Source: Candidatus Nanohalarchaeota archaeon (GTDB lineage Archaea; Nanohalarchaeota; Nanosalinia; Nanosalinales; Nanosalinaceae). From it: a DNA stretch of 64,000 nt. The notes below the pieces were generated by a model. The model saw only the letters and a list, made by a program, of their open reading frames with translations. It was not told the DNA's origin and searched no databases. Positions 1 to 64,000 of this stretch are shown here, one piece after another. The stretch spans positions 514,442 through 578,441 of the forward strand of contig JALDAJ010000001.1 of assembly GCA_022729235.1 (NCBI GenBank). Direction: 5' to 3'. The first letter of the stretch is position 1. Each line of letters begins with the position of its first letter. The translations under genes were made by a program, and so were the position numbers.

Positions 1-947
1 TTGCGTCCATCTCCTGGTCCGCCCATGAAACGGTGTTGTATTCGAACGCGTCGAACTCGCCGACCGGGTCTTTCTCCGCAACTTCTCTAACCTTTGCAAA
101 CCCGAGGTGGTCGTGTTTCAGGACTTCGTTCGGCAGTGATTCCAGAAACCAGAGAATACCTGTTCCTTCCCAGTGGTGTTCGCCGAAGGTTTCGTAGTCC
201 ATGAAAAGGTTGACCATGTCGCCCTGGCACGCACTTAACCATGCGGCATATTTATCGGCGGTTAAAGGGTACTCGTTCCACCATTCCGCGGAGAAACGGT
301 AACCGATATCGTCTGTTAGTTTCCTGTTTCTCAGTAGTATAGAGTTGCCGTTTTCCGTTACGAAGTCCGGCTGAGTATAGGCGTGGTTCGGCGAGCGCCA
401 GCCGAGTATCCTTGGAACACCTTCAGTGAATATGCCGCTGTATCCTTCCTCGCTTGCTATCTTCCCTATCTCATTGTGGTATATAAGTTCGGTATTGGTC
501 ATGACCTGTGGAGTCACGCCAAAGGTATCTTCTATAACCTCCCGGTGCTTTCCCAGCTGGTGGCGGAACTCTCGCTTATCGTAGAAGAGTCCTGCAAGAG
601 AGTGGTAGTGTGCCTGACCGATAAAATCAATGCTGTTATCAGGAAAGTCGCTGAGCATGTCGATGAGCTCCGGATGATACTGCTTTGCCTGTTCAACCCA
701 GCTAGAGGAGATGGAGAAGTTGACTTTGAATTGCTCGCGTCTGTCTTTTCCCTCCCGTTTTTTTGCAATCCTGAGCAGTTTCTCGGTCGCGGGGAAATAG
801 CAGTTTTCTGCGACGTCCTTGAAGAAGTGCTCGTTCATCGCATCGTCAAAATAACGGTCGTACAGGTTATCCGTGTCTTCGTTAACACCTTCGACTCTCA
901 AGCGGTGAGGTTGATGCACCTCGAACGAGAGGGTTACTGGTAGCATA
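1..947 (-). CDS. GH57 alpha-amylase-like glycoside hydrolase (3' end off window)
   Basis: Partial gene: the ATG at 947-945 is inside and about 315 codons read without a stop to the left edge. The protein opens with a short beta strand and then HQP (GH57 motif 1, residues about 11-13). GQAHYHSL matches motif 2, GIFTEGV carries the probable nucleophile Glu, and MDYETFGEHHW matches motif 4 with its catalytic Asp. Family members hydrolyse alpha-1,4-glucans such as starch or glycogen. There is no signal peptide, so an intracellular role in glycogen turnover is likely. A TATA-like box at about 968-977 lies about 25 bases upstream, which fits a leaderless transcript. Subfamily (amylase or amylopullulanase) cannot be fixed without the missing end. 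Confidence 0.85.
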
Positions 948-1027
948 GCCTTGAATTATCCCGCGTGTTTAAATCAGGGTGTGATTCTACCGTGGCGTTA
1001 AAAATCGATGCGGTCAATTGAAGATGT

Positions 1028-1261
1028 ATGAACGTGGAAACCCGGGAGACTGAAAGAGGTACCGAGATAAGAGTCGGGACCTCGCAAAAAGTTGCTGTAG
1101 CGGTCAAAACAGGTGAAGGCGAGCGCATCTACCTCCCGGAAGCTGACGGCTCTGACTCCAGCTACTACGTTGAAGAACCGGAGAGTCTGAGGAAGACCGA
1201 TGAAGGCTACGTGGTACTACACCTCGGCGCAGTCGAGGACGTGGAAGTTATCAGTGGTTGA
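1028..1261 (+). CDS. Small acidic hypothetical protein, 77 aa
   Basis: Soluble, acidic, all-beta-looking protein without membrane segments or cysteines. It contains the phrase GERIYLPEADG and ends in a valine-rich strand. It resembles short haloarchaeal proteins of unknown function that I recall, but I cannot name a family with certainty. It diverges from the GH57 gene, and its own TATA-like box (gttaaaaat, about 996-1004) lies about 24-32 bases before the ATG. Its stop codon overlaps or abuts the next gene, a methyltransferase, so the two are probably cotranscribed. Confidence 0.7.
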   Translation: MNVETRETERGTEIRVGTSQKVAVAVKTGEGERIYLPEADGSDSSYYVEEPESLRKTDEGYVVLHLGAVEDVEVISG

Positions 1262-1263
1262 TT

Positions 1264-1881
1264 ATGGATGATATGAGAAATGAAGTGAAGGAGGGCTACG
1301 AACAGGGAGACTATGAAGGCGAGTACCGGCAGGATAGAGAACTCCGGGATGAAGAAAAACAGTTGCTTGATAAACTGTTCTCGGAGCTTGATCCGGGCGC
1401 AGAGATACTGGATTTAGGATGCGGTACAGGTCTACCGTTCGACAGGTATCTCGCGGAAAAAGGTTACAATGTTACCGGAGTGGATATCGCCGAGAACCAT
1501 GTTGAAGCGGCGCGCCAGAATGTTCCTGATGCGGAGTTCCTGCAGGGAGACTTCTTTGAACAGGAGTTTGGAGAGAACAGTTTCGATGCGGTTGTAAGTT
1601 TTTACGCCATATTCCACATCCCGAGAGATGAACATAGAGAGCTTTATGAACGGATTAATTATTGGCTGAAAGATGCGGGTTACATGCTCGCCACCGTGGC
1701 AGGTGGAGAGATGGAAGAGTACAGGGACGAAGACTTTGTCGGTTCTGAAATGGTCTGGAGCTCCCATTCGCAGGAAAAGAACAGAGAGTTAATCGAGGAT
1801 TCAGGTTTCTCAATAACTGAAACTTACGAGGAAAAAGATGACGAGCACCATCTCTGGATACTGGCCGAGAACACGGCTTAA
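1264..1881 (+). CDS. Class I SAM-dependent methyltransferase
   Basis: Contains the SAM-binding motif I LDLGCGTG, followed by motif II VTGVDIAENHVEAA and a DAVVSFYAIFHI stretch equivalent to motif IV/post-I of small-molecule methyltransferases (Methyltransf_11/25 type). About 205 residues, the normal length for a stand-alone Rossmann domain. The substrate is unknown. I chose the ATG at 1264; a TTG at 1258 would overlap the previous stop by four bases and is also possible. The 3' end overlaps the convergent glycosyltransferase gene by four bases. Confidence 0.8.
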   Translation: MDDMRNEVKEGYEQGDYEGEYRQDRELRDEEKQLLDKLFSELDPGAEILDLGCGTGLPFDRYLAEKGYNVTGVDIAENHVEAARQNVPDAEFLQGDFFEQEFGENSFDAVVSFYAIFHIPRDEHRELYERINYWLKDAGYMLATVAGGEMEEYRDEDFVGSEMVWSSHSQEKNRELIEDSGFSITETYEEKDDEHHLWILAENTA

Positions 1882-2912
1882 AGATACCTGTAGATATCCC
1901 GTGTTTCCTCAGCGACCTCTTTCCAGCTCCTTGACTCGAACTCCGGCACTTCTCGCTCTAGAGCTTTTCCAATTCCTGACGCGATCGAGTCGGATTCAGG
2001 CTCCACGCTCACTATCGCGTTATCAGGGAGTACCTCTTCCGCACCGTTCCGGGTCGCGACCACGGGTGTTCCTGCCTCGATAGCCTCTGTTAATGTAAGT
2101 CCGAACGGCTCGTTTATGGACGGCGAGACGAAAACGTCTGCGCTCGTGTAGTAGTCACCGAGCTCCTCTTCCGGTATGAATCCTTCAAAAATAACGTTTT
2201 CCTCGATACCGAGGAGTTCCACGAACTCCTCCAGCGGCTGGCGCATGTGTCCGTCTCCACCCAGTACGAGTGTTCCGTTGTTGTCCTCCAGGAATTTGGA
2301 GAACCCATAGAGTAGGTGTTCCAGTCCTTTCTGCTCCGCGTGCCTTCCAACGTAGAAGATCATGGTGTCGATACCCTGCTCTTCTTTGATGTTCCTGCCG
2401 TTGGTTTGAATCCGTGAGAACCCGTTGTGGACGACTTCTGGTTTTCTCCCGTATTGGTCTGTGACTTCGTCGGCGAGCATATCACTCACTGCTATAAGTT
2501 CATCTGACTCTTCCACTACTCCGCGCTCCATCTTTTCAAGCCTGTGAGAGGGGTTGCGGGAGCGCTGAGAGCTGAGTGAGTGAAATGTAGAGACCCATCT
2601 AACGTCCGCGTACTTCTTCGCCTTTAATCCGGGCTCGGCTCCGAACCAGTCGTGCGTGTGTATTATGTCGTAGTCGCGGGCAAGTTCGACGACCTCGCTG
2701 CTCATGTTTCTGGCGCGCTCTATCATGTCGCCCTCTCCGGTCTCCAGGGCGATCACATCTTCATCTTCCGGAGCTCTTTCTTCCGGCAGCGCGAGATCGA
2801 TGTTTACTCCTAGCTCCTTTAGTTCATCGAAGAGGCGGGCTACATGTATGTCAAGTCCACCGTCGATGTTCGGCGGGTATCCCCATCCCAGCATCAGGAT
2901 TTTTTGATCCAT
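1878..2912 (-). CDS. Glycosyltransferase family 4 (GT-B fold)
   Basis: 344 residues with both GT-B halves. The N-terminal half has the glycine-rich loop GYPPNIDGGLDIH. The C-terminal half has GRHAEQKGLEHLL, then the retaining-GT E-x7-E signature in EPFGLTLTEAIEAGTPVV. It transfers a sugar from a nucleotide donor. The start of the protein resembles archaeal glycogen/alpha-glucan synthase-like GT4/GT5 enzymes, and the GH57 gene lies 0.9 kb away, so a role in glucan synthesis is a reasonable inference. Lipid or protein glycosylation cannot be excluded. It ends four bases inside the convergent methyltransferase gene. Confidence 0.8.
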   Translation of the reverse strand: MDQKILMLGWGYPPNIDGGLDIHVARLFDELKELGVNIDLALPEERAPEDEDVIALETGEGDMIERARNMSSEVVELARDYDIIHTHDWFGAEPGLKAKKYADVRWVSTFHSLSSQRSRNPSHRLEKMERGVVEESDELIAVSDMLADEVTDQYGRKPEVVHNGFSRIQTNGRNIKEEQGIDTMIFYVGRHAEQKGLEHLLYGFSKFLEDNNGTLVLGGDGHMRQPLEEFVELLGIEENVIFEGFIPEEELGDYYTSADVFVSPSINEPFGLTLTEAIEAGTPVVATRNGAEEVLPDNAIVSVEPESDSIASGIGKALEREVPEFESRSWKEVAEETRDIYRYL

Positions 2913-2916
2913 GTAT

Positions 2917-3300
2917 CTAACTTTCTGGGTTGACGTCTTTTATTCCTGATATTTTCTCAAAATCCGTGTCTCCGGTTACTACTTCTGCTCCAACTTTTTG
3001 GGCTGTACCTGCTATCAGAATATCTGCGAGATTGATCTTTTTTCCTTGTTTTTCCAGATTTTTCTCTATTTTTGCGGCTTCTTTTGCAGCATCATTACTC
3101 AGTTCCTTTTTATTTAGCCATTCTAAGTTTTCTTCCAGCGTCTCAAGATTATTTCCTGTTTTGAGTTCTCCTCTGAAGAGTTCGAACATTGAGATTGTTG
3201 AGGCATAGAAGGCTTCCTCGCTGTTTGCTTCCAGATAATTTATTGCGTATTCCTTACCTTTCAGGTAATCGACCAGAAAACTTGTGTCCAAGAATTTCAT
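2917..3300 (-). CDS. vapC: PIN-domain toxin of VapBC type
   Basis: 127-residue PIN domain. The first acidic residue is in FLDTSFLVDYL, the middle Glu in TISMFELFRGE, and the late acidic cluster in LADILIAGTA and VVTGDTDFEKI. These acidic residues bind Mg2+/Mn2+ in VapC ribonucleases, which usually cleave tRNA or rRNA. The start codon overlaps the stop of the upstream antitoxin by four bases (ATGA), the standard coupled toxin-antitoxin arrangement. The glycosyltransferase start lies only four bases beyond its stop. Confidence 0.85.
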   Translation of the reverse strand: MKFLDTSFLVDYLKGKEYAINYLEANSEEAFYASTISMFELFRGELKTGNNLETLEENLEWLNKKELSNDAAKEAAKIEKNLEKQGKKINLADILIAGTAQKVGAEVVTGDTDFEKISGIKDVNPES

Positions 3301-3515
3301 TCGTCTTTCCTCAGATCTCTGTCTAATTTTTCTCTACCTTCCTTAATTACTTCGTCGATATTCTCTTTATCTTCCCAGCTTCCGAAACCTTTTCTGAAGT
3401 TCTTCTTGTTTTCTGTGACTTTCATTATGACCTCGCTGAAACTCTCATTTTCTTCCTTGAAACTTTTCAACCGTCTATAAGCTTCTTCTCGTATAGACAA
3501 ACTCTTAGTTGCCAT
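3297..3515 (-). CDS. vapB: VapB antitoxin (DUF217/VapB-like)
   Basis: 72 residues. The N-terminal segment KSLSIREEAYRRLKSFK and then ESFSEVIMKV is typical of the short archaeal VapB/DUF217 antitoxins: a DNA-binding head followed by a charged, toxin-binding tail. It overlaps vapC by four bases. A perfect 16-bp palindrome touches the start codon, as expected for an autorepressed toxin-antitoxin operon. Confidence 0.8.
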   Translation of the reverse strand: MATKSLSIREEAYRRLKSFKEENESFSEVIMKVTENKKNFRKGFGSWEDKENIDEVIKEGREKLDRDLRKDE

Positions 3516-3531
3516 GTACGTATATACGTAC
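3516..3531. promoter_or_regulatory. Perfect palindrome at the vapB start (probable autoregulatory operator)
   Basis: GTACGTATATACGTAC is a perfect 16-bp palindrome occupying positions -1 to -16 relative to the vapB ATG. An A/T-rich TATA-like stretch lies further upstream (about 3535-3545), so the palindrome covers the expected transcription start of a leaderless mRNA. Binding of the VapB-VapC complex here would block initiation. That function is inferred; the palindrome is seen directly. Confidence 0.6.
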
Positions 3532-3672
3532 GCATAAGTTAAGTGTCTTTGGACTGACTGGGATACCTTATAATCCGTTCTGGTACGGGGAAAGAGACTT
3601 TTCAGGCAGCGATTTCAGAAAATTTCGGCGATGTAAACTGCGGGAAGAGGAGAAAATAAATAAGAAAGTGGG

Positions 3673-4707
3673 TTAAGGAACTGATTTGATCCTGACAGCG
3701 TCGTTCGTCTTTTTGATGCTCGTGTCTTTATCCTCAAGCTCGAACATAGCTCGGATCGCGTCAACGTTGTCCGGGACGACGATCGCCTCCTGGTGGACCA
3801 TGTGGATCCAGTAAAGCGTTCCGTTCTCAACTGTTACGGTTTCCTCCCAGACCGCTGCTTCATGCATATCGCTTCTCTCGCTGTGAAGGTCGCGCATCCT
3901 CTCGTGTATCTTCCCTGTGGAGTCGTAGCCGTCTCCGGCAGAAACTAGCGAGACGCGCGGCTGTTCTTCGAACGCTTCCAGCACCTCTTCCTCGTTTGCT
4001 TCCTGTTCGAGTTCGACGTTGACCATGTGTACGTGCCCGTAGGTCACAGGGACTTTCACCGCTAATGTCTTGATGTCTAGATCGGGCATCACTGCCTGGA
4101 CGTCGGGTCCGTGGTGGCTTGGTACTTCTGTTACCGGAACCGTGGAGTTGATTGGTCCGCGTCCATCCTGGGGGATGTCGCCTCCACGTCTTACCAGCGA
4201 GGCGACTGCATGTTCGACTCCAAAGTTTTCGTCAACGGCGCTCATAGTCCTCGAGAGCGAAGTGGTGTTGCAGGATACGACTTTCACGAAGTCCTCACCT
4301 TCCGCTTCCTCGTAGTTTGCGTCGGCGTTGAATGCTACGGGCGCGATATCCTTGGGTGCTCCTCCCTGGAAGATAGCTTTAACATCGTTGGGTTCGTAGA
4401 GGTTCTCCTTGTTCTTCTCATCGATACCTGGCGGGGTACAGTCAACGACTACGTCTACTTCGCCGAGAACGTCCTCAAGGACGCCTTCGACATGCATACC
4501 GTCTTCTCTCAAGTTTTCTACTCCGTCCTCGCTGGACCCATAAAGAGAGGTCTTGTGAAGAGCTCCGTCTTCGCTGAGAACTGTTCGCAGCCCTCCGCTT
4601 GCAGATACGTCTGAAAGCCCGTAAAGCTCCATATCATCCTGTTTTTTGACGGCTTCCGCCACTCGTTTACCGATTGTTCCGACTCCGTTGACAACAACTT
4701 TTACCAT
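3673..4707 (-). CDS. gap: Archaeal (type II) glyceraldehyde-3-phosphate dehydrogenase
   Basis: About 344 residues, starting MVKVVVNGVGTIGKRVA with the NAD(P)-binding Rossmann loop. VVSCNTTSLSR contains the catalytic Cys (about residue 146). The length and the archaeal-style GVGTIGKR loop place it in the archaeal class II GAPDH family. It interconverts glyceraldehyde-3-phosphate and 1,3-bisphosphoglycerate in glycolysis and gluconeogenesis. I chose the ATG at 4707, because the upstream in-frame ATG at 4722 adds five unconserved residues. It is divergent from nnrD, and a 14-bp palindrome lies just upstream. Confidence 0.95.
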   Translation of the reverse strand: MVKVVVNGVGTIGKRVAEAVKKQDDMELYGLSDVSASGGLRTVLSEDGALHKTSLYGSSEDGVENLREDGMHVEGVLEDVLGEVDVVVDCTPPGIDEKNKENLYEPNDVKAIFQGGAPKDIAPVAFNADANYEEAEGEDFVKVVSCNTTSLSRTMSAVDENFGVEHAVASLVRRGGDIPQDGRGPINSTVPVTEVPSHHGPDVQAVMPDLDIKTLAVKVPVTYGHVHMVNVELEQEANEEEVLEAFEEQPRVSLVSAGDGYDSTGKIHERMRDLHSERSDMHEAAVWEETVTVENGTLYWIHMVHQEAIVVPDNVDAIRAMFELEDKDTSIKKTNDAVRIKSVP

Positions 4708-4714
4708 ATTATCA

Positions 4715-4728
4715 CGTAACATGTTACG
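4715..4728. promoter_or_regulatory. 14-bp perfect palindrome upstream of gap
   Basis: CGTAACATGTTACG is its own reverse complement. It sits 8-21 bases before the gap start, between that start and a TATA-like tract (about 4734-4745, TTTTTATT on the minus strand). This is where a repressor would overlap the transcription start. The factor is unknown. Confidence 0.5.
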
Positions 4729-4756
4729 CTGGCGGGAATAAAAACGTGACTCACAG

Positions 4757-4791
4757 AGGATTTTTATCCTGAACAGGAAAATCTTTTCCTG
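4757..4791 (+). promoter_or_regulatory. nnrD promoter with stacked inverted repeats
   Basis: A TATA-like tract (ttttta, about 4761-4767) lies about 26-30 bases before the nnrD ATG. It is enclosed by the small repeat AGGAT...ATCCT (4757-4770). A perfect repeat CAGGAAAA-TC-TTTTCCTG (4774-4791) follows and touches the start codon. Together they suggest a leaderless promoter with an operator between the TATA box and the transcription start. Confidence 0.5.
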
Positions 4792-5571
4792 ATGGAAGAA
4801 CTGCTTTCAAAGCTCTCGCGCGACCCTGACTCTCACAAAGGTGAGAACGGTCGTGTCGGCATAATAGGTGGCAGTGTTGACTATACAGGCGCTCCGGCGC
4901 TCGCCGGTAAGGCTGCGTTGAGGACGGGTTGTGACCTGGCGGAGATTTTAACGTCTGAGAAGTCACGGGAAGTGGTCGCGTCATTCTCCGAGAACCTGAT
5001 AGTAGACTCTTACCCGTCCGGCTACCTGCGGAGGGGTGGTGCTGATGACGCTATTGAGCTGGCGGAGAGGAGTGACTCTGTTGTTATCGGTCCTGGTCTC
5101 GGGGAGCCGGATGGACGGGCTGTGAAGAAAGTGTTGTCCGATATAAAGGTGCCGACAGTCGTCGATGCGGACGCGATAGAACCAGCACTGGAAGCTGAGC
5201 TTTCGGACGCGGTCCTGACACCGCACCGTGGAGAGGCCGAGGTCATCGAGGAGCGCTGCGGTTCGATACAGGCGTTCGCAAAAGAGCGCAACGCTGTCGT
5301 AGTTGTCAAAGGTCCAACGGACATGATACACACGCCGAGCTATGTTTTCGAGAACGAGACAGGTACTTCTGCTATGACGGTCGGCGGAACAGGTGACACA
5401 TTAGCAGGTGTGATCGCGTCACTGATGTCACAGGGTCTTGAACCTGTAGAAGCTGCAAGGCTAGGAACATGGATCAACGGTAAGGCAGGAGAGCTGGCGG
5501 CGGAGAAGTATGGAAACGGTATGGTGGCGACGGACATGCTGGAGAACATTCCTGAGGTGATGTGGCAATAA
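4792..5571 (+). CDS. nnrD: ADP-dependent NAD(P)H-hydrate dehydratase
   Basis: 259-residue ribokinase-like protein of the YjeF C-terminal family. HKGENGRVGIIGGS is the family N-terminal signature and VVIGPGLG the central glycine loop. TPHRGEAEVI and GGTGDTLAGVIAS carry the nucleotide site and catalytic Asp. It repairs hydrated NADH and NADPH at the expense of ADP. The N-terminal NAD(P)HX epimerase domain found in fused YjeF proteins is absent and is not encoded nearby. The gene is divergent from gap, a GAPDH enzyme that can itself generate hydrated NAD(P)H, so the pairing makes biochemical sense. Confidence 0.92.
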   Translation: MEELLSKLSRDPDSHKGENGRVGIIGGSVDYTGAPALAGKAALRTGCDLAEILTSEKSREVVASFSENLIVDSYPSGYLRRGGADDAIELAERSDSVVIGPGLGEPDGRAVKKVLSDIKVPTVVDADAIEPALEAELSDAVLTPHRGEAEVIEERCGSIQAFAKERNAVVVVKGPTDMIHTPSYVFENETGTSAMTVGGTGDTLAGVIASLMSQGLEPVEAARLGTWINGKAGELAAEKYGNGMVATDMLENIPEVMWQ

Positions 5572-5619
5572 GTATGTTTATCTCGTGGAGTTCTGTTTTA
5601 AGGGCTAAGTTGTTAGATA

Positions 5620-5637
5620 GGAGCGATGATGCGCTCC
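5620..5637. terminator. Hairpin downstream of nnrD
   Basis: GGAGCG-ATGATG-CGCTCC forms a 6-bp G+C-rich stem with a 6-base loop in the 102-base gap between nnrD and the Tat-protein gene. An A/T-rich stretch follows (about 5642-5657), which probably also holds the promoter of the next gene. Role as terminator is inferred. Confidence 0.35.
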
Positions 5638-5673
5638 GAAGAATATTTAATTATTAGGTAGTGATGAACTAGT

Positions 5674-6120
5674 ATGCTTGGAGATGGTTATTCTTCTAGG
5701 AGAGATATATTACGAAAAGCTGCGATTTTTGGAGGAGGTTCGTTGGTTGCAGCTAGCGGAGTTATGGGGGGTACGTTCACTCTTGCCAGTTACGAAGAGA
5801 AGGATTTCGAAGGAGCATACGCCTTGCCCTACGGTGAAACAACTGAAATCACTGTTAGCGAGAATAATCACGGACAGTCAGTCCGGGAATCGAATCTCCC
5901 GTTTCCAGAGATTTATGATATGACTGCAGAGTCTGTCGGAGAGAGTCAGCTTGAGGTAGATATACATAAGAGAGGTAGGGAAGAACCCGAATGGAGTTCT
6001 AGAGAAGTAGATACGGGTCAGCGCTACGGTTTTCCTGGGGAGGACTGGGACGTTAGTTTTCTACGTGACGAAGAGAATGAGAGAGCGTGGGCGATACTTG
6101 AATCGCCTGATACCTCCTAA
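5674..6120 (+). CDS. Tat-exported small protein of unknown function
   Basis: 148 residues. The N terminus has a twin-arginine motif, SSRRDILRKAA (RR at residues 9-10). A hydrophobic stretch rich in Gly, Ala and Val follows, then a short, acidic, mostly beta mature domain. Tat export of folded proteins is the favoured route in halophilic archaea. No lipobox Cys is visible and I recognise no catalytic motif. A promoter-like A/T stretch precedes it. It is monocistronic, ending at a structured convergent intergenic region. Confidence 0.75.
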   Translation: MLGDGYSSRRDILRKAAIFGGGSLVAASGVMGGTFTLASYEEKDFEGAYALPYGETTEITVSENNHGQSVRESNLPFPEIYDMTAESVGESQLEVDIHKRGREEPEWSSREVDTGQRYGFPGEDWDVSFLRDEENERAWAILESPDTS

Positions 6121-6157
6121 AACCTCTGATAAAGCCTGTTAATTTGAATGTGATTTA

Positions 6158-6264
6158 CAAGGTCTTGACATGTTTCGTGAGTCGAAACCTTGTCTGGGCT
6201 CCTATAGTTGGTCACTTGGAGCGGATACCGGAGCCGAAAACGGTGGCGGCTGGCGACTGAGCCC
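6158..6264 (+). ncRNA. Candidate structured RNA or bidirectional terminator
   Basis: This region between two convergent genes folds well on paper. CAAGGT (6158-6163) pairs with ACCTTG (6187-6192). GGGCTC (6196-6201) pairs with GAGCCC (6259-6264) and continues, after a CTAT bulge, with AGTTG/CGACT. Inside are ACCG (6227-6230) and CGGT (6241-6244). It does not match tRNA, 5S, SRP or RNase P signatures that I can see, and has no C/D boxes. The strand is unknown; + is given by default. Confidence 0.3.
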
Positions 6265-6284
6265 GTTGCACTTGTATAGTCTCC

Positions 6285-6821
6285 CTATTTTCTCTTGATA
6301 TTCTCCTTTTTCCAGCCGGGCTTGAACTCGTACTGGATGCCGGATTCTTCTATCTCTTGCGTGAATTCCTCAATTTTTCTCTTGGCGCATTTCGGTACAA
6401 GGTAGCTCCATTCCTCGCCGGAACGTATACGTCTCCTGACCTCGGTACCCGAGTATATCCCGGGGTCGAACAATTCCTGCTCTATAAGTTCTAGTCCTGT
6501 TTTTTCTTTCACGATTCTCTGGACTAGGTCGTTCTGCGACATCACCGTATCTATATCCAGTTCTTCAAGTTTCTTCGCCCATCTCTTGTTTCCTTCTTCC
6601 GTCTTCTCCTCGTCTTCCAGCGGCAGGACTTCTATCTCGGGAAAACATGTTTGAATAATTTCCTTTCTCTCTTCGAAGCTGAGCGGGTTTTCCTCCTCCC
6701 GCTCCTTGTCGGCGCTACCAACTATTATCGCCAGTTCGTCGAACTCGTCCCTGTATTTTTCCACTACCTGCTGGTGTCCCTGGTGGAAAGGCTGGAACCG
6801 TCCGAGGAATCCGGCGGTCAT
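6285..6821 (-). CDS. Nicotinamide-nucleotide adenylyltransferase
   Basis: 178 residues. It starts with the nucleotidyltransferase motif GFLGRFQPFHQGHQ (the HxGH variant) and has the second motif YSGTEVRRRI, as in archaeal NMN adenylyltransferases. It joins NMN and ATP to make NAD+, acting in the cytosol. Its start overlaps the stop of the upstream PIN toxin gene by four bases, so it is read in the same operon. The C-terminal basic tail is typical. Confidence 0.9.
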   Translation of the reverse strand: MTAGFLGRFQPFHQGHQQVVEKYRDEFDELAIIVGSADKEREEENPLSFEERKEIIQTCFPEIEVLPLEDEEKTEEGNKRWAKKLEELDIDTVMSQNDLVQRIVKEKTGLELIEQELFDPGIYSGTEVRRRIRSGEEWSYLVPKCAKRKIEEFTQEIEESGIQYEFKPGWKKENIKRK

Positions 6822-7246
6822 TTTTCGGGTCTGTAATTTTGTAGATTGACGGCTTTTGAGAATGTCTCCACTATCTCGTCGTCTGTTGTCAGGAGAGTTG
6901 CTTCAAGATATTCTGCTAGTGCTGTGTAAGTTGCGTCATAGACAGTCATATCGAGTTCAAACGCTTTCTCGATTGCAAGCTGTATTACCTCGTTACTCGG
7001 CGCCAGTACGTCTATTTCCATATCAAGGATGCTCTGGTAGGCTTTCTGAACGTCTCCATCGTCATATTTAGGATTGTATCTGAGTGCGTTGGATAGCTCG
7101 TAAAGTATAAGGTCAGGAACCACTATCTGCAGGTTGTCATCTATGTATGATTGTCTGACTTCGAGCGCTTCTTCAGTAAGTTCTTCGTCTGAGAACCACT
7201 TAACGGCTACTGAAGCATCGACAACCACTATCTCTTTTGGCGCCAT
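6818..7246 (-). CDS. vapC: PIN-domain toxin of VapBC type (second locus)
   Basis: 142-residue PIN domain. The acidic residues are in VVVDASVAVKWF, PDLILYELSNAL, TVYDATYTALAE and LLTTDDEIV. The VDASVAVKWF opening is characteristic of VapC ribonucleases. The gene is translationally linked on both sides. Its start lies 19 bases inside a small antitoxin-like gene, and its stop overlaps the NMN adenylyltransferase start. A toxin in one operon with an NAD+ biosynthesis gene is unusual, but may simply be insertion upstream of it. Confidence 0.85.
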   Translation of the reverse strand: MAPKEIVVVDASVAVKWFSDEELTEEALEVRQSYIDDNLQIVVPDLILYELSNALRYNPKYDDGDVQKAYQSILDMEIDVLAPSNEVIQLAIEKAFELDMTVYDATYTALAEYLEATLLTTDDEIVETFSKAVNLQNYRPEK

Positions 7247-7374
7247 TTCCTGATCTCCTCTTCTCCGTTCCAGTCGCTAGACTTAGATCTAAGTTCGTCC
7301 TGGATGGCTATAGCTCTTTCAATGCGTTCCTGATTCTTTATTCTCTGTCCGGCGGACTCTATGGCTGTACCCAT
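7228..7374 (-). CDS. vapB: 48-residue VapB-like antitoxin
   Basis: A short open frame with an ATG at 7374-7372 and a TAG ending at 7228. The protein starts MGTAIESAGQRIKNQ and ends GEEEIRKWRQKR. The alpha-helical body and the C-terminal acidic-then-basic EEIRKWR tail are typical of the very small VapB partners that wrap around PIN toxins. It overlaps vapC by 19 bases in a different frame. Reading it as the antitoxin is inference from size, position and tail composition. Confidence 0.65.
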   Translation of the reverse strand: MGTAIESAGQRIKNQERIERAIAIQDELRSKSSDWNGEEEIRKWRQKR

Positions 7375-7415
7375 AACTTTTTTTCTCTCCCAACAAATAA
7401 TAGCTTTAGGATTTA

Positions 7416-8012
7416 TTAACCGAAAATCCGGTCACCTGCTTCTATCACGTCTGAGCGTTTAAGCTCCGGTAATTTGTTGAGGTCGTGAGCTTCGAGTAGC
7501 TCCTGCCCGATGTAGTATGCGGTGCTCCAGATAGGGTCGTCTGCCTCGAACCAGACCGCTTCCTCGTCTAGGCTTTCCCTGACCTGTGGCCAGGCATCTT
7601 CTAGTTCACTTTTCGACCACTCCAGGTTTTCCGAGGCTGTATCTTCGTAAACCCTGTCCAAAAACTGTAGCGCGAAAGCTTCCATAAGGAGCTCCTGCCA
7701 GCCGAACTGCACCTCGTTTTCCATCCGTTCGGCGAAGAGCGATCGGCCGTATGAGTATGCGGTGACCGGTCTCAGGTCGTTTTTCCAGTCATCGACTGTA
7801 GAGTTGAACTCCAGGTAGATGAACTCCCTGTCCCCCGACGCTCCCGATGCCCCGCTAGGATTCTCGATTTCTGGCGGGGGAAACAGCCATCCTAGCGATA
7901 TCTCGAAATCTTTTTCCTTCTCCTCGACGGTTTTACAGGTCGCAATCGCTTCCTCAACGATCTGCTTCGCCTGCCTCAGCTCGTGCTCCTCCGGCTTGAT
8001 TGAATAGCTCAT
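7416..8012 (-). CDS. Acidic soluble protein, possible degenerate DUF2268-like
   Basis: About 198 residues from the ATG at 8012, which overlaps the stop of the thioredoxin-like gene by four bases; a longer start at 8024 is less likely. It contains a conserved-looking LGWLFPPPEI segment. The middle helix WQELLMEAFALQFLDRVY and the later AYYIGQELLEAH are weakly reminiscent of the DUF2268 putative Zn-protease family, but the HExxH metal site is missing. I would treat the function as unknown. It is translationally coupled to the upstream redox protein. Confidence 0.6.
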   Translation of the reverse strand: MSYSIKPEEHELRQAKQIVEEAIATCKTVEEKEKDFEISLGWLFPPPEIENPSGASGASGDREFIYLEFNSTVDDWKNDLRPVTAYSYGRSLFAERMENEVQFGWQELLMEAFALQFLDRVYEDTASENLEWSKSELEDAWPQVRESLDEEAVWFEADDPIWSTAYYIGQELLEAHDLNKLPELKRSDVIEAGDRIFG

Positions 8013-8566
8013 TTTTCTTCCCACTTGATACTGCAGCCCTGTGAAGGTTTTTGTTCTTTCGGTGGGTCGCGTCTTTTCAGCATGTCTTGGATAACCTCCT
8101 TCATCTCTCTTTCATTGACCTGCTCGTCCGGTGAGGTCTTGTCGTTCAGTCTTCCGTGATAATGTAAGCGGTGGCGCCAGTCAAGCAGGAACGGGTCGGG
8201 TGTGCATTTCGCGCCGTATGCTTCTGCGACTTTCTGTTCCCGATCAGCGAGGTAGTAGAAGTTCTGGGAGTTAAGACCGTTCTCCTCCACTAACTCGCCC
8301 ATCTTTTCCACCGCGTCGTCCGGGTGTGTTTCTGCGTTGGGGTTGATGCAGACTACCGCGATAGAGGAGAACTCTTCGTCTAGTTGCCTCAGTTCTTCCA
8401 ACTGTGCCTTAACGTACGGACAGTGGTTGCACATGAATACTACTAGCACGCCGTCGTAGTTGTCGAGGTCGCTTAACGCAACTTTCTGACCGTTGTAAGA
8501 TTCAAGTTCGAACTCTGGTGCGTTTTTCCCAACCTCGATCTTTGACTCGGACTGTGTTAGTGCCAT
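8009..8566 (-). CDS. Thioredoxin-fold protein (AhpC/TSA-like redoxin)
   Basis: 185 residues. The domain opens with NAPEFELESYNGQKVALSDL, typical of peroxiredoxin-like redoxins. FMCNHCPYVKAQLEEL provides a C-x2-C pair (Cys46 and Cys49), so it is closer to TlpA/PRX-like1 thiol oxidoreductases than to one-Cys peroxidases. An extra Cys near the C terminus lies in PSQGCSIKW, a tail common in this subgroup. There is no signal peptide, so it acts in the cytosol. It is first gene of a two-gene operon with the following acidic protein. Confidence 0.85.
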   Translation of the reverse strand: MALTQSESKIEVGKNAPEFELESYNGQKVALSDLDNYDGVLVVFMCNHCPYVKAQLEELRQLDEEFSSIAVVCINPNAETHPDDAVEKMGELVEENGLNSQNFYYLADREQKVAEAYGAKCTPDPFLLDWRHRLHYHGRLNDKTSPDEQVNEREMKEVIQDMLKRRDPPKEQKPSQGCSIKWEEK

Positions 8567-8597
8567 GTACTGTTAATAGGGATGAAAGAATTACAAA

Positions 8598-8882
8598 TTA
8601 CCGGTTGTATAGTTCCTGGGTAACTTCATCATAGTCGAAGTTCTCCTTGAAGTAAGCCAAGACTTTAACGTCTTGAGGGATGAGATCACATTTCTTGGTT
8701 TCTACCGCGCTATAGTAATCGAATTCTAGTTTGAGTGTTGGTCCTTCGTATACGACTGTCTCTCCATTGAAGTTAACGTATTCTTCATCTCCCGATAATC
8801 TCTCGAGTTCTGCTCTTGCCTGTCGAACTTCTTCTCTCCAGTGAGGAGTCTCTACTTCCAGGTGTTTCTCTAACCAGGGCAT
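8598..8882 (-). CDS. Hypothetical protein, 94 aa
   Basis: Small soluble protein with an N-terminal charged helix (HWREEVRQARAELERL) and a C-terminal alpha/beta part with one Cys. I recognise no family. A TATA-like sequence (TTTATAAT on the minus strand, about 8906-8913) lies about 25-30 bases before the ATG, supporting a real leaderless gene. It is divergent from the aldolase operon. Confidence 0.6.
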   Translation of the reverse strand: MPWLEKHLEVETPHWREEVRQARAELERLSGDEEYVNFNGETVVYEGPTLKLEFDYYSAVETKKCDLIPQDVKVLAYFKENFDYDEVTQELYNR

Positions 8883-8934
8883 ATCTTCTATCTCTGCTAG
8901 CTGAATATTATAAATCGAGCTATCGCCGACAAGA

Positions 8935-8967
8935 TTTTAAGTCTGCCATCATATTACTTCGTAATAT
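8935..8967 (+). promoter_or_regulatory. Aldolase operon promoter with inverted repeat
   Basis: A TATA-like ttttaa lies at 8935-8940, about 28-33 bases before the ATG. A perfect repeat ATATTAC-TTC-GTAATAT (8951-8967) then ends at the start codon. The transcript is therefore probably leaderless, and the repeat covers the start site like an operator. Confidence 0.55.
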
Positions 8968-9756
8968 ATGAGAGACTTTGATGACTCCCCTATAGTCCGG
9001 AACGGAAACTCGTTAATACTCGCCTACGACCACGGTCTCGAGCACGGACCTGTGGATTTCGAACCCGTACCTGAAAGCGCTAATCCACGCCACGTTTTCG
9101 AGGTCGCGAAACATGAGGCGGTAACAGCTCTCGCGGTCCAGAAAGGTGTCGCGGAAACTTACTACCCTGAATACGAGGACGAGGTGAACCTCCTCGTGAA
9201 GCTTAACGGCACCTCCGATCTCTGGGACCCGGATGACTACTACTCGCCGAAGAACTGTACGGTGCAGTACGCGGTGGAGGAGTTAGGTGCTGATGCTGTC
9301 GGTTTCACGATGTATGCGGGCAGTGATTACGAGGGCTCGATGTTCGAGGAGTTCCGTAGAGTGCAGGAAGAGGCTCGCAGGTACGGTGTTCCTGTCGTCA
9401 TGTGGGCGTATCCTCGCGGAAGACCGATCAAGAATGACAAGAAAACATCTATAATTTCATACGCTTCCCGAATCGGTCTCGAACTCGGTGCTGATATGGT
9501 CAAGTGCAAGTACCCGGGCTCGAAGACGGCGTGGGAAGAAGTAGTGGCGGTCTCGGGGGACATGAAGACTGTGATGAGCGGGGGTTCAAAGACTTCTGAT
9601 GAAGCATTCCTGGAACAGGTTCACAGCGTCATAAGTGCGGGCGGAAACGGTCTTGCCGTCGGTAGAAACGTGTTCCAGCGTGAGAACCCGGAAGCTATCC
9701 TCGACAAGCTTGAAGGAGTTATCTTTGAGGAAAAGCAACCTGACCAGGTACTATAG
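8968..9756 (+). CDS. fba: Class I fructose-bisphosphate aldolase, archaeal type
   Basis: 262 residues, the usual length of the DeoC/FbaB-like archaeal class I aldolase. The N-terminal LILAYDHGLEHGP binds the substrate phosphate or diol. ADMVKCKYPGS contains the Schiff-base Lys. VMSGGSKTSDEAFL and GNGLAVGRNVFQR are the phosphate-binding loops of the TIM barrel. It interconverts fructose-1,6-bisphosphate and two trioses. The FBPase gene follows after about 10 bases, so the operon is suited to gluconeogenesis as well as glycolysis. Confidence 0.93.
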   Translation: MRDFDDSPIVRNGNSLILAYDHGLEHGPVDFEPVPESANPRHVFEVAKHEAVTALAVQKGVAETYYPEYEDEVNLLVKLNGTSDLWDPDDYYSPKNCTVQYAVEELGADAVGFTMYAGSDYEGSMFEEFRRVQEEARRYGVPVVMWAYPRGRPIKNDKKTSIISYASRIGLELGADMVKCKYPGSKTAWEEVVAVSGDMKTVMSGGSKTSDEAFLEQVHSVISAGGNGLAVGRNVFQRENPEAILDKLEGVIFEEKQPDQVL

Positions 9757-9766
9757 CTGATACGTG

Positions 9767-10621
9767 ATGGATAAGGAGGAGACTGTAGACGAAGTTGTCA
9801 GGAGTGTTGCAGAGACCGCGCCACATATTTCCTCGGGTCTTATGCACCGCAGGGAGTACGTTGGCGAACAGAATCCGTCGGATGAGGAGGTTCGCGAGGC
9901 GGATGTCTGGGCGAATGAATTACTGAAGGAGCAGATCACATCTATCGAGGGAGTGGGACAGTTCGCCTCTGAAGAGGAAAAGATCATAACCGACTGTGGG
10001 GAAGGTCTCGCGGTGGCTATAGATCCTCTTGATGGCTCATCAAACATACCGACCAACAACCTTATCGGCACCATAGTCGGGATTTACGATGGCGAGCTGC
10101 CTTGTAAAGGGGAGAACCTTGTCGCCGCTTTCTACGTGGTTTACGGCCCTCTTACAACGATGATGGTGGCGTTGAACGGAGATGTGAATGAGTACGTGAT
10201 CGAAGAGAGACCAGGTGATGATATCGAGATGTATCTCGTGGGTGAGGATCTGGAGATCGAGGATGACCGTATCTACGGGTTCGGCGGCAATAAGAACTGG
10301 ACGGAGGAGTTCCGTGAGTTCGAGTCAGAAATCGCAGAGGATTACAAGCTCCGGTACAGCGGTGCATTAGTCGGTGATGTTAACCAGGTCATGCATCACG
10401 GGGGAATGTTCGCGTATCCTGAAAGGACGGACGCATCGAATGGAAAGCTCAGACTGCTTTTCGAGTGCAACCCCGTTTCCTACATAGTTGAATCCGCAAG
10501 TGGGGCTTCAAGTGATGGCGCCGGATCAATTCTCAAGGTTGAGGTAGAGGAGCTCCATCAGCGCGTACCGTTTTTCGCAGGACACACGGATATGATAAGA
10601 AAAATGGAGAACTCTCTATAG
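9767..10621 (+). CDS. fbp: Class I fructose-1,6-bisphosphatase
   Basis: About 284 residues. The metal and phosphate sites are IDPLDGSSN (DPxDG motif) and, near the end, GKLRLLFECNPVSYI and LHQRVPFFAG, which are hallmarks of class I FBPase. This differs from the bifunctional class V enzyme of many archaea and matches the haloarchaeal pattern. I chose the ATG at 9767; a GTG just before it at 9764 is the alternative. It lies directly behind fba and ends two bases before the convergent hel308 stop. Confidence 0.93.
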   Translation: MDKEETVDEVVRSVAETAPHISSGLMHRREYVGEQNPSDEEVREADVWANELLKEQITSIEGVGQFASEEEKIITDCGEGLAVAIDPLDGSSNIPTNNLIGTIVGIYDGELPCKGENLVAAFYVVYGPLTTMMVALNGDVNEYVIEERPGDDIEMYLVGEDLEIEDDRIYGFGGNKNWTEEFREFESEIAEDYKLRYSGALVGDVNQVMHHGGMFAYPERTDASNGKLRLLFECNPVSYIVESASGASSDGAGSILKVEVEELHQRVPFFAGHTDMIRKMENSL

Positions 10622-10622
10622 G

Positions 10623-12905
10623 TCAGTCGAAGTAGTCCATGATGTTCTCCCGGTCGAAGATGTTTTCCTGCCCGACCTGTTTCTTCAGTTTCTCCGCAGT
10701 CCGTTTACCGATCAGCTTCTTCAGTTTCTCGAACGAGGTTTCCCGGATGTCTTCTTGATCTCTGACACCATGATCATGTAATTTCCGGGCGCGGACACGT
10801 CCTATCTGGTCGTACTTCACCAGCGGCAGAAGCTCTTCCTTTATGCCGTGTTTCAGCCTCAGCCTTACTTTTTCCAGGTCTTTCTCGACATCCGAAGAAC
10901 TATCTGTGTTCTCCGAATCCTTCATCCGCGCGAGCTCTTTAGACGCGTAGAGAAGCCAGTCCGCGTTTTTCATCTTCGCCCTTATACCGCCGGGCGCGAT
11001 ACCGTAGTTCTCCATGAGCTGTTCTTCTTCTATCTCAGACATCCAGCCCTGCATCATCAGCGAGGTCTTCATGCATTCCAGGAAGTGATCGTACCTCGGC
11101 TCCCACTCCTCCGGGGTGTCTTCCATGATGTAGTCGCGGGCATCCATCAATGCCTGTCCGACATCCGAGTGTTCCTTGTCCTTCACTCTTAGTCGGGGCG
11201 CCATCTCACTGGTCCGGGAGAGCATGAACAGATAGGTTACAGGTCTAGTAGTGTTATCCTCCGCGCGCTCCAGTGTCTCAAGGATGTGGTTAGCGGAGTC
11301 AGGGTCGATGTAAAGCTCGGAGACTCTTTTACCGACCTTGGTCGCATCCATCTTTTCCTTCTCAATAAAAGCGTAGTCTCTCAGCTGTTCCACAACCTCC
11401 TCTATCTTCCGCTCCACTTCATCCAGGTCGCGGAACTGGAACGCGTAGAACGTTTCCTTGTAGAACTCCTTCAGGTCGGGCATGGAGGTGCAGAAACGGG
11501 AGGCGACCAGTGACAGCGTGTGCATCCTCAGGATCGGCTCCGCGTTCAGCTTGGACTGTATCCTCTCCGGTTCTCCTGCGATAAACCGCTCCAGGATTTC
11601 CTGCTTGTCGCTGTTCGCGACAGAGATAGCCTCCCCGCGGTCATCATACTTCGGTCTCCCGGCGCGTCCTGTCATCTGCTCGTACTCGAGAACGGGTATG
11701 TACTCCATCCCTCGCCCGGTGTACCGTTTCAGGTCCCTGATGATGACGCGGAACGCGGGAAGGTTGACGCCCGCAGCTAAAGTCGGGGTTGCGGAGACTG
11801 TCCTGACAAGTCCTTTCCTGAAAGTCTCCTCCACGAGCGAGCGCTGCTGCGACATCAGCCCCGCGTGGTGGAACGCAGCGCCTTTCCTGACATTTTCTGC
11901 CAAACGTTTGCACTGTGAGGTCGGCGACCCGAGGACGTTCTCAATCCTTTCCGCATAGTCTTCCAGCTCCTTTTTCTCTTCTCTCGACAGGTCGTCTCGT
12001 GTTATCTTTCCGGTACGGTCGCTGGATTTCTCCGCGCCTTTCCGGGAGGAGCAGAATATTATCGCCTGTTTGTCCATCTCAAGGGTGTCGTCTACCAGGT
12101 TCAGCGTCCCGCGCCCGTGCGTGTCTTCTATAAAATAGGTCTCGGACTCGATTTTTTCTCCGCTGTCTTCCTTCACTTCTTTACCCGTCTGGAAACTATC
12201 GCTGTTCGCTTCTTTTGAACTCTCATCAGGATCTTCCATCTCGACCCCTTCCGGGTAGAACTCGACCTCGTTTCCCTCGTAGATACCGTGGTTCAGCTCT
12301 ACCGGTCTATAATCGCTTTCGACCAGCTCCGCGTCCAGCCAGCCCGCTAACTCATCGCTGTTGGAGATAGTTGCGGAGAGCCCGAGCATCTGGAACTCCA
12401 GAAGATCTCTCAACCGGGAGATCGTGACTTCCAACGTCGGCCCTCTATTTGGCGAGGTAAGCAGGTGTATCTCGTCCACCACGACGAGACCGATTTCGTG
12501 TATCCAGGACGGATTATGTCTTAACATGGAATCGAGTTTCTCCGAGGTCACGACTATTATGTCCGCGGTCTCGAATCCTGCGCCTTCATCATCGTAATCC
12601 CCGACAGCCATCCTTACGTCCAGCTCTTCGTAGCGCTCGGAGAAGTCCTGGTATTTTTCCGAGGCGAGCGCCTTCAACGGGACAATGTACACTGCTTTCT
12701 TCCCCTCCTCTACAGCTTTCTTAGTCATCGCCAGTTCCGCGATAAACGTCTTTCCCGACGCGGTAGGGCTCGCGACCACCATGTCGTCTCCGTCCATCAA
12801 CCCTGCGTCGACAGCCTCCTTCTGCGGAGGGTTCAGCTCTTTGATACCTTCAGAAAGAAAGTCCTGCTTTATACCGTCCGGGATGTCGAGTTTGCTGACT
12901 TTCAT
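10623..12905 (-). CDS. hel308: Hel308-type ski2-like DNA helicase
   Basis: 760 residues. Walker A is ASPTASGKT (45-53), motif II is DEIH (144-147), motif III is LGLSATI, and motif VI is QMTGRAGRPKYD. A winged-helix/ratchet region follows. The C-terminal helix-hairpin-helix is in RARKLHDHGVRDQEDIR and KLIGKRTAEKLKKQ. This is the domain order of archaeal Hel308, which unwinds stalled replication forks. An acidic low-complexity insert (about residues 218-265, rich in Glu, Ser and Asp) separates the two RecA domains, probably a halophilic loop. Confidence 0.93.
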   Translation of the reverse strand: MKVSKLDIPDGIKQDFLSEGIKELNPPQKEAVDAGLMDGDDMVVASPTASGKTFIAELAMTKKAVEEGKKAVYIVPLKALASEKYQDFSERYEELDVRMAVGDYDDEGAGFETADIIVVTSEKLDSMLRHNPSWIHEIGLVVVDEIHLLTSPNRGPTLEVTISRLRDLLEFQMLGLSATISNSDELAGWLDAELVESDYRPVELNHGIYEGNEVEFYPEGVEMEDPDESSKEANSDSFQTGKEVKEDSGEKIESETYFIEDTHGRGTLNLVDDTLEMDKQAIIFCSSRKGAEKSSDRTGKITRDDLSREEKKELEDYAERIENVLGSPTSQCKRLAENVRKGAAFHHAGLMSQQRSLVEETFRKGLVRTVSATPTLAAGVNLPAFRVIIRDLKRYTGRGMEYIPVLEYEQMTGRAGRPKYDDRGEAISVANSDKQEILERFIAGEPERIQSKLNAEPILRMHTLSLVASRFCTSMPDLKEFYKETFYAFQFRDLDEVERKIEEVVEQLRDYAFIEKEKMDATKVGKRVSELYIDPDSANHILETLERAEDNTTRPVTYLFMLSRTSEMAPRLRVKDKEHSDVGQALMDARDYIMEDTPEEWEPRYDHFLECMKTSLMMQGWMSEIEEEQLMENYGIAPGGIRAKMKNADWLLYASKELARMKDSENTDSSSDVEKDLEKVRLRLKHGIKEELLPLVKYDQIGRVRARKLHDHGVRDQEDIRETSFEKLKKLIGKRTAEKLKKQVGQENIFDRENIMDYFD

Positions 12906-12983
12906 GGTTTAACTGGCGCGAGGAATTCTTTTCAGCCTATCGCGTCCGCAAACCTCTAAAATATCAGGGAGGGATATTCAAGC

Positions 12984-13361
12984 ATGGAGAGGCTGAAACA
13001 GCTCGCGCGCCAGCCCTACGTGATCGCGACTACAGGTCTAGGACTTGTCCTGCTTATCGCAGGTTTCACCAAGTTTACTCACCTCGACGTCTGGATGGGC
13101 TACAGGCCTGTATTTGTTTCCGAGATGCTGCCTTTAACCGCTGAAAACGTGATGCGTGCCGGCGGTGTCTTCGAACTTGCTCTCGGCGCGTTACTAGTCG
13201 CGAGGAAAAGAGTTCTTGAGGCATCTCTAGTATCCGCTGTCTGGCTGGCAATGATAACAGTCGCGATGTACAAGATAGGTCTCTGGACCACAGCTTTGAG
13301 AGACCTTGGAATAGTCTTCCTTGCACTGACCGTTGCGGTGATGGCGTATGAGAGGCGTTGA
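12984..13361 (+). CDS. DoxX-like four-helix membrane protein
   Basis: 125 residues with four predicted membrane helices (about 15-30, 55-75, 82-100, 104-121). A short loop after helix 1 carries the GFTKFTHLDVWMGY segment expected of DoxX/DoxD-like proteins. A strong Shine-Dalgarno-like GGGAGG sits 11 bases before the ATG inside a small inverted repeat (AATATC...GATATT, 12960-12978), so this gene, unlike many here, probably has a leader. The exact function is unknown; family members are linked to thiol or quinone redox chemistry. Confidence 0.65.
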   Translation: MERLKQLARQPYVIATTGLGLVLLIAGFTKFTHLDVWMGYRPVFVSEMLPLTAENVMRAGGVFELALGALLVARKRVLEASLVSAVWLAMITVAMYKIGLWTTALRDLGIVFLALTVAVMAYERR

Positions 13362-13382
13362 GTACCAACCTCGGTCAAGAAC

Positions 13383-13389
13383 TATAAAT
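13383..13389 (+). promoter_or_regulatory. TATA box that fixes the start of the large surface-protein gene
   Basis: TATAAAT lies 26-32 bases before the ATG at 13415. It overlaps the earlier in-frame ATG at 13388, which therefore cannot be in the transcript. A leaderless mRNA beginning at 13415 places a clean signal peptide at the N terminus. Confidence 0.6.
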
Positions 13390-13414
13390 GGGCTTTACAA
13401 ATATTTGTAACAGC

Positions 13415-16400
13415 ATGCATAGTTCTCCTGAAAATCTGAAGATACTTGTCTTATTCGCCTTCTCGCTGTTACTTCTAGCGGTTCCAGTGGCGGCGGATCC
13501 AGTCAGCGGATGCCAGACTATCGATACAGAAGGAGAGTACCAGCTTGAAAGCTTCACTACGGAAGTGAGTGAGGGAGAGACATGTATAGAGATAACATCC
13601 AGTGACGTGACGCTTGATGGTGACAGCAATACTTTGACGGTGGACGACGAGGATGTTGATGCAATAGCGGTGGAGGGTGACGTACCTCTCGAAAACATCA
13701 CTATCAGAGATCTCGACATAGTGTATGACAGTGAGGTGGACACGGCGGGAACCGCGCTGACATTCCAGGGCTTCTACGAGGATGACCGCTCAGATGATTA
13801 CAAACTCGATAATATCCAGGTAAATGACGCGTACAAAGGCGTGTTTTTCAACGATGTTCATTCAATGCAGATTCTCAACTCCGACATAACGGTGGAAAGA
13901 CATGGAATAGAGTTTCATGACTCCTCGAATAATGTGATAGAAGACACATCGATCAGCATGACAGGAGGAACTGATGAATCTCCTGTCGGAGTCTACTTGT
14001 ATCCTGGATCAGAGTGGAACCACCTGGTCGTCAGCCAGGTCACAGGTCCAGGGATTCATGATCCGACTTCGATAGGAGTAAGGATCGCAGGTGATAGCTC
14101 GGAGGATAGAGAGGACATGAACCAGAGGAACAACATACGGGGGAACACTATCACGAACAACGATGTCGGGCTGGAGATGCTGAACACCCACAACAACCCG
14201 GTTCTTGAGAACGAATTCGACAACAATGATGTACACGTTACGCTGGGCGAGAAGCTGGGACGTAACAGGTTCATGGACAACGGATTCCTCGATGCCAGCG
14301 GACATATATGGGCGGATTATGACAGTGTTGAGACCCTCTATGGCGACGATAACTGGATGGGAGCATTCTTCACCTCGAATTACTGGAAGAACGACGTGAG
14401 CGACTTCTGCTTCGACACGACCCTCTCCGGGACATGCAACGAACACGACGATGTAGATGACGAGAAGTGGACGTATGCGGATGGAGACGAGAAGACGGTT
14501 GACCCGAACCCTCTATCCCTCATCGGAGTCGACCTGGTAAACGTCGCCTTCGATGACAACGACCCTTCCACCCACACCTCCTACCCACGCACCGTCTCGT
14601 TCATCGGCAACGAACTCGATATAGTTGGTATAGACATAGATGACTACCACCTAGAGGATTCTGACGGAGGCAATATTGAAACTGAAACAGGAGACGGTTC
14701 GTTTGACACTACCGGCATGGATGAGGGATACTACACCATCCAGCACGAGGGCGAGGCGGAGACAGGTTTCGAGCACGAACTCGAACTACTGGACCCTGAA
14801 GGATACGATGCTGTAGGAAGAGTTGGAGGACTTGAAGATACTGCTTCGCTGGAAGGAGGTGACCTTGAGGTCATGGACTGGCTGACTCTTGAGACCGTCG
14901 AACACGCGTTCAATATCGAAGGAGAGGACAGGTATAGTGAAATGGGAGGTCCGGATGACACTGATGATTTCCTGTACAGAGTTGACTTGGGTGGAATGGA
15001 GGAAGGCTGGATAACTGTTGATAAAGATGGTAAGGCGACAGGGTCAACAGCGCTCTCCCACGTGATGCATAACTGGGAAGTCTATGACCAGGAACTGCCT
15101 GTGGTCAACGACTTTACAGTTGAAGAAGGACACACTGTGTCCGGAAGTCTGAGCGAAAACCATGATGAAGCCGAAGTTTTACTGAAAAGACATGACCGCG
15201 ACTTCACTAACTACCGTCTACCGTACACATTCAGACCTCCTGAATTATCAGCACAAGTCGAGGGAGACAGCTTCACGTTCAATAACGTCCCGGAGGGGCG
15301 CTACAGTGTCAAGATAGCGGATTCCGAGGGCTTTGTACGTGTCGCACCCAATAGCTTTGAACACGATATCGAGGTCGAAGGAGACGTAACTGAAAGCGAC
15401 TGGAGTCCTATAGAGGTCTCTGGTACTACTACCGAGGAAGTCAATATCACGATCGACGGCCCCGAGGGAGATGAGTACAGGTACGCTTCGGCGGTCGAAC
15501 GTGAGGATGCAGAAGGAGATACTATCAGCTACATGGAGCCAGGGCAGACATCCGATCACTTTGATGCAGAGTTTACCCAGGAAGTCCTTAATGATGAAGT
15601 CTACACTGTCCTCGGTGTGATGATGGAGTTCGAAGACGGTAAGATGCAGAACGTCCAGGTAGATAGTGAGGAAGTTGACTTAACAGATGGAGAGCCTAAC
15701 GAGCCATATTTCACCTTCACCGAGCCTATGGCGGTTACAGGAAAGGTCGCCGATCCTGATGACGCGGTTATCCCGGGCGCCAGAGTTATCTTCGAATCCG
15801 AGACAGGGTTCGCGATGGATGAGACAGATCAGGACGGGGAGTACAACGTCAGCCTGATGGAAGGCGAGGAGTACAGTGCTACCGTCCACTGGGAGGGCGG
15901 CATGAACAAGTATGACGTAGAGTTCACCCCTGGAGAAGATTATGGCGGAACGGAAAAGGAGTTCCAGATGGATGAAGGATCCTCCCTGGAAGTAACGGTG
16001 GAGGACGAGGAGACAGGAGATATACTTGACGCCCACGTCCGCCTGGAGAACCCTGAGGTCTCGTACTATGACTCTAAGCGAACCCAGGGTGAGGAGATAA
16101 ACTTCACCGGATTGAATTCGGGTACGGGAGACGATTACAGGCTGGTCGTACATCCAGAGGACTGGACGTACCCTGTTGCGGAGAACGACTCCGTGACCAT
16201 AGATGAAGACTTTGAACAGGTCAAAGTAGAGCTCTCGGAGAGCGAGACCGAGACCGCAGGAAACGTCTCGCTTACTAACGGAACTAACATCGATGCCGAC
16301 GTGACTTTCTACGAATTAAGTACTAGGGAAGAAGCGGAGTCCGTCGCCTCTGACAGTGAGGACGGTTACGCGGTCAATATAACTCCGACAGGCTACAGGA

Positions 16401-17560
16401 TAGAGGTTGAACCACACGAAGATAACTATGCAGAATCAGAGTTTTACCGCCGCATCCCGGACCAGGACGAAGAGTTTGAGCTAAATCTAGAAGTATCTGA
16501 GCGGGTAACTGTTGAGGGCGTGGTAGATGATGCTGACGGCGGTATCGTAGTAGGCGCGGAGGTATTCGCCTGGAGCCGAGAGGCAAGACACAGCGAGTCC
16601 ACAGTTACAAACAGCAGCGGACATTACCAGCTAGATCTTCATTCTGACGCAGAGTACAACATGATGGTATCGGAGGAAGGATATATCGCGGAGGAAGAAA
16701 CGGAGACGTTCGACAGTGATGAAAACGATGTCAATTTTGTTCTATCAGGCGGTGAGACGATGAGCGGTACTGTCAAGGATGAGGATGGCGATCCGATTGG
16801 TTCAGGCATCATCTCGGTCTGGAATGATGATGGATCATTCGGTTCCGATGAGTTCGAGGATGGTACATATGAGATAACTGGTCTCGAGGATGCGGAGCAT
16901 GAGGTCTGGGTGAGGCCCGACAACAGAGAGCTGGAGGTTAACACCAGTGAGAACGTTGAGGTGGGAGAACAGAACTTCACTGTTGAGAGTCGAGGAGGAC
17001 AGAAAATCGAGGTAACTGTGATAGATGATGCTGGTGAAGAAGTGGGGGATGCAGAAGTCATCACCGATATGACCAGCGGAAGAACTAATGCTGACGGTGA
17101 GATCGAGCTGGAAAGACACAATGTTGGAGATATAGTGATTGAAGTGAGGAAGGAAGGATACGAGGGCGTGAAGCGAGAGGTAACGATAAGAGACCCTGAC
17201 GGTCCTTATGCGACGAACGACACCAAGGAGGTTGAAATTGTACTTGAATCTACTACAGAAGTAGAGGTTGATTTCGAAGTTAAAGAAGGCGGAGACGCTG
17301 TATCCGACGCCTCAATCGTTGTTGTAAATACTGACGAGGACCTATCCGACAGCGGAAGCGAGGTAACGGATTCGGGAGGAGAAGCGACAATCGAGAACCT
17401 TGTTGAAGGAGATTACAGGATTATACTCGCGGTTGACGGTGACGAATCGTACTCGGAGTCCGGTAAAGATTTCAGTGAAGGCGCAGGTGAGAATACTATC
17501 AATAACTTTGGTGAGGGAACAACGGGATATGACCTTACTTACGAGGTGTCGCTGCAGTGA
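13415..17560 (+). CDS. Large secreted beta-helix and carboxypeptidase-regulatory-like repeat protein
   Basis: 1381 residues from 13415 (1390 from 13388). It has a Sec-type signal peptide (hydrophobic core ILVLFAFSLLLLAVPVAA). Next is a right-handed parallel beta-helix region (about residues 30-360) with NosD/PbH1-like turns such as NNVIEDTSI and NPVLENEFDNND. The rest is a chain of Ig-like carboxypeptidase-regulatory/CNA-B-type modules, recognisable by repeats of GTVKDEDGDPI, GARVIF, GEYNV and TNADGEIELE. It is extremely acidic and has no C-terminal anchor. Its stop overlaps the GTG start of the next secreted protein by four bases (GTGA), so both are made together, probably as cell-surface partners. 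Confidence 0.8.
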   Translation: MHSSPENLKILVLFAFSLLLLAVPVAADPVSGCQTIDTEGEYQLESFTTEVSEGETCIEITSSDVTLDGDSNTLTVDDEDVDAIAVEGDVPLENITIRDLDIVYDSEVDTAGTALTFQGFYEDDRSDDYKLDNIQVNDAYKGVFFNDVHSMQILNSDITVERHGIEFHDSSNNVIEDTSISMTGGTDESPVGVYLYPGSEWNHLVVSQVTGPGIHDPTSIGVRIAGDSSEDREDMNQRNNIRGNTITNNDVGLEMLNTHNNPVLENEFDNNDVHVTLGEKLGRNRFMDNGFLDASGHIWADYDSVETLYGDDNWMGAFFTSNYWKNDVSDFCFDTTLSGTCNEHDDVDDEKWTYADGDEKTVDPNPLSLIGVDLVNVAFDDNDPSTHTSYPRTVSFIGNELDIVGIDIDDYHLEDSDGGNIETETGDGSFDTTGMDEGYYTIQHEGEAETGFEHELELLDPEGYDAVGRVGGLEDTASLEGGDLEVMDWLTLETVEHAFNIEGEDRYSEMGGPDDTDDFLYRVDLGGMEEGWITVDKDGKATGSTALSHVMHNWEVYDQELPVVNDFTVEEGHTVSGSLSENHDEAEVLLKRHDRDFTNYRLPYTFRPPELSAQVEGDSFTFNNVPEGRYSVKIADSEGFVRVAPNSFEHDIEVEGDVTESDWSPIEVSGTTTEEVNITIDGPEGDEYRYASAVEREDAEGDTISYMEPGQTSDHFDAEFTQEVLNDEVYTVLGVMMEFEDGKMQNVQVDSEEVDLTDGEPNEPYFTFTEPMAVTGKVADPDDAVIPGARVIFESETGFAMDETDQDGEYNVSLMEGEEYSATVHWEGGMNKYDVEFTPGEDYGGTEKEFQMDEGSSLEVTVEDEETGDILDAHVRLENPEVSYYDSKRTQGEEINFTGLNSGTGDDYRLVVHPEDWTYPVAENDSVTIDEDFEQVKVELSESETETAGNVSLTNGTNIDADVTFYELSTREEAESVASDSEDGYAVNITPTGYRIEVEPHEDNYAESEFYRRIPDQDEEFELNLEVSERVTVEGVVDDADGGIVVGAEVFAWSREARHSESTVTNSSGHYQLDLHSDAEYNMMVSEEGYIAEEETETFDSDENDVNFVLSGGETMSGTVKDEDGDPIGSGIISVWNDDGSFGSDEFEDGTYEITGLEDAEHEVWVRPDNRELEVNTSENVEVGEQNFTVESRGGQKIEVTVIDDAGEEVGDAEVITDMTSGRTNADGEIELERHNVGDIVIEVRKEGYEGVKREVTIRDPDGPYATNDTKEVEIVLESTTEVEVDFEVKEGGDAVSDASIVVVNTDEDLSDSGSEVTDSGGEATIENLVEGDYRIILAVDGDESYSESGKDFSEGAGENTINNFGEGTTGYDLTYEVSLQ

Positions 17561-19449
17561 GGAAGGCGGTCATAACACTGACTCTGATTTTGTTCACGTC
17601 CCTTGTTGCGGCATCGCTGGACGCAGATATACAGCCTTCATCGCCTGACAACATCACGCTTTCTCCAGATAACGATTACGAGGTTTTCAAGGAGTTCGAC
17701 GGCACTAACTCGGACGGCGATATAGGCAGTTACGACTGGACGCTGGTCGACACAGATCAGTCCGCTTCAGGACCTTTAGCCAACTTCACCTTTGACCGGT
17801 CGGTCTCCGGTACCAGCGAGATCCGGCTAGTAGTTTCCGATGATACTTACAGCGATCTAGATTCAGTAACTCAGCGCGTACACGATGTTCCAGAGGTCAC
17901 TATCTCCATGGACGACGCGGAGGCAGGGACTGGTGAAGAGACAGATTTCAGTGTTGACAGCTATGAGAACTCTTTCGACGACCCGGTGGAGTTCGAATGG
18001 GAAGTAGATGGTGAGGTTGAGGGAGGAGACGAGGAAAGTTTCGCTCACGAATTCACGGAATCTGGGGAGCACACTGTAACCGTTACTGCCACGGATAACG
18101 CTGGTTATGAGGGCAGTGATTCTATCGACGTAGATGTCGTTTCTGATCATGTTACTATAACAGGTACTAACTCACCGATAGATCCGGGCGAGACTCTTGA
18201 AGTTGATGTAGAGGTTGGTGGTGTAGAGGGTTATGATACAGATGATGAGCTCGTACTTGAGGTGGATGGTGATGAGGAAGATTCGGAAGATGTAGAGCTC
18301 GAGGAAGGAGATACTTACGAGACAACCCTCGAATGGGATACTGAAGACGGAGATGAAGGCGACTACGATATTGAGGTGCTCTATGACGGTTTCTCGGATA
18401 CTACGGAAGTAGAGGTGGGTGATGAGGACGGTGATGAATCTGACCTGGATGCTTTCCCGCACCAGGATGACGAGGAGGATGAGGAGGATGAGCCGGAGTT
18501 TGACGAGGTTAAGACTATTGGAGCCAACAGCATGGTGCCTGCAGAGATTTCCTTTTCAGAGTCGCCTGTGACTCACGTGACTGTGAGTGTTTCCGAGCCA
18601 GTGGATGGAGAGCTGGGTTCGACAGCTACCGAGACACAGCCGTCTGGAGTCTCTGATCCTGGTGATGAGGTCTACAGGTATATAGAGTATGATCCTGACT
18701 TTGACACCTCCGCGGTGGAAGAGGTAGAGTTCGAGTTCGATGTAAGCCAGGGATGGCTGGATGACAACGATGTCTCTTCTGCAACGGTCGAGCTGCAGAG
18801 GTACGATTCGGGATGGACTGTCCTGGATGCGGAACGTGTCGATGAGGACGAGCTCAATGTTTATTATGAGGCAACCAGTCCCGGACTCTCAGTGTTCTCG
18901 ATAACCGGTGAGACCTGGAGCGATCTGTTCCAGGTGACTGATATAGATGTCAACGAGACTGATGTAATGGCTGGGGAAGCGGTTGAGTTCAATGTAACAG
19001 TGGAGAACACCGGTCCGGAATCCGGGATCTACGAGCTGGAAGTTGATATCGATGGAGATACGGAATCAGAAGAAGTTGAGCTAGGTTCCGGTGAGAATAC
19101 CGCCCTGAGCTTTGTAACGGATTTCGAGGAAACCGGTACTAAAACTGTAGAGTCAAAAGGAGAGACAGTTGAGGTAGAAGTCCACGGCGAGGGGCTTCCA
19201 TGGCTGATGATCTTTGGAGGACTGTTTACGGCAGTGCTGGCTGTTCTCGGTTTCATATTCTTCCCGGATATCAAGAATGCGGCAGAATCGGTTATCCCTT
19301 CGGAAATAGGTGATATCTCGGTTTCCCAGCCCTCGATGTCAGGGCGTCTCAATATAGGAGATGTACTGGGAGATTTGATGCCGGATGAAGATGAAAGATC
19401 CGGTGGTTACTCTTTCGAAGGGTTTGGGGATGACAGCAAACGTTCCTAG
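17557..19449 (+). CDS. Membrane-anchored PKD/PGF-pre-PGF surface protein
   Basis: 630 residues with a GTG start overlapping the previous stop. It has a signal peptide (ITLTLILFTSLVAAS) and two to three PKD/Ig-like domains (DGTNSDGDIGSYDWTL; GEHTVTVTATDNAGY). An Asp/Glu-rich linker (about 280-315) follows. Next is a PGF-pre-PGF domain (about 320-450: VYRYIEYDP, QGWLDDNDVSS, ATSPGLSVFSI), then a CARDB-like domain and one membrane helix (LPWLMIFGGLFTAVLAVLGF). A cytoplasmic tail of about 60 residues ends the protein. In known proteins the pre-PGF domain precedes a PGF-CTERM sorting tail; here a normal transmembrane anchor replaces it. Confidence 0.8.
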   Translation: MRKAVITLTLILFTSLVAASLDADIQPSSPDNITLSPDNDYEVFKEFDGTNSDGDIGSYDWTLVDTDQSASGPLANFTFDRSVSGTSEIRLVVSDDTYSDLDSVTQRVHDVPEVTISMDDAEAGTGEETDFSVDSYENSFDDPVEFEWEVDGEVEGGDEESFAHEFTESGEHTVTVTATDNAGYEGSDSIDVDVVSDHVTITGTNSPIDPGETLEVDVEVGGVEGYDTDDELVLEVDGDEEDSEDVELEEGDTYETTLEWDTEDGDEGDYDIEVLYDGFSDTTEVEVGDEDGDESDLDAFPHQDDEEDEEDEPEFDEVKTIGANSMVPAEISFSESPVTHVTVSVSEPVDGELGSTATETQPSGVSDPGDEVYRYIEYDPDFDTSAVEEVEFEFDVSQGWLDDNDVSSATVELQRYDSGWTVLDAERVDEDELNVYYEATSPGLSVFSITGETWSDLFQVTDIDVNETDVMAGEAVEFNVTVENTGPESGIYELEVDIDGDTESEEVELGSGENTALSFVTDFEETGTKTVESKGETVEVEVHGEGLPWLMIFGGLFTAVLAVLGFIFFPDIKNAAESVIPSEIGDISVSQPSMSGRLNIGDVLGDLMPDEDERSGGYSFEGFGDDSKRS

Positions 19450-19451
19450 TT

Positions 19452-19940
19452 TCAGATAGTTCCTTCACAGATGAATTCTCCGTGGTTCTCAAGTAAATCG
19501 TCCCGGGCATACACAGGTAAATCATGTCTGGCAGCGAGCGCCACGGCGTCTGAAGGACGCGAATCCACGGCTTCTGTCTCCAGGTCATCTTCAAGTATTA
19601 ACGCCGCGCGATAAGAGCCGTCCTGGAGGCTGTGTACCAGGACACCCTGCGGTTCCATGCCGGAGGCATCGAGCGAGTCAAGGAGGAGGTCATGCGTCAT
19701 CGGTCTTGGAGTTTCGATATCTGCCTGTTCGATAGCATGCACTTGTTCCGGCGAGACACCCATGCTTAGCAACCAGCAGCCTGACTTGAGAAGTAGGTGG
19801 TTCTCCCCTGTTTCGATTTCCGTTACCTCGCTGTACTCTTCCATATCGACCTGGTGCGTCCAGAGCTGGAAGTTAAATCCTATGTAAACGCCCAGGATCA
19901 CTGATACTGAAAGGACTGTAACCGCTATCTTGTTCATCAA
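19452..19940 (-). CDS. Bifunctional nuclease family (DUF151) protein with membrane anchor
   Basis: 162 residues. After an N-terminal hydrophobic helix (IAVTVLSVSVILGVYIGF) the DUF151 core follows: RPMTHDLLLDSLDASG and the signature EAVDSRPSDAVALAARH, then LPVYARDDLLE. DUF151 proteins have reported DNase/RNase activity. Here the membrane anchor predicts a tethered or exported domain, unlike the usual soluble form. Convergent with the PGF-pre-PGF gene, two bases apart. Confidence 0.8.
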   Translation of the reverse strand: MMNKIAVTVLSVSVILGVYIGFNFQLWTHQVDMEEYSEVTEIETGENHLLLKSGCWLLSMGVSPEQVHAIEQADIETPRPMTHDLLLDSLDASGMEPQGVLVHSLQDGSYRAALILEDDLETEAVDSRPSDAVALAARHDLPVYARDDLLENHGEFICEGTI

Positions 19941-19969
19941 GACAGTTTTAGGTAGTAAACCAGAAAACT

Positions 19970-20449
19970 TTATCCCCTCTCGTACTCCACGAAAGATAAC
20001 TCGCCGCGGTCATCCCTGCTGACCTCTTTCCATTCCTCTTCACTCCAGTCCGGGAAAAAAGTGTCGCCTTCGTATTCTTCATGAACCTCGGTCAGCACCA
20101 TTTTATCTGCGAGATCAATCGTCTGCTCGTATACAGAGGCACCGCCCATGATGAAAACCTTGTCCTTACCTGTATCCTCCGCAATCTCCCACGCCTCTTC
20201 AAGACTGTTCGCGAGCTCGACTTCCCCGGGAACATCCATCTCCGAGCGCGTCAACACGATATTCTTCCTGCCTTCAAGCGGTCTCACGCTTTCTGGTAGC
20301 GAGAGATAGGTGGTGCGACCCATCACAACAGGAAAGCCCATCGTAGTCTCTTTGAAGTGCTCCATGTCCTCCGGGTAATGCCACGGCAGTCCCCCATTTT
20401 TCCCTATAACATTGTTCTCCGCAACCGCCGAGATGATTACCTTTTCCAT
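19970..20449 (-). CDS. folA: Dihydrofolate reductase
   Basis: 159 residues from the ATG at 20449. It opens VIISAVAENNVIGKNGGLPWHYPEDM, the standard DHFR N terminus with the LPW loop. PVVMGRTTYLSLP binds NADPH, and VFIMGGASVYEQTI and HEEYEGDTFFPDW are typical C-terminal elements. It regenerates tetrahydrofolate after thymidylate synthase. A longer frame to 20515 adds 22 unconserved residues and is rejected. Its partners folC, thyA and glyA lie 5 kb away on the same strand, separated by the giant surface gene. Confidence 0.95.
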   Translation of the reverse strand: MEKVIISAVAENNVIGKNGGLPWHYPEDMEHFKETTMGFPVVMGRTTYLSLPESVRPLEGRKNIVLTRSEMDVPGEVELANSLEEAWEIAEDTGKDKVFIMGGASVYEQTIDLADKMVLTEVHEEYEGDTFFPDWSEEEWKEVSRDDRGELSFVEYERG

Positions 20450-20545
20450 AATCTCTTCTTTGTACTGTCTGCTATAACTCTTTTCCACGGATTCAAGAAA
20501 CAATAAAATCTTCACTCCTTAAAACCTGTGATAATGTGGTAGGAC

Positions 20546-20755
20546 ATGCCAACACTGTACTTCATACTCCTCGGCATAGCTATCTGTCTCCTGGCAATAT
20601 TCTTCATGAGCAGCGGTAACAAGGAGTTCGGAGCGTTCTTCATGGTGGGCGGTGTCCCGTTGGTCATCGGAACTAGCCTCGGCGCTGTAGTTGAAGCGTT
20701 AGCACTCGGGGCAGGACTCGTACTTTTACTGGTAGTACTGGAAATGGCTATGTGA
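20546..20755 (+). CDS. Small two-helix membrane protein
   Basis: 69 residues. The N-terminal helix is LYFILLGIAICLLAIFFM, a short GNKEFGAFF loop comes next, and a second long Gly/Ala/Leu-rich hydrophobic region follows (up to two helices). No family recognised. It is divergent from folA, with no room for a long leader, and a hairpin follows the stop. Confidence 0.55.
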   Translation: MPTLYFILLGIAICLLAIFFMSSGNKEFGAFFMVGGVPLVIGTSLGAVVEALALGAGLVLLLVVLEMAM

Positions 20756-20764
20756 TACATGAGG

Positions 20765-20798
20765 AATGTTGTACTGAACCACAACATTTATTCTATTT
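20765..20798 (+). terminator. Hairpin followed by T-rich stretch
   Basis: AATGTTGT (20765-20772) pairs with ACAACATT (20781-20788) over an 8-base loop. The T-rich tattctatttt follows. Placed just after the small membrane-protein gene, it is a plausible terminator. The remaining bases to 20971 are A/T-rich and hold the promoter of the giant surface gene (tattaaagagtaaa, about 20912-20925) plus a G-rich stretch just before its ATG. Confidence 0.45.
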
Positions 20799-20971
20799 TC
20801 AAGACCTGAAAAGCCTGTAAAACCGTCTAAAAAGGATAGAAACAGGTAATAAACCACTGTTCAACACACCCGGATTTTTCCATAATCTTCAACACATCTA
20901 CTTCGAAACCTATTAAAGAGTAAATGATTGAATCGGAAGATACGCGCAACCATCGGGGGATGGGGTAATCA

Positions 20972-23900
20972 ATGAACACGACAACTATCCAATACACAAA
21001 CAACGCTTTCACCAAGTCACTAACACTTCTAACACTACTTTTCGTAGCACTCGCACTTTTCACGACTGGTGTTGCAGCTGCAGATGTTGGTGCTGACTTA
21101 TCGGTTTATAATCCACTAGATAATTACGACCATACTATTGAGTTAGATGAAGTCAGTGATAACCTGGTGCTTTCAGATGAGGATATAACAAGCGGAGATG
21201 AAGTCCTGCTTGAAGGAACTCTTGAAGGAGATCTTATCATGGATGTGGAAAACGTGGTTGTCGAAGGAGAGAGTTATGAGAACAGCCTCCAGACCAGAAT
21301 TGAAGGTCAAGTAGAGGTGGTAGCAGAAGGTGTGGAAGTTAGAGGTCTTCAGGTATCTCCAGATTCTGAAACAATTGAAGAGAAAAAATCTGGGATTTAT
21401 ATTGCTGAAAGTGATGTCCTCGTCGAATACAATGAAATTTCCGGAATTAACGCAAACGCGGAAAACTCTGAGCACAGCTCTATTCACGGAATTCACGTTT
21501 GGAGTGCCGAAGGAATCAGCAATATAGAGGTACGGAACAATTTAGTGAGGGATATCGACTTTGAAGGTGATGTAGATGGTGAGTGGGGTGATTATGGAAA
21601 TCTATATGCTATTCATATACAGGGTAATATTGATGGAGCGGTAGTAGAACATAATACCGTTCAAGATCTCTGGTCAGCAGGATATCTTCCAGCAATCACT
21701 TCAGGGCATACTGGTTCAGATACTGGTGACGATCCCAATACACCTCGGGATGTAAAGGTAAAATATAATCGCCTTGAGGACATAGAGACTGGTGACGCAG
21801 GAGATACGGAAATTCCTGCTGTCGGTTTCGAAATCAGTAGCGAGGGTGATGCAAGCGACGTAAGTGTTCTTTACAACAGCTTTGAGACGCCTGTTGGTGC
21901 AGTGAACAAAGATGAAAGTAGCACGCTCGACGCAACTCAGAATTACTGGGGTTCCGCTTCACCAGACTTTGATTCTCTGGTTGAAGGAGAAGTTGACTAC
22001 GCTCCCTGGTACGCGACTGAGGAGATGATAGAGAACGTCGAAGTTCTGGATGGTGATGAAACCAGAGCTTACTCCGCTACGATTCAGGGAGGGGTAGATG
22101 CCGCTCAGGAAGGCGATACTATATTTGTCGAGTCAGGTGATTACGAAGAAGCTGTCGAGGTTGATACTGGGGACTTAACTCTCTACGGTGTGGACGATCC
22201 GCTGGTCTACTATATGGAAGATGACGGAACTCCAGCGTTCTCTATAGAGGCTGCTGGTGTAGAGATGCAAGGATTTGAGGTTCACAGAGGTGGTCAGAGT
22301 CAGAGTATAGCACAGGGAATCCGGGTTTCTGCTTCCGACGTATTAGTCGCGAATAACGCTGTTAGGGGTGTAAGCGATGATGAGACCGATCAGGGTATCT
22401 CGGTGCTTGACGGATACGGCGAAGATCCCGTGGAGACCACTTCGAACGTTACTTTATACAAGAATTACGTACACGGATTTCCTAGCGCTGTAGGAGTAGC
22501 CACCCAGGAAGAGGGAGCAGGTCTTACCGATGTCAACATAGTTGAAAACACGCTTGAGAATAACGGCCTCGGTATAGGTGTAACCGAGTTCAATGAGGAC
22601 TCAGGAAAACCTCAAAACGTCGATATAGTCGGGAACGTGATTGATAACAGCGGATTCGATGAAGGAGTAGGCCTATGGATTTTCTCGAATGATAAATACG
22701 GAATTAAAGGAGTCGCAGATGCAGAAGAGGTCAACGCCTCCGGAAATACATTCAGCGGAAACAAGATTCATCTTCTGGACGAAACAGGAGTTGCCAGCGA
22801 TGTAGATGTTCTTGAAGAGTTCATTGAAGACAACGAAGTGAATAACCCTGTAGTATCTTTAAAAAGTGAAACATCAGGCCTACCTGTCGTCTACGGTGAG
22901 ATCCAACCTGCGATAGGTGACTCCGAAGAAGGGTTTGAAGTTATTGTTGGAGAAGGAACCTATGAGGAGTCTGTGACTGTTGATGTTGAGAACTTGAATC
23001 TGATAGGTGTTGAAAGTCCTGTAGTTGATGCTGGCGGTGCTGATATCGGAATTAGTATTGAATCAGATCTCGGAAATGTAACTGTTGAAGGATTTAATGT
23101 AACTAACTGGGTTGCTGGAGGAATAGGACAGGGATGGGTGGACTATGAGGGAACATCATCCCATATCCATAATAACGTCATAACTGCGGGAGATGAGACT
23201 GCCGAACATGGTAACTCTATTCAGGTTACTGGTAATGAATCGACGGTTGTCGGGAATACATTAACCGTTACCCACCAGGTTTCGCCTGATTGGAGTGCGT
23301 CAGGAATCCTTGTATTTAGTGCAAGTAGTGCTTACGTTGCGCACAACCACGTTATAGGAGAGGGAGGTGACCGCGGAATCGTTGTTGGAGGCGGCGGTCA
23401 CTACGGCAGTGACGATGAAGGTCTGAACCGGCCTGTACAGGATGTTGTTGTCGAAGATAATCTTGTCGAGGACTCAGAAGTCGGAATCACCACTCAATCT
23501 CAGGCGTTTGATACAGTGATGGTTAATAACACTATCAGGGATAATGAAGTAGGTGTTCAAGAAGATACAGTTGAGGGTTTAAGTCCTCAGAGGACGTTAA
23601 TTGAAGATAATCATATATCTGAAAACAACGTTGGACTGGAGATAGTCTCTAAGGATGACAGTGAGCTAGAATTCACTGGAGATGTTATTTCTAACGAGTT
23701 CATAGATAATGACGTATATCTTATTGATGACTCTGGAGAGGCAGACTTACAATCTATTTTAGGAAATAATATCTTCCAGCCCTCTGCCGTTCAGGAAGGA
23801 AGTACCTTAGTCCAGGAAGCAGACGTTGATGTAATCAATGTTGACATGAATGTCGGATATCAGACGATTCAGGAAGCAGTTGAGGATGCAGAACAGGGGC

Positions 23901-25360
23901 ATAGAATCGAAGTCCGGGAAGGGATTTACGAGGAAGAGAACATCCGGCTGAATACTGATGGTATCACGCTTACCTCCGCGGATTCAGAGAACCCTGCTGA
24001 GATCACTCACGATGAAGGAGAAAAGGATATCCTGAAAGTGGATAACGACAGTATTACCGTCTCTAATATCGTTCTTACGGCAACAGAGGCTGGCGCAATT
24101 GATGATTCTGGAGGCAAAGGGTTCATGCTCGACAGCAGCGTTGTGAAAGCAGCATCTGAATTTGATGAAACCTCAATTGTCAACATTGCACAGCCTGATG
24201 CAACTATCGCTAATTCAACAATTGAGAATCAACTTCGACTACAGGCAGGCGCAACTGACGCGACTGTACGAGGTAACGAGTTGGAGAACATCAATCTGAA
24301 CAGTGATGCAGAGATAGTGAGTAACAGCTTTACTGGAGAGTTTGTCGGTGTTACTGTATCAGGTACGACAGTAGTTGATGATGCAGAAATAGTTGGAAAC
24401 AACTTCAGTGGAGTTGTCGGTGTTGCCCTGGCAGATCACAGTAGAAGTGTCGAAGTCAGTGAAAATGTGTTTGAAGATACAGAATTTGGTGTCTTAGTGT
24501 TTGAAGGTGATGAATCTGCCGGAGAGGAGAATACAGTGACGAGGAATAAGTTTACGGGTAACGAACACGCCGTTTCTGTAGCCGGTGAAGGACATGGACC
24601 TGCAGACGCTACTGCTGTTGAGGTGAACTACAACAACATCACAGGTAACACCTTGGGAGTTGTCAACGAGGGTAGTGGAGAAATCGACGCAACCCGTAAC
24701 TACTGGGGACAGCCTCAGGGTCCTGAGGATTCCCAGGTAGAAGGCGATGTTGTTTACACGCCTTGGTTGCCTGTTCCGCATGCCCAGCAGGGTGTGCTTG
24801 AGATCGCCGAGGAGAATCCAAGTGTTACCAGGGGTAATACTCAGAGCTTCTCCGCAGTCGTCAGGGATGGCGGTGAGGAGTATGAAGTTGATGATGTCGA
24901 GTGGAGTATAGTTAGTGACTCGGCTGGCTCTGAGATAGATGGTAACTCGGTTACTACTGGTTCGCAGGGAAGTGTTGATGTTGTGGCTGAATATGTTGGC
25001 GACGAACTTGAGCTGGCTGTTGAGGAAGCCACGGTAACCCTGAATTCGGAAGGGAGAACTCACTCTCCTTCAGGAACTCCGGTAACTCTTCCGGATGAGG
25101 CGGAGGCAGAGCTTCCTGACGAGGCAGAAGTAGATGAAGGGGAAGAACAGGAGGAAGAGACAGATGAGGAAGAAACTGGTACCGGTGAGGATGCGACCGG
25201 AGATACTACGACCGATGAAGGTACGACCGGGGACGATACTACTGGTGAACAGGAAGAAGACCCTGATACCCCGACCGGGCTGACAGGACTGTTCCTGGCT
25301 GATGCTCCGGACTTCCTGGTATCGCTGACGGAGTCTATCTCCAACCTCCTACCTTTCTGA
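20972..25360 (+). CDS. Giant secreted beta-helix (NosD/pectin-lyase-like) surface protein
   Basis: 1462 residues. The signal peptide is SLTLLTLLFVALALFTTGVAAA. At least three repeat modules start with the NosD-type pattern IQ-x-AV/GV-xx-A-xx-G-x-I-x-V-xx-G-x-YEE (TIQGGVDAAQEGDTIFVESG; EIQPAIGDSEEGFEVIVGEG; TIQEAVEDAEQGHRIEVREG), each continuing into beta-helix coils. The motif NYWG followed by a PW turn closes helices at residues about 324 and 1243. A Big/Ig-like domain follows, then a Thr/Glu/Asp-rich linker and a short hydrophobic tail (DFLVSLTESISNLLPF) that may insert into or lie on the membrane. Likely carbohydrate-binding or cell-contact protein; enzymatic residues are not evident. Confidence 0.8.
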   Translation: MNTTTIQYTNNAFTKSLTLLTLLFVALALFTTGVAAADVGADLSVYNPLDNYDHTIELDEVSDNLVLSDEDITSGDEVLLEGTLEGDLIMDVENVVVEGESYENSLQTRIEGQVEVVAEGVEVRGLQVSPDSETIEEKKSGIYIAESDVLVEYNEISGINANAENSEHSSIHGIHVWSAEGISNIEVRNNLVRDIDFEGDVDGEWGDYGNLYAIHIQGNIDGAVVEHNTVQDLWSAGYLPAITSGHTGSDTGDDPNTPRDVKVKYNRLEDIETGDAGDTEIPAVGFEISSEGDASDVSVLYNSFETPVGAVNKDESSTLDATQNYWGSASPDFDSLVEGEVDYAPWYATEEMIENVEVLDGDETRAYSATIQGGVDAAQEGDTIFVESGDYEEAVEVDTGDLTLYGVDDPLVYYMEDDGTPAFSIEAAGVEMQGFEVHRGGQSQSIAQGIRVSASDVLVANNAVRGVSDDETDQGISVLDGYGEDPVETTSNVTLYKNYVHGFPSAVGVATQEEGAGLTDVNIVENTLENNGLGIGVTEFNEDSGKPQNVDIVGNVIDNSGFDEGVGLWIFSNDKYGIKGVADAEEVNASGNTFSGNKIHLLDETGVASDVDVLEEFIEDNEVNNPVVSLKSETSGLPVVYGEIQPAIGDSEEGFEVIVGEGTYEESVTVDVENLNLIGVESPVVDAGGADIGISIESDLGNVTVEGFNVTNWVAGGIGQGWVDYEGTSSHIHNNVITAGDETAEHGNSIQVTGNESTVVGNTLTVTHQVSPDWSASGILVFSASSAYVAHNHVIGEGGDRGIVVGGGGHYGSDDEGLNRPVQDVVVEDNLVEDSEVGITTQSQAFDTVMVNNTIRDNEVGVQEDTVEGLSPQRTLIEDNHISENNVGLEIVSKDDSELEFTGDVISNEFIDNDVYLIDDSGEADLQSILGNNIFQPSAVQEGSTLVQEADVDVINVDMNVGYQTIQEAVEDAEQGHRIEVREGIYEEENIRLNTDGITLTSADSENPAEITHDEGEKDILKVDNDSITVSNIVLTATEAGAIDDSGGKGFMLDSSVVKAASEFDETSIVNIAQPDATIANSTIENQLRLQAGATDATVRGNELENINLNSDAEIVSNSFTGEFVGVTVSGTTVVDDAEIVGNNFSGVVGVALADHSRSVEVSENVFEDTEFGVLVFEGDESAGEENTVTRNKFTGNEHAVSVAGEGHGPADATAVEVNYNNITGNTLGVVNEGSGEIDATRNYWGQPQGPEDSQVEGDVVYTPWLPVPHAQQGVLEIAEENPSVTRGNTQSFSAVVRDGGEEYEVDDVEWSIVSDSAGSEIDGNSVTTGSQGSVDVVAEYVGDELELAVEEATVTLNSEGRTHSPSGTPVTLPDEAEAELPDEAEVDEGEEQEEETDEEETGTGEDATGDTTTDEGTTGDDTTGEQEEDPDTPTGLTGLFLADAPDFLVSLTESISNLLPF

Positions 25361-25369
25361 TTTTTCCTT

Positions 25370-26551
25370 TTACTCGCCGCGCTTCTCTTTGACATTTCCA
25401 ACGAGATAGAGAGAGCCGGTTACGACTACCGAGCCGTCTCTACCAGCTTCTTCAAGCGCGAGCTCGACAGCTTTCTCCGGGTCGGATTCGACTTCGTAAG
25501 GGATAGAAACTTGCGAGGCTATCTTCTCAGGATGTTCTGCAAGGAAGAAGTCCGACTTCGTGAGGTAGAACTTGGATGCTTTCTCCTCGAGCACTGACAC
25601 CATCTCTCCAAGGTCCTTATTCTCCAGGGCGTTGAAGACGCAGATGAAGTCGTCAGGTAAGTCAGGCAGTATTTTCCTTAACGCCGCAGGGTTGTGTGCA
25701 CCGTCTTGGATGTATGTCGGCATCCTGTCGATGACCTCCATCCTCCCCGGGCATTCAAGGTCGGAGAACGCTGTTTCAAGGTACTCTGGCACTCTGTCCA
25801 GCTCTTCTATCACTCTGAGAGCTACTTCCAGGTTCTCCTTCTGGAAGCTTCCTTCGACAGGTATTGAAAACTTTTTTCCATCGAACAAGTAGGAGTTCCC
25901 AATCTCTTCCACACTCTGGGGTTCCAGTACTTCCGCACCTCTCTCCTCCGCGACTTCAAGTATAGTTTCCAGGCGGTCACCTGCCACGACTTTACCGTCC
26001 TCCGGTATTATGCCTGCTTTCTCGCTCGCTATCTCCTCCGGCGTGTCCCCGAGGTATTCGGTATGGTCCTCGCTGATGTTGGTTATCGCCGCTACCTCTG
26101 GCTCCGCGGCGTTCGTTGCGTCAAGTCTCCCGCCCATCCCGACCTCCATGACCGCGCAGTCAACCTGCTTTTTCGAGAAGTAGAGGAATGCAAGGACGGT
26201 CATGAACTCGAAGAACGTTAGTTCTTTTTCCAATTCAAGGGATTCGATTTTCCTGTAGAGCTCTAGAAATTCTTCCTTTGAAATCAGCTCTCCGTTGACT
26301 TTGACTCTTTCCCTTGCTGACACCAGATGAGGTGACTTGTAGACACCTACTTTGCGGTGGTTCGCCTGTAAGCCCTCCGATACCATCTCCACAGTGGAAC
26401 CCTTGCCATTGGTACCGCCTACAAGCACCACCGGGTAGTCTCTGTCAGGTCTCGAAAGTGCTTCCAGTGCCTCGCGGGTAGACTCCAGTGCAGGCTTCTT
26501 CCTGTCGGATCCTCGCGATGCAAGTTCTTCTATTACTTCTTTGTATTCCAC
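25370..26551 (-). CDS. folC: Folylpolyglutamate/dihydrofolate synthase
   Basis: 393 residues of the Mur-ligase superfamily. The ATP P-loop is VGGTNGKGSTVEMV. The folate loop is KSPHLVSARERVKVNG. EVGMGGRLDATN and ITNISEDHTEYLG (metal and ATP site) match FolC. The C-terminal domain has YIQDGAHNPAALRKIL, the family signature. It adds glutamates to folate (and possibly makes dihydrofolate). It lies 33 bases downstream of thyA on the same strand. Confidence 0.93.
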   Translation of the reverse strand: MEYKEVIEELASRGSDRKKPALESTREALEALSRPDRDYPVVLVGGTNGKGSTVEMVSEGLQANHRKVGVYKSPHLVSARERVKVNGELISKEEFLELYRKIESLELEKELTFFEFMTVLAFLYFSKKQVDCAVMEVGMGGRLDATNAAEPEVAAITNISEDHTEYLGDTPEEIASEKAGIIPEDGKVVAGDRLETILEVAEERGAEVLEPQSVEEIGNSYLFDGKKFSIPVEGSFQKENLEVALRVIEELDRVPEYLETAFSDLECPGRMEVIDRMPTYIQDGAHNPAALRKILPDLPDDFICVFNALENKDLGEMVSVLEEKASKFYLTKSDFFLAEHPEKIASQVSIPYEVESDPEKAVELALEEAGRDGSVVVTGSLYLVGNVKEKRGE

Positions 26552-26584
26552 AGGGAACTTTTCCGGCGGAACGGTTTAATTAGT

Positions 26585-27682
26585 TTATTCGGCGACGCCG
26601 AACTTGATGCCGTCGTGGGGATTGTAGTCCTTTACCTTAATGTCTTCGAACTCTAGCTCGTCAATTGACTTGTCCGCGACCTCTATACTTGGTCTTTCCC
26701 GGGACTCGCGTGAGAGCTGTTTCATCAGCCCTGGTACGTGGTCGTACGGGTTACCTCGTTTATCTGTCTCGCCTTCCGGTGCGTTCTGCTCTATCCAGTT
26801 CTTTACGTCCAGGAAGTCCTCGCTGCTCGAGGCTTCCCTGATCTTTTCCTTCAGCGTTTCCATGTTGTCGCCGTACCACTCGCCCCTCGCGTTTTTGCCA
26901 CAGTAGAGGTGTGCGTCAACTATCGTGTGGGAGAACTTTCCTACTTCAAGCGAGGTCTGTTCCGCGATTATATGTGTTATCAGGGAATAAGAGGCGATGT
27001 TGAAAGGTATACCGAGAGCGGTGTCGCCTGACCGTTGCGTGAGATGAGTGTTCAGTTTACCGTCCTGCACGTTCATGACCCACGTGAAGTGGCACGGAGG
27101 GAGCTTTGAAATCGCTGCATTAGCGGGATGCCACGCTGTTATGACTATCCTTCTCGACTCCGGTCCCCGGTAGGGGTGGTCGCCGTTGAGCGTGTCGATC
27201 GCGTACTGTACCTGGTCGAATGTTTTTCTACCGTCTTCCTCCTCGTTGATCCATCTATCTACCTGTTCTATCTTCTCTCTCGGCAGATCGTACCAGCTCT
27301 CCGCATCTCCGTGCCAGTCATCTCTGTTAGGCCACCACTCGCCCTCAAGCTGGTCCTTCCTTTGTGGAAGAGGATATCGGCGCCAGAAGCGTCCATATGC
27401 GGTCGGCAGGTTCCAGTCGTCGTCCGCCCAGGCGTCCCAGATCTTGCTGTGCTCTCTGAAATCTCTTATATGGTGTTCACCGGAGAAGTACCACAGCAGC
27501 TCGTATATAAGCGATTTCCAGCGGTATCCGGACATGTCCTTTGTAGTCAGCAGTGGAAAGCCTTCCTGCAGGTCGATGGTGTAGGACTCGGAGAACTTGG
27601 AGATAGTGTCCGAAGCTGTTCTATTAGGCTTGTAGTTTCCCTGTGAAAGAATGTTTTCAACGAGCTGATGGTACTGCTTCAT
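26585..27682 (-). CDS. thyA: Thymidylate synthase ThyA, long form
   Basis: 365 residues, about 100 more than E. coli ThyA. Core motifs are present: GFPLLTTKDMSGYRWKSLI, the Cys nucleophile in LPPCHFTWVM, QRSGDTALGIPFNIASYSLI, and the C-terminal KVKDYNPHDGIKFGVAE. Two insertions account for the extra length: about residues 110-160, rich in Trp and charges, and about 260-315. Such insertions also occur in other archaeal and Lactobacillus-type ThyA. It converts dUMP to dTMP using methylene-tetrahydrofolate, which glyA just upstream can supply. Confidence 0.95.
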   Translation of the reverse strand: MKQYHQLVENILSQGNYKPNRTASDTISKFSESYTIDLQEGFPLLTTKDMSGYRWKSLIYELLWYFSGEHHIRDFREHSKIWDAWADDDWNLPTAYGRFWRRYPLPQRKDQLEGEWWPNRDDWHGDAESWYDLPREKIEQVDRWINEEEDGRKTFDQVQYAIDTLNGDHPYRGPESRRIVITAWHPANAAISKLPPCHFTWVMNVQDGKLNTHLTQRSGDTALGIPFNIASYSLITHIIAEQTSLEVGKFSHTIVDAHLYCGKNARGEWYGDNMETLKEKIREASSSEDFLDVKNWIEQNAPEGETDKRGNPYDHVPGLMKQLSRESRERPSIEVADKSIDELEFEDIKVKDYNPHDGIKFGVAE

Positions 27683-27724
27683 GTGTCGTTCTTCTGGTGA
27701 AACTGTTAATTATTTTTCGAGCCT

Positions 27725-28987
27725 TCAGTACTCGACTTCCGAGTCCTCGTAGAGAGGGAACTCCTTCAATAACTCATGGACCCGGTTGTTGATTTCCTCC
27801 TCCAACTTACCGTCTCCAGGGTTCTTTACCCTCTCGGCTATCATCTCTCCTATCTCCTCCAGCTCGTCTTCCTCCATACCTCTTGTAGTAAGAGCAGGAG
27901 TACCAATCCTCACGCCAGAAGTTACTCGTGGCGATTCCGGATCGTACGGCACCATGTTCTTGTTGACAATGATGTCTACTTCCTCAAGTGCTGCTTCTGC
28001 CTCTTTACCAGTTATATCTTCGTCTCGAAGGTCGACCAGCACCAGGTGGTTATCAGTCCCGCCGGAGACAAGCTTCAGACCGTTGTCCTGTAAACCTTTT
28101 GCGAGCGCCTCCGCATTTTCCTTAATCTGCCTTGCATAGTCTTCAAACTCCGGTTTCATAGCCTCGTTGAAACAGACGGCTTTAGCGGCTAGCTGGTGCA
28201 TCAGAGGTCCGCCCTGCGAGTAGGGGAATACTGCCTTGTCGATGTCTTTCGCGTATTTATCCTTGCAGAGAATCATTCCGCCTCTAGCTCCGCGGATGGA
28301 TTTGTGCGTTGTCGTTGTAACTATATCGCATTCCGGGAACGGAGACTCATGTTCCCCTGCCGCCACTAGACCGGAGATATGGGCGATGTCGCACATCAGG
28401 AGCGCATCCACTTCATCTGCGACTTCTCTGAACATCTCGAAATCGATTTCACGTGGGTACGCGGAGTAACCGCAGACGATCAGGTCGGGATCGTGCTCTC
28501 TCGCCGCCTCCAGTATGTCTTCCTTCTCGAACTCTTCAGTCTCCTTGTTTATCGGGTAGGTGCCGAAGTCGAACAGGTCGCCGGAGAAGTTAACGCCGTG
28601 ACCATGGGTCAGGTGTCCGCCATGCGCAAGTACCGGTCCGAGCACCTTGTCGCCTGCCTCCAGAACTGAGAAGTAAGCTGCAAAATTTGCCTGCGAGCCG
28701 GAGTGCGGCTGGATGTTAGCATGGTCTGCACCGAATATCTCGCATGCCCGCTCTCTTGCGAGGTCTTCTATGGTGTCGTGGTGCTCGCATCCGGCGTAGT
28801 ATCTTTTACCAGGGTAGCCCTCGCAGTACTTGTTGGTCAGGATAGAGCCCTGTGCCTGTAAAACCTGTCTTGGAACAAAGTTTTCTGAGGCTATCATCTC
28901 TAAACCTTCTTTCTCCTGTCTCTCCATCTCATTTTCCAGGGCTTTGTGTACTTCTGGGTCCGCGTCTGAAAGATCCTGATGCTTCAC
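27725..28987 (-). CDS. glyA: Serine hydroxymethyltransferase
   Basis: 420 residues. SENFVPRQVLQAQGSILTNKY is the N-terminal signature and GSQANFAAYFSVL the tetrahydrofolate/PLP region. CDIAHISGLVAAGEH and the PLP lysine in TTTTHKSIRGARGG are intact. It makes glycine and 5,10-methylene-tetrahydrofolate from serine, feeding thyA. Its stop and start are closely linked with thyA and serS; the gap to the serS stop is one base. Confidence 0.95.
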   Translation of the reverse strand: MKHQDLSDADPEVHKALENEMERQEKEGLEMIASENFVPRQVLQAQGSILTNKYCEGYPGKRYYAGCEHHDTIEDLARERACEIFGADHANIQPHSGSQANFAAYFSVLEAGDKVLGPVLAHGGHLTHGHGVNFSGDLFDFGTYPINKETEEFEKEDILEAAREHDPDLIVCGYSAYPREIDFEMFREVADEVDALLMCDIAHISGLVAAGEHESPFPECDIVTTTTHKSIRGARGGMILCKDKYAKDIDKAVFPYSQGGPLMHQLAAKAVCFNEAMKPEFEDYARQIKENAEALAKGLQDNGLKLVSGGTDNHLVLVDLRDEDITGKEAEAALEEVDIIVNKNMVPYDPESPRVTSGVRIGTPALTTRGMEEDELEEIGEMIAERVKNPGDGKLEEEINNRVHELLKEFPLYEDSEVEY

Positions 28988-28988
28988 G

Positions 28989-30260
28989 TTATTCGACCTC
29001 TATGTACTCCTGCCCGCCCATGTAGGGCTGTAGAGCCTCCGGTATCTCTATTCCGCGTTCGCTCTGGTGGTTTTCGATTATCGCGGTCATAGTCCGCTGT
29101 GTGGCGCAGGCGGTCGCGTTCAGGGTGTGAACGGTCTCGTTGTCATCACTGCCTCTTCTTATCCTTGCGTTCAGCTTGGTTGCCTGGTAAACGGTGCAGT
29201 TACTGCATGAGACGACCTCTCCGTACTCCTGGAGTGGTGGGCGCCAGACCTCGATATCGTATTTTTTCGCTGCTGTATCCCCGAGGTCTCCGGTACACAC
29301 GTTGACGACGCGGTAAGGCAGTTCGAGCTCCTGGAATATCTCCTCCGCGTTCTGCAGAAGTTCCTCGTGTAGTTCCCACGAGTCTTCCGGTTCGGAAAAA
29401 ATAAACTGTTCGATCTTCTCGAACTGGTGTACGCGCCAGATACCGCGCGTCTGTTGTCCGTGCTTGCCCGCTTCTCTCCTGAAATTGGTGGAGAAACCCG
29501 CAAGTTTCAGCGGTAATTCCTGTGGTTCGATTATCTCGTTGTGTTTCAGTGCTGCGAGCGTCTGCTCCGAGGTCGCTATCAGGTACTTGTCCTCGTCCTC
29601 TATCTTGTAGAGCTGTTCTTCGAAGTCTTCAAGCTCCGCGGCAGCCTCCATCGGCTCGTGTTTCAGCGTGTAAGGTGTCTGCATCGGGGTGTAACCCTTC
29701 TCCACGATGTGGTCCATTGCAAAATTAATCAGTGCCTGGTTAAGCCGGTAAAGGTCGCCTTTCAGGTAGTAGGCTCTCTCACCTGCTATCTCCGCAGCTT
29801 TTTCTGTCTCCGCGAGGTCGTTTCTCTCTATGACGTCTGCGCCGAGCTCTGCATCGTTATCCTTGCCGTCTTCCGGCGCCCAGGTCTTTATCTCCACGTT
29901 GTCGTCCTCGTCTTCTCCCTGCGGCACCGAGTTGTGAACTATATTGCCTATTTTGAACCTTATCTCGTCTCGCTCTTCTTGGAGTTGTTCAACTTCGTCT
30001 TCCAGAGTGCTTATGTCTTCTTTGACCTCCTTCATCCGCTCAATCTTGTCCGAGGCGTCCTCACCTTCCTGTTTCAGCTCCGCGATTTTGTCTCCTACGC
30101 TATTTCTCTCCGCTCTAAGATCTTCCAGTTCCTGGAGTTTTTCACGCCACTTCTCATCGAGTTCTACTACTTTATCGACCCTTTCCGGGTCCTTGTCCCT
30201 GTACTTTTCAGACTCCTTTATCTTCTCGGGTTCCTCGCGGAACGTCTCCATCTCAAGCAT
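28989..30260 (-). CDS. serS: Seryl-tRNA synthetase (common, non-methanogen type)
   Basis: 423 residues. The N-terminal coiled-coil arm (about 30-105) carries ERNSVGDKIAELKQEG. Class II motif 2 is NFRREAGKHGQQTRGIWRVHQF and motif 3 is TACATQRTMTAIIENHQ. It charges tRNA-Ser. Being immediately upstream of glyA on the same strand, it links serine use in translation and one-carbon metabolism. Confidence 0.95.
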   Translation of the reverse strand: MLEMETFREEPEKIKESEKYRDKDPERVDKVVELDEKWREKLQELEDLRAERNSVGDKIAELKQEGEDASDKIERMKEVKEDISTLEDEVEQLQEERDEIRFKIGNIVHNSVPQGEDEDDNVEIKTWAPEDGKDNDAELGADVIERNDLAETEKAAEIAGERAYYLKGDLYRLNQALINFAMDHIVEKGYTPMQTPYTLKHEPMEAAAELEDFEEQLYKIEDEDKYLIATSEQTLAALKHNEIIEPQELPLKLAGFSTNFRREAGKHGQQTRGIWRVHQFEKIEQFIFSEPEDSWELHEELLQNAEEIFQELELPYRVVNVCTGDLGDTAAKKYDIEVWRPPLQEYGEVVSCSNCTVYQATKLNARIRRGSDDNETVHTLNATACATQRTMTAIIENHQSERGIEIPEALQPYMGGQEYIEVE

Positions 30261-30392
30261 AGAAAGCTACCTCTTGAAGATTAGTTGGATAGAAAGGGTT
30301 TAAACTATTGACAAACGTACCGACCGGAAAAACGTCCACCCTTCATTGGCACACCGCAGAATTCAGTCTCCAGTGTTAAATACGTTTTCCGG

Positions 30393-30533
30393 TTACTTGA
30401 TGTCCTCAAGCACTTTTTCATATAGAAACGGTAGTACCTCTTCATCACTGAGTTCTCGCGTGACTGGTTCCTCGCCATCTTCTCTTATTATCTCCGGTAT
30501 GCGGTCGCGGACGAGTTTCGGTAAGTCAGTCAC
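30393..30533 (-). pseudogene. Truncated MazG-like NTP pyrophosphohydrolase remnant, 46 aa
   Basis: Starts with a GTG overlapping the Nudix stop by four bases (GTGA) and ends at TAA (30395-30393). The residues KLVRDRIPEIIREDGEEPVT match the N-terminal helix of the small MazG-like (COG4997-type) family, normally about 100 residues. Here the frame stops after LYEKVLEDIK, before the EExxE/ExxD metal-binding helices. The next 90 bases downstream contain no matching continuation in any frame I read. It is probably a decayed or cut gene; a short expressed peptide is possible. Confidence 0.65.
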
Positions 30534-30946
30534 TTGTTCTCACCCCACTCGTTAAATGCAAGATTCAGGCTTTCCCGGAGTTCGTCATGCATGCTCAGGT
30601 CGTCGAGCTCTGCTATTTCGACCCATCGATAATCGGTGTGCTCGTCTCCAAGCTCTACTTCGGTCTCGTCTGTCTCACATAGAAAAGTTGTTCCGAAAAT
30701 CTGCTCGCCGCTGTCTCTGGTAAAGGTCCAGGAATAGATAGGCTTTATGACTTCAACTTCAATACCTGCTTCCTCTCGCACCTCTCTTTTCAGTCCTTCA
30801 ACAGGATGTTCCCCGTAGTCGAAGCTTCCTCCTGGCACGTCCCAGTAGTTCTGTAGATGGGTTTCATCATTAGCTCTCTTTATAACCAAGATCTTTCCGT
30901 CATCCCGTATTATAACTGCCTTTCCTGCGGCGGTAATCTCAGGCAT
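30530..30946 (-). CDS. Nudix hydrolase
   Basis: 138 residues. The Nudix box runs from GGSFDYGEHPVEGLKREV to REEAGIE (G-x5-E-x7-REVxEExGI pattern, here REVREEAGI). The preceding KRANDETHLQNYWDVPGG resembles 8-oxo-dGTP/nucleotide-sugar clean-up Nudix enzymes. The substrate is not known. It lies three bases downstream of pyruvate kinase and is coupled to the MazG-like remnant, another house-cleaning type, so a nucleotide-sanitising pair may once have existed here. Confidence 0.85.
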   Translation of the reverse strand: MPEITAAGKAVIIRDDGKILVIKRANDETHLQNYWDVPGGSFDYGEHPVEGLKREVREEAGIEVEVIKPIYSWTFTRDSGEQIFGTTFLCETDETEVELGDEHTDYRWVEIAELDDLSMHDELRESLNLAFNEWGENK

Positions 30947-30949
30947 ATT

Positions 30950-31978
30950 CTACCTTAGCATTCGGTTCAGGGCTCCTACTGCTTCAACTGGTTTTTCCCC
31001 AAAAGCGGTCTCGTGGCAGAGCATGAATCCGTTCGCACCCCGTTCTCTCCAGCGCTGGATGTCGGATATCTCCGGTCTCAGCGGTACCGAGAATTGCTCT
31101 AGACCCTCGAGTAGTTGGGTTGCCATGACCCAGGGTGTGTCGTTCCTCTCCGCCGCGTCCACTATCTTCTCGCAGTTCTCCGGCATCTTCTCCCAGGGCT
31201 GCAGCAGCGCGAGATCGCCTCTAGCCACCATCACTGCGTCAGAAGCCTCTGCTATCTCGTGGGCGTTTTCCACACCACTCCCTGTCTCTATCTTCGAAAC
31301 GACCGGAACCTTTTCTCCCGCTTCCTCCATGATCTCTCTAGCTTTCCTGACTTCTGAGGCTTCTGAGACGAAGCTCAGCAGTACAGCGTCAAAACTGTCG
31401 CTGTTCCTTGCTATGAACCTCAGGTCTTCCCTATCTTTCTCTGTCAGCGCGGACGGCTCGAACCTGTCGGACTGCGGCTGGACACCTCTCCGCGGGTTTA
31501 TAGTTCCAGAGCTCTCCACGCGGCACCTGATTTCTTCGCCGGTGTTTTCCTTCGCAACAAGTATGACATCGCCATCGCCGATATAGATCCTGTCTCCTTC
31601 CTCGACCGCGTCGATGAGTTTCCGGGAGTCGACCGGTATCCTGAAGTTTTTCTCGTTGAAACTCGCCGCCGGATCTGCGAGCGTGAGGTTGTCTCCGTCC
31701 GGGACCTCCAGTCTGGTGTGGTGGCCGAGATCTTCTATCCGGACCTGTTCGCCGGCTAGGTCCGCTATTACGTCTATGTCTTTCCCGACTACTTCTCCAG
31801 CTCTCCTCATCATTTCTGAGAGCTGGGTCTGGAGTTCATGGTCTCCAAATGAGAATGTCAGTCTCACTCCGTCAGCTCCAGCATCGAACAGTTGCTGCGC
31901 GACGTGCGGAGTGTTTGAAGACGTAGCCTTGGTGAACCATATTGACGGCTTATCTTCGAGGAGATGTAGTCCTGACAT
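30950..31978 (-). CDS. pyk: Two-domain pyruvate kinase lacking the C-terminal domain
   Basis: 342 residues against about 470 or more in usual enzymes. The barrel start is divergent (PSIWFTKATSSN in place of the usual KIVCTIGPAS), then DGVRLTFSFGDHE with the conserved Arg and Ser but Thr instead of Asn. The B domain (about 85-165), LTEKDREDL, the catalytic Lys in VVSKIETGSGV, VMVARGD and VMATQLLEGL are present. The protein ends right after the barrel; the regulatory C-terminal domain is absent, with a proper stop. It probably still converts PEP and ADP to pyruvate and ATP, but without classical allostery. Confidence 0.85.
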   Translation of the reverse strand: MSGLHLLEDKPSIWFTKATSSNTPHVAQQLFDAGADGVRLTFSFGDHELQTQLSEMMRRAGEVVGKDIDVIADLAGEQVRIEDLGHHTRLEVPDGDNLTLADPAASFNEKNFRIPVDSRKLIDAVEEGDRIYIGDGDVILVAKENTGEEIRCRVESSGTINPRRGVQPQSDRFEPSALTEKDREDLRFIARNSDSFDAVLLSFVSEASEVRKAREIMEEAGEKVPVVSKIETGSGVENAHEIAEASDAVMVARGDLALLQPWEKMPENCEKIVDAAERNDTPWVMATQLLEGLEQFSVPLRPEISDIQRWRERGANGFMLCHETAFGEKPVEAVGALNRMLR

Positions 31979-32018
31979 ATGATTGACATGTGGAAGAAAT
32001 TGTTAAACCAATTCTGAT

Positions 32019-32666
32019 TTACCGCCTTGCGAGTAGCCGGATGATTATCTGGAGTAGCATGATGAATACGCCCATGAATGCCACGTAGATTCCGATACCG
32101 TTCACGTATACTTCGGAGGACTGTGTTTTCAGTTCCCAGATTTCGTATACCAGGAGGACTATGAATCCGAGTAGAGCGGAGATGAATGCGAGTAGCAGGA
32201 TGGGAGGTACTACTGTTCCAAGGGCTCCGAGTACCAGGACTCCGATGAAGAAGAATGTTGCGTAGAGGTTCCAGGATGAGAAGTCTCTGCCTGTCCCGTA
32301 AACTACTGCGGCTGCCACTACTCCGATAAGAGTTGTCAGGAGAGCTGTTACTGCCACGGCAATTGCCTGGAGTTCAAGACTTACCATAGCCAGTAGTCCT
32401 GCTCCAAATGATGCGTAAGCAACCTGCAGAAGCACTACTCCTAAAACGGCGAGTTCCATCTGGTCTCGCTTCAGACCGCGTTCAGCCAGATAATTTCCTG
32501 CGGTCAGCATGGCTCCGTATACAATTATTCCGGCAATCGGGATGCTGAAAGCAATACCTAGAAACAAAGCAACCGGAGTGTAAGCCAGCGCCCACATGAA
32601 AGCAAAGTTTACAAGTATCAGCGCCGCGCTGACACCGATACTTTTCAGCTCGTTGGTCTCCAGCAT
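32019..32666 (-). CDS. Multi-pass membrane protein, probable Bax-inhibitor-1/YccA-like
   Basis: 215 residues with about seven closely packed membrane helices and a Lys/Arg-rich loop (AERGLKRDQ). The C-terminal part, VLLVYEIWELKTQ then VNGIGIYVAFMGVFIMLLQII and RLLARR, resembles the end of BI-1/TMBIM proteins (DTQ ... LYLDFxNLFLxLLRxL), which can leak Ca2+ or H+. The family call rests on this pattern only. A TATA-like tttttaat is upstream on the minus strand. Confidence 0.5.
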   Translation of the reverse strand: MLETNELKSIGVSAALILVNFAFMWALAYTPVALFLGIAFSIPIAGIIVYGAMLTAGNYLAERGLKRDQMELAVLGVVLLQVAYASFGAGLLAMVSLELQAIAVAVTALLTTLIGVVAAAVVYGTGRDFSSWNLYATFFFIGVLVLGALGTVVPPILLLAFISALLGFIVLLVYEIWELKTQSSEVYVNGIGIYVAFMGVFIMLLQIIIRLLARR

Positions 32667-32789
32667 CCGTATACCTGTTTTCAGGACAGACCTTTTTAAT
32701 CGGTGCGGCTGACCTGTCCAGGTTTCCCTCTGTCATAAGTGTAGTTCTGTAAAAAACGACTTGGTTTCAGGTTGTGAAACTAGAGTTTC

Positions 32790-33203
32790 ATGAGTCTACT
32801 GGATAAGTTGAATCCTTTGAAGAGGAAAAAGAGTTACGAGCTACCGACGGGAGAAGTGAAGCCGGGTAGTGATTCGAGAGGAAACGGTCTGAGAAGAGAT
32901 CAGTTTGAGATATTTGTGGATAGGTATCTTGATATACAGGAGAAAAACAGGGAGTATATAGTGTCTCAACTTGAATCTGCTGAAAGCGGTTATGCGGAGC
33001 TGGAAGTTGAGTGGGACCGGTTAGAAGGAAAGGGAGAGTTAAACGCATACCTGGACGGTACGATGGTTCTGACGACGGAAATCGGTGAACATGAGTTGGA
33101 TGTTCTTGAGGAAAGCCATATAGCCAGGAGGAGGGAGGATGAAAACTCTGATTATCAGAGCAGAGAAGTTTCTCATTTTTTCAGAGATCTATCTCATATT
33201 TAA
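32790..33203 (+). CDS. Hypothetical soluble protein, 137 aa
   Basis: Charged protein with a basic N terminus (LLDKLNPLKRKKSYELP), a helical middle (DRYLDIQEKNREYIVSQLES) and a beta-rich second half. No family recognised, no membrane segment. It is divergent from the BI-1-like gene, whose promoter shares the 123-base gap. The C-terminal end (HFFRDLSHI) runs into an A/T-rich gap before tmk. Confidence 0.55.
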   Translation: MSLLDKLNPLKRKKSYELPTGEVKPGSDSRGNGLRRDQFEIFVDRYLDIQEKNREYIVSQLESAESGYAELEVEWDRLEGKGELNAYLDGTMVLTTEIGEHELDVLEESHIARRREDENSDYQSREVSHFFRDLSHI

Positions 33204-33271
33204 TCAATTTTCTAGTGCTGTGATAGATTGTATTCGATGCGTACAAAAATGTGGTTTACAAATCTGGATGT

Positions 33272-33883
33272 ATGAGGTCGCAGGATTTTCCCGGTACTTT
33301 TATCGTGGTAGAAGGTGCTGATGGAGCAGGTACAACAACTCAGGCTGAAAGACTGGCTGAGGAGCTCGGCGCTTACTACACTGCGGAGCACGGTGACAGG
33401 AGAGAGGAAGCGACGAAGATAGGTGAGAAAGTGGAGGAGATGATTTCCTCGGACAGTTATTCCGCGGAGGCTATCGCCCTTGCGTTCGCCGCCGACAGGA
33501 TGGTGCATCTTGAAGAAGTTGTGATCCCGAAACTTGAGAAGGGCAAAACCGTGGTCAGCGACCGCTACTATCATTCCTCGCTCGTTTACCAGCCTGCGCT
33601 TGGCGCAGATTTTGACTGGGTGATGGATGTTAACCGGTTCGCTGTTGTCCCTGATTTTACAATCGTGCTTGACGTTTCCGCGGAGACAGGGATGTCCCGG
33701 ATCGACTCCCGGGGCTCTGACGGGAACATCTTCGAGGAGATGAGCTTCCAGGAGGAGGTCGTGGAGCGTTACCGGGGACTACCTGATCAACTGGATGAGG
33801 ACGTAGTTCTGGTCGACGGATCCGGGAGTAAGGAGGAAGTCTTCCAGGGAGTTCTTGACAAAGTCCGCGGAGGTCTAGGTTAG
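33272..33883 (+). CDS. tmk: Thymidylate kinase with unusual P-loop
   Basis: About 203 residues from the ATG at 33272 (a start at 33251 adds seven unconserved residues). The dTMP kinase features are FIVVEGADGAGTTTQAERLA as the P-loop region, VVSDRYYHSSLVYQ (the DR-Y motif), and DFTIVLDVSAETGMSRI. In the usual P-loop (DGSGKST/TTQ) a Lys contacts the ATP phosphates; here that Lys is Thr. A lid-region Arg set is present (SRIDSRGSD). It would phosphorylate the dTMP made by thyA. Confidence 0.85.
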   Translation: MRSQDFPGTFIVVEGADGAGTTTQAERLAEELGAYYTAEHGDRREEATKIGEKVEEMISSDSYSAEAIALAFAADRMVHLEEVVIPKLEKGKTVVSDRYYHSSLVYQPALGADFDWVMDVNRFAVVPDFTIVLDVSAETGMSRIDSRGSDGNIFEEMSFQEEVVERYRGLPDQLDEDVVLVDGSGSKEEVFQGVLDKVRGGLG

Positions 33884-33919
33884 CTTTTTATTTGAAGTTG
33901 TTCTGCTACTCGAATAGAG

Positions 33920-34492
33920 ATGTCCGAGAACCTTGAGGAGACAAACGCCGGTGTAAAGAAAAAAGGTAACTGGAAAGAGGTCGCAAAGTTCGGCCAGAAA
34001 GTGGAAGAGGTGATGGAGGAGAGCGATATCGATGAGAGTTCTGTTGAAGAGTTCCAGGAGTGGCGTCCGAAAACTGACGAGGCAGAGAACGATATGAAGA
34101 AGAAGACTGTCGAAAGGGCATCTATGAACGAGAAAAGAGTTGAAGAGGAGAGTAACGGGGTCAGGAATGACATAAAGGATGCTTCGGAGAAAGCCGCGGA
34201 AGCAGGTAAGAAAGCCGCGCATAGAGAGAACCCTGAACCTGAGATCAAGGAGGCGTCTAAAGGAGTGCTGAGACCTTTTTTTGCGAAGTCTATAGAGTAC
34301 CTGCGTGACCTAGAGGAAGATATCTATTCAAAGATTATGTTGAAGTTCAACCCGTTCTACCTTGATACAGAGGATTTAACCGTTGACTTCAGAGCCAAGA
34401 GGGACGGCGACTACGAGATGGATGTAAACGTTTCCGGGAACGGGGCGAGAGAAAAGATAAAGAGGGAATTAAGGGAAGAAGAGAATGGGTGA
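33920..34492 (+). CDS. DUF5828-like acidic helical protein
   Basis: 190 residues. The pattern VKKKGNWKEVAKFGQKVEEVMEE, then EEFQEWRPKTDEAENDMKKKT and a C-terminal EEDIYSKIMLKFNPFYLDTEDL, matches my memory of the haloarchaeal DUF5828 family, whose function is unknown. The middle is a long, charged helix. Its stop lies eight bases inside the phosphate transporter start, so the two are cotranslated. A cytosolic accessory role for that transporter is a testable inference. Confidence 0.6.
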   Translation: MSENLEETNAGVKKKGNWKEVAKFGQKVEEVMEESDIDESSVEEFQEWRPKTDEAENDMKKKTVERASMNEKRVEEESNGVRNDIKDASEKAAEAGKKAAHRENPEPEIKEASKGVLRPFFAKSIEYLRDLEEDIYSKIMLKFNPFYLDTEDLTVDFRAKRDGDYEMDVNVSGNGAREKIKRELREEENG

Positions 34493-35420
34493 AATACTGA
34501 CCGCGCTCGCCTTTGCGGCGGCAATTTTCATGGGTATTTCTATAGGTGCGTCAAGCATCGCGCCTGCTTTCGGACCCGTCAACTCTTCAGGCGCAGAGAA
34601 TATCCTGCGTGCAGCTCTTCTGGGAGGTATCTTCGCTCTCATAGGTTCGGTGGTCCAGGGAAGGAATGTCACAGAGACCATCGGTTCCGGAATACTGATC
34701 GGAGAGATCACACTGCTTCAGGGAACAATCATACTTTTCATAGGTGCTGCGCTAGTGATTATAAGCGTCCTGACTGATTACCCTATGCCAACCGCATTCA
34801 CTGTAACCGGGGCTGTCATAGGCAGTGCTGTTGGCTTCGGTGACGCCCTCAACTATGACACTATCGCCATGATTATCGGGTACTGGGTGATGGTGCCTAT
34901 AGTTGCGCTATTTATGAGCTACGGTATAGCGGTTGCTTTAAGGCATTTGATACCGAAAGAAGGGTCTGAGAGGTTTATCCAGGCATTGCTCCTGGTTTCC
35001 GGCGCCTACATGGCATATACCACTGGTGCCGGTTCGGTGGGGCTGGCAGTCGGTCCCCTACAGTCGATGGACCTGGAGCTCAACGTCGTCCTCATCATAG
35101 GAGGGCTGGCGATTATGGCTGGTAGCTGGATGTACTCTCCCCGTATCATAAAGGCGGTTTCTCGTGACTACACCAATCTCGGTCCGAGGAGGTCTATCGC
35201 TGCACTCGGTACTGCGGCTGTCCTGGCACAGGTAGGAATCCAGATGGGTGCACCTATCTCCGCGAACCTGGCTATCATCGCCTCTGTTATAGGCTCGGGC
35301 ATGGTGGAAGGAAAGTCCAACATGGAACGCGGCAAGATATTATTTACAGCAGTAGCCTGGGTCGGAGCGTTCTTTCTCTCAATAGCTCTAACAGCGGGGA
35401 TAGGGCTGTTGATACAGTAG
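34485..35420 (+). CDS. PiT-family inorganic phosphate transporter
   Basis: 311 residues with about nine to ten membrane helices. The two PiT signatures are visible as an inverted pair: IGASSIAPAFGPVNSSGAENI with ALLGGIFALIGSVVQGR near the N terminus, and a second half with GSVGLAVGPLQ and IQMGAPISANLAII. PiT proteins carry phosphate into the cell with H+ or Na+. It is the second gene after the DUF5828-like gene, overlapping by eight bases. A TATCTGC...GCAGATA hairpin follows. Confidence 0.85.
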   Translation: MGEILTALAFAAAIFMGISIGASSIAPAFGPVNSSGAENILRAALLGGIFALIGSVVQGRNVTETIGSGILIGEITLLQGTIILFIGAALVIISVLTDYPMPTAFTVTGAVIGSAVGFGDALNYDTIAMIIGYWVMVPIVALFMSYGIAVALRHLIPKEGSERFIQALLLVSGAYMAYTTGAGSVGLAVGPLQSMDLELNVVLIIGGLAIMAGSWMYSPRIIKAVSRDYTNLGPRRSIAALGTAAVLAQVGIQMGAPISANLAIIASVIGSGMVEGKSNMERGKILFTAVAWVGAFFLSIALTAGIGLLIQ

Positions 35421-35451
35421 ATGTGTATAGAGTTGTATAACTTATTTTAAC

Positions 35452-35468
35452 TATCTGCTCTGCAGATA
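35452..35468 (+). terminator. Hairpin after the phosphate transporter
   Basis: TATCTGC-TCT-GCAGATA is a perfect 7-bp stem with a 3-base loop, 32 bases after the transporter stop, and leads into an A/T-rich stretch. Probable terminator or processing site. Confidence 0.4.
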
Positions 35469-35557
35469 ATTTATCCCGGTGAGGGCGTATCACAGAGACG
35501 GATAAAGAGTCTTTCGAGGATGGATATAAGACCTCTCTTGGAGAAAGGATAGAGGCT

Positions 35558-36226
35558 GTGTTCGAGCCGCGCCTAGATGCCAACATGTCCGATTTTCCAG
35601 GTGATACGGAGGGATGGAATGTTACTATCCTGAAGAACGGGAGTTCTTGGACACGTAGAATGGAGGAAATTGAAGATGCGGTCGATCCAACAGTCGCGCA
35701 GATGTTGAAGGGTGAGCTTCATCAAGCCAAACAAAAGTATTCCTGCCTGACCGAAGCTATTCTGAATGGCGAGATTGAAGGAGAAGACTTAGAGATTTCT
35801 TTAGAAGATACAAAGTCGGAGTATGCCCGGAAATTGATAGAACTGGAGTATATCCAGAAAGAACTGGAGAACGGCCGAGAAGTTGATTACCAGAATGATA
35901 TAGATGTAAGCGATTCTGTTCTGGCAGAGGAGAATCCAGAGAAACTGGGTCGTATAATAAGCGGAGGTAAAACTGCTTTAGACACTAAAGACTGGATCGC
36001 CGGGTTACTCCGGTTGTCTGAGGAAGGCGGAGAGATGGTAGACGACTACAATCAGTTGAAGGAAGGACTCCTATCCCAGGATAACTTCATGGGTGATGTA
36101 TACGATTCGCTCGATTGGAGCAGGAATAAGTTTGGAACAGGATTGAACGGTCAAAATGAACTAGGATACGTAGAATTTGATCAGGAAGGTAATATCCGTG
36201 AATACGGGCTTAACTCCTTCCGGTAG
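35558..36226 (+). CDS. Hypothetical helical protein, 222 aa
   Basis: Soluble, acidic and predominantly helical (QMLKGELHQAKQKYSCLTEAI; EYARKLIELEYIQKEL). No family recognised. The frame opens at a GTG (35558), which sits about 28-35 bases behind a TATA-like gatataag (35523-35530). An ATG nine codons later (35585) is the alternative start and has purine-rich GAGAAAGG/AGGATAGAGG sequences before it. It is convergent with the next membrane protein gene. Confidence 0.55.
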   Translation: MFEPRLDANMSDFPGDTEGWNVTILKNGSSWTRRMEEIEDAVDPTVAQMLKGELHQAKQKYSCLTEAILNGEIEGEDLEISLEDTKSEYARKLIELEYIQKELENGREVDYQNDIDVSDSVLAEENPEKLGRIISGGKTALDTKDWIAGLLRLSEEGGEMVDDYNQLKEGLLSQDNFMGDVYDSLDWSRNKFGTGLNGQNELGYVEFDQEGNIREYGLNSFR

Positions 36227-36241
36227 ATATAGGTCTTGAGG

Positions 36242-37081
36242 TCACTCGTCCTCCATCAAACCGCCGGGTTCTGAATAGGCGATACTGGACGTCTCTACTC
36301 CGAGAACTCCTTCTTCAAGTTCCACTTCTCGACAGCTCTCGATCGGTTCAACTTCGAATATATCTCCGGGCTCTAACCCATCTATCTGCTCAAAACGGTG
36401 TGGACTCATACTGAGTTCCAGTTCTTCAACTGCTGTCTCTGGTGCGAAACCGGTCATGTATCCGCCGGTGCTCGCACCTCCTAGGCGCTGGGTAGATTCA
36501 TTTATACCGGCACAGACGCTAAACCTCTGTCTCTCTATATCGGCGTGAAGGTAGCCTGACTTCCTGATTTCCAGCTCCCCGAACTTGTTCTCGCCTTCCA
36601 ACATCTCTACCTCTTCTTCCAGGGTCAGGTCGTATTCGGCGTCTACTGCCGCCGCATCATAAGCTACGAGAAGTGCTAGTACCGCTCCTATCCCAGCGAC
36701 TATCTTGAGAGCCTGATCCCGGTTAGGGATGTATTCTTGCTTATTGGTTAACGTGTATCCGATTGCAGAGAACAGCACTGCGGAAAACAGGAGTGATGCA
36801 AGTGTTCCATCAGAGGTTCTCAGGAACCTACCGTTGATGTAAATCAGGAAGCCTAAATAGGATCCTGCCGAAACAAGGTAGGAAACAAGCTTTACGCCGC
36901 GAGCCTCACGTGAAACGCCTGCAACAAGCGTGGATGCGAACACTGCGAACAGCACCGCGGCGATAGTGAACGGCGACAGGTCCTGTATGTATTCAAACCC
37001 GAAGTAAAGCACTGCGAGAACCGCGAAAAACGCGGAGGCGCCGTAGAATATGCGTGAGTAGTCAAAGTTTTCTGAAGCCAT
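36242..37081 (-). CDS. Five-helix membrane protein with external domain
   Basis: About 279 residues from the ATG at 37081. Five hydrophobic helices fill the first 155 residues. A soluble domain of about 125 residues follows, with two Cys (FSVCAGINES; PIESCREVEL) that could form a disulfide, which suggests it faces outside. A TATA-like TTATAAAAT on the minus strand (about 37104-37112) lies about 27 bases upstream. No family recognised. Confidence 0.55.
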   Translation of the reverse strand: MASENFDYSRIFYGASAFFAVLAVLYFGFEYIQDLSPFTIAAVLFAVFASTLVAGVSREARGVKLVSYLVSAGSYLGFLIYINGRFLRTSDGTLASLLFSAVLFSAIGYTLTNKQEYIPNRDQALKIVAGIGAVLALLVAYDAAAVDAEYDLTLEEEVEMLEGENKFGELEIRKSGYLHADIERQRFSVCAGINESTQRLGGASTGGYMTGFAPETAVEELELSMSPHRFEQIDGLEPGDIFEVEPIESCREVELEEGVLGVETSSIAYSEPGGLMEDE

Positions 37082-37123
37082 AAACACAGATTATGCTTAT
37101 CCGATTTTATAACTGGTGTAGTG

Positions 37124-37139
37124 TCCGGTTAAGACCGGA
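37124..37139. terminator. Short perfect hairpin
   Basis: TCCGGT-TAAG-ACCGGA: 6-bp stem with a 4-base loop in the gap between two minus-strand membrane-protein genes, before the promoter of the downstream one. Possibly a terminator of the small upstream gene. Confidence 0.35.
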
Positions 37140-37167
37140 TAAAAGATAGAGGGAAAAGAAAGAGTTC

Positions 37168-37383
37168 TTAGATAATGCCGTACTCGTTGAGGACTTTTCT
37201 CCAGAAGCTGTAAGCCAGAACTCCAGCCACCACGACAGCGATCCAGGAGACAGACATCGGGATATTATGAGGTCCGGACTGTAAGCTCCAGCCCATCACC
37301 GCCCGCAGAGCGTGACCGGCAAATACTATCGTGAAAATGACTGCAGAAAGAACCTCAACCTGTTCATGCTCAAGTAGCTCCAT
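37168..37383 (-). CDS. Small two-helix membrane protein
   Basis: 71 residues. Helices are VLSAVIFTIVFAGHALRAVMGW and VSWIAVVVAGVLAYSFW, with a short loop between them and a charged end. No family recognised; it follows the large coiled-coil gene's stop by about 40 bases in the opposite sense of transcription order (it lies downstream of it on the minus strand). Confidence 0.55.
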   Translation of the reverse strand: MELLEHEQVEVLSAVIFTIVFAGHALRAVMGWSLQSGPHNIPMSVSWIAVVVAGVLAYSFWRKVLNEYGII

Positions 37384-37425
37384 GTATGTAGAATTAGAGG
37401 ATCCGAATATAAAGGGTAGTCAAGG

Positions 37426-39330
37426 TCAGAGCCCGGGCATCACGTCGGCAACTATCTCTCTTATCATCGATCTTATCTCTTCATCCTGGAGAAGTTCCTG
37501 GATGAAATCTCTTGCCCGCGCCATCTGAATATCTTCCCCTACCTCTTCAACCACTGCGTGAGCCTCCTCTACTTCGTGTTCTTCCAGCAGAAGCCGTTCG
37601 GCTTCGTCAATCTGTTGAACATGTTCTTCTTCCAGTTCATCTCTATCTCTTAGTCTTTCAATATTCTGGTAAGTATCCTCCGCCATTTTAATTCTCTGCA
37701 GGTCTTCCTGGCCCTCCTTTGTCTCTCTCAGTTCTTCTAGTGTATTCTGGAACTCTGCTTCGGTTATCTCTCCTTCAGCTACTTGACCGGCTTCTTCATA
37801 TGCCTGATCAAATAAGTCTTGAACTTCTTCCGATCTTTCGTATGTAAGTTCGTCTTCCAGTTCTTCAGGAAGTCCGTCTCTCTGGATCTGGCGTTCCATT
37901 CTCGTGTCCATCATTCTCACTGTTCTATCGTCTGTTTCTGCATATTTGCTCTCGATTCTCTCAATCTGTCGGTAGTACTGCATAATTTCTTGCATCTCTT
38001 CCTGGTGCTGATGCATCTGGTCGTTTAACTGTGAAAGTTCTCTTTCCGCGGCTCCAGTCTCTCCCTGATTCAGGAGGTATTCTACCTCGCTTTTCTGACT
38101 GCTTATGTCTTCAGATCCTTCTATACCGGCTCTTTCCATCTGCTCGATTCTCTCCTCCATTTCTCCAAGGTTTCGTTGGATTTCATAGCTTTCTACTATG
38201 TTCCTGGCTTCAGCGACTTCGTAGTCTTCTAGATGGTTCTGCACATCCACTCTCATTTCCTGGACCTCGTCCTCTGATAGATCAGTTCTTCTTTCCAGTC
38301 TGTCCAGCTCGTCAAGGATGCGGTCCTCCGATCTCTCCTTTTCCTGGTGAATGTCGCAACTTACAGGAATCTCCTCCCATCCAGGAGGTATAGGGTCATC
38401 TTCTTCCAGTTCCTCGCAGCTCCCGTCAGGACCTGCCGCGAAACGTCCATGTTCTAAGCCTTCGGGATCTCCTGCTATAGCTATCATTTCTCCATCTTCT
38501 ACGCTTGTATCTGCTTCCCTGTCAGTTCTCAGGTCTAGGTGCTCTTTTGAACCTCTTCTTATGTCTGAATCGATTCTATTCCAGTCACCGCCTTCTATAC
38601 GGTAGAAGCTTACGTCGGCGTGTCTCCGTGTTATGAAAAGGTCGTTGCTTGAAACCCATGCGCTGGAAACGTCCGCATCGATGTAAAGCTCGATAACATC
38701 GAGATTTTCACCGGAGACCTCTACAACGCTGTAAACGACGAGATCATCAGGTAAATCATAGTCTGTTTCCTCTTCCAGCTCTACTACTACACCTCCCCTA
38801 TCTCTTGTATCTCTGGCAGGTTGAACGGTTACTTCATGCCACGCGGATATGGACTCTCCCAGTAACACTCCCGGTCTTTCACGCAGTTCTTCTCCTGAAA
38901 CTGTTATCTCCGCACCTGAATCATGATAATCAACTTCGAAACCTTCAACGTCTGGATCGAAAACTGGCTCGGGTTCTGGTTCGTCAACTACTTCTTCGCC
39001 AGTTACATTTATGTCTTCAGAAAGACCGGTCACGGTGTCCGCATCGGCATCCATTACTCTAACTCTTAGCCTCTCCTCCTCGCCCGTAACCCGGTGCTGG
39101 AAGTATGGATCTCCGGTTCTGTAAGACTGACCGTCTATCCGGAAAATAAACCTGTAGTTTTCTTCCACGTCTTCAGGAAGATCTACACGGCTCTCAAGGA
39201 TCTCTCCTATCTCATACTTTTCCTGGTCAAAAACCAGCTCAAAATCTTCTTCCTCGACTTCTGCTGTTGCTGAAAGAGTTAAAGCCAGTATGAAGATTCC
39301 AAGTACGGCTATACGTATTTTATATCTCAC
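37426..39330 (-). CDS. Secreted coiled-coil protein with PGF-pre-PGF-like domain
   Basis: 634 residues. The signal peptide is IRIAVLGIFILALTLSATAE. It has an N-terminal Ig-like domain (about 25-115). A domain at about 125-320 with VVYSVVEVSGENLDVIELYI, SSAWVSSNDLF and DVSFYRIEGGDWNRI resembles PGF-pre-PGF. Then comes a long Glu/Arg-rich coiled coil (about 340-634; DELDRLERRTDLSEDEVQEM and many similar heptads). There is no C-terminal anchor. It resembles part of the 17.6-19.4 kb surface protein, and could form a rod on the cell surface. Exact role unknown. Confidence 0.75.
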   Translation of the reverse strand: MRYKIRIAVLGIFILALTLSATAEVEEEDFELVFDQEKYEIGEILESRVDLPEDVEENYRFIFRIDGQSYRTGDPYFQHRVTGEEERLRVRVMDADADTVTGLSEDINVTGEEVVDEPEPEPVFDPDVEGFEVDYHDSGAEITVSGEELRERPGVLLGESISAWHEVTVQPARDTRDRGGVVVELEEETDYDLPDDLVVYSVVEVSGENLDVIELYIDADVSSAWVSSNDLFITRRHADVSFYRIEGGDWNRIDSDIRRGSKEHLDLRTDREADTSVEDGEMIAIAGDPEGLEHGRFAAGPDGSCEELEEDDPIPPGWEEIPVSCDIHQEKERSEDRILDELDRLERRTDLSEDEVQEMRVDVQNHLEDYEVAEARNIVESYEIQRNLGEMEERIEQMERAGIEGSEDISSQKSEVEYLLNQGETGAAERELSQLNDQMHQHQEEMQEIMQYYRQIERIESKYAETDDRTVRMMDTRMERQIQRDGLPEELEDELTYERSEEVQDLFDQAYEEAGQVAEGEITEAEFQNTLEELRETKEGQEDLQRIKMAEDTYQNIERLRDRDELEEEHVQQIDEAERLLLEEHEVEEAHAVVEEVGEDIQMARARDFIQELLQDEEIRSMIREIVADVMPGL

Positions 39331-39375
39331 AAATCAACTTGAGAGTTTGTTTTATTAAAAACCTGAGGAGGGATA

Positions 39376-39406
39376 TGGCGGGGGGGTGATTTGAACCCTT
39401 ATCACG
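39376..39406 (-). repeat. Degenerate tRNA-Pro 3'-end copy (outermost)
   Basis: 39376-39398 matches the last 23 bases of the tRNA-Pro gene at 19 of 23 positions, in the same orientation. The T-arm is broken, so it is not a working tRNA end. The following bases to 39406 (ttatcacg) are shared exactly with the copy at 40332, so the two copies have a 19-base identical core (39388-39406 and 40344-40362). A 10-bp palindrome (gactgattta/taaatcagtc) follows at once. Confidence 0.65.
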
Positions 39407-39505
39407 ACTGATTTAGTAAATCAGTCACGAATTAACGGTTTAATAAACGGCTAAGGCCGGATATTCAACCTATTAAGGCATGTTCTATGTCAGTATAGTT
39501 CGAAA

Positions 39506-39519
39506 TAATCACGTGATTA
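39506..39519. repeat. 14-bp perfect palindrome in the island
   Basis: TAATCACGTGATTA equals its own reverse complement. It lies in the 224-base gap between the coiled-coil gene and a small membrane gene, where otherwise only the tRNA-end copy and A/T-rich sequence are seen. Confidence 0.4.
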
Positions 39520-39554
39520 ACTCCTAATAGAACTCCTTGTAAAGCGAAACTTTC

Positions 39555-39776
39555 TCAGGGTAATAGGTCTTCAGTATTATCCGAATTAATTCCTTTTCTA
39601 TCCATATACCATAATCCTGCTCTAGCAGCTATGCCTGCAACGATGAGACTTATAGCAAATGTAGGGTCTCCACTAGCATCAAGCTCTCTACCTCTCCAAC
39701 TTCCTTGTATAAGAACAATACCTAAAATTATAGGAACATAAGTCAGTCTTGTTATAGTGGTTTTGAGGAAGGACAT
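39555..39776 (-). CDS. Small two-helix membrane protein (island gene)
   Basis: 73 residues with helices around LTYVPIILGIVLIQGS and TFAISLIVAGIAARAGLWYM. It is more A/T-rich than the neighbouring core genes. No family recognised. It lies between two tRNA-end copies, so it is likely cargo of an integrated element. Confidence 0.5.
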   Translation of the reverse strand: MSFLKTTITRLTYVPIILGIVLIQGSWRGRELDASGDPTFAISLIVAGIAARAGLWYMDRKGINSDNTEDLLP

Positions 39777-39826
39777 AGTATTGTTTTGAAGTATGAAAAT
39801 TATCGCTTAAAAATATTTGTGATGAG

Positions 39827-39875
39827 GGAGCTATTTTCTATCATAATATGGAGTTTACTTAGAATTAATAGCTCC
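39827..39875. repeat. Inverted repeat between two island genes
   Basis: GGAGCTATT (39827-39835) and AATAGCTCC (39867-39875) are perfect 9-base arms around 31 bases. The remainder of the 183-base gap is A/T-rich, with likely promoters only. Confidence 0.4.
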
Positions 39876-39959
39876 AATCATAGTCTATATGAATAATATT
39901 TAGCCTCTGAACTTGTACATAGATATTTTGGATTCTAATACAAAATAGTTATCATTCTT

Positions 39960-40241
39960 TCATTTTGAGGTTGCAATCTTTAGTGTAAAAGCTATAGGTA
40001 GGATAAAAACGCCTATCATGGAAAAAACAAAGACAGCTATACCTAGATAGATATTAAGGTGCATGATAAGTCCACTTAACATTGCTAGAGCTATTATAGT
40101 CAAATGGTATTTGAAAGCATATTTGGAATGCTTTTTAGCGTATTCGCTTTCACTGATAAAATATATGGCGGCTGGAAGGATTACAGGAGCAAACCATATT
40201 GAAAAATGGCTAAGAATTGAAATCAGTTTTTCATTCTCCAT
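39960..40241 (-). CDS. DUF4870-like small membrane protein (island gene)
   Basis: 93 residues. The start LISILSHFSIWFAPVILPAAIYFI, then SKYAFKYHLTIIALAML and another hydrophobic pair resemble the DUF4870/Tic20-like pattern (LSHLS...PLIIW...H..EALNFQ). Three membrane helices. The codon use is strikingly A/T-rich. Sited between tRNA-end copies, hence probably mobile cargo. Confidence 0.5.
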   Translation of the reverse strand: MENEKLISILSHFSIWFAPVILPAAIYFISESEYAKKHSKYAFKYHLTIIALAMLSGLIMHLNIYLGIAVFVFSMIGVFILPIAFTLKIATSK

Positions 40242-40331
40242 GAATAATCAGACTTTTTTCATGATTTAAATAACCTGATTTCTAGCTTCCAGAGTTTTCG
40301 AGTTAGAGGTCTTGATACTGGTTAATTTGGT

Positions 40332-40354
40332 TGGCAGGGCTGGGATTTGAACCC
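40332..40354 (-). repeat. Exact 23-bp copy of the tRNA-Pro 3' end
   Basis: 40332-40354 is identical over 23 bases to 41185-41207, the T-loop to discriminator base of the tRNA-Pro gene, and lies 853 bases away on its 3' side in the same orientation. Beyond base 23 the sequences diverge at once on both sides. This is the expected form of a displaced attachment site. The span between contains a toxin-antitoxin pair. Confidence 0.75.
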
Positions 40355-40430
40355 TTATCACGGCTAGGGATGAGTTCCAAGGCGTAGTTATTTATTATTT
40401 TATGACATCATTATAAACTGTGATAAACTT

Positions 40431-40676
40431 ATGCCGACTGTCAGTGTAAACATCCCTGAGAAAATGAAGGAAAAGATGAAGGAACTGAGCGAGGAAGGGA
40501 TGTATCAGAATGAATCTGAGTACATCCGTGAAGCTCTTAGGAACAAGATCATGTCTGATACTGGTTTGACTCCTGAAGAGGAAGAACTAGTTGTAGAAAG
40601 ACTTCAAAGAATGGATGAAAGAGAGAAAAAGGGTAAAACTCTGGAAGAGCTGTCCGAGGAACTTGGTTTAGAATAG
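40431..40676 (+). CDS. Ribbon-helix-helix antitoxin (ParD/CopG-like)
   Basis: 81 residues. N-terminal strand PTVSVNIPEKMKEKMKEL then the helix pair NESEYIREALRNKIM is a classic RHH DNA-binding fold. The C-terminal helix EEEELVVERLQRMDE would bind the toxin. The next gene starts on the base after its stop. It is inside the tRNA-bounded island. Confidence 0.8.
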   Translation: MPTVSVNIPEKMKEKMKELSEEGMYQNESEYIREALRNKIMSDTGLTPEEEELVVERLQRMDEREKKGKTLEELSEELGLE

Positions 40677-40973
40677 ATGGAGTTAGTTGTAGAGCCTGAA
40701 GCTGAAGATGACTTGACGCAGTTTAAAGAAGAGCATCAGCAGTATGTATTGGAGCAGTTGAAAGAATTGAAACAAAGTCCTACTGGTCATGAAAGTTCTG
40801 ATACCATCCGTGTTAAGGGAAGACCTGTGTTCAAATATAAGATGAAGGAGGGTGATAGAGGTGGTAAAGATTTTAGGGCTGTCTACGATATAATTGATAG
40901 TGAGGTCCGAGTTGTAGCTATTTTCCATAGAGATACAGGTTATGACAAGGAAGAGCTGTCTGAAAGGCTTTAA
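40677..40973 (+). CDS. RelE/ParE-family toxin
   Basis: 98 residues. LVVEPEAEDDLTQFKEEHQQ, then RVKGRPVFKYKM, DFRAVYDIIDSEVRVVAIFHR and GYDKEELSERL follow the RelE/ParE fold order (two helices, four-stranded sheet). RelE-type members cut mRNA on the ribosome. It is immediately behind the RHH gene, forming a type II toxin-antitoxin unit that could stabilise the island. Confidence 0.8.
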   Translation: MELVVEPEAEDDLTQFKEEHQQYVLEQLKELKQSPTGHESSDTIRVKGRPVFKYKMKEGDRGGKDFRAVYDIIDSEVRVVAIFHRDTGYDKEELSERL

Positions 40974-41008
40974 ACTCGTTTAAGTTATTTATCTATTTCT
41001 CTTTGGCG

Positions 41009-41026
41009 GAAAAAACTAGTTTTTTC
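41009..41026 (+). terminator. A/T palindrome with T-tract after the RelE gene
   Basis: GAAAAAACTAGTTTTTTC is a perfect 18-bp palindrome, 36 bases after the toxin stop, followed by more T residues. The T-rich strand is as expected for an archaeal terminator. Confidence 0.5.
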
Positions 41027-41059
41027 TTTTCAGAAGGATTAATAATAGAAAAAATGCGT

Positions 41060-41122
41060 TAGCAGAGCTGGGATTTGAACCCCAGCCGCAAATCGGAGAT
41101 TTGCTTGACGGCATCAAATCTT
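41060..41122 (-). repeat. tRNA-like repeat unit with 3'-end copy (21/23) and hairpin
   Basis: 41060-41082 matches the tRNA-Pro 3' end at 21 of 23 bases. The rest of the 63-base unit contains the hairpin GCAAATC-GGA-GATTTGC (41088-41104). It aligns along its whole length with the adjacent unit 41123-41184. No acceptor 5' half or D-arm can be found, so it is not a complete tRNA. Confidence 0.6.
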
Positions 41123-41184
41123 GGGCAGGGCCGCGATTTGAACTCACGCGAAAATCGAAGATTTTCTAAGTGGTTCTAAATCCA
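41123..41184 (-). repeat. tRNA-like repeat unit with 3'-end copy (19/23) and hairpin
   Basis: A 62-base unit that abuts the intact tRNA. 41123-41145 matches the tRNA 3' end at 19 of 23 bases. It contains GAAAATC-GAA-GATTTTC (41150-41166). Compared with its neighbour, the stem bases differ on both arms so that pairing is kept. Confidence 0.6.
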
Positions 41185-41257
41185 TGGCAGGGCTGGGATT
41201 TGAACCCAGGTCCGTACCGCCCCGGGGTACGATGATAGTCCACTACACTACCCCGCC
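41185..41257 (-). tRNA. tRNA-Pro (anticodon GGG)
   Basis: Complete cloverleaf. The acceptor stem GGCGGGG/CCCTGCC has one G-T pair. The short D-stem GTG/CAT matches those of archaeal tRNAs. The anticodon stem is GTACC/GGTAC with loop CCGGGGC, and the T-arm is CTGGG-TTCAAAT-CCCAG. The discriminator is A73. Anticodon GGG (41223-41221) with G37 and A73 fits proline. The loop has C33 instead of the near-universal U33, which is odd. No CCA is encoded and no intron is needed. Four copies of its 3' end follow downstream. Confidence 0.85.
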
Positions 41258-41414
41258 AAAATCACCTTACGCGATTTTGTGTGGATACAAAAACTCTCGC
41301 GAGTTTCGCACCCGCCGAACTTCTGAACTCGAAGACCTAGAGAGTCTTCTGTGACCAGCAACCTCGGAGAGGTTGCGGAGGTTCGATCATCATAAGGCAT
41401 TCAAAGAATGCCTT
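41258..41414. repeat. Cluster of short hairpins upstream of tRNA-Pro
   Basis: Within the 213-base gap between the tRNA and the phosphatase gene I see five perfect stems in a row. AAAATC/GATTTT is at 41258-41278 and AAACTC-TCGC-GAGTTT at 41291-41306. GAAGAC/GTCTTC is at 41331-41349, GCAACCTC-GGA-GAGGTTGC at 41358-41376, and AAGGCATT-CAAAG-AATGCCTT at 41394-41414. The stem sequences differ but pairing is perfect. The promoter of the phosphatase gene (ttttaaac, about 41439-41446) and the palindrome GACCGCGGTC (41450-41459) follow. Confidence 0.5.
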
Positions 41415-41470
41415 CCAGTAGGATAGTCGCAGAGTAAAATTTTAAACGTGACCGCGGTCTTCTCGGATTC

Positions 41471-41854
41471 ATGAGACTCCTCTATATCTGCACCGGTAAC
41501 TCGTTCAGGAGTCCGGTTGCTGAGGCGTTGACGAGGAAGTACCACCCAGACTGGGAAGTAGAGTCTGCGGGGACGGATGCTGTTGACCATGTCGCTGAAA
41601 ATGCGAGGGTCTTGTTAGAGCAAGAAGAGGCTCTAGAATATGTGAAGCCGTCGCCGGACCAGGTATCACAGCGAGCCGTCAGTGAGGCGGATTTGATTGT
41701 GGTGATGATGCCCTTGCATAAGGACTTCCTGCAGGAGAACTTTGACGCCGATGATAAGATCGAGGTCTGGAGCATCGAGGACCCGATAAATCCGGGTGTG
41801 GAACCGGAGGAAGCTTTCAGGGAGATAAAGAAGAGAGTTGAGTCGATGGATTAG
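41471..41854 (+). CDS. Low-molecular-weight protein tyrosine phosphatase/arsenate reductase family
   Basis: 127 residues. The P-loop CTGNSFR (Cys7-x5-Arg13) followed by SPVAEAL is the LMW-PTPase signature. The general acid Asp is in IEDPINPG, matching the usual DP motif. It dephosphorylates phosphotyrosine, or in relatives reduces arsenate; the second-Cys pair needed for thioredoxin-coupled arsenate reduction is not seen, so phosphatase is more likely. Leaderless promoter upstream. Confidence 0.85.
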   Translation: MRLLYICTGNSFRSPVAEALTRKYHPDWEVESAGTDAVDHVAENARVLLEQEEALEYVKPSPDQVSQRAVSEADLIVVMMPLHKDFLQENFDADDKIEVWSIEDPINPGVEPEEAFREIKKRVESMD

Positions 41855-41861
41855 AGAGTGC

Positions 41862-43757
41862 TTATCCGAGTTCGGATTTCCCGGGAGGAAGCGCCCGGAT
41901 AATATAATCCAGGTCTAGTTCATATCCGTCATCGTAGAGATGCGACTGTATTTTTTTCGCGACCTCTGACTTCTTTTCCTGCCCGGGCTTCAGATCTACT
42001 GCTGCAGGGCAGTTTTCTCTAATTGCATCTCCCGGTCCACATATAGGTACGTGGGTGCCGTTCTCCATCTCATACGGTCCTATAGACGCCTCAACGGATA
42101 CATTCCTGAGGTACTCCCGATCACCTCTTATGACGAACGCACCTTTCTTCAGGTACTCGCCCGGCTCCGGCTCCTTCGTGACCTGTTCTGGCTCTACATA
42201 GTAAGCTGAGCCGGAGGTTATACCTGCCTTCCAGTTCCTGGAAAATGTCACTGCTGCCGCAGCCGCTTCTTCGAGTGTTTTCTCATCAGCTTCCTGCCCG
42301 TCCTTCACGACAACGCTGGGACCGCCTTCGAAGTCGGCGTGGAAGTAGAAATCGTTTGGTTCCATGTGTTTCTTGACCAGCATCTCGTTGGTCTGCGCGT
42401 CTCTACCGATTAACACAAGATATTCTCCTGAGGAGTAGAACCAGCGGTACTTCTCGAACCACTGCTTGGAACGTTTATCGGACTTGTCCTCCATGGATTC
42501 TTCGACTTCCACAGTTTCCTTTTCCAGTTCTTCAAGCTTCTTCTCGGTCTCTTCAAGCGCTTCCCGGGCATTCTCCATCTTTTCCTCGGACGCCTTCGCC
42601 TTGTCGTAGTACCGTGATGCTGTCGCTTCAAGGTCTTCGAAAGGTTCTACGCGGATGTTCATATCGCCGACCTCGACTGTCACGAACTTTTCCTGTTGAT
42701 TGAATCCTTTGATACGCTCTGCTTCATCATTTTCTGATTCCCTGATTCTTTCCTCGGTCTCGTCCCAGTCATGTTCTTCGATACCGCTCTCGATGCTATG
42801 CTTTATTGATTCCAGTAACTGGTAGTTCTTGTATATCATCTCCGCCTTCTCACGGTTCTCCTCGCTTGACTTCTCCAGTCCTTCTATCTTTCTCTCCTGC
42901 TGTTCCTTCTGTCTCTCCAGTCCCTGTTTTTTCTCCTCATAGACCGCCTGCTTCTTCTGTTTCTTTTCTTTATGCTCTCTGCGGTAGAAGTATTCGTCCA
43001 GTGCTTCTGAGAACGAGTCGAATCCTTCTCTCTCGTGATCGCCGTAATTCTCAAGCGGGAACGGTGCTGCCCGGACAGGTTTTTCTCCTTCCAGGTACAT
43101 CACAGGATTGATTTCCGATTTCAGTATCTCGGAGATAACCTCCTTTACCTGATTCTTTTCCTCTCCTGAGAGATCTGCTACTTCCCTGTCTTTCTCTACA
43201 CCTGCTCTTGCACAGATCTCTTCGGCGTAAGTCCCTCCGAGCGATAGATCGGATGCAAGTTTTCTCACGAGTTCACCATCTCCCATCAACTCGAAGTAAT
43301 CTTCTTCTCGTGGATCGTTCGCGGGCTCCGGCGGGTGGTATTCCTCGCCCACCACTACGGCTCTATCGGCGTATTCCTCCTGCCTTACTGCACCTATCAC
43401 TTTTCCGTCATCGATGAGAACTACATTTCCCTTGCCGAACATCTCCGCGACCAGTTTCTTGTCACCGCTCTCGATTTCCAGTATCCGGTCGAACCCGCGT
43501 TGCTCTATCGAGTCAACGCGTCCGAGGTGCTTCCTCAGCTCCATCGCAAATCCAGGTGGACGCTCCGGGTTGTCGCGTTTGTACTTCGAGATAAAGGTGT
43601 ATGAGGGACCGATTATCATCCGTTTCTTCTCGTCGCCCGGCACGTAAATCTCCAGCGTCAGTTCGTTATCGCGCTGGTACACCTGCTGTACGAAGCCTTC
43701 CTCCAGCTCCTTCAGCTCTTCCATCAGGATGGAAAGGTCGAGACTGGTTATCTCCAT
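41862..43757 (-). CDS. rqcH: RqcH/NFACT-family ribosome quality-control protein
   Basis: 631 residues. The NFACT-N domain starts LDLSILMEELKELEEGFVQQ and has RPPGFAMELRKHLGR. HhH and coiled-coil segments follow (about 270-440, Glu/Lys-rich). The NFACT-R domain is in KQWFEKYRWFYSSGEYLVLI, GRDAQTNEMLVKKHM and FYFHADFEGGPSVV. These proteins bind the 60S/50S subunit with stalled peptidyl-tRNA and, in bacteria, add Ala tails. The last residues are Pro/Gly-rich. The gene is monocistronic or first before scpB. Confidence 0.9.
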   Translation of the reverse strand: MEITSLDLSILMEELKELEEGFVQQVYQRDNELTLEIYVPGDEKKRMIIGPSYTFISKYKRDNPERPPGFAMELRKHLGRVDSIEQRGFDRILEIESGDKKLVAEMFGKGNVVLIDDGKVIGAVRQEEYADRAVVVGEEYHPPEPANDPREEDYFELMGDGELVRKLASDLSLGGTYAEEICARAGVEKDREVADLSGEEKNQVKEVISEILKSEINPVMYLEGEKPVRAAPFPLENYGDHEREGFDSFSEALDEYFYRREHKEKKQKKQAVYEEKKQGLERQKEQQERKIEGLEKSSEENREKAEMIYKNYQLLESIKHSIESGIEEHDWDETEERIRESENDEAERIKGFNQQEKFVTVEVGDMNIRVEPFEDLEATASRYYDKAKASEEKMENAREALEETEKKLEELEKETVEVEESMEDKSDKRSKQWFEKYRWFYSSGEYLVLIGRDAQTNEMLVKKHMEPNDFYFHADFEGGPSVVVKDGQEADEKTLEEAAAAAVTFSRNWKAGITSGSAYYVEPEQVTKEPEPGEYLKKGAFVIRGDREYLRNVSVEASIGPYEMENGTHVPICGPGDAIRENCPAAVDLKPGQEKKSEVAKKIQSHLYDDGYELDLDYIIRALPPGKSELG

Positions 43758-43805
43758 AGAAGAAGTTTCGGGGATGAGCTACAAAAACGTAAGTCCGAAA
43801 GAAGC

Positions 43806-44342
43806 CTATTCAAACATCTCGATTCCTTCCTGCTGTCCGTCTCTTCCTTTCTGCTCGTTCTCGTACTGGTGCTTGAACTCGTCCACATCCTCCAGTTCGA
43901 AGTACTCCAGGAAGTGGTCGGTCACGTCCAGAATCGCGGTTCTGCCGTCCTTTTCTTTACCCACAAAACCGCGTTTGACAAGCTCCTTGATGTGCTGGTA
44001 TGCCCGGTTACCCCTGATCTCGACTATGTCTGCCTGCTCCACGGGTGCGTTGTAGGCTACCAGAGAGAGCGTCCTCAGTTGACCTTCGTTAAGGTCCTGG
44101 TGTGGTGCGAGGTGTGATACGTGCTCCAGGTGATCCTTCTTCACTTTAAGTTCGTAGCCTTCAGGCGTCTCCACGAGCTCCAGTCCGCGGTGATCTTCGT
44201 CCAGTTCGTCTTGATACTCGTCTACAAGCATGTCAACGTAACCCATCGACCCGAGATCGAGTATGTCCGCAATCCGTTCGTTGTCTATCGGCTCGTCCGC
44301 GAGAAAAAGTGCTGCCTCTAACCTGGCTTTTTTGTCTTCCAT
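43806..44342 (-). CDS. scpB: Segregation and condensation protein B
   Basis: About 178 residues from the ATG at 44342. Two winged-helix domains are visible. The first is KKARLEAALFLADEPIDNERIADIL; the second is LRTLSLVAYNAPVEQADIVEIRG with AYQHIKELVKRGFVGKEKDGR. This is the ScpB kleisin-associated (kite) protein. It works with ScpA and SMC to compact and separate chromosomes. An upstream ATG at 44384 would overlap scpA and adds 14 unconserved residues. Confidence 0.9.
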   Translation of the reverse strand: MEDKKARLEAALFLADEPIDNERIADILDLGSMGYVDMLVDEYQDELDEDHRGLELVETPEGYELKVKKDHLEHVSHLAPHQDLNEGQLRTLSLVAYNAPVEQADIVEIRGNRAYQHIKELVKRGFVGKEKDGRTAILDVTDHFLEYFELEDVDEFKHQYENEQKGRDGQQEGIEMFE

Positions 44343-44373
44343 ATACGATTCTTTGGCTCTGGTATTGAAAAAC

Positions 44374-45087
44374 CTAGTTGGCAACTTCGTCTTCTGGCTT
44401 CACGTGTAGGTCGCCGAGGAACTCTTCCTGTATGCACTGCACTTTCTTGTCGTTTTCCAGGTGGAGAACGTGCATGAATTTCTCTATCCGCTCCTCATTG
44501 CTGTTTTCTTCAAGTAGCCGGGAGAACTCTATCTTATCCTTTGAGGACACCATGTTTCTTACCCGGGAGAAAAGCGAGTTTATCTTATCATTAAGCGTTT
44601 CTTCCTGCATCTCGAACTGCTGGTCTATCTCGTGGCGTTCCTCCTGCCTCTCTTCTCTCCTCTCCTTGACTTCTAGCGCGTCTTCAAGCGCGCCTTTCAA
44701 CTCGTCAAGCTCCATCCTGCGTTTTGGTCGTGCCTTGACCGGCATCTCGAGTTCAGGTCCTGTTTCAAGACCGGGACCTTCATTTTCTTCCTCGAAGACA
44801 TCATCGAGGTCGCCCTCGAAGTCCATAGGATTCTCCTGTGGTTCTTCCTCCTGTAATGGGTCTTCTCCGTCGATAGCCATCGACTTCATGTTCAATAATG
44901 CGGCGCATATCCTGATGGCACGCGCGGATACAGTTAAGTCTAGCTCCTGTAATTCTTCGATGTATTCCCTGTATCGACTTGCCAGGACCGTGATATCGAC
45001 ATTATGCGGGTCCATGTCCCGGGTCAGAAGTTCAAGAGTCTCCTCCCAGGGCTGTTCCTTCAGTACCTGAGCTTCGTGCTGTTCCAT
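44374..45087 (-). CDS. scpA: Segregation and condensation protein A (kleisin)
   Basis: 237 residues from the ATG at 45087. The N-terminal helix pair LELLTRDMDPHNVDITVLASRYREYIEEL and LDLTVSARAIRICAALLNMKS is the SMC-binding kleisin head. A long acidic linker (about 90-165) follows. The C-terminal winged helix is about 185-237 (EERIEKFMHVLHLENDKKVQCIQEE). It bridges the two SMC heads. The upstream gap to smc contains hairpins that resemble those near the tRNA. Confidence 0.88.
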   Translation of the reverse strand: MEQHEAQVLKEQPWEETLELLTRDMDPHNVDITVLASRYREYIEELQELDLTVSARAIRICAALLNMKSMAIDGEDPLQEEEPQENPMDFEGDLDDVFEEENEGPGLETGPELEMPVKARPKRRMELDELKGALEDALEVKERREERQEERHEIDQQFEMQEETLNDKINSLFSRVRNMVSSKDKIEFSRLLEENSNEERIEKFMHVLHLENDKKVQCIQEEFLGDLHVKPEDEVAN

Positions 45088-45117
45088 TATTTGGGCCCTC
45101 CTAGAGACCCTTCCCCC

Positions 45118-45169
45118 GCAAATTCCAAAGGAATTTGCTATAAGGAGCAACGTGTTGCCACGATGCTCC
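45118..45169. repeat. Two hairpins between smc and scpA
   Basis: GCAAATTCC-AAA-GGAATTTGC (45118-45138) has a 9-bp stem. GGAGCA-A-CGTG-TTGC-CACG-A-TGCTCC (45144-45169) has 6 plus 4 bp around one A-A mismatch and a 4-base loop. The first has the same GCAAA-loop-TTTGC design as the tRNA-adjacent hairpin at 41088-41104. They lie in the 127-base leader between the smc stop and the scpA start. Confidence 0.5.
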
Positions 45170-45214
45170 GCCGCATAGCAGAATTGGAGACAGGGATATT
45201 TAACTACAGGGGTC

Positions 45215-47749
45215 TTAAGCGTCTAGCTCGATGCTTCTGACCTTCGATACGCCGTCGCGCATTGATACCCCGTAGGCGCGTTCGGCGTGCCTGACTGTTA
45301 TGTCGTTGTGGCTGATTACGATGAACTGGTTGTCGTCCGCGTAGTCCTTGAGTAGTTCGGAAAGTTTTTTGGAGTTGGTCTTGTCCAGCGCCGCATCTAT
45401 CTCGTCCATGAGGTAGAACGGACTTTCTTCGTACTCCAGAATCGCGAAGACGAAGGCGATGGCAGTAAGTGTTTTCTCTCCCCCTGACAGCGCCTGGATG
45501 ATATGCGGTTCTTTCCCGGGAGGTTGCGCCCTGATCTTCAAGCCTTGCTCGATATCGCCGCCCTCAAGTACCAGTTCGCCGTTTCCGCCTCCGAATAATC
45601 GCTCGAAGATGTCGGTGAACGAGTTCTGTATCTCTTCTAGTGTGTCCATGAAGCAGTCCTGCTTTTCTTTTTCTATATCCTCTATCATGTCCTCTATCTC
45701 CAGCTTCTCCTGCCGTATCTCCGAGACTTTTTCCTTGAACTCCTCGTAGTCTTCCTTCTTCTCCTTGTATTCTTCTATGGCGCGCATGTTAACCGGTTGA
45801 AGGTCGTTCATCTTTCTAACAACCTTCCGCTTCTTTTTCTTCAAATCTTCGGGAGCGGAGTCGAGACCGGTCATCTCGTCCTCGTCGTAGTCGTATTCTT
45901 CCATTTCTTCCTTCACGTTGTCAAGCTCTGCCTTCATGTTCGCCTTTTTCGAGCCGGTACCCTCTATCTTGGTCTTCAGTTTTTCTTTCTCGCTGTACTT
46001 CTCCTGCCGTTCCTCCCTCAGTTCTGAGAGGTCTTCCCGCAGCTGTTTTTTCTCGTTCTTCAGTTCTTCGTCGGTGGTCTGGTCCTCTTCTTTCCTTTCC
46101 TTCATCCTCTTCAGTTCGGCGATATCCTTCTGCAAGTCCTCTATCCCGTCTTCCAGGTCTTCTATCTCCTGTTTTTTCTTCTTCGGGTCGAGGTTAGAGG
46201 ATAGCGATTTCTTCTTTCCACGTTTCCTTTTCTTCTTACCGCCTGTCATCGCCCCGCCCCGGGACATGATATCGCCGTCTAGTGTCACGACTCTCACACC
46301 GTTTATGTCCTTGACCGAGTCCAGGTCTTCCGCGATAAGGGTGTCGGAGAAGACGTAGTTGATTACTTTCTCGTATTCCGGGTCGTAATTAACGAGTTCG
46401 GCGGCGTAGTCTATGACACCTTTTCTTTTCTTCGCCATCTTCGACTTCGCGGACCGGGATTTCTCCTTGAGCTTGTCAAGAGGTAGCATTGTCGCGCGCC
46501 CGATGTTCTCCCGTTTCAGGTAGTTGATAGCGTCCGTCGCCGCCTCCTTGTTCTCCACCACTACGTTGTTCATGCGTCCGCCCGCGGCGGTGTCGATGGC
46601 GACCGCGAAACGGTTTTCCGCGGATATCAGGTCTTCGAATGTGCCGTGAATACGGTCGTCGTCAAGGTTGAGCACCGCGTTAACTGCTTTTGAGCCCCGT
46701 GACTTCCGGGACTGCATCTTCTCCAGTTCTTCGATAGTCTCCTCCAGGTCCTCTATCTTGTCCCTCTTGTTCTCTATCTGTCCTTTCTTCTTCTCTATCT
46801 TGTTCTCCAGGTGCTCGATGTCGGTATCTCCGCCCTGTTGTTCCTCGATTTCTTCTATCCTGTCCTGTTTCTCGTCGATTTCCGAGTCTATCTCCTCCAG
46901 CTCGTCTTCAAGCTCTTCTATCCGGTCCTGTTTCTCCGCGGTCTCGGTGTTGATGTTTGCTAACTGGTTTGACAGTGCGCGCTTCCTGACTTCGAGCACT
47001 GATGCCTCGAGCTTTTCCTTCCGCTCCTCCAGTTTCCTGTACTTCAGCGCGAGCTCTTTCTCTTCTTTCAGTTTCTTCAGGTATTCTTTTTTCTCGTTCA
47101 GTAGTATCTCCTGTTCCTGTAAACGCCGTTCAACCTCTTCCAGTTCTTCCTCTGCCTCCTCTTTCTTCTCGTCGAACTCCGCGACCCCGGAAAGCTCATC
47201 GATGACTCTCCGTCTTTCTAGATCACTCTGCTCCACTATCTCCGTGACCTTGCCCTGCCTTACGAAGTGGTAGCCGTCGGGGTCGATGTTTGCCTTCCTC
47301 GATATCTGGTCGATTTTCCTCTTTTTGCAGTTAGAGCCCTGGAACTTGTAAATCGAGCTCCCTGCCTGCGTCACCTTTCTCGCGACCTTGATCTCGTCAG
47401 CTTCCTCGTCTTCTTCCAGGAACTCGTCAAAAAGTCCGGAAGAGTTGTCTAGCGTGATGGTGACCTTTGCATAATCCGCGGGCTTGCCGTCCTCGCCACC
47501 GTTATATATCAGCTGTGTGAGTTTCTCCGCTCTCAGCTGTGAGGAGCGTTTTCCGAATACGAAGCTTGTGGCGTCGATTATGTTGGACTTACCAGAGCCA
47601 TTCTCGCCTATTATAGCAGTCATACCCTGGTAGAACGGTACCGCGGTCTTTCTCTGGAATGACTTGAAACCCTTACAAGTTACCTTGTTGATCTGTGTAT
47701 CGATTGTTCCCTTCTTCTCCTGTTCCTGGACCGTCTCTGCTTCTGCCAT
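45215..47749 (-). CDS. smc: SMC ATPase with short coiled-coil arms
   Basis: 844 residues against about 1150-1200 for most prokaryotic SMCs. All parts are present. Walker A is GENGSGKSN (48-56) and the N-head extends to about 185. The first coil is about 190-350. The hinge is about 355-515 with GRMNNVVVENKEAA, GRATMLPLD and its closing SRGGAMTGG. The second coil is about 520-690, the signature LSGGEK is at 754-759, and Walker B is FYLMDEIDAALD (778-789). Each arm is therefore about half normal length. Partner genes scpA and scpB follow. Confidence 0.95.
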   Translation of the reverse strand: MAEAETVQEQEKKGTIDTQINKVTCKGFKSFQRKTAVPFYQGMTAIIGENGSGKSNIIDATSFVFGKRSSQLRAEKLTQLIYNGGEDGKPADYAKVTITLDNSSGLFDEFLEEDEEADEIKVARKVTQAGSSIYKFQGSNCKKRKIDQISRKANIDPDGYHFVRQGKVTEIVEQSDLERRRVIDELSGVAEFDEKKEEAEEELEEVERRLQEQEILLNEKKEYLKKLKEEKELALKYRKLEERKEKLEASVLEVRKRALSNQLANINTETAEKQDRIEELEDELEEIDSEIDEKQDRIEEIEEQQGGDTDIEHLENKIEKKKGQIENKRDKIEDLEETIEELEKMQSRKSRGSKAVNAVLNLDDDRIHGTFEDLISAENRFAVAIDTAAGGRMNNVVVENKEAATDAINYLKRENIGRATMLPLDKLKEKSRSAKSKMAKKRKGVIDYAAELVNYDPEYEKVINYVFSDTLIAEDLDSVKDINGVRVVTLDGDIMSRGGAMTGGKKKRKRGKKKSLSSNLDPKKKKQEIEDLEDGIEDLQKDIAELKRMKERKEEDQTTDEELKNEKKQLREDLSELREERQEKYSEKEKLKTKIEGTGSKKANMKAELDNVKEEMEEYDYDEDEMTGLDSAPEDLKKKKRKVVRKMNDLQPVNMRAIEEYKEKKEDYEEFKEKVSEIRQEKLEIEDMIEDIEKEKQDCFMDTLEEIQNSFTDIFERLFGGGNGELVLEGGDIEQGLKIRAQPPGKEPHIIQALSGGEKTLTAIAFVFAILEYEESPFYLMDEIDAALDKTNSKKLSELLKDYADDNQFIVISHNDITVRHAERAYGVSMRDGVSKVRSIELDA

Positions 47750-47800
47750 CGTGCAAAGATTTTATCGGACTAGAATAAAAAAGACCGGTAAATAGGATTT

Positions 47801-47850
47801 TGTAATACAAATTAGGCGTAAATAGGGATTTTACCTGTTTTTGTATTACA
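47801..47850. terminator. Long inverted repeat between two minus-strand genes
   Basis: TGTAATACAAA (47801-47811) and TTTGTATTACA (47840-47850) are perfect 11-base arms around 28 bases. The right arm ends at the stop codon of the small membrane gene. The loop carries a variant of the adjacent GTAAATAGGATTTT sequence, so there is also a direct repeat. It may terminate the upstream gene or regulate smc. Confidence 0.45.
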
Positions 47851-48165
47851 TTATTCTGCTAGTTCGTATCTCTCGTCTGTTACTACTATTTCATCTCCAG
47901 GCTCCGCTCCTTCAAGTGAAGGGATTAACGGCTCGCCTTCAGCGAAGCAGCTTTCTGGTATAGTTAAAGTCTCTCCTGTTTCTGAAAACTGTACTGCCGA
48001 ATTTATGCCTTGCTCACATGACTCTATTTGGCTCTGCGTGGCCATTTCTTCTAAATTACTTTGAGTAGAGCCCATGAAGAAAATATTGGCTGCTATAAAT
48101 CCGCCGACCAGTACTATACCAGCTACAAATAAACCGATAATTAACCTTGACATGTAATCAAACAT
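47851..48165 (-). CDS. Single-pass membrane protein with exported Cys-containing domain
   Basis: 104 residues. The helix LIIGLFVAGIVLVGGFIAANIFFM is near the N terminus. An external part of about 75 residues follows with two Cys (QIESCEQGIN; IPESCFAEGE) that may pair, and an Ig-like/beta end (GDEIVVTDERYEL). No family recognised. Confidence 0.55.
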   Translation of the reverse strand: MFDYMSRLIIGLFVAGIVLVGGFIAANIFFMGSTQSNLEEMATQSQIESCEQGINSAVQFSETGETLTIPESCFAEGEPLIPSLEGAEPGDEIVVTDERYELAE

Positions 48166-48196
48166 TCTTATCCTGGTTTAAGTACTCTGGCATTGA

Positions 48197-48505
48197 TTAT
48201 TCGATTTTCCCGACCTCCTCCTTTCTCAGCACGTACCTGACGAACACGAATATCAGCAGGGCGATTATCAGGAAGTCGATTAATGTGGCGAGGAAGCTTC
48301 CGACCCGGAGCTCAATGTTCATGACTGCGAAGGTCCACGCCTCCCACTCCTCTCCCGGTAGGAACACCTCTATAACAGGCATGATGATGTCGTCCACAGT
48401 CGAGCTGACCAAGTCCTGTACCGCGACGCCTATGATAAACGCTATCGCGAGCCCGAGGACGCCGTACTCTTCAAGAAACTCCGTGAACTCTTCTACTATT
48501 CCCAT
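48197..48505 (-). CDS. mscL: Large-conductance mechanosensitive channel
   Basis: 102 residues. N-terminal GIVEEFTEFLEEYGVLGLAIAFIIGVAVQDLVSS is the amphipathic helix plus pore helix TM1. DDIIMPVIEVF follows, then TM2 (LIDFLIIALLIFVFVRYVL) and a charged tail. The pattern is MscL, somewhat divergent. It vents solutes on hypo-osmotic shock, a real hazard for a halophile diluted by rain. It lies alone between aspS and the single-pass membrane gene. Confidence 0.85.
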   Translation of the reverse strand: MGIVEEFTEFLEEYGVLGLAIAFIIGVAVQDLVSSTVDDIIMPVIEVFLPGEEWEAWTFAVMNIELRVGSFLATLIDFLIIALLIFVFVRYVLRKEEVGKIE

Positions 48506-48537
48506 GCTAGGGGGTGCCGGGAGCGGTTGAAAACTAT

Positions 48538-49848
48538 TTATGGCGTCAACCGGTCAGGTGTTCTCGGGAACAGGATGGACTCCTGCACGTTGTCGAGTTC
48601 CGCGACCTGTTTTACCAGGCGGTCGATTCCGAGTCCATAGCCCCCGTGCGGCGGCATACCGAACTTGAACGCCTCCAGGTAGAACGTGAAGTTCTCCGGG
48701 TCGACGTTCTGTTTCTCCATGTACTCCATCAGCGTGTCAAAGTCGTGCTGTCTCTGTCCGCCAGAGGAGAGTTCGAGACCCTTGTATATCAGGTCGAATT
48801 TCCGTGACGCGATTTCATCGCCTTCCACGTCCTGCATGTAGTAGAACTTCTCTCCGGGATAGCCCACGACGAAGAACGCAGGGTGTCCTTTCTCCTCGAA
48901 GTAATCACCGAGCAGTTTCTCGCCTTTCGTGTCGAGGTCGCCCTCGTCGTCCGGTACGTGGTCGAACTCTTCTTCCAGTATTTCCCGTGCCTCTTCAAAC
49001 GTGATACGCGGGAAGTCCTCCTCAGGTACTTCCAGCTCCACTCCGAGAATGTCAAGGTCGTCAGCGGCGCGTTTCTTGAGTTCTTTCAGCGTGTATTTCA
49101 AAGACTGTTCTTGGACGTCCATGACGTCGTCGTGATCTTCTATGAAGGCGAATTCGACGTCGAACATCGAAATTTCTGATACGTGCCTGGATGTCGCAAA
49201 GTCTTCCGCCCTGAACGCCGTACCGGTCTCGTACACGCGGTCGAAACCTGCTGCCATCAGCATCTGCTTGTAGAGCTGTGGTGACTGTGATAGAAACGCT
49301 TCATCACCGTAGTATACTACCGGGAAGAGTTCTGCTCCTCCTTCTGCCCCGCCTTTAGATATGAGAGGTGTCTGGATGCGGATGAATTTGTTCTGGTCAA
49401 ACCACTCCTCCATTGCTTCGACTAAGTGGGATTTGAGGGAGAAAACAGCATGTATCTCCGGTCTTCTGAGATCCATGAAACGGTTGTCCAGTCTTGTCGC
49501 GAGGTCAGAGTCTATATCCTTGGAGACCTCCATGGGAAGCGGCGACTCCGCCTCTCCTATTATCTCGAGTTCTTCAGGCTTTAATTCCCTGTCGCCGGGC
49601 GCCTGCTGGTTCTCTTCTATTACATCTCTAACATAGATAACGTCCTCTCTGCCGATTTCCTGCGCTTTCTCGAACAGTTCCTCGTCATCGTCTTCTTTGA
49701 AGGTTGCCTGGATGGTTCCTTCACGGTCGCGCAGGATAATGAATGTGAGTCCGCCAAGATCTCTTATCTCGTGAGCCCACCCTGCTACTGATACTTTTTC
49801 ACCGTCCATGTCAGGTGTTATGTTGTGTGTGTATGTTCTTTCTGTCAT
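48538..49848 (-). CDS. aspS: Aspartyl-tRNA synthetase, archaeal type
   Basis: 436 residues from the ATG at 49848. The N-terminal OB domain has [26 protein letters not shown]. Class II motif 1 is in [10 protein letters not shown], motif 2 is [14 protein letters not shown], and motif 3 is [11 protein letters not shown]. The compact archaeal form lacks the bacterial insertion. It charges tRNA-Asp; whether it also charges tRNA-Asn cannot be judged here. Confidence 0.95.
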
Positions 49849-49939
49849 TAAACGCCACAATCAACTGCTGTTCAATCAATTTTTTAACAGCTTCGAGATG
49901 TGAGATGAATTTTTCAACAACGACTTCTAACTAACGGAT

Positions 49940-50455
49940 ATGGTTCTCAACCGTCAACAGGTAGAGGAAAAGATAGAAGAGGAAAACCTGGTCGAAGACT
50001 ACCCGCACCTCGAGACCCAGATAACCCAGAACGGGTTTGACCTGACCGCAGGCGAGATACACAGGTTCAAAGGTCCCGGGAAGCTCGACTTCTCAAATTC
50101 TGAACGAAAGCTCCCGGAAACTGAGGCTGTGGTGCCGGAGAAAAAGGATGAAAGTGATGACTACGGCTGGTGGGTGCTGGAGCCTGGTGTATACAAAGTA
50201 GTTGCGAACGAGAAAGTTAACCTGCCCAACGACATGATGGCGTTCACTTTTCCACGCTCCTCACTGCTACGGATGGGTGTCTTCATCCAGAACGCGGCAT
50301 GGGAGGCAGGCTTCTCTGGTACTGGAGAGTTTCTTCTGCAGGTGAACAACCCGGAGGGTGTTGAAATCAAGGAGAACGCGCGCGTCAACCAGATAGTGTT
50401 CCAGGAGATGGACGAGGTCGACGAGGGTTACGACGGCAGGTATCATGAGGCATAA
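49940..50455 (+). CDS. dut: dUTP diphosphatase of the dCTP-deaminase-like archaeal family
   Basis: 171 residues. NGFDLTAGEIHRF opens the jelly-roll core. FPRSSLLRMGVFIQNAAWEAGFSGTGEFLL carries the motif with the catalytic/nucleotide residues. NNPEGVEIKENARVNQIVF and EGYDGRYHEA close it. The AxWxAGxxGxGE form matches archaeal dUTPases (MJ1102/haloarchaeal type) more than dCTP deaminase. It removes dUTP and supplies dUMP to thyA. Divergent from aspS, with an inverted repeat GCTGTT...AACAGC in the gap. Confidence 0.85.
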   Translation: MVLNRQQVEEKIEEENLVEDYPHLETQITQNGFDLTAGEIHRFKGPGKLDFSNSERKLPETEAVVPEKKDESDDYGWWVLEPGVYKVVANEKVNLPNDMMAFTFPRSSLLRMGVFIQNAAWEAGFSGTGEFLLQVNNPEGVEIKENARVNQIVFQEMDEVDEGYDGRYHEA

Positions 50456-50482
50456 AAAGCTCTTCTGGCTGCTTATGTCTAG

Positions 50483-50544
50483 ATGATGAGGAACTATTTC
50501 TGATTCCCGATAAAAAGGGAGATGATGAGAACGAACACCTCTGA
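50483..50544 (+). ncRNA. C/D-box guide sRNA (dual guide)
   Basis: In the 128-base gap after dut all four boxes occur in order. Box C is ATGATGA (50483-50489), D' is CTGA (50500-50503), C' is ATGATGA (50522-50528) and D is CTGA (50541-50544). The spacers before D' and D are 10 and 12 bases, the length of archaeal 2'-O-methylation guides. TCCC and GGGA between D' and C' can pair. By the N+5 rule the D guide would direct methylation of a G in a target 5'-AGGUGUUCGUUC, and the D' guide an A in 5'-AAAUAGUUCC. Flanking terminal stem is weak. Confidence 0.75.
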
Positions 50545-50583
50545 GTCACTTTTAATAACAGGCGAGCGAAATCCATTCTTACA

Positions 50584-50964
50584 ATGGCTCCGGAAGAGGA
50601 CCAGTTATATGTCCGTGTAGACGGGTACAAAATTCTCCTGCAGGATTTGGAGGCGGTGAGACAGATAGTGCAGAATATCAACGAGTCCGCCGAAGTCCTG
50701 AGACAGGTCCGCGATGTCAAGGAGAAGACTATCGACACTATATACGAGAACCTGGACAGGATGAACGAGAAACTGGAGGACGTCCACATGGAGATGCCGG
50801 AGGTCGACGCCGCGGCGGGAGCAGGAAACCTGGAAATACAGCCCTCAGTTGAAATCGACACTGAGGAACGTGAAGAAAGAAACGAAATCGATGAATCCGT
50901 TGAGGAACTGCACGGCGAGCTGGAGAACCTCCAGGACGAGCTGAGTAATCTCGGCGGAGAATAG
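50584..50964 (+). CDS. Coiled-coil hypothetical protein, 126 aa
   Basis: Acidic soluble protein. N-terminal YVRVDGYKILLQDLEAVRQI looks like a small structured cap. Helices with heptads (EVLRQVRDVKEKTIDTIYENLDRMNEKLEDV; ELHGELENLQDELSNLG) follow. Oligomerising adaptor-like architecture; no family named. A TATA-like tttaat lies about 28-33 bases before the ATG. Confidence 0.6.
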   Translation: MAPEEDQLYVRVDGYKILLQDLEAVRQIVQNINESAEVLRQVRDVKEKTIDTIYENLDRMNEKLEDVHMEMPEVDAAAGAGNLEIQPSVEIDTEEREERNEIDESVEELHGELENLQDELSNLGGE

Positions 50965-51023
50965 ACTTTTTTGTAAAGTCGCTGGCAGTATTTTTAAACG
51001 GGCTTCTCTAATTTTGAGGTACG

Positions 51024-51425
51024 ATGTTACTTGGACCGGAGTTTGCAGATTTAGGTCTTGCTGTTTTCAGGGTTATCGTCGGAGCTGTATTCGTTTCTCA
51101 TGCTCTACCGAAGCTCAAGGATCCTGAAGGGACGCGCGAGTTCTTCGCGTCTGTCGGTCTACCGGACTCTATGTACCTGGTCTACCTCGCTCTAGGAATA
51201 GAGATTATCGCGGGAACGCTCCTCGCTATCGGTCTTTTCACGCAGATGGCTGCGCTGACGCTTGTGGCGTTTATGGGCGTTGCGAGTTACGTCGCGATTG
51301 AGAAGATGGGCAAGGAATTCGAGGGCGGATACGAGGTTGACTTACTGCTTCTAGGAGCAACGTTCATGTACTACCTTAACGGTCCTGGAAAGTATGCTCT
51401 GGACGCTATAGTCAGGCATGGCTGA
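51024..51425 (+). CDS. DoxX family membrane protein
   Basis: 133 residues with four membrane helices. The DoxX signature region LAVFRVIVGAVFVSHALPKL, then LGIEIIAGTLLAIGLFTQMAALTL, and the final GPGKYALDAIV are a clean match to the family. DoxX-type proteins take part in thiol or quinone redox processes. It has its own leaderless promoter (tatttttaaac, about 50989-50999). A second, more divergent DoxX-like gene is at 12984. Confidence 0.85.
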   Translation: MLLGPEFADLGLAVFRVIVGAVFVSHALPKLKDPEGTREFFASVGLPDSMYLVYLALGIEIIAGTLLAIGLFTQMAALTLVAFMGVASYVAIEKMGKEFEGGYEVDLLLLGATFMYYLNGPGKYALDAIVRHG

Positions 51426-51509
51426 CTTTTATACCTGTGAAAACGGCTGTTAGAGTTTACTGTAGAGCATAAGTGGTTAGAGTTCCGGGAAAGTATTCTT
51501 CGAGAATTA

Positions 51510-52064
51510 TTACTCTAGAAGCTCTGTCTTCCTGACTTCCAGCTCTCTGAATGGGTAAATCTTGTTCGCCCTGTCTCTTATCTCTTCCTGCAGTTCATCG
51601 GTGAAGATTGACTCCATAAACTTGTCGTAGTCTGCGCTCTCCGCACCCTCGTCTATCGCATCGTTGATTTCCTGTCTCGCTGCCTGGAGAGTATTGCTGG
51701 AAGTGTTGTTGACTGTTGCACCTACTACTTTGACCCGGACCTTTCTGTCGTCCTTTGTAGTAGTGTCGTGTACGAGATCCATTCGGTCTGATCTCTTGCG
51801 GACCATTCTGGAGACGAACTCTTTCGAGCATTCCATACCTGCTATTTCGGTGAAAGCCTTGTTGCCCTCGACATCCGTAACTTTCAGGGATACGTCAACG
51901 TAGTACTTGCTAGCTCCGTCCATAAGGTCGGTCAGGTCTTCGCTGACAGTTCTTCCGATTACCTGTGATTCTTTCTCTGCAGGCGTCTCCCCGACCTCTT
52001 CAACATCGAAGATGTCAGGTACCTGGAGCTCGTACCAGTTTTTCTGTATAACAGCCTTTGCCAT
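51510..52064 (-). CDS. rps3ae: Small-subunit ribosomal protein eS1 (S3Ae)
   Basis: 184 residues from the ATG at 52064. WYELQVPDIFDVEEVGETPA is the conserved eS1 opening. IGRTVSEDLTDLMDG, VRKRSDRMDLVHDTTTKDDRKVRVK and the end IYPFRELEVRKTELL are archaeal S3Ae. In many archaea this gene, rps15 and the DHH nuclease cluster together; here a plus-strand gene of unknown role separates them. Confidence 0.93.
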   Translation of the reverse strand: MAKAVIQKNWYELQVPDIFDVEEVGETPAEKESQVIGRTVSEDLTDLMDGASKYYVDVSLKVTDVEGNKAFTEIAGMECSKEFVSRMVRKRSDRMDLVHDTTTKDDRKVRVKVVGATVNNTSSNTLQAARQEINDAIDEGAESADYDKFMESIFTDELQEEIRDRANKIYPFRELEVRKTELLE

Positions 52065-52163
52065 GGTTTCTCTCACGGGTCAAAACTTTATAAACAGTAT
52101 GATACTTGAGAGGTGTTTTTACCAGAGAATGTTTTTATAACTTTTGTCACTCATTGGTCGCAT

Positions 52164-53114
52164 ATGAATGAGTCGGAGGCGGAAGCTGTTGAAAAACAGC
52201 TTGAAGTCGAGCGCGTAGTTAGTATGGGTACACCTGCGGAAGTTATAAGCGAGGGAGCATCGCTAAAGCCGGGTGACAGTGTTCCGCAGGATAGAATTGG
52301 CATCGAACCGCCTGCTGAGACCCTGAGATCTCTTAATAAGGCTCAAGATAATTATGAGGAATATGCGAAATGGCTTGGTGAAGATTCGTATAGTATAGGG
52401 GGTGTTTCCGGTGCAGTTAATTTCTTGGCAGGATCTTCTATCGCAGTTTTAGCTGTGAGCCCGTCTATGGGGGCGGTATACGGGGGAGCGTCGCTGTTAA
52501 CATTTACGACCTCCGCTGCCATAGCCGATCGTAGACTGGGGGCTCATGGGGAAGAGATTGAACTGGCTGAGAGGAAGCTTCACGCTGACACGGGAGTTGA
52601 GGGCAGAGATATAACCAGTACCGGCTTTCCGGAATATGTTGAGCTGCCGGGGGGTATAGACGAACTATGCGCTGATTTAGAGCAGTCAACGGTCAGCCCT
52701 GTCAGCGCTATACTATATGAAGAAGGAGGCTTTGCTGTAACCCATCACGGTTCGGCGAGTTCTAAAGGTTCTAGCGGTTACGAAGTTGAGGATGCCAGGA
52801 CTGCGGCTAAGCTGTTTGAGGATTCTTTAAGATACCTAGAATATGATATAGAAGGGCTTGAAGGATACGAGGAAGGTGTTTTAGTAAGCGCTGTATTTAT
52901 GGAGGATGAACCGATAGAATATAGGGGCAGAGAGTTTCCTTCACAGTTTTCCGTTACAGATATTTCAGGAGATAAGCCGAGAGAGGTTTTCACTCTGTAC
53001 TCTGAAGCTGATAGAGGTCAAGCTTCAAGATTTCTTAAAGGTCTAGATAGCGCTCCAGAGCTGACGTCCCACGATGTGGAGAATAAGGTACCCGAGGGTT
53101 ACGGCTGGTTATAG
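52164..53114 (+). CDS. Hypothetical protein with hydrophobic hairpin, 316 aa
   Basis: Starts at the ATG at 52164 (TATA-like tttttata about 26-32 bases upstream); the earlier in-frame start overlaps the promoter. After a helical N part a Gly/Ala-rich hydrophobic pair follows (about 90-130: GAVNFLAGSSIAVLAVSP and GAVYGGASLLTFTTSAAIA), possibly a membrane hairpin. A soluble alpha/beta domain of about 170 residues comes last. No family recognised. Its plus strand position between ribosomal genes suggests insertion. Confidence 0.6.
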   Translation: MNESEAEAVEKQLEVERVVSMGTPAEVISEGASLKPGDSVPQDRIGIEPPAETLRSLNKAQDNYEEYAKWLGEDSYSIGGVSGAVNFLAGSSIAVLAVSPSMGAVYGGASLLTFTTSAAIADRRLGAHGEEIELAERKLHADTGVEGRDITSTGFPEYVELPGGIDELCADLEQSTVSPVSAILYEEGGFAVTHHGSASSKGSSGYEVEDARTAAKLFEDSLRYLEYDIEGLEGYEEGVLVSAVFMEDEPIEYRGREFPSQFSVTDISGDKPREVFTLYSEADRGQASRFLKGLDSAPELTSHDVENKVPEGYGWL

Positions 53115-53128
53115 ACCCGATACTTGCT

Positions 53129-54505
53129 TTACTTTCTGTCTTGAACTTTTCTCGTTATTTCGTCTAGAAACTCTTCTTTCTCTTCTTGAGGTATCTTGGC
53201 GCCTGCTGCGACGTTGTGGCCGCCTCCTTCTCCACCGATTTCCTCGCATATTTCTTCTATTATCTCCCCGAGGTTGAGACCGGCTTCTACTGCTTCTTTC
53301 GTGGCGCGTGAGGATACTTTCAGCTTGTCTTTCTCCGCCTCCGCGATACCCATGACCACTGGAACGTCCGAGAAGATGCCGTTACTCATGGCTATCGTGG
53401 TTACTGTTCCTATGAATTCTTCGTCAATCTTGCTGCCGGCATCTATGAGTCCTATGGTGTCGTCTTCTCTAATAACGTCGGTGCTGTCTTTATTCTCCTC
53501 TACGACTCTAAGAGCGGCAGATATCTTTCTACCGTAGCGTCTGGACATCTTCTCCGCGAGTTCGAGGTCGTTTTCCAGAAGTATCTTGATACCTTTTCCT
53601 GCCTCTCCCATTCTTCCGCAGGCATTGATTATGGTGGAGAACTCGTCTATGCCATGCCCGTTTTCGAGTATGTAGACGTTTTGGAGCAGGTTTTCGGCGT
53701 CATATCCGTGTTTGATGAGACCGTGTATCAGTTTCTTCTCTTCCTCCTCTGTAAGGTCTTCAAGCGTCTTGAAGTCGCCGTTGTCCCTGATATCGAGGTC
53801 CAGGGATTTGAGGAACTGTATAGCACCGCTCTCGTTGTTGGTTATGCCGTCGAGATACGGATCAGATGTGTACATCAGCGACTTGTGGAGTGGCTTGGTC
53901 GAGCGCCCGTACAGGTCGAGTCCTTTCCTCTTCGTTATCAGGTCGCGCTCCTCGGCCCTTTCCAGCAAGTCCTTGTTCAGTCCCAGAAATTCGCCGTCCT
54001 GTTTCTGGACGTCGCCCGTTGCGCCGATGAGGGCGTACGTGACGAGGTCGTAGTTGTCCTCGTCCACTGCTTCCGCCAGAAGGTAGGTCATGCCCGCGGC
54101 GCTTATAGCCTCCCCGCCGTCGTGCCCGAGAAAGTGCGGGTTGAGGTGGATGATATTTTCGTCGTCAGTTCTCTCTGCCTGGGGTGAGTGGTGGTCTGAT
54201 ATTATTACTTCCTTGTCCGTTTTTTCAAGTATCAGCTCGTGTATGGCGCCTGACTTACCAGAGCCGATGTCCACGAATAACAGGAGCTCCTCGTCCTCCT
54301 CCGCGATTCTTTCCACGTCTTCCTCGTAGAGCTGTTTCAGTATCTCGAACTCGAAGTCTTTATCCAGTCGGTTAAGGAGTTCGTGGGCGATAGAAGTCGC
54401 GCAGATGCCGTCTGCGTCGTACTGTCCGATCAGCCGGATTTTCCCGTCAAAGTTCCTGATTTTCTCCGCTGCTACTTCTGCTTCTTCGAGAATATCTTCG
54501 ACCAT
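53129..54505 (-). CDS. RecJ-like DHH/DHHA1 exonuclease (archaeal GAN type)
   Basis: 458 residues. Motif I is YDADG (29-33), motif II is in FVDIGSG, motif III is DHH (104-106), and the DHHA1 domain ends in EGGGHNVAAGA. These match RecJ/GAN nucleases that degrade single-stranded DNA or RNA with Mn2+; GAN binds the GINS complex of the replisome. The gene lies downstream of rps15 by 32 bases, the usual archaeal order. Confidence 0.9.
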   Translation of the reverse strand: MVEDILEEAEVAAEKIRNFDGKIRLIGQYDADGICATSIAHELLNRLDKDFEFEILKQLYEEDVERIAEEDEELLLFVDIGSGKSGAIHELILEKTDKEVIISDHHSPQAERTDDENIIHLNPHFLGHDGGEAISAAGMTYLLAEAVDEDNYDLVTYALIGATGDVQKQDGEFLGLNKDLLERAEERDLITKRKGLDLYGRSTKPLHKSLMYTSDPYLDGITNNESGAIQFLKSLDLDIRDNGDFKTLEDLTEEEEKKLIHGLIKHGYDAENLLQNVYILENGHGIDEFSTIINACGRMGEAGKGIKILLENDLELAEKMSRRYGRKISAALRVVEENKDSTDVIREDDTIGLIDAGSKIDEEFIGTVTTIAMSNGIFSDVPVVMGIAEAEKDKLKVSSRATKEAVEAGLNLGEIIEEICEEIGGEGGGHNVAAGAKIPQEEKEEFLDEITRKVQDRK

Positions 54506-54537
54506 GTAACTACACTGCTGTCGAAGTTTATTTGAAC

Positions 54538-54972
54538 TTATTCTCTGACGTACTTCCAGTCCTCAGGGATGTTTCCTTCTCCGCGGTGATAGTCCGCGAG
54601 CCTCCTGATCTTGGCTTCCGTAAGTTCCAGCTGTCGCTCTGACTGCGTGTCGTTCTCGTTCTCCTCCATGTGTTCGCTGAGTGATTCTGCCTTTTCGACA
54701 AGGTTATGGAGGTCTTCAGGTATCTCGGGCGCTACTTCTTCTTCCTCGAGTATGTCGGTGATTTTTTTCCCGGTGATCTCTCTTACTGAGGGGATTCCGT
54801 ACTCGTCCCTGAGATCCATGCCGATTTCTGAAGGAGCGAGCCCGTCTTCTCTAAGTTTGACGACCAGGTCGATAACTTCCTGTTCATCGTAGTCAACCCA
54901 GCGCGGTACTTTCTTGGAAACAGGTTTATCCGAACCTGAGCTTCCTCTGTCGTCGGAGTGCATGCGTGCCAT
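54538..54972 (-). CDS. rps15: Small-subunit ribosomal protein uS15, archaeal form
   Basis: 144 residues from the ATG at 54972. MARMHSDDRGSSGSDKPV is the archaeal N terminus and SEIGMDLRDEYGIPSVREITG is strongly conserved. The C-terminal RRLADYHRGEGNIPEDWKY binds 16S rRNA. The leader has AGGTGA, a Shine-Dalgarno match, about 6-11 bases before the ATG. Two direct copies of the 10-mer tgtatcttgc (54992-55001 and 55022-55031) in the leader could be an autoregulatory element. A longer frame upstream is unconserved. Confidence 0.93.
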   Translation of the reverse strand: MARMHSDDRGSSGSDKPVSKKVPRWVDYDEQEVIDLVVKLREDGLAPSEIGMDLRDEYGIPSVREITGKKITDILEEEEVAPEIPEDLHNLVEKAESLSEHMEENENDTQSERQLELTEAKIRRLADYHRGEGNIPEDWKYVRE

Positions 54973-55205
54973 CCGGTTCACCTGCTGGAGATGTATCTTG
55001 CTGTCATAAGAATGGTTTTGGTGTATCTTGCAAGTTCGCGGTATACTTCGATTCTCATTGTTTATCACGTTGCCGATCCGGTTAAGCCCTCGTATCCGGA
55101 CTTCACCGGTCTACGACCACAATAGAAAGGAAATCTTTTAAAGGAATATCTGTGAGGCTCTGTTCTCCCCGTCGTTTAAAATTGATTCGCGCCGAATAAT
55201 TGCCT

Positions 55206-55658
55206 ATGACTGACCTGAGAAAACCTGATACGCGTATATATTATCTCTGGAACCTTGAAATCGTTCTTTTAACGCTCTTTCTGGGTGCTGGAACCTTATT
55301 TTTCGTTGATGTTGCCTGGGCATTAACCGTGTCTGGCGCGGTTTTGCTGTTAGGACTGCCTTATACGTATCTCAGGTTCAGGGCATGGGGTTTCGAGTTG
55401 AGAGATGACCATCTCTACCTGGAGCATGGAGTCCTTAAAAAGGTGCGTTCCATGGTGCCTCATGTCAGGATACAGCACGTTGACACGCAGAGAGGGCCTG
55501 TAGCCAGGATTTTAGGGATATCTAATGTAGTCGTTTACACCGCAGGTTCCCGTGGAAGAGATGTTATTATCCCGGGACTTCTCCGTGAAGATGCTGGTGA
55601 TATGCAGGAAAAGCTCCGTGATGTCGCTATCGAATCCGGAAGTAGTGACGCGGTATGA
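55206..55658 (+). CDS. bPH2-domain membrane protein (YdbS-like)
   Basis: About 150 residues from the ATG at 55206 (gtttaaaa about 25-32 bases upstream). Two helices (LEIVLLTLFLGAGTLFFV; LTVSGAVLLLGLPYTYL) precede one bacterial PH-like domain with the hallmark WGFELRDDHLYLEHGVLKKV and VPHVRIQHVDTQRGPVARILG. It overlaps the start of the next gene by four bases (ATGA). The function of YdbS/YdbT pairs is unknown; they were described first in bacteria. Confidence 0.8.
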   Translation: MTDLRKPDTRIYYLWNLEIVLLTLFLGAGTLFFVDVAWALTVSGAVLLLGLPYTYLRFRAWGFELRDDHLYLEHGVLKKVRSMVPHVRIQHVDTQRGPVARILGISNVVVYTAGSRGRDVIIPGLLREDAGDMQEKLRDVAIESGSSDAV

Positions 55659-57061
55659 AGCTATCCAGGATATCTATCATCTATAGAAGTTTCCAGAGTC
55701 TCACTGCCATAATACTACTTGCGCTGATATTTGGAGGAGGTCTCACAGGGAGCGGTCTGTCCGCGGTGGCGGCATGGATTTTCTTCACGCTTTTCCTGGT
55801 CTCTGCGGTTGTTAGCTGGCAGTACCTGGTCTGGAGAAACTACGACTACTTCCTGGAAGAAGGCAGTCTTGACATATCCCATGGGGTTATCAGCAGGAAG
55901 AGGAGAGAGATTCCCTGGGGAAGGGTTCAGAACGTTGACATCTCCCGCACACTGGTCCAGCGCTTTTTAGGTATAGCAAAGGTCAACTTCGAGACCGCAG
56001 GCGGTGGTGCGACCGAGGCAAGTCTGCGCTATGTACGTTATGAGCGGGCGCAGGAGATCCAGAGAAAGGTGAGGCGGTTGAAACGGGAGGCAGAGACGGA
56101 GGAGGAGAGCCAGGAGGATTACATGTCGGAATTACTTTTTGAACTGGGCTTCAGAGAGCTGGTGTTGATGTCGTTTTTCTCGGTTAACCTTGGGATAGTA
56201 TTTACTGCGCTGGTTGTGGTATCGGTCCTCGGTTCGACCGGTGTTCTAACCGGAGTCGGGACTCTTGCCATCTACGTTATCACACTACTGGTACTGGCGG
56301 GGCTATGGGTTTCGAGGGCTGCTACAACTTTCGCGAGGTTCTTCGACTTTAAACTGCATAGGTCAGAGGACGCGCTGGAGTACGAGCACGGACTTTTCAA
56401 CAGGGAGAGTGGTTCTATCCCGCTGGACAAGGTACAGTCGCTGAAGCTAGAGGAGAACCCTCTGAAACGGTTTTTCAACTATTCAACACTAAAAGTCGAG
56501 ACCGCAGGTTACTCGCCTGTTACTGCTGCGGAGAAAGGTTCCGAGGTCGCTATACCGCTCGCCACTAGGCAGAGATCAATCGAGTTCGCGAGAAAGATAC
56601 GTGACTTTGAAGACCTGGATTATACGAGGATTCCGCGTCGGGCGAGGAGGCGCTACATAGGTCGGTACTCTATCGGTCTCTCTGTTCTCCTCGCCCTTGG
56701 TTTCGCGGTCGACCATTACGTATACAGTGTCAACTACTGGTTACTCCTGTCCCTGGTACCGCTTATCCCGGTTGCCGCGCATTACAAGCGGAAGAACCGC
56801 GGATACAGCCTTGGAGAAGAGCATCTCTTCACGGTGAATGGTTTCTGGAACCGCACTACCGCTGTTGTTCCTTACTACCGGATGCAGAACCTTATCCAGT
56901 CGGAAACGATTCTCCAGAGACGGTGGAGGCTCGCCACGCTAACTTTCGACACCGCCGGGACCTCGATACTGGATACGGGTATCAAGGTCGTTGATGGTGG
57001 ACGTCAAGAGGTAAAGGAGCTGAGAGAAGAGGTTTATGATAGTTTCAGGGGGTCGCTGTGA
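55655..57061 (+). CDS. Triple bPH2-domain membrane protein (YdbT-like)
   Basis: 468 residues. Three PH-like domains each follow a helix pair. The repeats show as DYFLEEGSLDISHGVISRKRREIPWGRVQNVDI (start of domain 1), ALEYEHGLFNRESGSIPLDKVQSL (2) and LFTVNGFWNRTTAVVPYYRMQNL (3). About six membrane helices. The TAGGGxT-like FETAG, VETAGY and FDTAGT turns end each domain. Coupled to the YdbS-like gene. Convergent with bud32. Confidence 0.85.
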   Translation: MKLSRISIIYRSFQSLTAIILLALIFGGGLTGSGLSAVAAWIFFTLFLVSAVVSWQYLVWRNYDYFLEEGSLDISHGVISRKRREIPWGRVQNVDISRTLVQRFLGIAKVNFETAGGGATEASLRYVRYERAQEIQRKVRRLKREAETEEESQEDYMSELLFELGFRELVLMSFFSVNLGIVFTALVVVSVLGSTGVLTGVGTLAIYVITLLVLAGLWVSRAATTFARFFDFKLHRSEDALEYEHGLFNRESGSIPLDKVQSLKLEENPLKRFFNYSTLKVETAGYSPVTAAEKGSEVAIPLATRQRSIEFARKIRDFEDLDYTRIPRRARRRYIGRYSIGLSVLLALGFAVDHYVYSVNYWLLLSLVPLIPVAAHYKRKNRGYSLGEEHLFTVNGFWNRTTAVVPYYRMQNLIQSETILQRRWRLATLTFDTAGTSILDTGIKVVDGGRQEVKELREEVYDSFRGSL

Positions 57062-57062
57062 G

Positions 57063-57635
57063 TTATTTGTACCGCCCGCGTTTTTCTACTTCTTCCAGTC
57101 TTTCAAGAACTTCTCCGCTCTTCGTGTATTTTTTGTAGCCTTCGAGGAATTTTTCCCACGCCGCATCCGCGATTTCTGGGTGTGAGCTTTCCAGAACTTG
57201 CTTCAGGAGGTGGATGTCGACCGCCCTGTCTTCGATGCGCTGGGAGCGCTCCGCCAGTCCAAAGTCTATGAGGTAGAGCTTGTCTGATAGCATCGCGTTC
57301 CTTGTTGTCAGGTCGCCGTGGATGATGTCTGCTTCGTGGAGCTTGGCTGTGTTCTCTCCCAGATCCTCCATTGCGTCCAGATTGTCTTCGAGCACGTCCT
57401 TCAGCTGGTCGCCGTCGATTTTCTCGATCTCCAGCACGTGGTCTTCTACCTGTTCCACTTCTGGTACGGAAACGTTGTTTTTCCGTGCTTCTTTCATGAT
57501 GCGGGCTTCTTTCTCTGTCCGTTCTTTTCTTATCTTCTGGTCGATTTCTCCTGCTCTATAGCTCTTTGGCTCCCGTTTCTTGACTACTTTGTCGTTGATC
57601 TCCAGCGTTGCCTCCGCACCTTTGAACGTCTCCAT
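57063..57635 (-). CDS. bud32: Bud32 (Kae1-associated atypical kinase/ATPase)
   Basis: 190 residues. The small RIO-like kinase core has VVKKREPKSYR, RIMKEARKNNVSVP, the catalytic loop HGDLTTRNAML and the DFG-like LIDFGLAER. It is a stand-alone Bud32, not fused to Kae1 as in some archaea. It serves the KEOPS complex in t6A37 synthesis on tRNA. Sua5, which makes the threonylcarbamoyl-AMP, is 5 kb away on the same strand. Confidence 0.92.
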   Translation of the reverse strand: METFKGAEATLEINDKVVKKREPKSYRAGEIDQKIRKERTEKEARIMKEARKNNVSVPEVEQVEDHVLEIEKIDGDQLKDVLEDNLDAMEDLGENTAKLHEADIIHGDLTTRNAMLSDKLYLIDFGLAERSQRIEDRAVDIHLLKQVLESSHPEIADAAWEKFLEGYKKYTKSGEVLERLEEVEKRGRYK

Positions 57636-57667
57636 GGTAGAAGGTAGAGGGGTTAATCTTCATTAGT

Positions 57668-59251
57668 TTAGTTTCTGTACGCGTGGGTTGCGTATTCTCT
57701 AACCATTCTGTGGGTGTTGAAGTAGGATGCGTTAATAGCTATGCAGTGCTTCATCACTTCCAGCCAGTCCTCGCGCTCGTTGTGATAGAGATCCATGATA
57801 TGTCCGAGCTTGAGGTAAAGGGATTTTGAGTCTATCCTGTTTTCGTCTTCTCCCTCCACGTAGTCCTCTCCTATAGCCCAGCCTGTTACGTCTTCTATAT
57901 GTCCTTCAAGCCACCAGCCGTCAAGTGTGGAGAGCTGTGGAGTTCCGTTGTGCGCCGCCTTCATCCCTGAGGTTCCTGAGGCTTCCTGTCCCCGTTTAGG
58001 ATTGTTCAGCCATAGGTCGCATCCGGATATCAGTTTCATTGCATCCTCCATGCCGTAGTCTTCGATGAAATGGACGGTCACGTTCTCCAGTACCTCCCCG
58101 TTTTTCAGTATCTTTTCTATCAGTTTTTTGCCCTCATGGTCGTCAGGGTGTGCCTTACCTCCGTATACGAGCTGGAGTCCGCCGTGCTCCTTCGCGATCC
58201 TCTCAAGTTCTTCGGTTTCATTGAATATGAGTGTAGGTCTCTTGTACGCGGTGCTTCGCCGGGCGAAACCTACTGTGAATACGTCCGGATCTAGTTCTTT
58301 CCCGGTATGTTCTATCAGACTGTTTTTCGCCCCTTTTTTGGCGTTCCAGAGTTTTTGGTCAGGTATCTTCAGCGCTTTTGAAAGATGCCGCGGGTTTTTA
58401 CGCCATCCGTGCATGTATTCATCGTACAGGTCTTTGAGAGGTTCTGCTGTCCATGTCTTCGAGTGCACGCCGTTTGTGACTCGGCTGAACTTATGTTCCG
58501 GGAACATATCCTCTGATACGTCTCCGTGTTTATCTGAGACAGCGTTAATATAGCAGGAGTTTTCCAGCGCCAGTTCTGTGGTGTTAAGGCGCTCTCCTAT
58601 ATCCAAGTTCTCCAGGACTTTTTCACTTAGGATGTCCATAACCAGTTCTTTCTCGAACACGTCATGTCCTGCAGGTACGGGTGTGTGGGTTGTGAATACG
58701 TGTTCGCCTTCGGCTTCAAGACCTAGAAGGGCGGAGTGTCCTTCGTTCATGTGGAAATAATCTGGTTTTATATCGCATTCTTCCAGTATTCTGGTTCCGC
58801 CGATACCCAGTAGTACTTCCTGGCTTAACCTTAGTTTCTCTCCGCCAGGATATAGTTGCGATGTTAAGGACTTGGCGTACTCTGAGTTTGTCTCTAGCCC
58901 GGTATCCAGGAAGTATATGTCAACCTCGCCTTTTTCTCCGTTCCAGCTAAACTTCCATGCCTTAACATCTACCTGTTCGCCTTTTACCTTGACTGATACA
59001 GTTTTTCCCGTGTCTTCCAGTATTTCATAAGGGTTCCAGTCCTGTTCTTCTTCTCTCTGCCAGTAGTCTTCCAGAACCTGTTTGAAGTAACCGTTTCTGT
59101 AGAGAAGAGTTACTGCGGTGAAGTCGAGTCCGAGGTCGGCAGCTGACTTGATAGTGTCTCCTGCAAGTATACCTAGACCTCCGCTGTAGGTTTTTATCTC
59201 CGGTTTGATTCCTATCTCCATCGAGAAGTACGCGACTTTTGAACTCATCAC
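57668..59251 (-). CDS. glgP: Alpha-glucan phosphorylase, short archaeal/bacterial form
   Basis: 527 residues of GT35. AYFSMEIGIKPEIKTYSGGLGILAGDT is the N-terminal signature and YFHMNEGHSALLGLE follows. GFARRSTAYKRPTLI and the PLP-binding Lys in EASGTSGMKAAHNG complete it. It releases glucose-1-phosphate from glycogen or maltodextrin using phosphate. The short form lacks the C-terminal extension of the ~830-residue enzymes. It complements the GH57 enzyme and the GT4 at the left end of the window. Confidence 0.93.
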   Translation of the reverse strand: MMSSKVAYFSMEIGIKPEIKTYSGGLGILAGDTIKSAADLGLDFTAVTLLYRNGYFKQVLEDYWQREEEQDWNPYEILEDTGKTVSVKVKGEQVDVKAWKFSWNGEKGEVDIYFLDTGLETNSEYAKSLTSQLYPGGEKLRLSQEVLLGIGGTRILEECDIKPDYFHMNEGHSALLGLEAEGEHVFTTHTPVPAGHDVFEKELVMDILSEKVLENLDIGERLNTTELALENSCYINAVSDKHGDVSEDMFPEHKFSRVTNGVHSKTWTAEPLKDLYDEYMHGWRKNPRHLSKALKIPDQKLWNAKKGAKNSLIEHTGKELDPDVFTVGFARRSTAYKRPTLIFNETEELERIAKEHGGLQLVYGGKAHPDDHEGKKLIEKILKNGEVLENVTVHFIEDYGMEDAMKLISGCDLWLNNPKRGQEASGTSGMKAAHNGTPQLSTLDGWWLEGHIEDVTGWAIGEDYVEGEDENRIDSKSLYLKLGHIMDLYHNEREDWLEVMKHCIAINASYFNTHRMVREYATHAYRN

Positions 59252-59293
59252 AGAACTATTTTTGAGAGTTGTCTTAACAATTTAATCTGTTTT

Positions 59294-60949
59294 TCAGCCC
59301 TCTTCAGACTGCAAGTATCTTCTGACCTCTAAAAGATTTCTCCTTCTCAGCTCCTCGCGGTACTCTCTGTCGTTTAGGATTCCTCGGAGATGTTCTTCCA
59401 GGAGGTCTGCTGAGAGTATGTCTGGTACTGATACGTAGGATGCTCCATTGTGGAGGTGTTTTTCTGCTTCCTCGGGTTCCTCGGTACGGAGTATTTTTTC
59501 TGCATCAGTTTCCAGTTCAAGGATTTTCTCTGATACAGGTCCAAACGGTGCTGTAGAGAGTATGATGTCGGCCTTCCTGTAGTCCGCTTTCTCCCATGTC
59601 TCTCTGTCGATAGCGTTTCCGTATACGTAGTTCTCACCTTTTTCGCGTGCTTCGGCGATTTTCTCCGGGTCGTTGTCTATCGTTATGAACGGTTTTTCCT
59701 GGTCTTTCAGGGTTTCGATAAGTTTTTTGCCCTGTATGTCGTATCCCAGTACTATAACGTGGTTCTCCAGTTCACCGTCCTTGTTTGTTGATGGCGTTAT
59801 CTTTCTATTAGTCGTGTCAAACAGACTGTACTTTGAAAGTATATCGTATGTTCTGTTCCGGTATAGAGTGGTGTAGGAAGAGGTTATCATCGTGAAAGTT
59901 GCTGCCAGTATTATCCCCTGGAACATCGGTTCTGTCATCATCCCGGTCAAGTAGGCCTGTATAGCTATTATCAGTGAGAACTCGCTTATCTGGTCAAGGC
60001 TGAGACCGGTTATGTAGGATGTCCTGGAGTCATAGCCCTGGTGTATAAGCGCAGTAGCGATCAGGAATGGCTTGAGTACCATGGTAAATATTATCAGCAG
60101 GGCTGCAAGTAGGAGAGTCTCGGCTCCGGGGAATGTAACAAGCGCGCCAAGGGTCACGAAGAATACAGCGGAGAAGAAGTCCTTTATCGAGCCCATGGTG
60201 TCGATTATCTCCAGGTTATGCGGGAACTTTGCTACCGCTATTCCTGCGGCGAAAGCGCCTATAGCTATCGAGAACCCTAGGTAGTCGGTCAGTGCTATGA
60301 AACCGACCAGGAAGGAGAGACCGGTAAGCATCAGCAGTTCTGTAGAGCCTTCTGCCTGCCTTGCTATGAAGTCGAAGATGTAACGTCTCACGATGAAAGC
60401 TGCCGTGAGGATTGCTATGCCGTATAGAAGAGTGTGACCTACTTCTGAGTATGTGAAGACAGGTGTGGAGAGTATGATTATCGCTATGACGGCGAGTATG
60501 TCCTGGAACAGGTTTATGGATTCGGAGATTCTGCCGTGTATAAGCTCATAGTTCCGTTCCTTTTCAAGTAATTCAAGCCCTACCAGTGAGGAACTGAGTG
60601 TGGCTGCTATACTGAAGTAGAATGAATGCAGCAGTTCAAATCCCAGTATATAGGCAAAGATGAAGCTGATTACGCCTATAACCAGTATCTGTATCGAGGT
60701 TGCGGCACGGGTCTCGGCTTCCAGTTTACGGAGTTTCTGGGGGTCGAACTTCAGCCCGAATATGAACACTAGGAATGCTATACCGAGCTGGGCGAGTTCC
60801 AGCAGGTTAGAGTAGTCTATGAAGTAGCTTGAGGTTATACCGGCTACGATGTATGCAGGTATAGCGGGTTGGTTGAACCTGTTAGCGATGAACAGGGTTA
60901 TCGAGGATGCAAGGAAGATGATTGTAAGCGAAGAGATGATTTCGCTCAT
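59294..60949 (-). CDS. CPA2 cation/H+ antiporter with TrkA_N domain (Kef-like), copy 1
   Basis: 551 residues. About 11-12 membrane helices (LELAQLGIAFLVFIFGLKFDP; GFSIAIGAFAAGIAVAKFP; LSLDQISEFSLIIAIQAY) match Kef/CPA2 transporters. The C-terminal RCK/TrkA_N Rossmann domain starts HVIVLGYDIQGKKLIE and continues DIILSTAPFGP. K+ or Na+/H+ exchange is expected, gated by NAD(H)/nucleotide. Its start overlaps the stop of copy 2 by four bases. Confidence 0.88.
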   Translation of the reverse strand: MSEIISSLTIIFLASSITLFIANRFNQPAIPAYIVAGITSSYFIDYSNLLELAQLGIAFLVFIFGLKFDPQKLRKLEAETRAATSIQILVIGVISFIFAYILGFELLHSFYFSIAATLSSSLVGLELLEKERNYELIHGRISESINLFQDILAVIAIIILSTPVFTYSEVGHTLLYGIAILTAAFIVRRYIFDFIARQAEGSTELLMLTGLSFLVGFIALTDYLGFSIAIGAFAAGIAVAKFPHNLEIIDTMGSIKDFFSAVFFVTLGALVTFPGAETLLLAALLIIFTMVLKPFLIATALIHQGYDSRTSYITGLSLDQISEFSLIIAIQAYLTGMMTEPMFQGIILAATFTMITSSYTTLYRNRTYDILSKYSLFDTTNRKITPSTNKDGELENHVIVLGYDIQGKKLIETLKDQEKPFITIDNDPEKIAEAREKGENYVYGNAIDRETWEKADYRKADIILSTAPFGPVSEKILELETDAEKILRTEEPEEAEKHLHNGASYVSVPDILSADLLEEHLRGILNDREYREELRRRNLLEVRRYLQSEEG

Positions 60950-62628
60950 TTTTTATCCCTCCAGTGAATCCTTTCAAGTTCGCCTCTAACTTCTTCCCTG
61001 AAAAGTTCAGAGTCCTTAATCAGTAGTTCTAGGTAGTCGGATAGTCTATCGCCGGAGAGAACGTTCTTCATCATGACGTAGTGTGCTCCCGTCTCGTAGA
61101 GTTTAGCGGCGTCCTCGAAGTTCTTTGCCTTGACGAAAGCAGTCGCGTCGCGCTGCTTGTCCTGCAGTATCTTCTGGTTCAGCTCGAAGGAGGGTGCAGC
61201 AGAGACCACTATAGAAGCGTTCTTTAGTGCCGCGGATTTCCTGATTTCTCCGTGCATGAAGTCGCCGTAGATGTACTCGATGTTCCGCTCGCTTAAATCA
61301 TCTGATTTTCGTGGGTCATCATCCACAACTACAACCGTGCCGAATTCCCTTCTCAGCAGAGGAATGGCATCTCTCGTTAGCTCATCGTACCCGACCACCA
61401 CTGCGTGGTCCTCGAACTCCTTGAGCTCTACGTCCTGTTTATCCTCGGACTCAAACCTTTCCAGATAAGGTCTGGCGCGCTGGTATATCTGCTGGTTGTA
61501 GTTGATAAGATAGGACGAGGTGCTCATCGTCAGTAGAGCCATCAGGCTGAGATAGCCGAGTATGTCATTTCCTACGAAGCCCTGTGTGACCGCGAGCGCA
61601 CCTACAACCAGTGAGAATTCGCTTACCTGTGTCATGTTGATGCTTCCGAGGAATGATGTCTTAGGTGTGAATTTCTCCCTGTCGATTAGGTAGAACATGA
61701 TGATGAAGTTACCAATCATTAATACTGCTGATGCGAATACAGCTTCTTTCCAGTAGGTGAACAGGTTACTTGTTGTTAGCTGTAGTCCGATGCTTGAGAA
61801 GAATATTACCATGAAGAAGTCTGTCAGCGGTCTTATGCGCTCCTTGAGCTCCTCTCTGTAAGGTATCTGACCTAGCCCGAGTCCTGCCAGGAATGCCCCG
61901 ACTTCTACGGAGAGGTCAAGGTACAGGCTGAGGGAGATGAAGACGAAAGCCAGGGCGATACCATGTATGAAGAATGCGTGCTGGCTCTCTGCAACCTTCT
62001 TGAACAGGTCAGGGAGAACGTAGCGGGAGAGCAGGAATGTGAGACCTCCGATAAGACTCATCATGACGAATATCTTGACAAGAGTAGTGCCGACAACCTG
62101 TGGATCTGTAAGAGTTCCCGCGCTAAATAATGCGAGAATTATGACCAGGTAGATATCCTGGAGTATCAGGACACCGACATCGATTTTACCGGGTAAACTG
62201 GTTATCTCATCCTTGTCGGTCAAGAGCTTGACGATGACCGGCGTGGCGCCGAAGACAGTACATAGCGCGATGACGATAGTCTCTATCATCGTAAAACCGA
62301 GAACTAGCGGAACGATGAATGCGAGAGAGGTCTGGAGTATGGTCTGGAGTATAGCGATATTGGTGACAGGTCTAAGTATCTCCTTTATCTCTTCAAGGTT
62401 CATCTCGATACCAAGGAGGAACAGCAGGAAACCGAGACCGAGTTCGGACATCAGCTCTATCAGCTGCGACTCCGTGACCACGTTAAGCATCACCGGACCG
62501 AGAACAAGCCCTGTTGCGATGTAAGCTATGATAGTCGGCTGGTTGGTCTTCCTTGCGAAGAAGGCTAGCAACGTAGCGGTGATAAGCAAAAGCGCAAAGT
62601 CCGTAGCTAGAGCTGTTTCAACCGCCAT
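60946..62628 (-). CDS. CPA2 cation/H+ antiporter with TrkA_N domain (Kef-like), copy 2
   Basis: 560 residues, the same architecture as the next gene. Signature stretches are LMSELGLGFLLFLLGIEMNLEEI, SVEVGAFLAGLGLGQIPY and NMTQVSEFSLVVGALAVTQGF. The TrkA_N domain begins HAVVVGYDELTRDAIPLL; the last Gly of the GxGxxG-like loop is Thr, so nucleotide binding may differ. A paralogous pair in one operon may form heteromeric channels or handle different ions. It sits two bases behind the sua5 stop. Confidence 0.88.
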   Translation of the reverse strand: MAVETALATDFALLLITATLLAFFARKTNQPTIIAYIATGLVLGPVMLNVVTESQLIELMSELGLGFLLFLLGIEMNLEEIKEILRPVTNIAILQTILQTSLAFIVPLVLGFTMIETIVIALCTVFGATPVIVKLLTDKDEITSLPGKIDVGVLILQDIYLVIILALFSAGTLTDPQVVGTTLVKIFVMMSLIGGLTFLLSRYVLPDLFKKVAESQHAFFIHGIALAFVFISLSLYLDLSVEVGAFLAGLGLGQIPYREELKERIRPLTDFFMVIFFSSIGLQLTTSNLFTYWKEAVFASAVLMIGNFIIMFYLIDREKFTPKTSFLGSINMTQVSEFSLVVGALAVTQGFVGNDILGYLSLMALLTMSTSSYLINYNQQIYQRARPYLERFESEDKQDVELKEFEDHAVVVGYDELTRDAIPLLRREFGTVVVVDDDPRKSDDLSERNIEYIYGDFMHGEIRKSAALKNASIVVSAAPSFELNQKILQDKQRDATAFVKAKNFEDAAKLYETGAHYVMMKNVLSGDRLSDYLELLIKDSELFREEVRGELERIHWRDKK

Positions 62629-62629
62629 A

Positions 62630-63199
62630 TCAGAAGATTTTCTCTATCTCATTTTTATTGATAGGTCCTTCCCGGTGGATCATGATATCTCCATCAACTA
62701 CTTCCACGATGGTCGAAGTCGGCGACTCCTGGAGCTCGCCCACATCGATGATATAGTCGACATTCTCCCTCAACTCTGGACTGATGTCCTCAACCCGGTA
62801 AGAGGTCTCTTCCCCCGAGATATTCGCGCTGGTCGCGGTTATTGGTCCTGCCTCTGCGAGTTCTGAGGCGACTTCTTCCGAAGAGATGCGGAACACGAAC
62901 TTCTCATTCAGGTTGTCCGGCACTTTATCCTTCTTCTCCGCGACGAGAGTTAGAGGACCGGGCATGAACTCTTCTATAATCTTCCTCTCTGTATCGCTCA
63001 GTTTGGCGTATCTCTCAGCGGTTTCAAGGCTGTCTACGATAGCGGTCAGACCTTTCGACCGCGGTCTCTGCTTAACAGTGTACACCTTGTCGACCGCGTC
63101 CTCGTTCAATGCGTCCGCCGCGATCCCATAGGCAGTCTCAGTAGGGGCGATGACGAGCCCGCCGTCCTCTATGACTTCTTTTGCTTTCTTGGTGCTCAC
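62630..63199 (-). CDS. tsaC: L-threonylcarbamoyladenylate synthase (Sua5/TsaC/YrdC)
   Basis: 189 residues, YrdC domain only. VIAPTETAYGIAADAL, KQRPRSKGLTAIV and ITATSANISGEE are the ATP and Thr/bicarbonate site motifs. It makes threonylcarbamoyl-AMP for t6A on ANN-reading tRNAs. The Sua5 C-terminal domain is missing, so TsaC-like. Bud32 is in the same window; Kae1, Cgi121 and Pcc1 are not. Confidence 0.92.
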   Translation of the reverse strand: MSTKKAKEVIEDGGLVIAPTETAYGIAADALNEDAVDKVYTVKQRPRSKGLTAIVDSLETAERYAKLSDTERKIIEEFMPGPLTLVAEKKDKVPDNLNEKFVFRISSEEVASELAEAGPITATSANISGEETSYRVEDISPELRENVDYIIDVGELQESPTSTIVEVVDGDIMIHREGPINKNEIEKIF

Positions 63200-63213
63200 G
63201 AGGAGAGAGCGTT

Positions 63214-64000
63214 TTATTCAAAGTTATATTCCTTGTCCTGGCGAGTGGAGGAGTAGATTTCGAAAAGCACCTGTTCATCTCTGCTAAGTTCATCGTAATC
63301 TACCTCGCCTGCCCTGACCTGCCTGTATTTTTCTTCGCTCAGAACTTTTTCCGGGCTTACGTAGAACTCCGGTTCGTGGAACTGTATATGTGATTTATTT
63401 CCGTCACAGACTGCGTCGAATGTGTTTCCGTGGTATACAAGGTTTCCGAAGAGATCTTCTTTTGAATGAGATATGAAGTCTGCGTTTGGAACTATTGCCT
63501 CTAGTCTACTGTCAGGCTCGTTTCTCTTATCATTGTACTCCATTATTGTGGCTTCTGCTGTTTCTGCATCTTCTTCGAGCATCCCCCATGTTTCGTCCCA
63601 GCTCTTACCTGATCGAATCATGGTCTCTCTAAGGACTTCTTTTACTTCATTTTCCAGTTCACTATAGGCTTGCTGGTCTAATGAACCGACTGCTGATTCT
63701 ACGAGTGTGTCGTTCTCGGGCAATTTATTTGCTATTTCTCTCAAAGGATGGTTTTCTGGTAGGTCCTGTAACGTGTCTTTATGAGCTACTACCTGTTTTG
63801 TGTCACTGTTATCTATTTGGGCGGTGACATTTCTTCCGGTTGTCGTCATATAATCTCCTGCTTCGGTAAGGACTATGGGATCTCCAGCTCCGAGTGTTTC
63901 TTCAAGAGGTTCGACTAGATCGAAGTATTTCATCTGGAAATAATCTGCGAAAGTGTCTTGAGGATGATTCGGATGAGTATTTATGTCAAACTGCAGGACT
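63214..64000 (-). CDS. Hypothetical protein, N terminus off window
   Basis: The frame has a stop at 63214-63216 and reads open past the ATG at 63933 to the window edge: 22 more codons upstream contain no stop and read as protein-like (DINTHPNHPQDTFADYFQ). So the real start is probably beyond 64000. Visible part is 262 residues, soluble, acidic, with ENEVKEVLRETMIRSG and YFDLVEPLEETLGAGDPIVL. No family recognised. It is 14 bases upstream of tsaC on the same strand. Confidence 0.55.
   Translation of the reverse strand, partial: VLQFDINTHPNHPQDTFADYFQMKYFDLVEPLEETLGAGDPIVLTEAGDYMTTTGRNVTAQIDNSDTKQVVAHKDTLQDLPENHPLREIANKLPENDTLVESAVGSLDQQAYSELENEVKEVLRETMIRSGKSWDETWGMLEEDAETAEATIMEYNDKRNEPDSRLEAIVPNADFISHSKEDLFGNLVYHGNTFDAVCDGNKSHIQFHEPEFYVSPEKVLSEEKYRQVRAGEVDYDELSRDEQVLFEIYSSTRQDKEYNFE

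Follow-up and report, generated by a model that had tools for sequence, protein, structure and literature searches.

The tRNA-Pro(GGG) locus

The window, which is the whole stretch of 64,000 nucleotides that was analysed, contains an intact tRNA-Pro(GGG) gene and four copies of its terminal 23 nucleotides (reference sequence GGGTTCAAATCCCAGCCCTGCCA), all of which lie 3' of the tRNA and on its strand (Table 1). Identity to the reference is 19/23 for the copy at 41123, 21/23 at 41060, 23/23 at 40332 and 19/23 at 39376; these coordinates and identities, first given in a preliminary description of the locus, were confirmed by re-reading the sequence and by ARAGORN and Rfam, and the one-sided (3') arrangement in a single orientation was borne out by a mismatch search. 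Apart from the tRNA, the copies at 40332 and 41060 are the only matches in the window with up to three mismatches to the reference, against an expectation of 0.00 (100 shuffles), and the exact 23-mer occurs in the whole 1.03-Mb genome only in tRNA-Pro(GGG) and at 40332. Besides the tRNA, Rfam gave no trustworthy match.

Table 1. Features in and around the array of tRNA-Pro(GGG) 3'-end copies (window coordinates)
Feature	Position	Strand	Evidence or remark
Diverged (19/23) copy, also with GTGATAA arm, adjoining palindrome at ~39407-39427	39376..39405	-	
73-aa ORF, possibly a membrane protein	39555..39776	-	Without Pfam match
Small membrane protein, DUF4870, 93 aa	39960..40241	-	PF09685 4.8e-07
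Exact 23-nt tRNA-Pro 3'-end copy after arm GTGATAA	40332..40361	-	
RHH (CopG/ParD-like) antitoxin, 81 aa	40431..40676	+	PF01402 7e-06; ParD-family model below cut-off
ParE-type toxin, 98 aa	40677..40973	+	PF05016 2.6e-05, above cut-off
Closing copy of cassette 2, tRNA-Pro positions 54-73 (41060 copy, 21/23)	41060..41079	-	
Cassette 2: GATTTGA, hairpin GCAAATC-tcc-GATTTGC	41080..41121	-	Pattern-search match G000:C1:555513-555561 = window 41072-41120
Closing copy of cassette 1, tRNA-Pro positions 54-73 (41123 copy, 19/23)	41122..41142	-	
Cassette 1, non-coding: GGATTT motif and hairpin GAAAATC-ttc-GATTTTC	41143..41184	-	Sequence
tRNA-Pro(GGG), intact	41185..41257	-	ARAGORN; Rfam RF00005 48.6 bits
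Hairpin-rich tRNA-Pro leader, possible short 5'-end copy (GGCGGGTG)	41258..41440	-	Upstream score only 14; alone not significant

The two proximal units, each consisting of a cassette and its closing copy, are non-coding and 62-63 nt long, and the hairpins of cassettes 1 and 2 differ by a two-sided pair change. The comparison with relatives covered 28 genomes of the phylum, with one genome per species. A unit designed like cassette 1 stands behind the tRNA-Pro of one of them (G002), and an RqcH-like gene is syntenic with tRNA-Pro(GGG) in four (G002, G009, G015 and G016). None of the genes of the left flank has a counterpart beside tRNA-Pro in the relatives and, since this flank is not conserved, an empty site for the window locus cannot be drawn. 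A 634-aa protein encoded at 37426-39330, with a hydrophobic start and a charged, coiled-coil-like C-terminal half, has no Pfam match and likewise no counterpart beside tRNA-Pro in the relatives.

The distal copies at 40332 and 39376 have in common the 18-mer GTGATAAGGGTTCAAATC (39388-39405 in the latter). From 39376 to 41059 the DNA forms a GC trough (0.34-0.38, against a 1-kb mean of 0.495 with a standard deviation of 0.034 for the window), which agrees with the A+T richness initially noted and marks 39331-41059 as compositionally foreign. The matches to DUF4870, PF01402 and PF05016 similarly support the small membrane protein or proteins and the RHH/toxin pair that had been placed between the copies, and no integrase was seen there among the open reading frames or by Pfam, as previously stated. 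A parallel exists downstream of tRNA-Pro(TGG) of the same genome (G000:C1:156000-159700), where 3'-end copies occur at +878 and ~3.1 kb and HEPN, RHH-ParE and PIN genes lie in or next to the stretch. Judged from these sequence features, the two distal copies appear to fit conventional integrative debris better, and it is reasonable to regard them as probable separate remains at the same tRNA-Pro.

Own-end copies and cassettes at other tRNA genes

Pairs of matches to the T-loop core GTTCRAATC, 49-78 nt apart, are found genome-wide at other tRNA genes. Inspection of the flanks of 35 tRNAs of the genome under study (G000) revealed copies of the tRNA's own 3' end in the trailers of Lys (twice), Phe, Trp, Cys, Gly, Ser, Leu(TAA), Glu, Asp and Pro, and copies of its own 5' end in the leaders of Leu(TAG), Leu(GAG), Tyr, Gln and, more weakly, Pro(TGG). 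The terminal 12 nt of 161 tRNAs from five genomes were then used as probes, allowing at most one mismatch and, for 3' ends, a distance of up to 170 nt downstream: the own 3' end recurred downstream in 18/161 tRNAs, against an average of 0.03 for the ends of other isotypes, and the own 5' end recurred upstream in 14/161 (0.15 for other-isotype ends), with no copy of either kind on the wrong side or on the reverse strand. This own-end specificity is a direct observation, and independent scoring of 131 tRNAs by local alignment gave the same picture. Most isotypes of the genome and of the order can carry own-end copies, and most tRNAs lack them.

The borders of the copies are sharp, as seen directly in the alignments. 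In 36 trailer copies, identity to the tRNA stays high between T54 and base 73 and drops towards background on either side; 15 leader copies share a block from base 2 to 14/15, this mirror-image class spanning positions 1-14/15. The duplicated segments therefore have one border at the tRNA terminus and the other in the T-loop or the D-loop and, since the terminal 12 bases served for detection, it is the inner borders that the alignments establish independently.

The 3' copies delimit a family of non-coding cassettes of ~40-150 nt, composed of a spacer, GATTTGA and a hairpin, which lie 3' of tRNAs of 14 isotypes and each of which closes with a copy of positions 54-73 of the adjoining tRNA. Their anatomy can be read directly: often a small hairpin comes immediately after the tRNA, followed by GATTTGA or a variant and then by a GAAnn...nnTTC hairpin. 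The pattern GATTTGA-N(6-36)-TCAAATC occurs at 34 places in the 28 genomes, distributed over three families of the order (f1, f3 and f5), compared with two places for the reversed pattern; in the stretches examined, all but three of these places follow a same-strand tRNA at a distance of 4-111 nt on its 3' side, and most run straight into the adjacent tRNA's own 3' end. Compared with dinucleotide shuffles, the inner cassette sequences fold better (mean z of -1.44; -0.10 for the control). Likeness between cassettes also crosses isotypes, an equally direct observation: 49 of 595 cassette pairs score higher than any of 300 shuffled comparisons, with 46 of the 49 joining different isotypes, such as Lys/Trp/Phe, Glu/Gly, and Phe of G023 with Ser of G000, which belong to different families. 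The bases beside GATTTG do not follow the T-stem of the tRNA concerned (p = 0.68, 19 units); pairing of GATTTGA as a tRNA-specific antisense, which looks convincing singly for Leu(TAA) and for Ser(TGA) of G009, was rejected at this chance level over the 19 units, and antisense pairing of the motif in leaders was not significant. As cassettes are common to several isotypes and the neighbours of GATTTG are not tRNA-specific, the cassette is generic and only the duplicated end is specific to the tRNA, a combination expected from insertion with target duplication and not from an integrase with one att site. A separate recurring module, TGGTTACGCTCG...CACGCAA with inner hairpins, was observed in introns, leaders and trailers of different tRNAs (G000, G002, G009 and G015).

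Presence and absence of leader cassettes could be followed directly among congeners. The Tyr leader cassette is present in G000, G002, G005, G009 (two in tandem) and G015; G003 and G012, which belong to one genus, retain it in decayed form, and G008, a congener of G015, lacks it. At Lys(CTT) it is again G015 that carries the leader cassette and G008 that does not, the promoter being the same. In both G015/G008 pairs the leader lengths differ by several nucleotides, so that the joints are not clean. At Gly(GCC), G015 carries a trailer copy, in place of which G008 has a short leader copy. The outer copies of Gly(TCC) and Pro(TGG) in G000 visibly retain the acceptor sequence of relatives while the tRNAs themselves have changed, which identifies these copies as fossils and not as maintained parts. 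Among the leaders in which a TATA-like box was found, the outer copy lies 33-43 nt from it in 9/11, the median for tRNAs without leader copies being 41 nt, and the outer copy consequently occupies the normal tRNA start position.

Possible origins of the copies

The proximal copies at 41123 and 41060 are best read as members of the cassette family and not as relics of integrase elements. The best explanation, to which we assign a probability of roughly 0.55, is the repeated insertion of short, protein-free hairpin cassettes at tRNA ends with duplication of the end, the distal copies being separate integrative remains. According to this model, a cassette would insert at a fixed point of the tRNA gene, T54 of the T-loop, and the stretch from T54 to the terminus (positions 54-73) would be duplicated; because the end is duplicated, the tRNA would be left functional, with a second copy of its end on the far side of the cassette. 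The mirror-image class would arise in the same manner at the 5' end, over positions 1 to 14/15, and in both classes an enzyme would act in trans and the outer copies would decay afterwards. We infer that each event was one insertion with target duplication by an enzyme in trans, and likewise the age of the copies and the direction of copying. Neither an insertion enzyme, a free cassette nor a base-exact empty site was found, and gene conversion among flanks could also account for the sharing of cassettes between isotypes. More tentatively, the gene-free hairpin cassettes might constitute an undescribed class of minimal mobile elements of this order, able to use any isotype, inserting in the T- or D-loop with end duplication and forming tandem arrays, with the toxin-antitoxin stretches at tRNA-Pro as its cargo-bearing members; we regard this extension as doubtful.

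The preliminary description had favoured a stack of decayed site-specific elements, each of which left a displaced attB copy at tRNA-Pro through a tyrosine integrase acting in cis or in trans, an origin that we now consider improbable. The att sites of such integrases are known to extend from the T-loop to the tRNA end, as do the copies, and displaced tRNA-end copies beside a regenerated tRNA are indeed what is found; the GC trough with its toxin-antitoxin genes, the 18-nt arm common to the two distal copies and the parallel stretch at tRNA-Pro(TGG) also speak for it. One integrase with one att site, however, cannot yield proximal units of 62-63 nt that are non-coding and follow a design found at 14 isotypes, and a single att specificity is discernible only weakly, in the arm of the distal copies. 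Copy identity outward from the tRNA (19, 21, 23 and 19 of 23) does not follow the young-to-old order of simple accretion, no integrase lies nearby, whether within an element or split by one, and no match to the arm was found in the order or in viral contigs, with a pattern spacing in the order search that was too strict for the exact copy. In the whole genome PF00589 matches only at 841 and 862 kb, and the evidence found ties neither gene to the tRNA-Pro locus; both recombinases match integron/Xer models only below the cut-off. The second, a 461-aa tyrosine recombinase (G000:C1:862694-864053), is encoded on the strand of tRNA-Thr(GGT) and ~0.7 kb downstream of it, and no second copy of the tRNA-Thr(GGT) end is present within 836-874 kb. 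What stands of the earlier proposal is that the copies are real, that leader copies come and go with the tRNA intact, as presence and absence at Tyr and Lys(CTT) show, and that 39331-41059 is compositionally foreign. A single hot spot is not supported, since most isotypes carry copies, most intervals are non-coding hairpin cassettes and a 5' class exists; the refuting alternative envisaged at the time, a repeat family spread widely over the genome, holds in part, as the proximal copies fall within a genome- and order-wide cassette pattern.

It is similarly improbable that the cassettes are functional parts of the precursor tRNA, serving as a folding decoy, a processing signal or a small RNA and kept by selection. 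The folding of the inner hairpins relative to shuffles and the two-sided pair change between the window hairpins would agree with such a role, and some predicted precursor folds pair the 5' strand of the T-arm with the outer copy. The Tyr leader cassette, moreover, is similar in G002, G009 and G015, which represent three genera, and this likeness could mean selection. Against a function in the precursor are the gain, loss and decay of cassettes within genera, the outdated acceptor sequence of some outer copies and the fact that most tRNAs do without them.

Local duplication by template switching or fold-back at tRNA hairpins, with no mobile cassette involved, is very unlikely: a direct copy with an inverted GATTTGA and a hairpin does resemble fold-back products, and borders in the D- and T-loops suit them, but the inverted GATTTGA part is generic and not tRNA-specific, and purely local events would leave unexplained why cassettes of different isotypes and families are related.

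Non-canonical introns of the D- or T-arm, spliced between the two copies, are the least probable source, and canonical bulge-helix-bulge introns are also disfavoured: tRNA introns with comparable hairpins are plentiful in the genome, the D-loop of Gly(GCC) is interrupted and shows a direct repeat, and the outer leader copy keeps the promoter spacing, but a scan able to recover some of the canonical introns, such as that of Cys, detected no bulge-helix-bulge motif joining equivalent points of the copies, except for a self-complementary repeat at Leu(GAG); the tRNA adjoining each cassette is complete without splicing, and some outer copies have ceased to match the acceptor stem. Gly(GCC) is exceptional in a different way. 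The only match to this tRNA in G000 (G000:C1:41423-41560) carries in the D-loop an insert of two hairpins, bordered by the direct repeat GTGGCTAA, and no canonical bulge-helix-bulge was found; from its sequence, the gene would have to be either unusually spliced or dead. Canonical introns of Lys, Arg, Thr, Leu(TAA) and Gln in G000 have a common module, CCTCAAGTTCTCC...GGAGAACGAGGAC with a GAAnn...nnTTC hairpin, and this genome is intron-rich compared with relatives such as G015, which has few introns; the module suggests a recent spread between isotypes.

Three further candidates were discarded. Split or permuted tRNA halves do not apply, as the tRNA beside each cassette is complete, with Gly(GCC) as a separate oddity; 3' halves of class II (Leu/Ser) tRNAs, an idea prompted by the long preceding hairpin, are excluded by the match of each copy to its own tRNA; and CRISPR-like spacer capture was rejected on account of the kinship among the 'spacers'.

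Comparison with known systems and significance

Several known systems resemble the cassettes in part. Integron cassette arrays grow by stepwise insertion at one site and have hairpin-forming borders; stepwise insertion at a single site, hairpin borders and toxin-antitoxin genes at both tRNA-Pro loci recall them here, although most of the present cassettes are gene-free and the likeness extends neither to an attC consensus nor to an integron integrase. Casposons, kilobase-sized elements with cas1 and inverted repeats, target tRNA 3' ends and duplicate the end. The cassettes share the duplication of the 3' end (positions 54-73), the duplicated stretch measuring ~20 nt (3') or 15 nt (5') in their case, and no cas1 was detected by Pfam among the genes at the tRNA-Pro(GGG) locus. 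In the tyrT repeats of E. coli (rtT RNA), tandem copies of the tRNA-Tyr 3' end follow the gene, at one locus and in long repeats; the cassettes share the tandem 3'-end copies downstream of the gene but span many isotypes and genera and have a 5' counterpart.

Among Archaea, integration at tRNA ends by elements of the SSV and pNOB8 types has been discussed (PMC3293823). Such elements are like the cassettes in that the tRNA end is the target, the tRNA stays intact and a copy of the end marks the far border, whereas the cassettes are gene-free, bring one generic sequence to many isotypes and also occur at 5' ends. The nearest published case found is the tRNA-Thr of Caldiarchaeum, in which a 5' fragment lies upstream of the complete tRNA after an insertion that the authors link to the gain of a tRNA intron (Sugahara 2012, PMC3293823); that insertion is 1.8 kb long, coding and confined to one tRNA, whereas the present cassettes are non-coding, measure tens to ~150 nt and occur at many tRNAs. 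The literature searched, with most subscription papers outside its scope, held no description of such cassettes and nothing relevant on tRNA introns or repeats in this clade.

How tRNA genes of Archaea gain introns, split and change their flanks is an open question, for which integration at tRNA genes is one proposed cause. An archaeal order with small genomes is found here to carry dozens of insertion traces at both ends of its tRNA genes and, as occupied and empty sites occur within a genus together with fossil acceptors, the process can be followed step by step. Copies of a tRNA end are by themselves no proof that an integrase element has decayed at the site. Should the cassettes be mobile, they would represent very small elements that duplicate their target and thereby spare it; should they be functional, they would constitute an unknown layer of pre-tRNA structure.

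Follow-up and report, generated by a model that had tools for sequence, protein, structure and literature searches.

Small two-hairpin inserts at tRNA genes and other transcribed loci of nanohaloarchaeal genomes

The hairpins around the tRNA-Pro(GGG) gene of a nanohaloarchaeon are copies of a family of small inserts of about 45-110 nt, whose full unit consists of two hairpins, here called M1 and M2. They lie in a window of 64,000 nucleotides, which is the whole stretch of DNA that was analyzed, within a genome of 1,027,595 bp on one contig (G000). The best reading, probable to a modest degree, is that the inserts duplicate their target and are afterwards held to their structure as RNA. As far as we found, the family had no name, and a search of open-access PMC papers gave no description of these repeats.

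The locus is read on the minus strand, which is the strand of the tRNA-Pro (Table 1). Downstream of the tRNA lie two trailer cassettes. The T-arm complement of the first can also be given as GGATTTAGAACC, and its M2 (41145-41171) scores 28.1 bits with our covariance model R1, to whose training set this copy belonged. The 3'-end copy in this cassette is identical in 20 of 20 nt to the 3' end of the tRNA-Pro of the nanohaloarchaeal genome G015 and differs from the tRNA-Pro of the window. At this position G002 has a single cassette of the kind, whose stem is longer (GAAAATCTC..GAGATTTTC), and G015 has none. The second cassette matches R1 at 41083-41109 (26.0 bits), and its direct repeat reaches a score of 18, with a null maximum of 13 in 1500. 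On the upstream side, M1 and M2 interrupt the loop of an older leader hairpin (CGAAC..GTTCG). No insert is present there in G015, where the empty site reads CGAACTT-TCAG-AAGTTCG (locus L003). The leader M2 matches R1 at 41326-41354 (21.7 bits), and a similar M1+M2 is carried by G001 (79.6% over 49 nt). Hairpin A has a counterpart at the same position in G015 (AAGCCAC-CCTGT-GTGGCTT), with five of the seven pairs unchanged and two compensated. The region of hairpin C is 83% identical to G015 over 148 nt, tRNA included. Where the window has GGCGGGT, G015 has GGCGGGGT; this 5' copy is too short for significance alone. The TATA-like element probably serves as promoter of a leader-tRNA-trailer transcript, as judged from its sequence, and TTTAAAATTT is located upstream of the tRNA-Pro leader of G002 too.

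Table 1. Features at the tRNA-Pro(GGG) locus (window positions)
Feature	Position	Strand	Basis
tRNA-Pro(GGG), intact, intronless, host gene of the inserts	41185..41257	-	ARAGORN; Rfam RF00005, 48.6 bits
Trailer cassette 1, 62 nt: T-arm complement (TGGATTTAGAACC), M2 hairpin, second tRNA 3'-end copy (GTTCAAATCGCGGCCCTGCC)	41123..41184	-	sequence
Trailer cassette 2, 63 nt: T-loop complement (GATTTGA), M2 hairpin GCAAATC..GATTTGC, third tRNA 3'-end copy	41060..41122	-	
Leader M1 + M2: GCAACCTC..GAGGTTGC, linker TGGTCAC, AGAAGAC..GTCTTCGA	41326..41378	-	
Stem within leader, GAAGAC-TCTCTAG-GTCTTC	41331-41349	tRNA strand	
Leader hairpin A, AAGGCATTC-TTT-GAATGCCTT, followed by ATGATGAT	41394..41414	-	
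Leader hairpin C, AAACTC-GCGA-GAGTTT, inside the 70 nt upstream of the tRNA	41291..41306	-	
Partial tRNA 5'-end copy GGCGGGT, ahead of hairpin C	41310..41316	-	sequence
TATA-like TTTAAAATTTTA	41435..41446	-	sequence only
Exact 23-nt copy of tRNA-Pro 3' end, ~850 bp downstream, no M2 beside it	40332..40354	-	0 mismatches

In the surroundings of the locus, a low-molecular-weight phosphatase-like gene (41471-41854) is located between the NFACT gene and the tRNA-Pro, while in G002 the NFACT gene directly adjoins the tRNA-Pro. Searched against contigs, the NFACT protein had no more than a distant match, in Acidilobaceae. Positions 37426-39330 of the minus strand encode a protein of 634 aa that contains a Glu-rich, probably coiled-coil section and has no Pfam match. 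Rfam detected only the tRNA in the window, and in 20 related loci (E<=1) tRNAs plus weak chance matches.

Perfect stems with loops of 3-8 nt were counted and compared with dinucleotide shuffles. Between 41060 and 41450, 8 stems of at least 6 bp are present, where the shuffles have a mean of 0.48 and a maximum of 3, and none of 1000 reaches the count. Four of the stems have at least 7 bp (mean 0.14; 0/1000) and two at least 8 bp. The 64-kb window overall contains 21 stems of at least 7 bp and ten shuffles of it give 6-22, which is the level of chance; the excess of hairpins is therefore local to 41060-41450. That the hairpins are chance palindromes within an AT-rich spacer is extremely improbable. 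It agrees with the missing excess over the window as a whole, but the local count, the restriction of model matches to the phylum and the covariation described below contradict it. The chance reading is refuted for 41060-41450 and is possible for a hairpin at 45118.

The initial annotation had reported several perfect stems around the tRNA and had named a shuffle control as the result that could overturn them; the counts above bear it out for 41060-41450. GCAAATC-GGA-GATTTGC (41088-41104), GAAAATC-GAA-GATTTTC (41150-41166) and GCAACCTC-GGA-GAGGTTGC (41358-41376) are all present as described. The hairpin AAGGCATTC-AAA-GAATGCCTT exists as well, but with a 9-bp stem and a 3-base loop and not, as proposed, with 8 bp and five loop bases. 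A hairpin at 45118-45138, listed as a relative, has a genuine 9-bp stem, but it neither matches the family model nor is flanked by a direct repeat above chance. It lies in the smc-scpA junction (45085-45150), where two adjacent hairpins, GGAGCA..TGCTCC and GCAAATTCC..GGAATTTGC, form a similar two-hairpin layout without M2 model match. The purine-rich 3-base loops of the same description proved to be an artefact of reading the plus strand. On the transcribed minus strand these loops are TCC and TTC, and over the whole family the loop length varies from 2 to more than 10. Overlooked were the composition of the unit, which joins a pair of hairpins to a copy of a tRNA end, its position on the tRNA strand, and the use of these modules as bodies of tRNA introns and of insertions in the RNase P RNA.

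On the tRNA strand the recurrent module consists of M1, a short linker and M2 with the signature A[GAA..stem..TTC]G(A). An alignment of 39 M2 copies has 97.4% of its cells paired and double changes in 5 of 7 pairs. Its covariation score is 0.517 compared with 0.156 after shuffling (0/500) and at most 0.097 in slid controls, and 48 cells are double-changed compared with 11.7 in the shuffled alignments. The copies were picked partly by eye for having stems, which inflates the percentage of paired cells and probably also the covariation score. The foot of M2, an A 5' and a G 3' of the stem, is present in nearly all 39 copies. A less biased view comes from the loose pattern AGAAN{8,24}TTCGA, in which the inner bases need not pair; it has 490 matches in comparison to 283 for the reversed pattern. 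Among about 100 matches listed for it, we read about 16 as having three or more extra base pairs, compared with an expectation of about 1.6. Between orthologous copies, compensatory changes were found twice in leader hairpin A and once each in the M2 of the tRNA-Pro(TGG) trailer and of the tRNA-Lys trailer; a count for leader hairpin D was out of register and does not enter here. M2 is not claimed to be a kink-turn or a box C/D element, as the tandem G.A is not constant. Extra complete tRNA genes or type II variable arms were also rejected, since the T-arm copies come without a 5' half and most of their T-stems are unpaired.

The covariance model R1, built from M2 copies as the initial annotation had suggested, finds the family genome-wide, with 39 matches at E<=0.05 and 52 at E<=1 in the window genome. 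R1 matches occur in 21 of 28 nanohaloarchaeal genomes and in none of 12 other, more distant archaea, so among the genomes searched the family is restricted to the phylum. The nanohaloarchaeal status of all 28 genomes of the same order is derived from two identified members, Ca. Nanohalococcus occultus SVXNc (G005) and Ca. Nanohalovita haloferacivicina BNXNv (G008); the window genome belongs to the same family. Match counts range from 0 to 39, with 39 in G000, 21 in G015, 19 in G002, 17 each in G020 and in G009, which we take to be Ca. Nanohalobium constans, 14 in G014 and 12 in G005. These counts are biased to the genomes that supplied training sequences (G000, G002, G014, G015, G020 and G023), while G005, G009, G012 and G024 are independent. 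Ten arbitrary 20-kb control stretches of the window genome contain 2 R1 matches altogether.

Of about 39 loci grouped by hand, about 20 are tRNA introns, tRNA leaders and trailers, RNase P RNA or flanks of rRNA; tRNA, RNase P RNA and rRNA loci make up an estimated 2% or so of the genome. Nearly all others lie where protein genes start, end or adjoin one another, and many of these genes serve translation. The two-hairpin block is the body of most tRNA introns in the window genome and recurs in tRNA trailers and leaders, in the RNase P RNA, before the 16S and behind the 23S rRNA. The M1 hairpins of the RNase P RNA and behind the 23S rRNA are nearly identical. Among protein genes, whose names were read off the sequences and not profile-tested, leader copies are found at L18e and L3, and end or junction copies at rplN, thermosome, aIF2-gamma, Spt5-L11-L1-L10, FtsZ, PheS/PheT, L30, ATP synthase A, topoisomerase VI and RNase Z, where the element is antisense to the gene. 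At several operon junctions (L079, and L088 near 5402-5432) the insert makes a mini-ORF whose terminal GTGA or ATGA overlaps the next start codon, which suggests translational coupling via the insert.

This distribution can also be explained without mobility, by RNA elements that function in the processing or regulation of the translation machinery and were spread by descent and duplication. We regard this as possible but doubtful. The concentration on tRNAs, RNase P RNA and rRNA flanks is in line with it, as are the copies in operons of the ribosomal proteins L14, L18e, L30, L3, L10, L1 and L11, of aIF2-gamma, PheS/PheT and the thermosome, the compensatory changes between orthologues, and the tRNA-Tyr and tRNA-Lys leaders that are kept across genera. 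However, relatives are often empty at the same site (6 or more rplN junctions, three RNase P RNAs), the copy number varies from 0 to 39 among related genomes, and it is hard to see a regulatory meaning in repeats of coding sequence like GTGGTGTAAAA, which lies at the stop codon of rplN.

Copies of the target ends accompany the inserts. Downstream of tRNAs, the hairpin sits between a T-arm complement and a second copy of the tRNA 3' end. Such 3'-end copies (at least 13/17 bases) were found for 8 of 32 tRNAs in G000, 8 of 21 in G002 and 2 of 24 in G015, where 0.00 are expected. Copies of the 5' end (at least 12/14 bases) lie upstream of 3/32, 3/21 and 3/24 tRNAs in the same genomes (expected 0.02-0.03). 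Among protein genes, the insert at the rplN 3' junction of G000 has a direct repeat of 11/11 (GTGGTGTAAAA), which includes the stop codon, the thermosome 3' end has one of 14/16 and locus L159 one of 10/10, but only 3 of 20 sites tested exceed chance with a direct-repeat score of 10 (null 0.0045). Target duplication would account for these repeats. An insertion that duplicates its target agrees with the copied ends 5' and 3' of tRNAs and at the ends of genes, as it leaves one gene intact and can survive.

The rplN junction is empty in G006, G007, G008, G009 and others (6 or more), and G002 and G020 carry independent inserts, that of G002 differing from the one in G000, which shows gain or loss. 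Similarly, the RNase P RNA contains M1+M2 in G000, lacks it at that place in G015, G008 and G007, and has an M1+M2 of different sequence in G003. The RNase P RNA of G000 (L054, 126-609) is about 480 nt long because of at least two hairpin insertions; it scores under the Rfam gathering cut-off and pipelines may miss it. A missing RNase P RNA as the explanation of the odd tRNA leaders was rejected, as RF00373 was found in G000, with insertions. Other copies are old. The tRNA-Tyr leader is conserved in three genomes, the leader and trailer of tRNA-Lys are conserved across genera, and the trailers of tRNA-Lys(TTT) and tRNA-Pro(TGG) are kept between genera with compensatory change. This conservation of the trailers, together with the preserved tRNA-Tyr leader, indicates that the fold matters once it is present. 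The old conserved leaders and trailers (tRNA-Tyr, tRNA-Lys) may have a function and not be mobile DNA at all. Between G000 and G002 the copied end at tRNA-Lys has changed along with the tRNA, and to explain this, gene conversion, a repeated insertion or some functional link is required. Of the two options offered by the initial annotation, selection on structure is supported by the stem covariation and the compensatory changes between orthologous copies, and a palindromic mobile repeat by the empty orthologous sites, the target-like duplications and the similar copies at unlinked sites.

In G000, 17 of 32 surveyed tRNA genes contain introns, compared with 3 of 24 in G015. A nanohaloarchaeal study (PMC10266531) already gives 15/39 and 4/38 tRNA genes with introns, in passages that do not describe the repeats. 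A relaxed bulge-helix-bulge (BHB) motif at position 37/38, with the anticodon stem, a central helix of 4 bp and a 3-nt bulge, is present in 14 of the 17 introns of G000; a strict scan was too strict and recognized only 1/17. A tRNA-Met-like gene with a very long intron (L060 / L076), missed by tRNA searches, has nested hairpins like those of the tRNA-Ala intron (L037), with insertions inside hairpin loops.

As true BHB intron bodies are built from the same modules, all copies could be BHB introns, including those at tRNA ends and in mRNAs, with removal by the splicing endonuclease and the direct repeats being exon ends. Many inserts also contain an exon complement, and excision at the repeat would restore the gene. 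We consider this unlikely. In the trailers, those of the window included, no BHB motif was found whose splicing at the repeat would give back the tRNA (3/53 hits, all at unrelated positions), although such a scan recognizes 14 of 17 introns, and the element at RNase Z is antisense to its gene. The trailers are therefore not ordinary introns.

Since tRNA 3' ends are classic attachment sites, their copies could also be scars of serial integrations by tyrosine integrases, with the hairpins as sites of the integrase or of an excision factor. This reading is very unlikely and already disfavoured, because tRNA 5'-end copies, protein-gene repeats, hairpin bodies in introns and RNase P RNA, and a 60-nt spacing without element DNA are left unexplained by it. 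Integration of this kind should copy only tRNA or att cores, with element DNA between them; found were spacings of 60-110 nt, 5' copies and protein-gene sites. It does gain from two distant copies. In the region 40332-40973, an RHH antitoxin/ParE-like toxin pair lies between the tRNA-Pro(GGG) trailer and the exact 23-nt copy, and this copy is more likely the scar of an integrated element than a hairpin insert. Likewise, a 3'-half fragment of tRNA-Pro(TGG) is located about 850 bp from its tRNA with a nucleotidyltransferase-like gene between (L077). Possibly both tRNA-Pro genes host small integrated toxin-antitoxin islands. A diverged tRNA 3'-end copy at 39376-39426, beside a 9-bp hairpin (GACTGATTT..AAATCAGTC), has CGTGATAAGGGTTCAAATC in common with the 40332 copy and probably marks where another, older integrated element had its distal end.

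For the family itself we prefer insertion with target duplication. Probably in the form of DNA, the units would insert into transcribed sequence at stable-RNA genes and operon junctions, so that each becomes flanked by two copies of its target. Insertion within 10-25 bases of either end of a tRNA gene would be harmless, because one complete tRNA stays and the spare end is displaced outwards; this would be why copied tRNA ends flank the hairpins. Insertions into the anticodon loop would persist only as BHB introns with an M1+M2 body. Once in place, the RNA appears to be held to its structure, as the stems change by compensation. Most likely the fold is kept because the hairpins pack up the surplus RNA, and the tRNA-end complement may mask the spare copy and in this way direct RNase P, RNase Z and the splicing endonuclease to the correct one. 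Mobility is inferred from sequence comparison, with a putative mobilising enzyme. Counting against insertion are the repeat length of 6-21 nt, which is unlike that of most transposases, and the stem sequences, which differ even where the repeats look fresh. A route through reverse transcriptase, as in SINE-like retroelements, was rejected, since RVT_1 is absent from G000 and from 17 of 18 other genomes searched. Of the target duplication of variable length with one conserved end that such elements would show, we observed a conserved M2 end and repeats of 6-21 nt, with only 3 of 20 protein-gene sites above chance.

The nearest known biology, by analogy, is the transposition of tRNA introns in Thermoproteales, for which a lineage-specific burst with similar bodies in unrelated tRNAs is reported (Fujishima et al. 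2010, in PMC4090602), together with the model for tRNA-Thr of Caldiarchaeum, in which an intron is gained through a mobile element (PMC3293823). The shared traits are an intron burst, a proposed insertion of mobile DNA and copies of tRNA fragments beside the gene (PMC4090602, PMC3293823). In contrast, the nanohaloarchaeal body recurs outside introns, in the leaders and trailers of tRNAs, in RNase P RNA, beside rRNAs and at mRNA junctions, and the inserts bring copied tRNA ends with no BHB motif at trailers. Attachment-site scars of the SSV1 type (PMC3293823) likewise contain copied tRNA 3' ends in the same orientation, but the nanohaloarchaeal inserts have a spacing of 60-110 nt, 5'-end copies and targets other than tRNAs.

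The nearest class of repeats are REP and GTAG palindromes, with a different foot motif. Like the REP and the GTAG- or CGTC-tagged RAYT palindromes (PMC3733652), the M2 copies are short dispersed stem-loops with one conserved foot and complementary stem changes, intergenic and sometimes dimeric. The families listed there are bacterial, have the foot GTAG or CGTC and are mostly extragenic, whereas the nanohaloarchaeal inserts have the foot A..G(A) and are concentrated in stable-RNA genes. Nearly all of the 39 M2 copies examined have this foot beside the stem in place of GTAG or CGTC. Very small dispersed repeats of cyanobacteria are reportedly inserted in rnpB and in intergenic regions. They would be tiny inserts in RNase P RNA likewise, and tRNA-end copies and tRNA introns are not said to belong to them. 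PATEs of Haloquadratum are palindrome-associated elements mobilised by IS200/IS605 transposases. Both they and the present inserts occur in halophilic archaea and have hairpin ends, but PATEs differ by longer, sequence-specific hairpins and are not known to duplicate their target.

Tentatively, and with clear reservation, the family may be an archaeal counterpart of the introner elements of eukaryotes, that is, a tiny mobile element with its own RNA fold that duplicates its target and would end up as a harmless leader or trailer, as an expansion of the RNase P RNA or, in the anticodon loop, as a ready-made BHB intron. If this is true, an introner-like element would be a general source of archaeal tRNA introns. 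The family touches the question of how archaeal tRNA introns originate and why they burst in single lineages, as between G000 and G015. It connects the bodies of introns with inserts that the same genomes carry at the ends of tRNAs, in RNase P RNA and at junctions of ribosomal-protein genes. As some cultivated relatives, Ca. Nanohalovita for one, have empty sites, intron gain by insertion becomes testable. It would also mean heavy non-coding insertion in symbiont genomes of roughly 1 Mb that are otherwise deemed streamlined.
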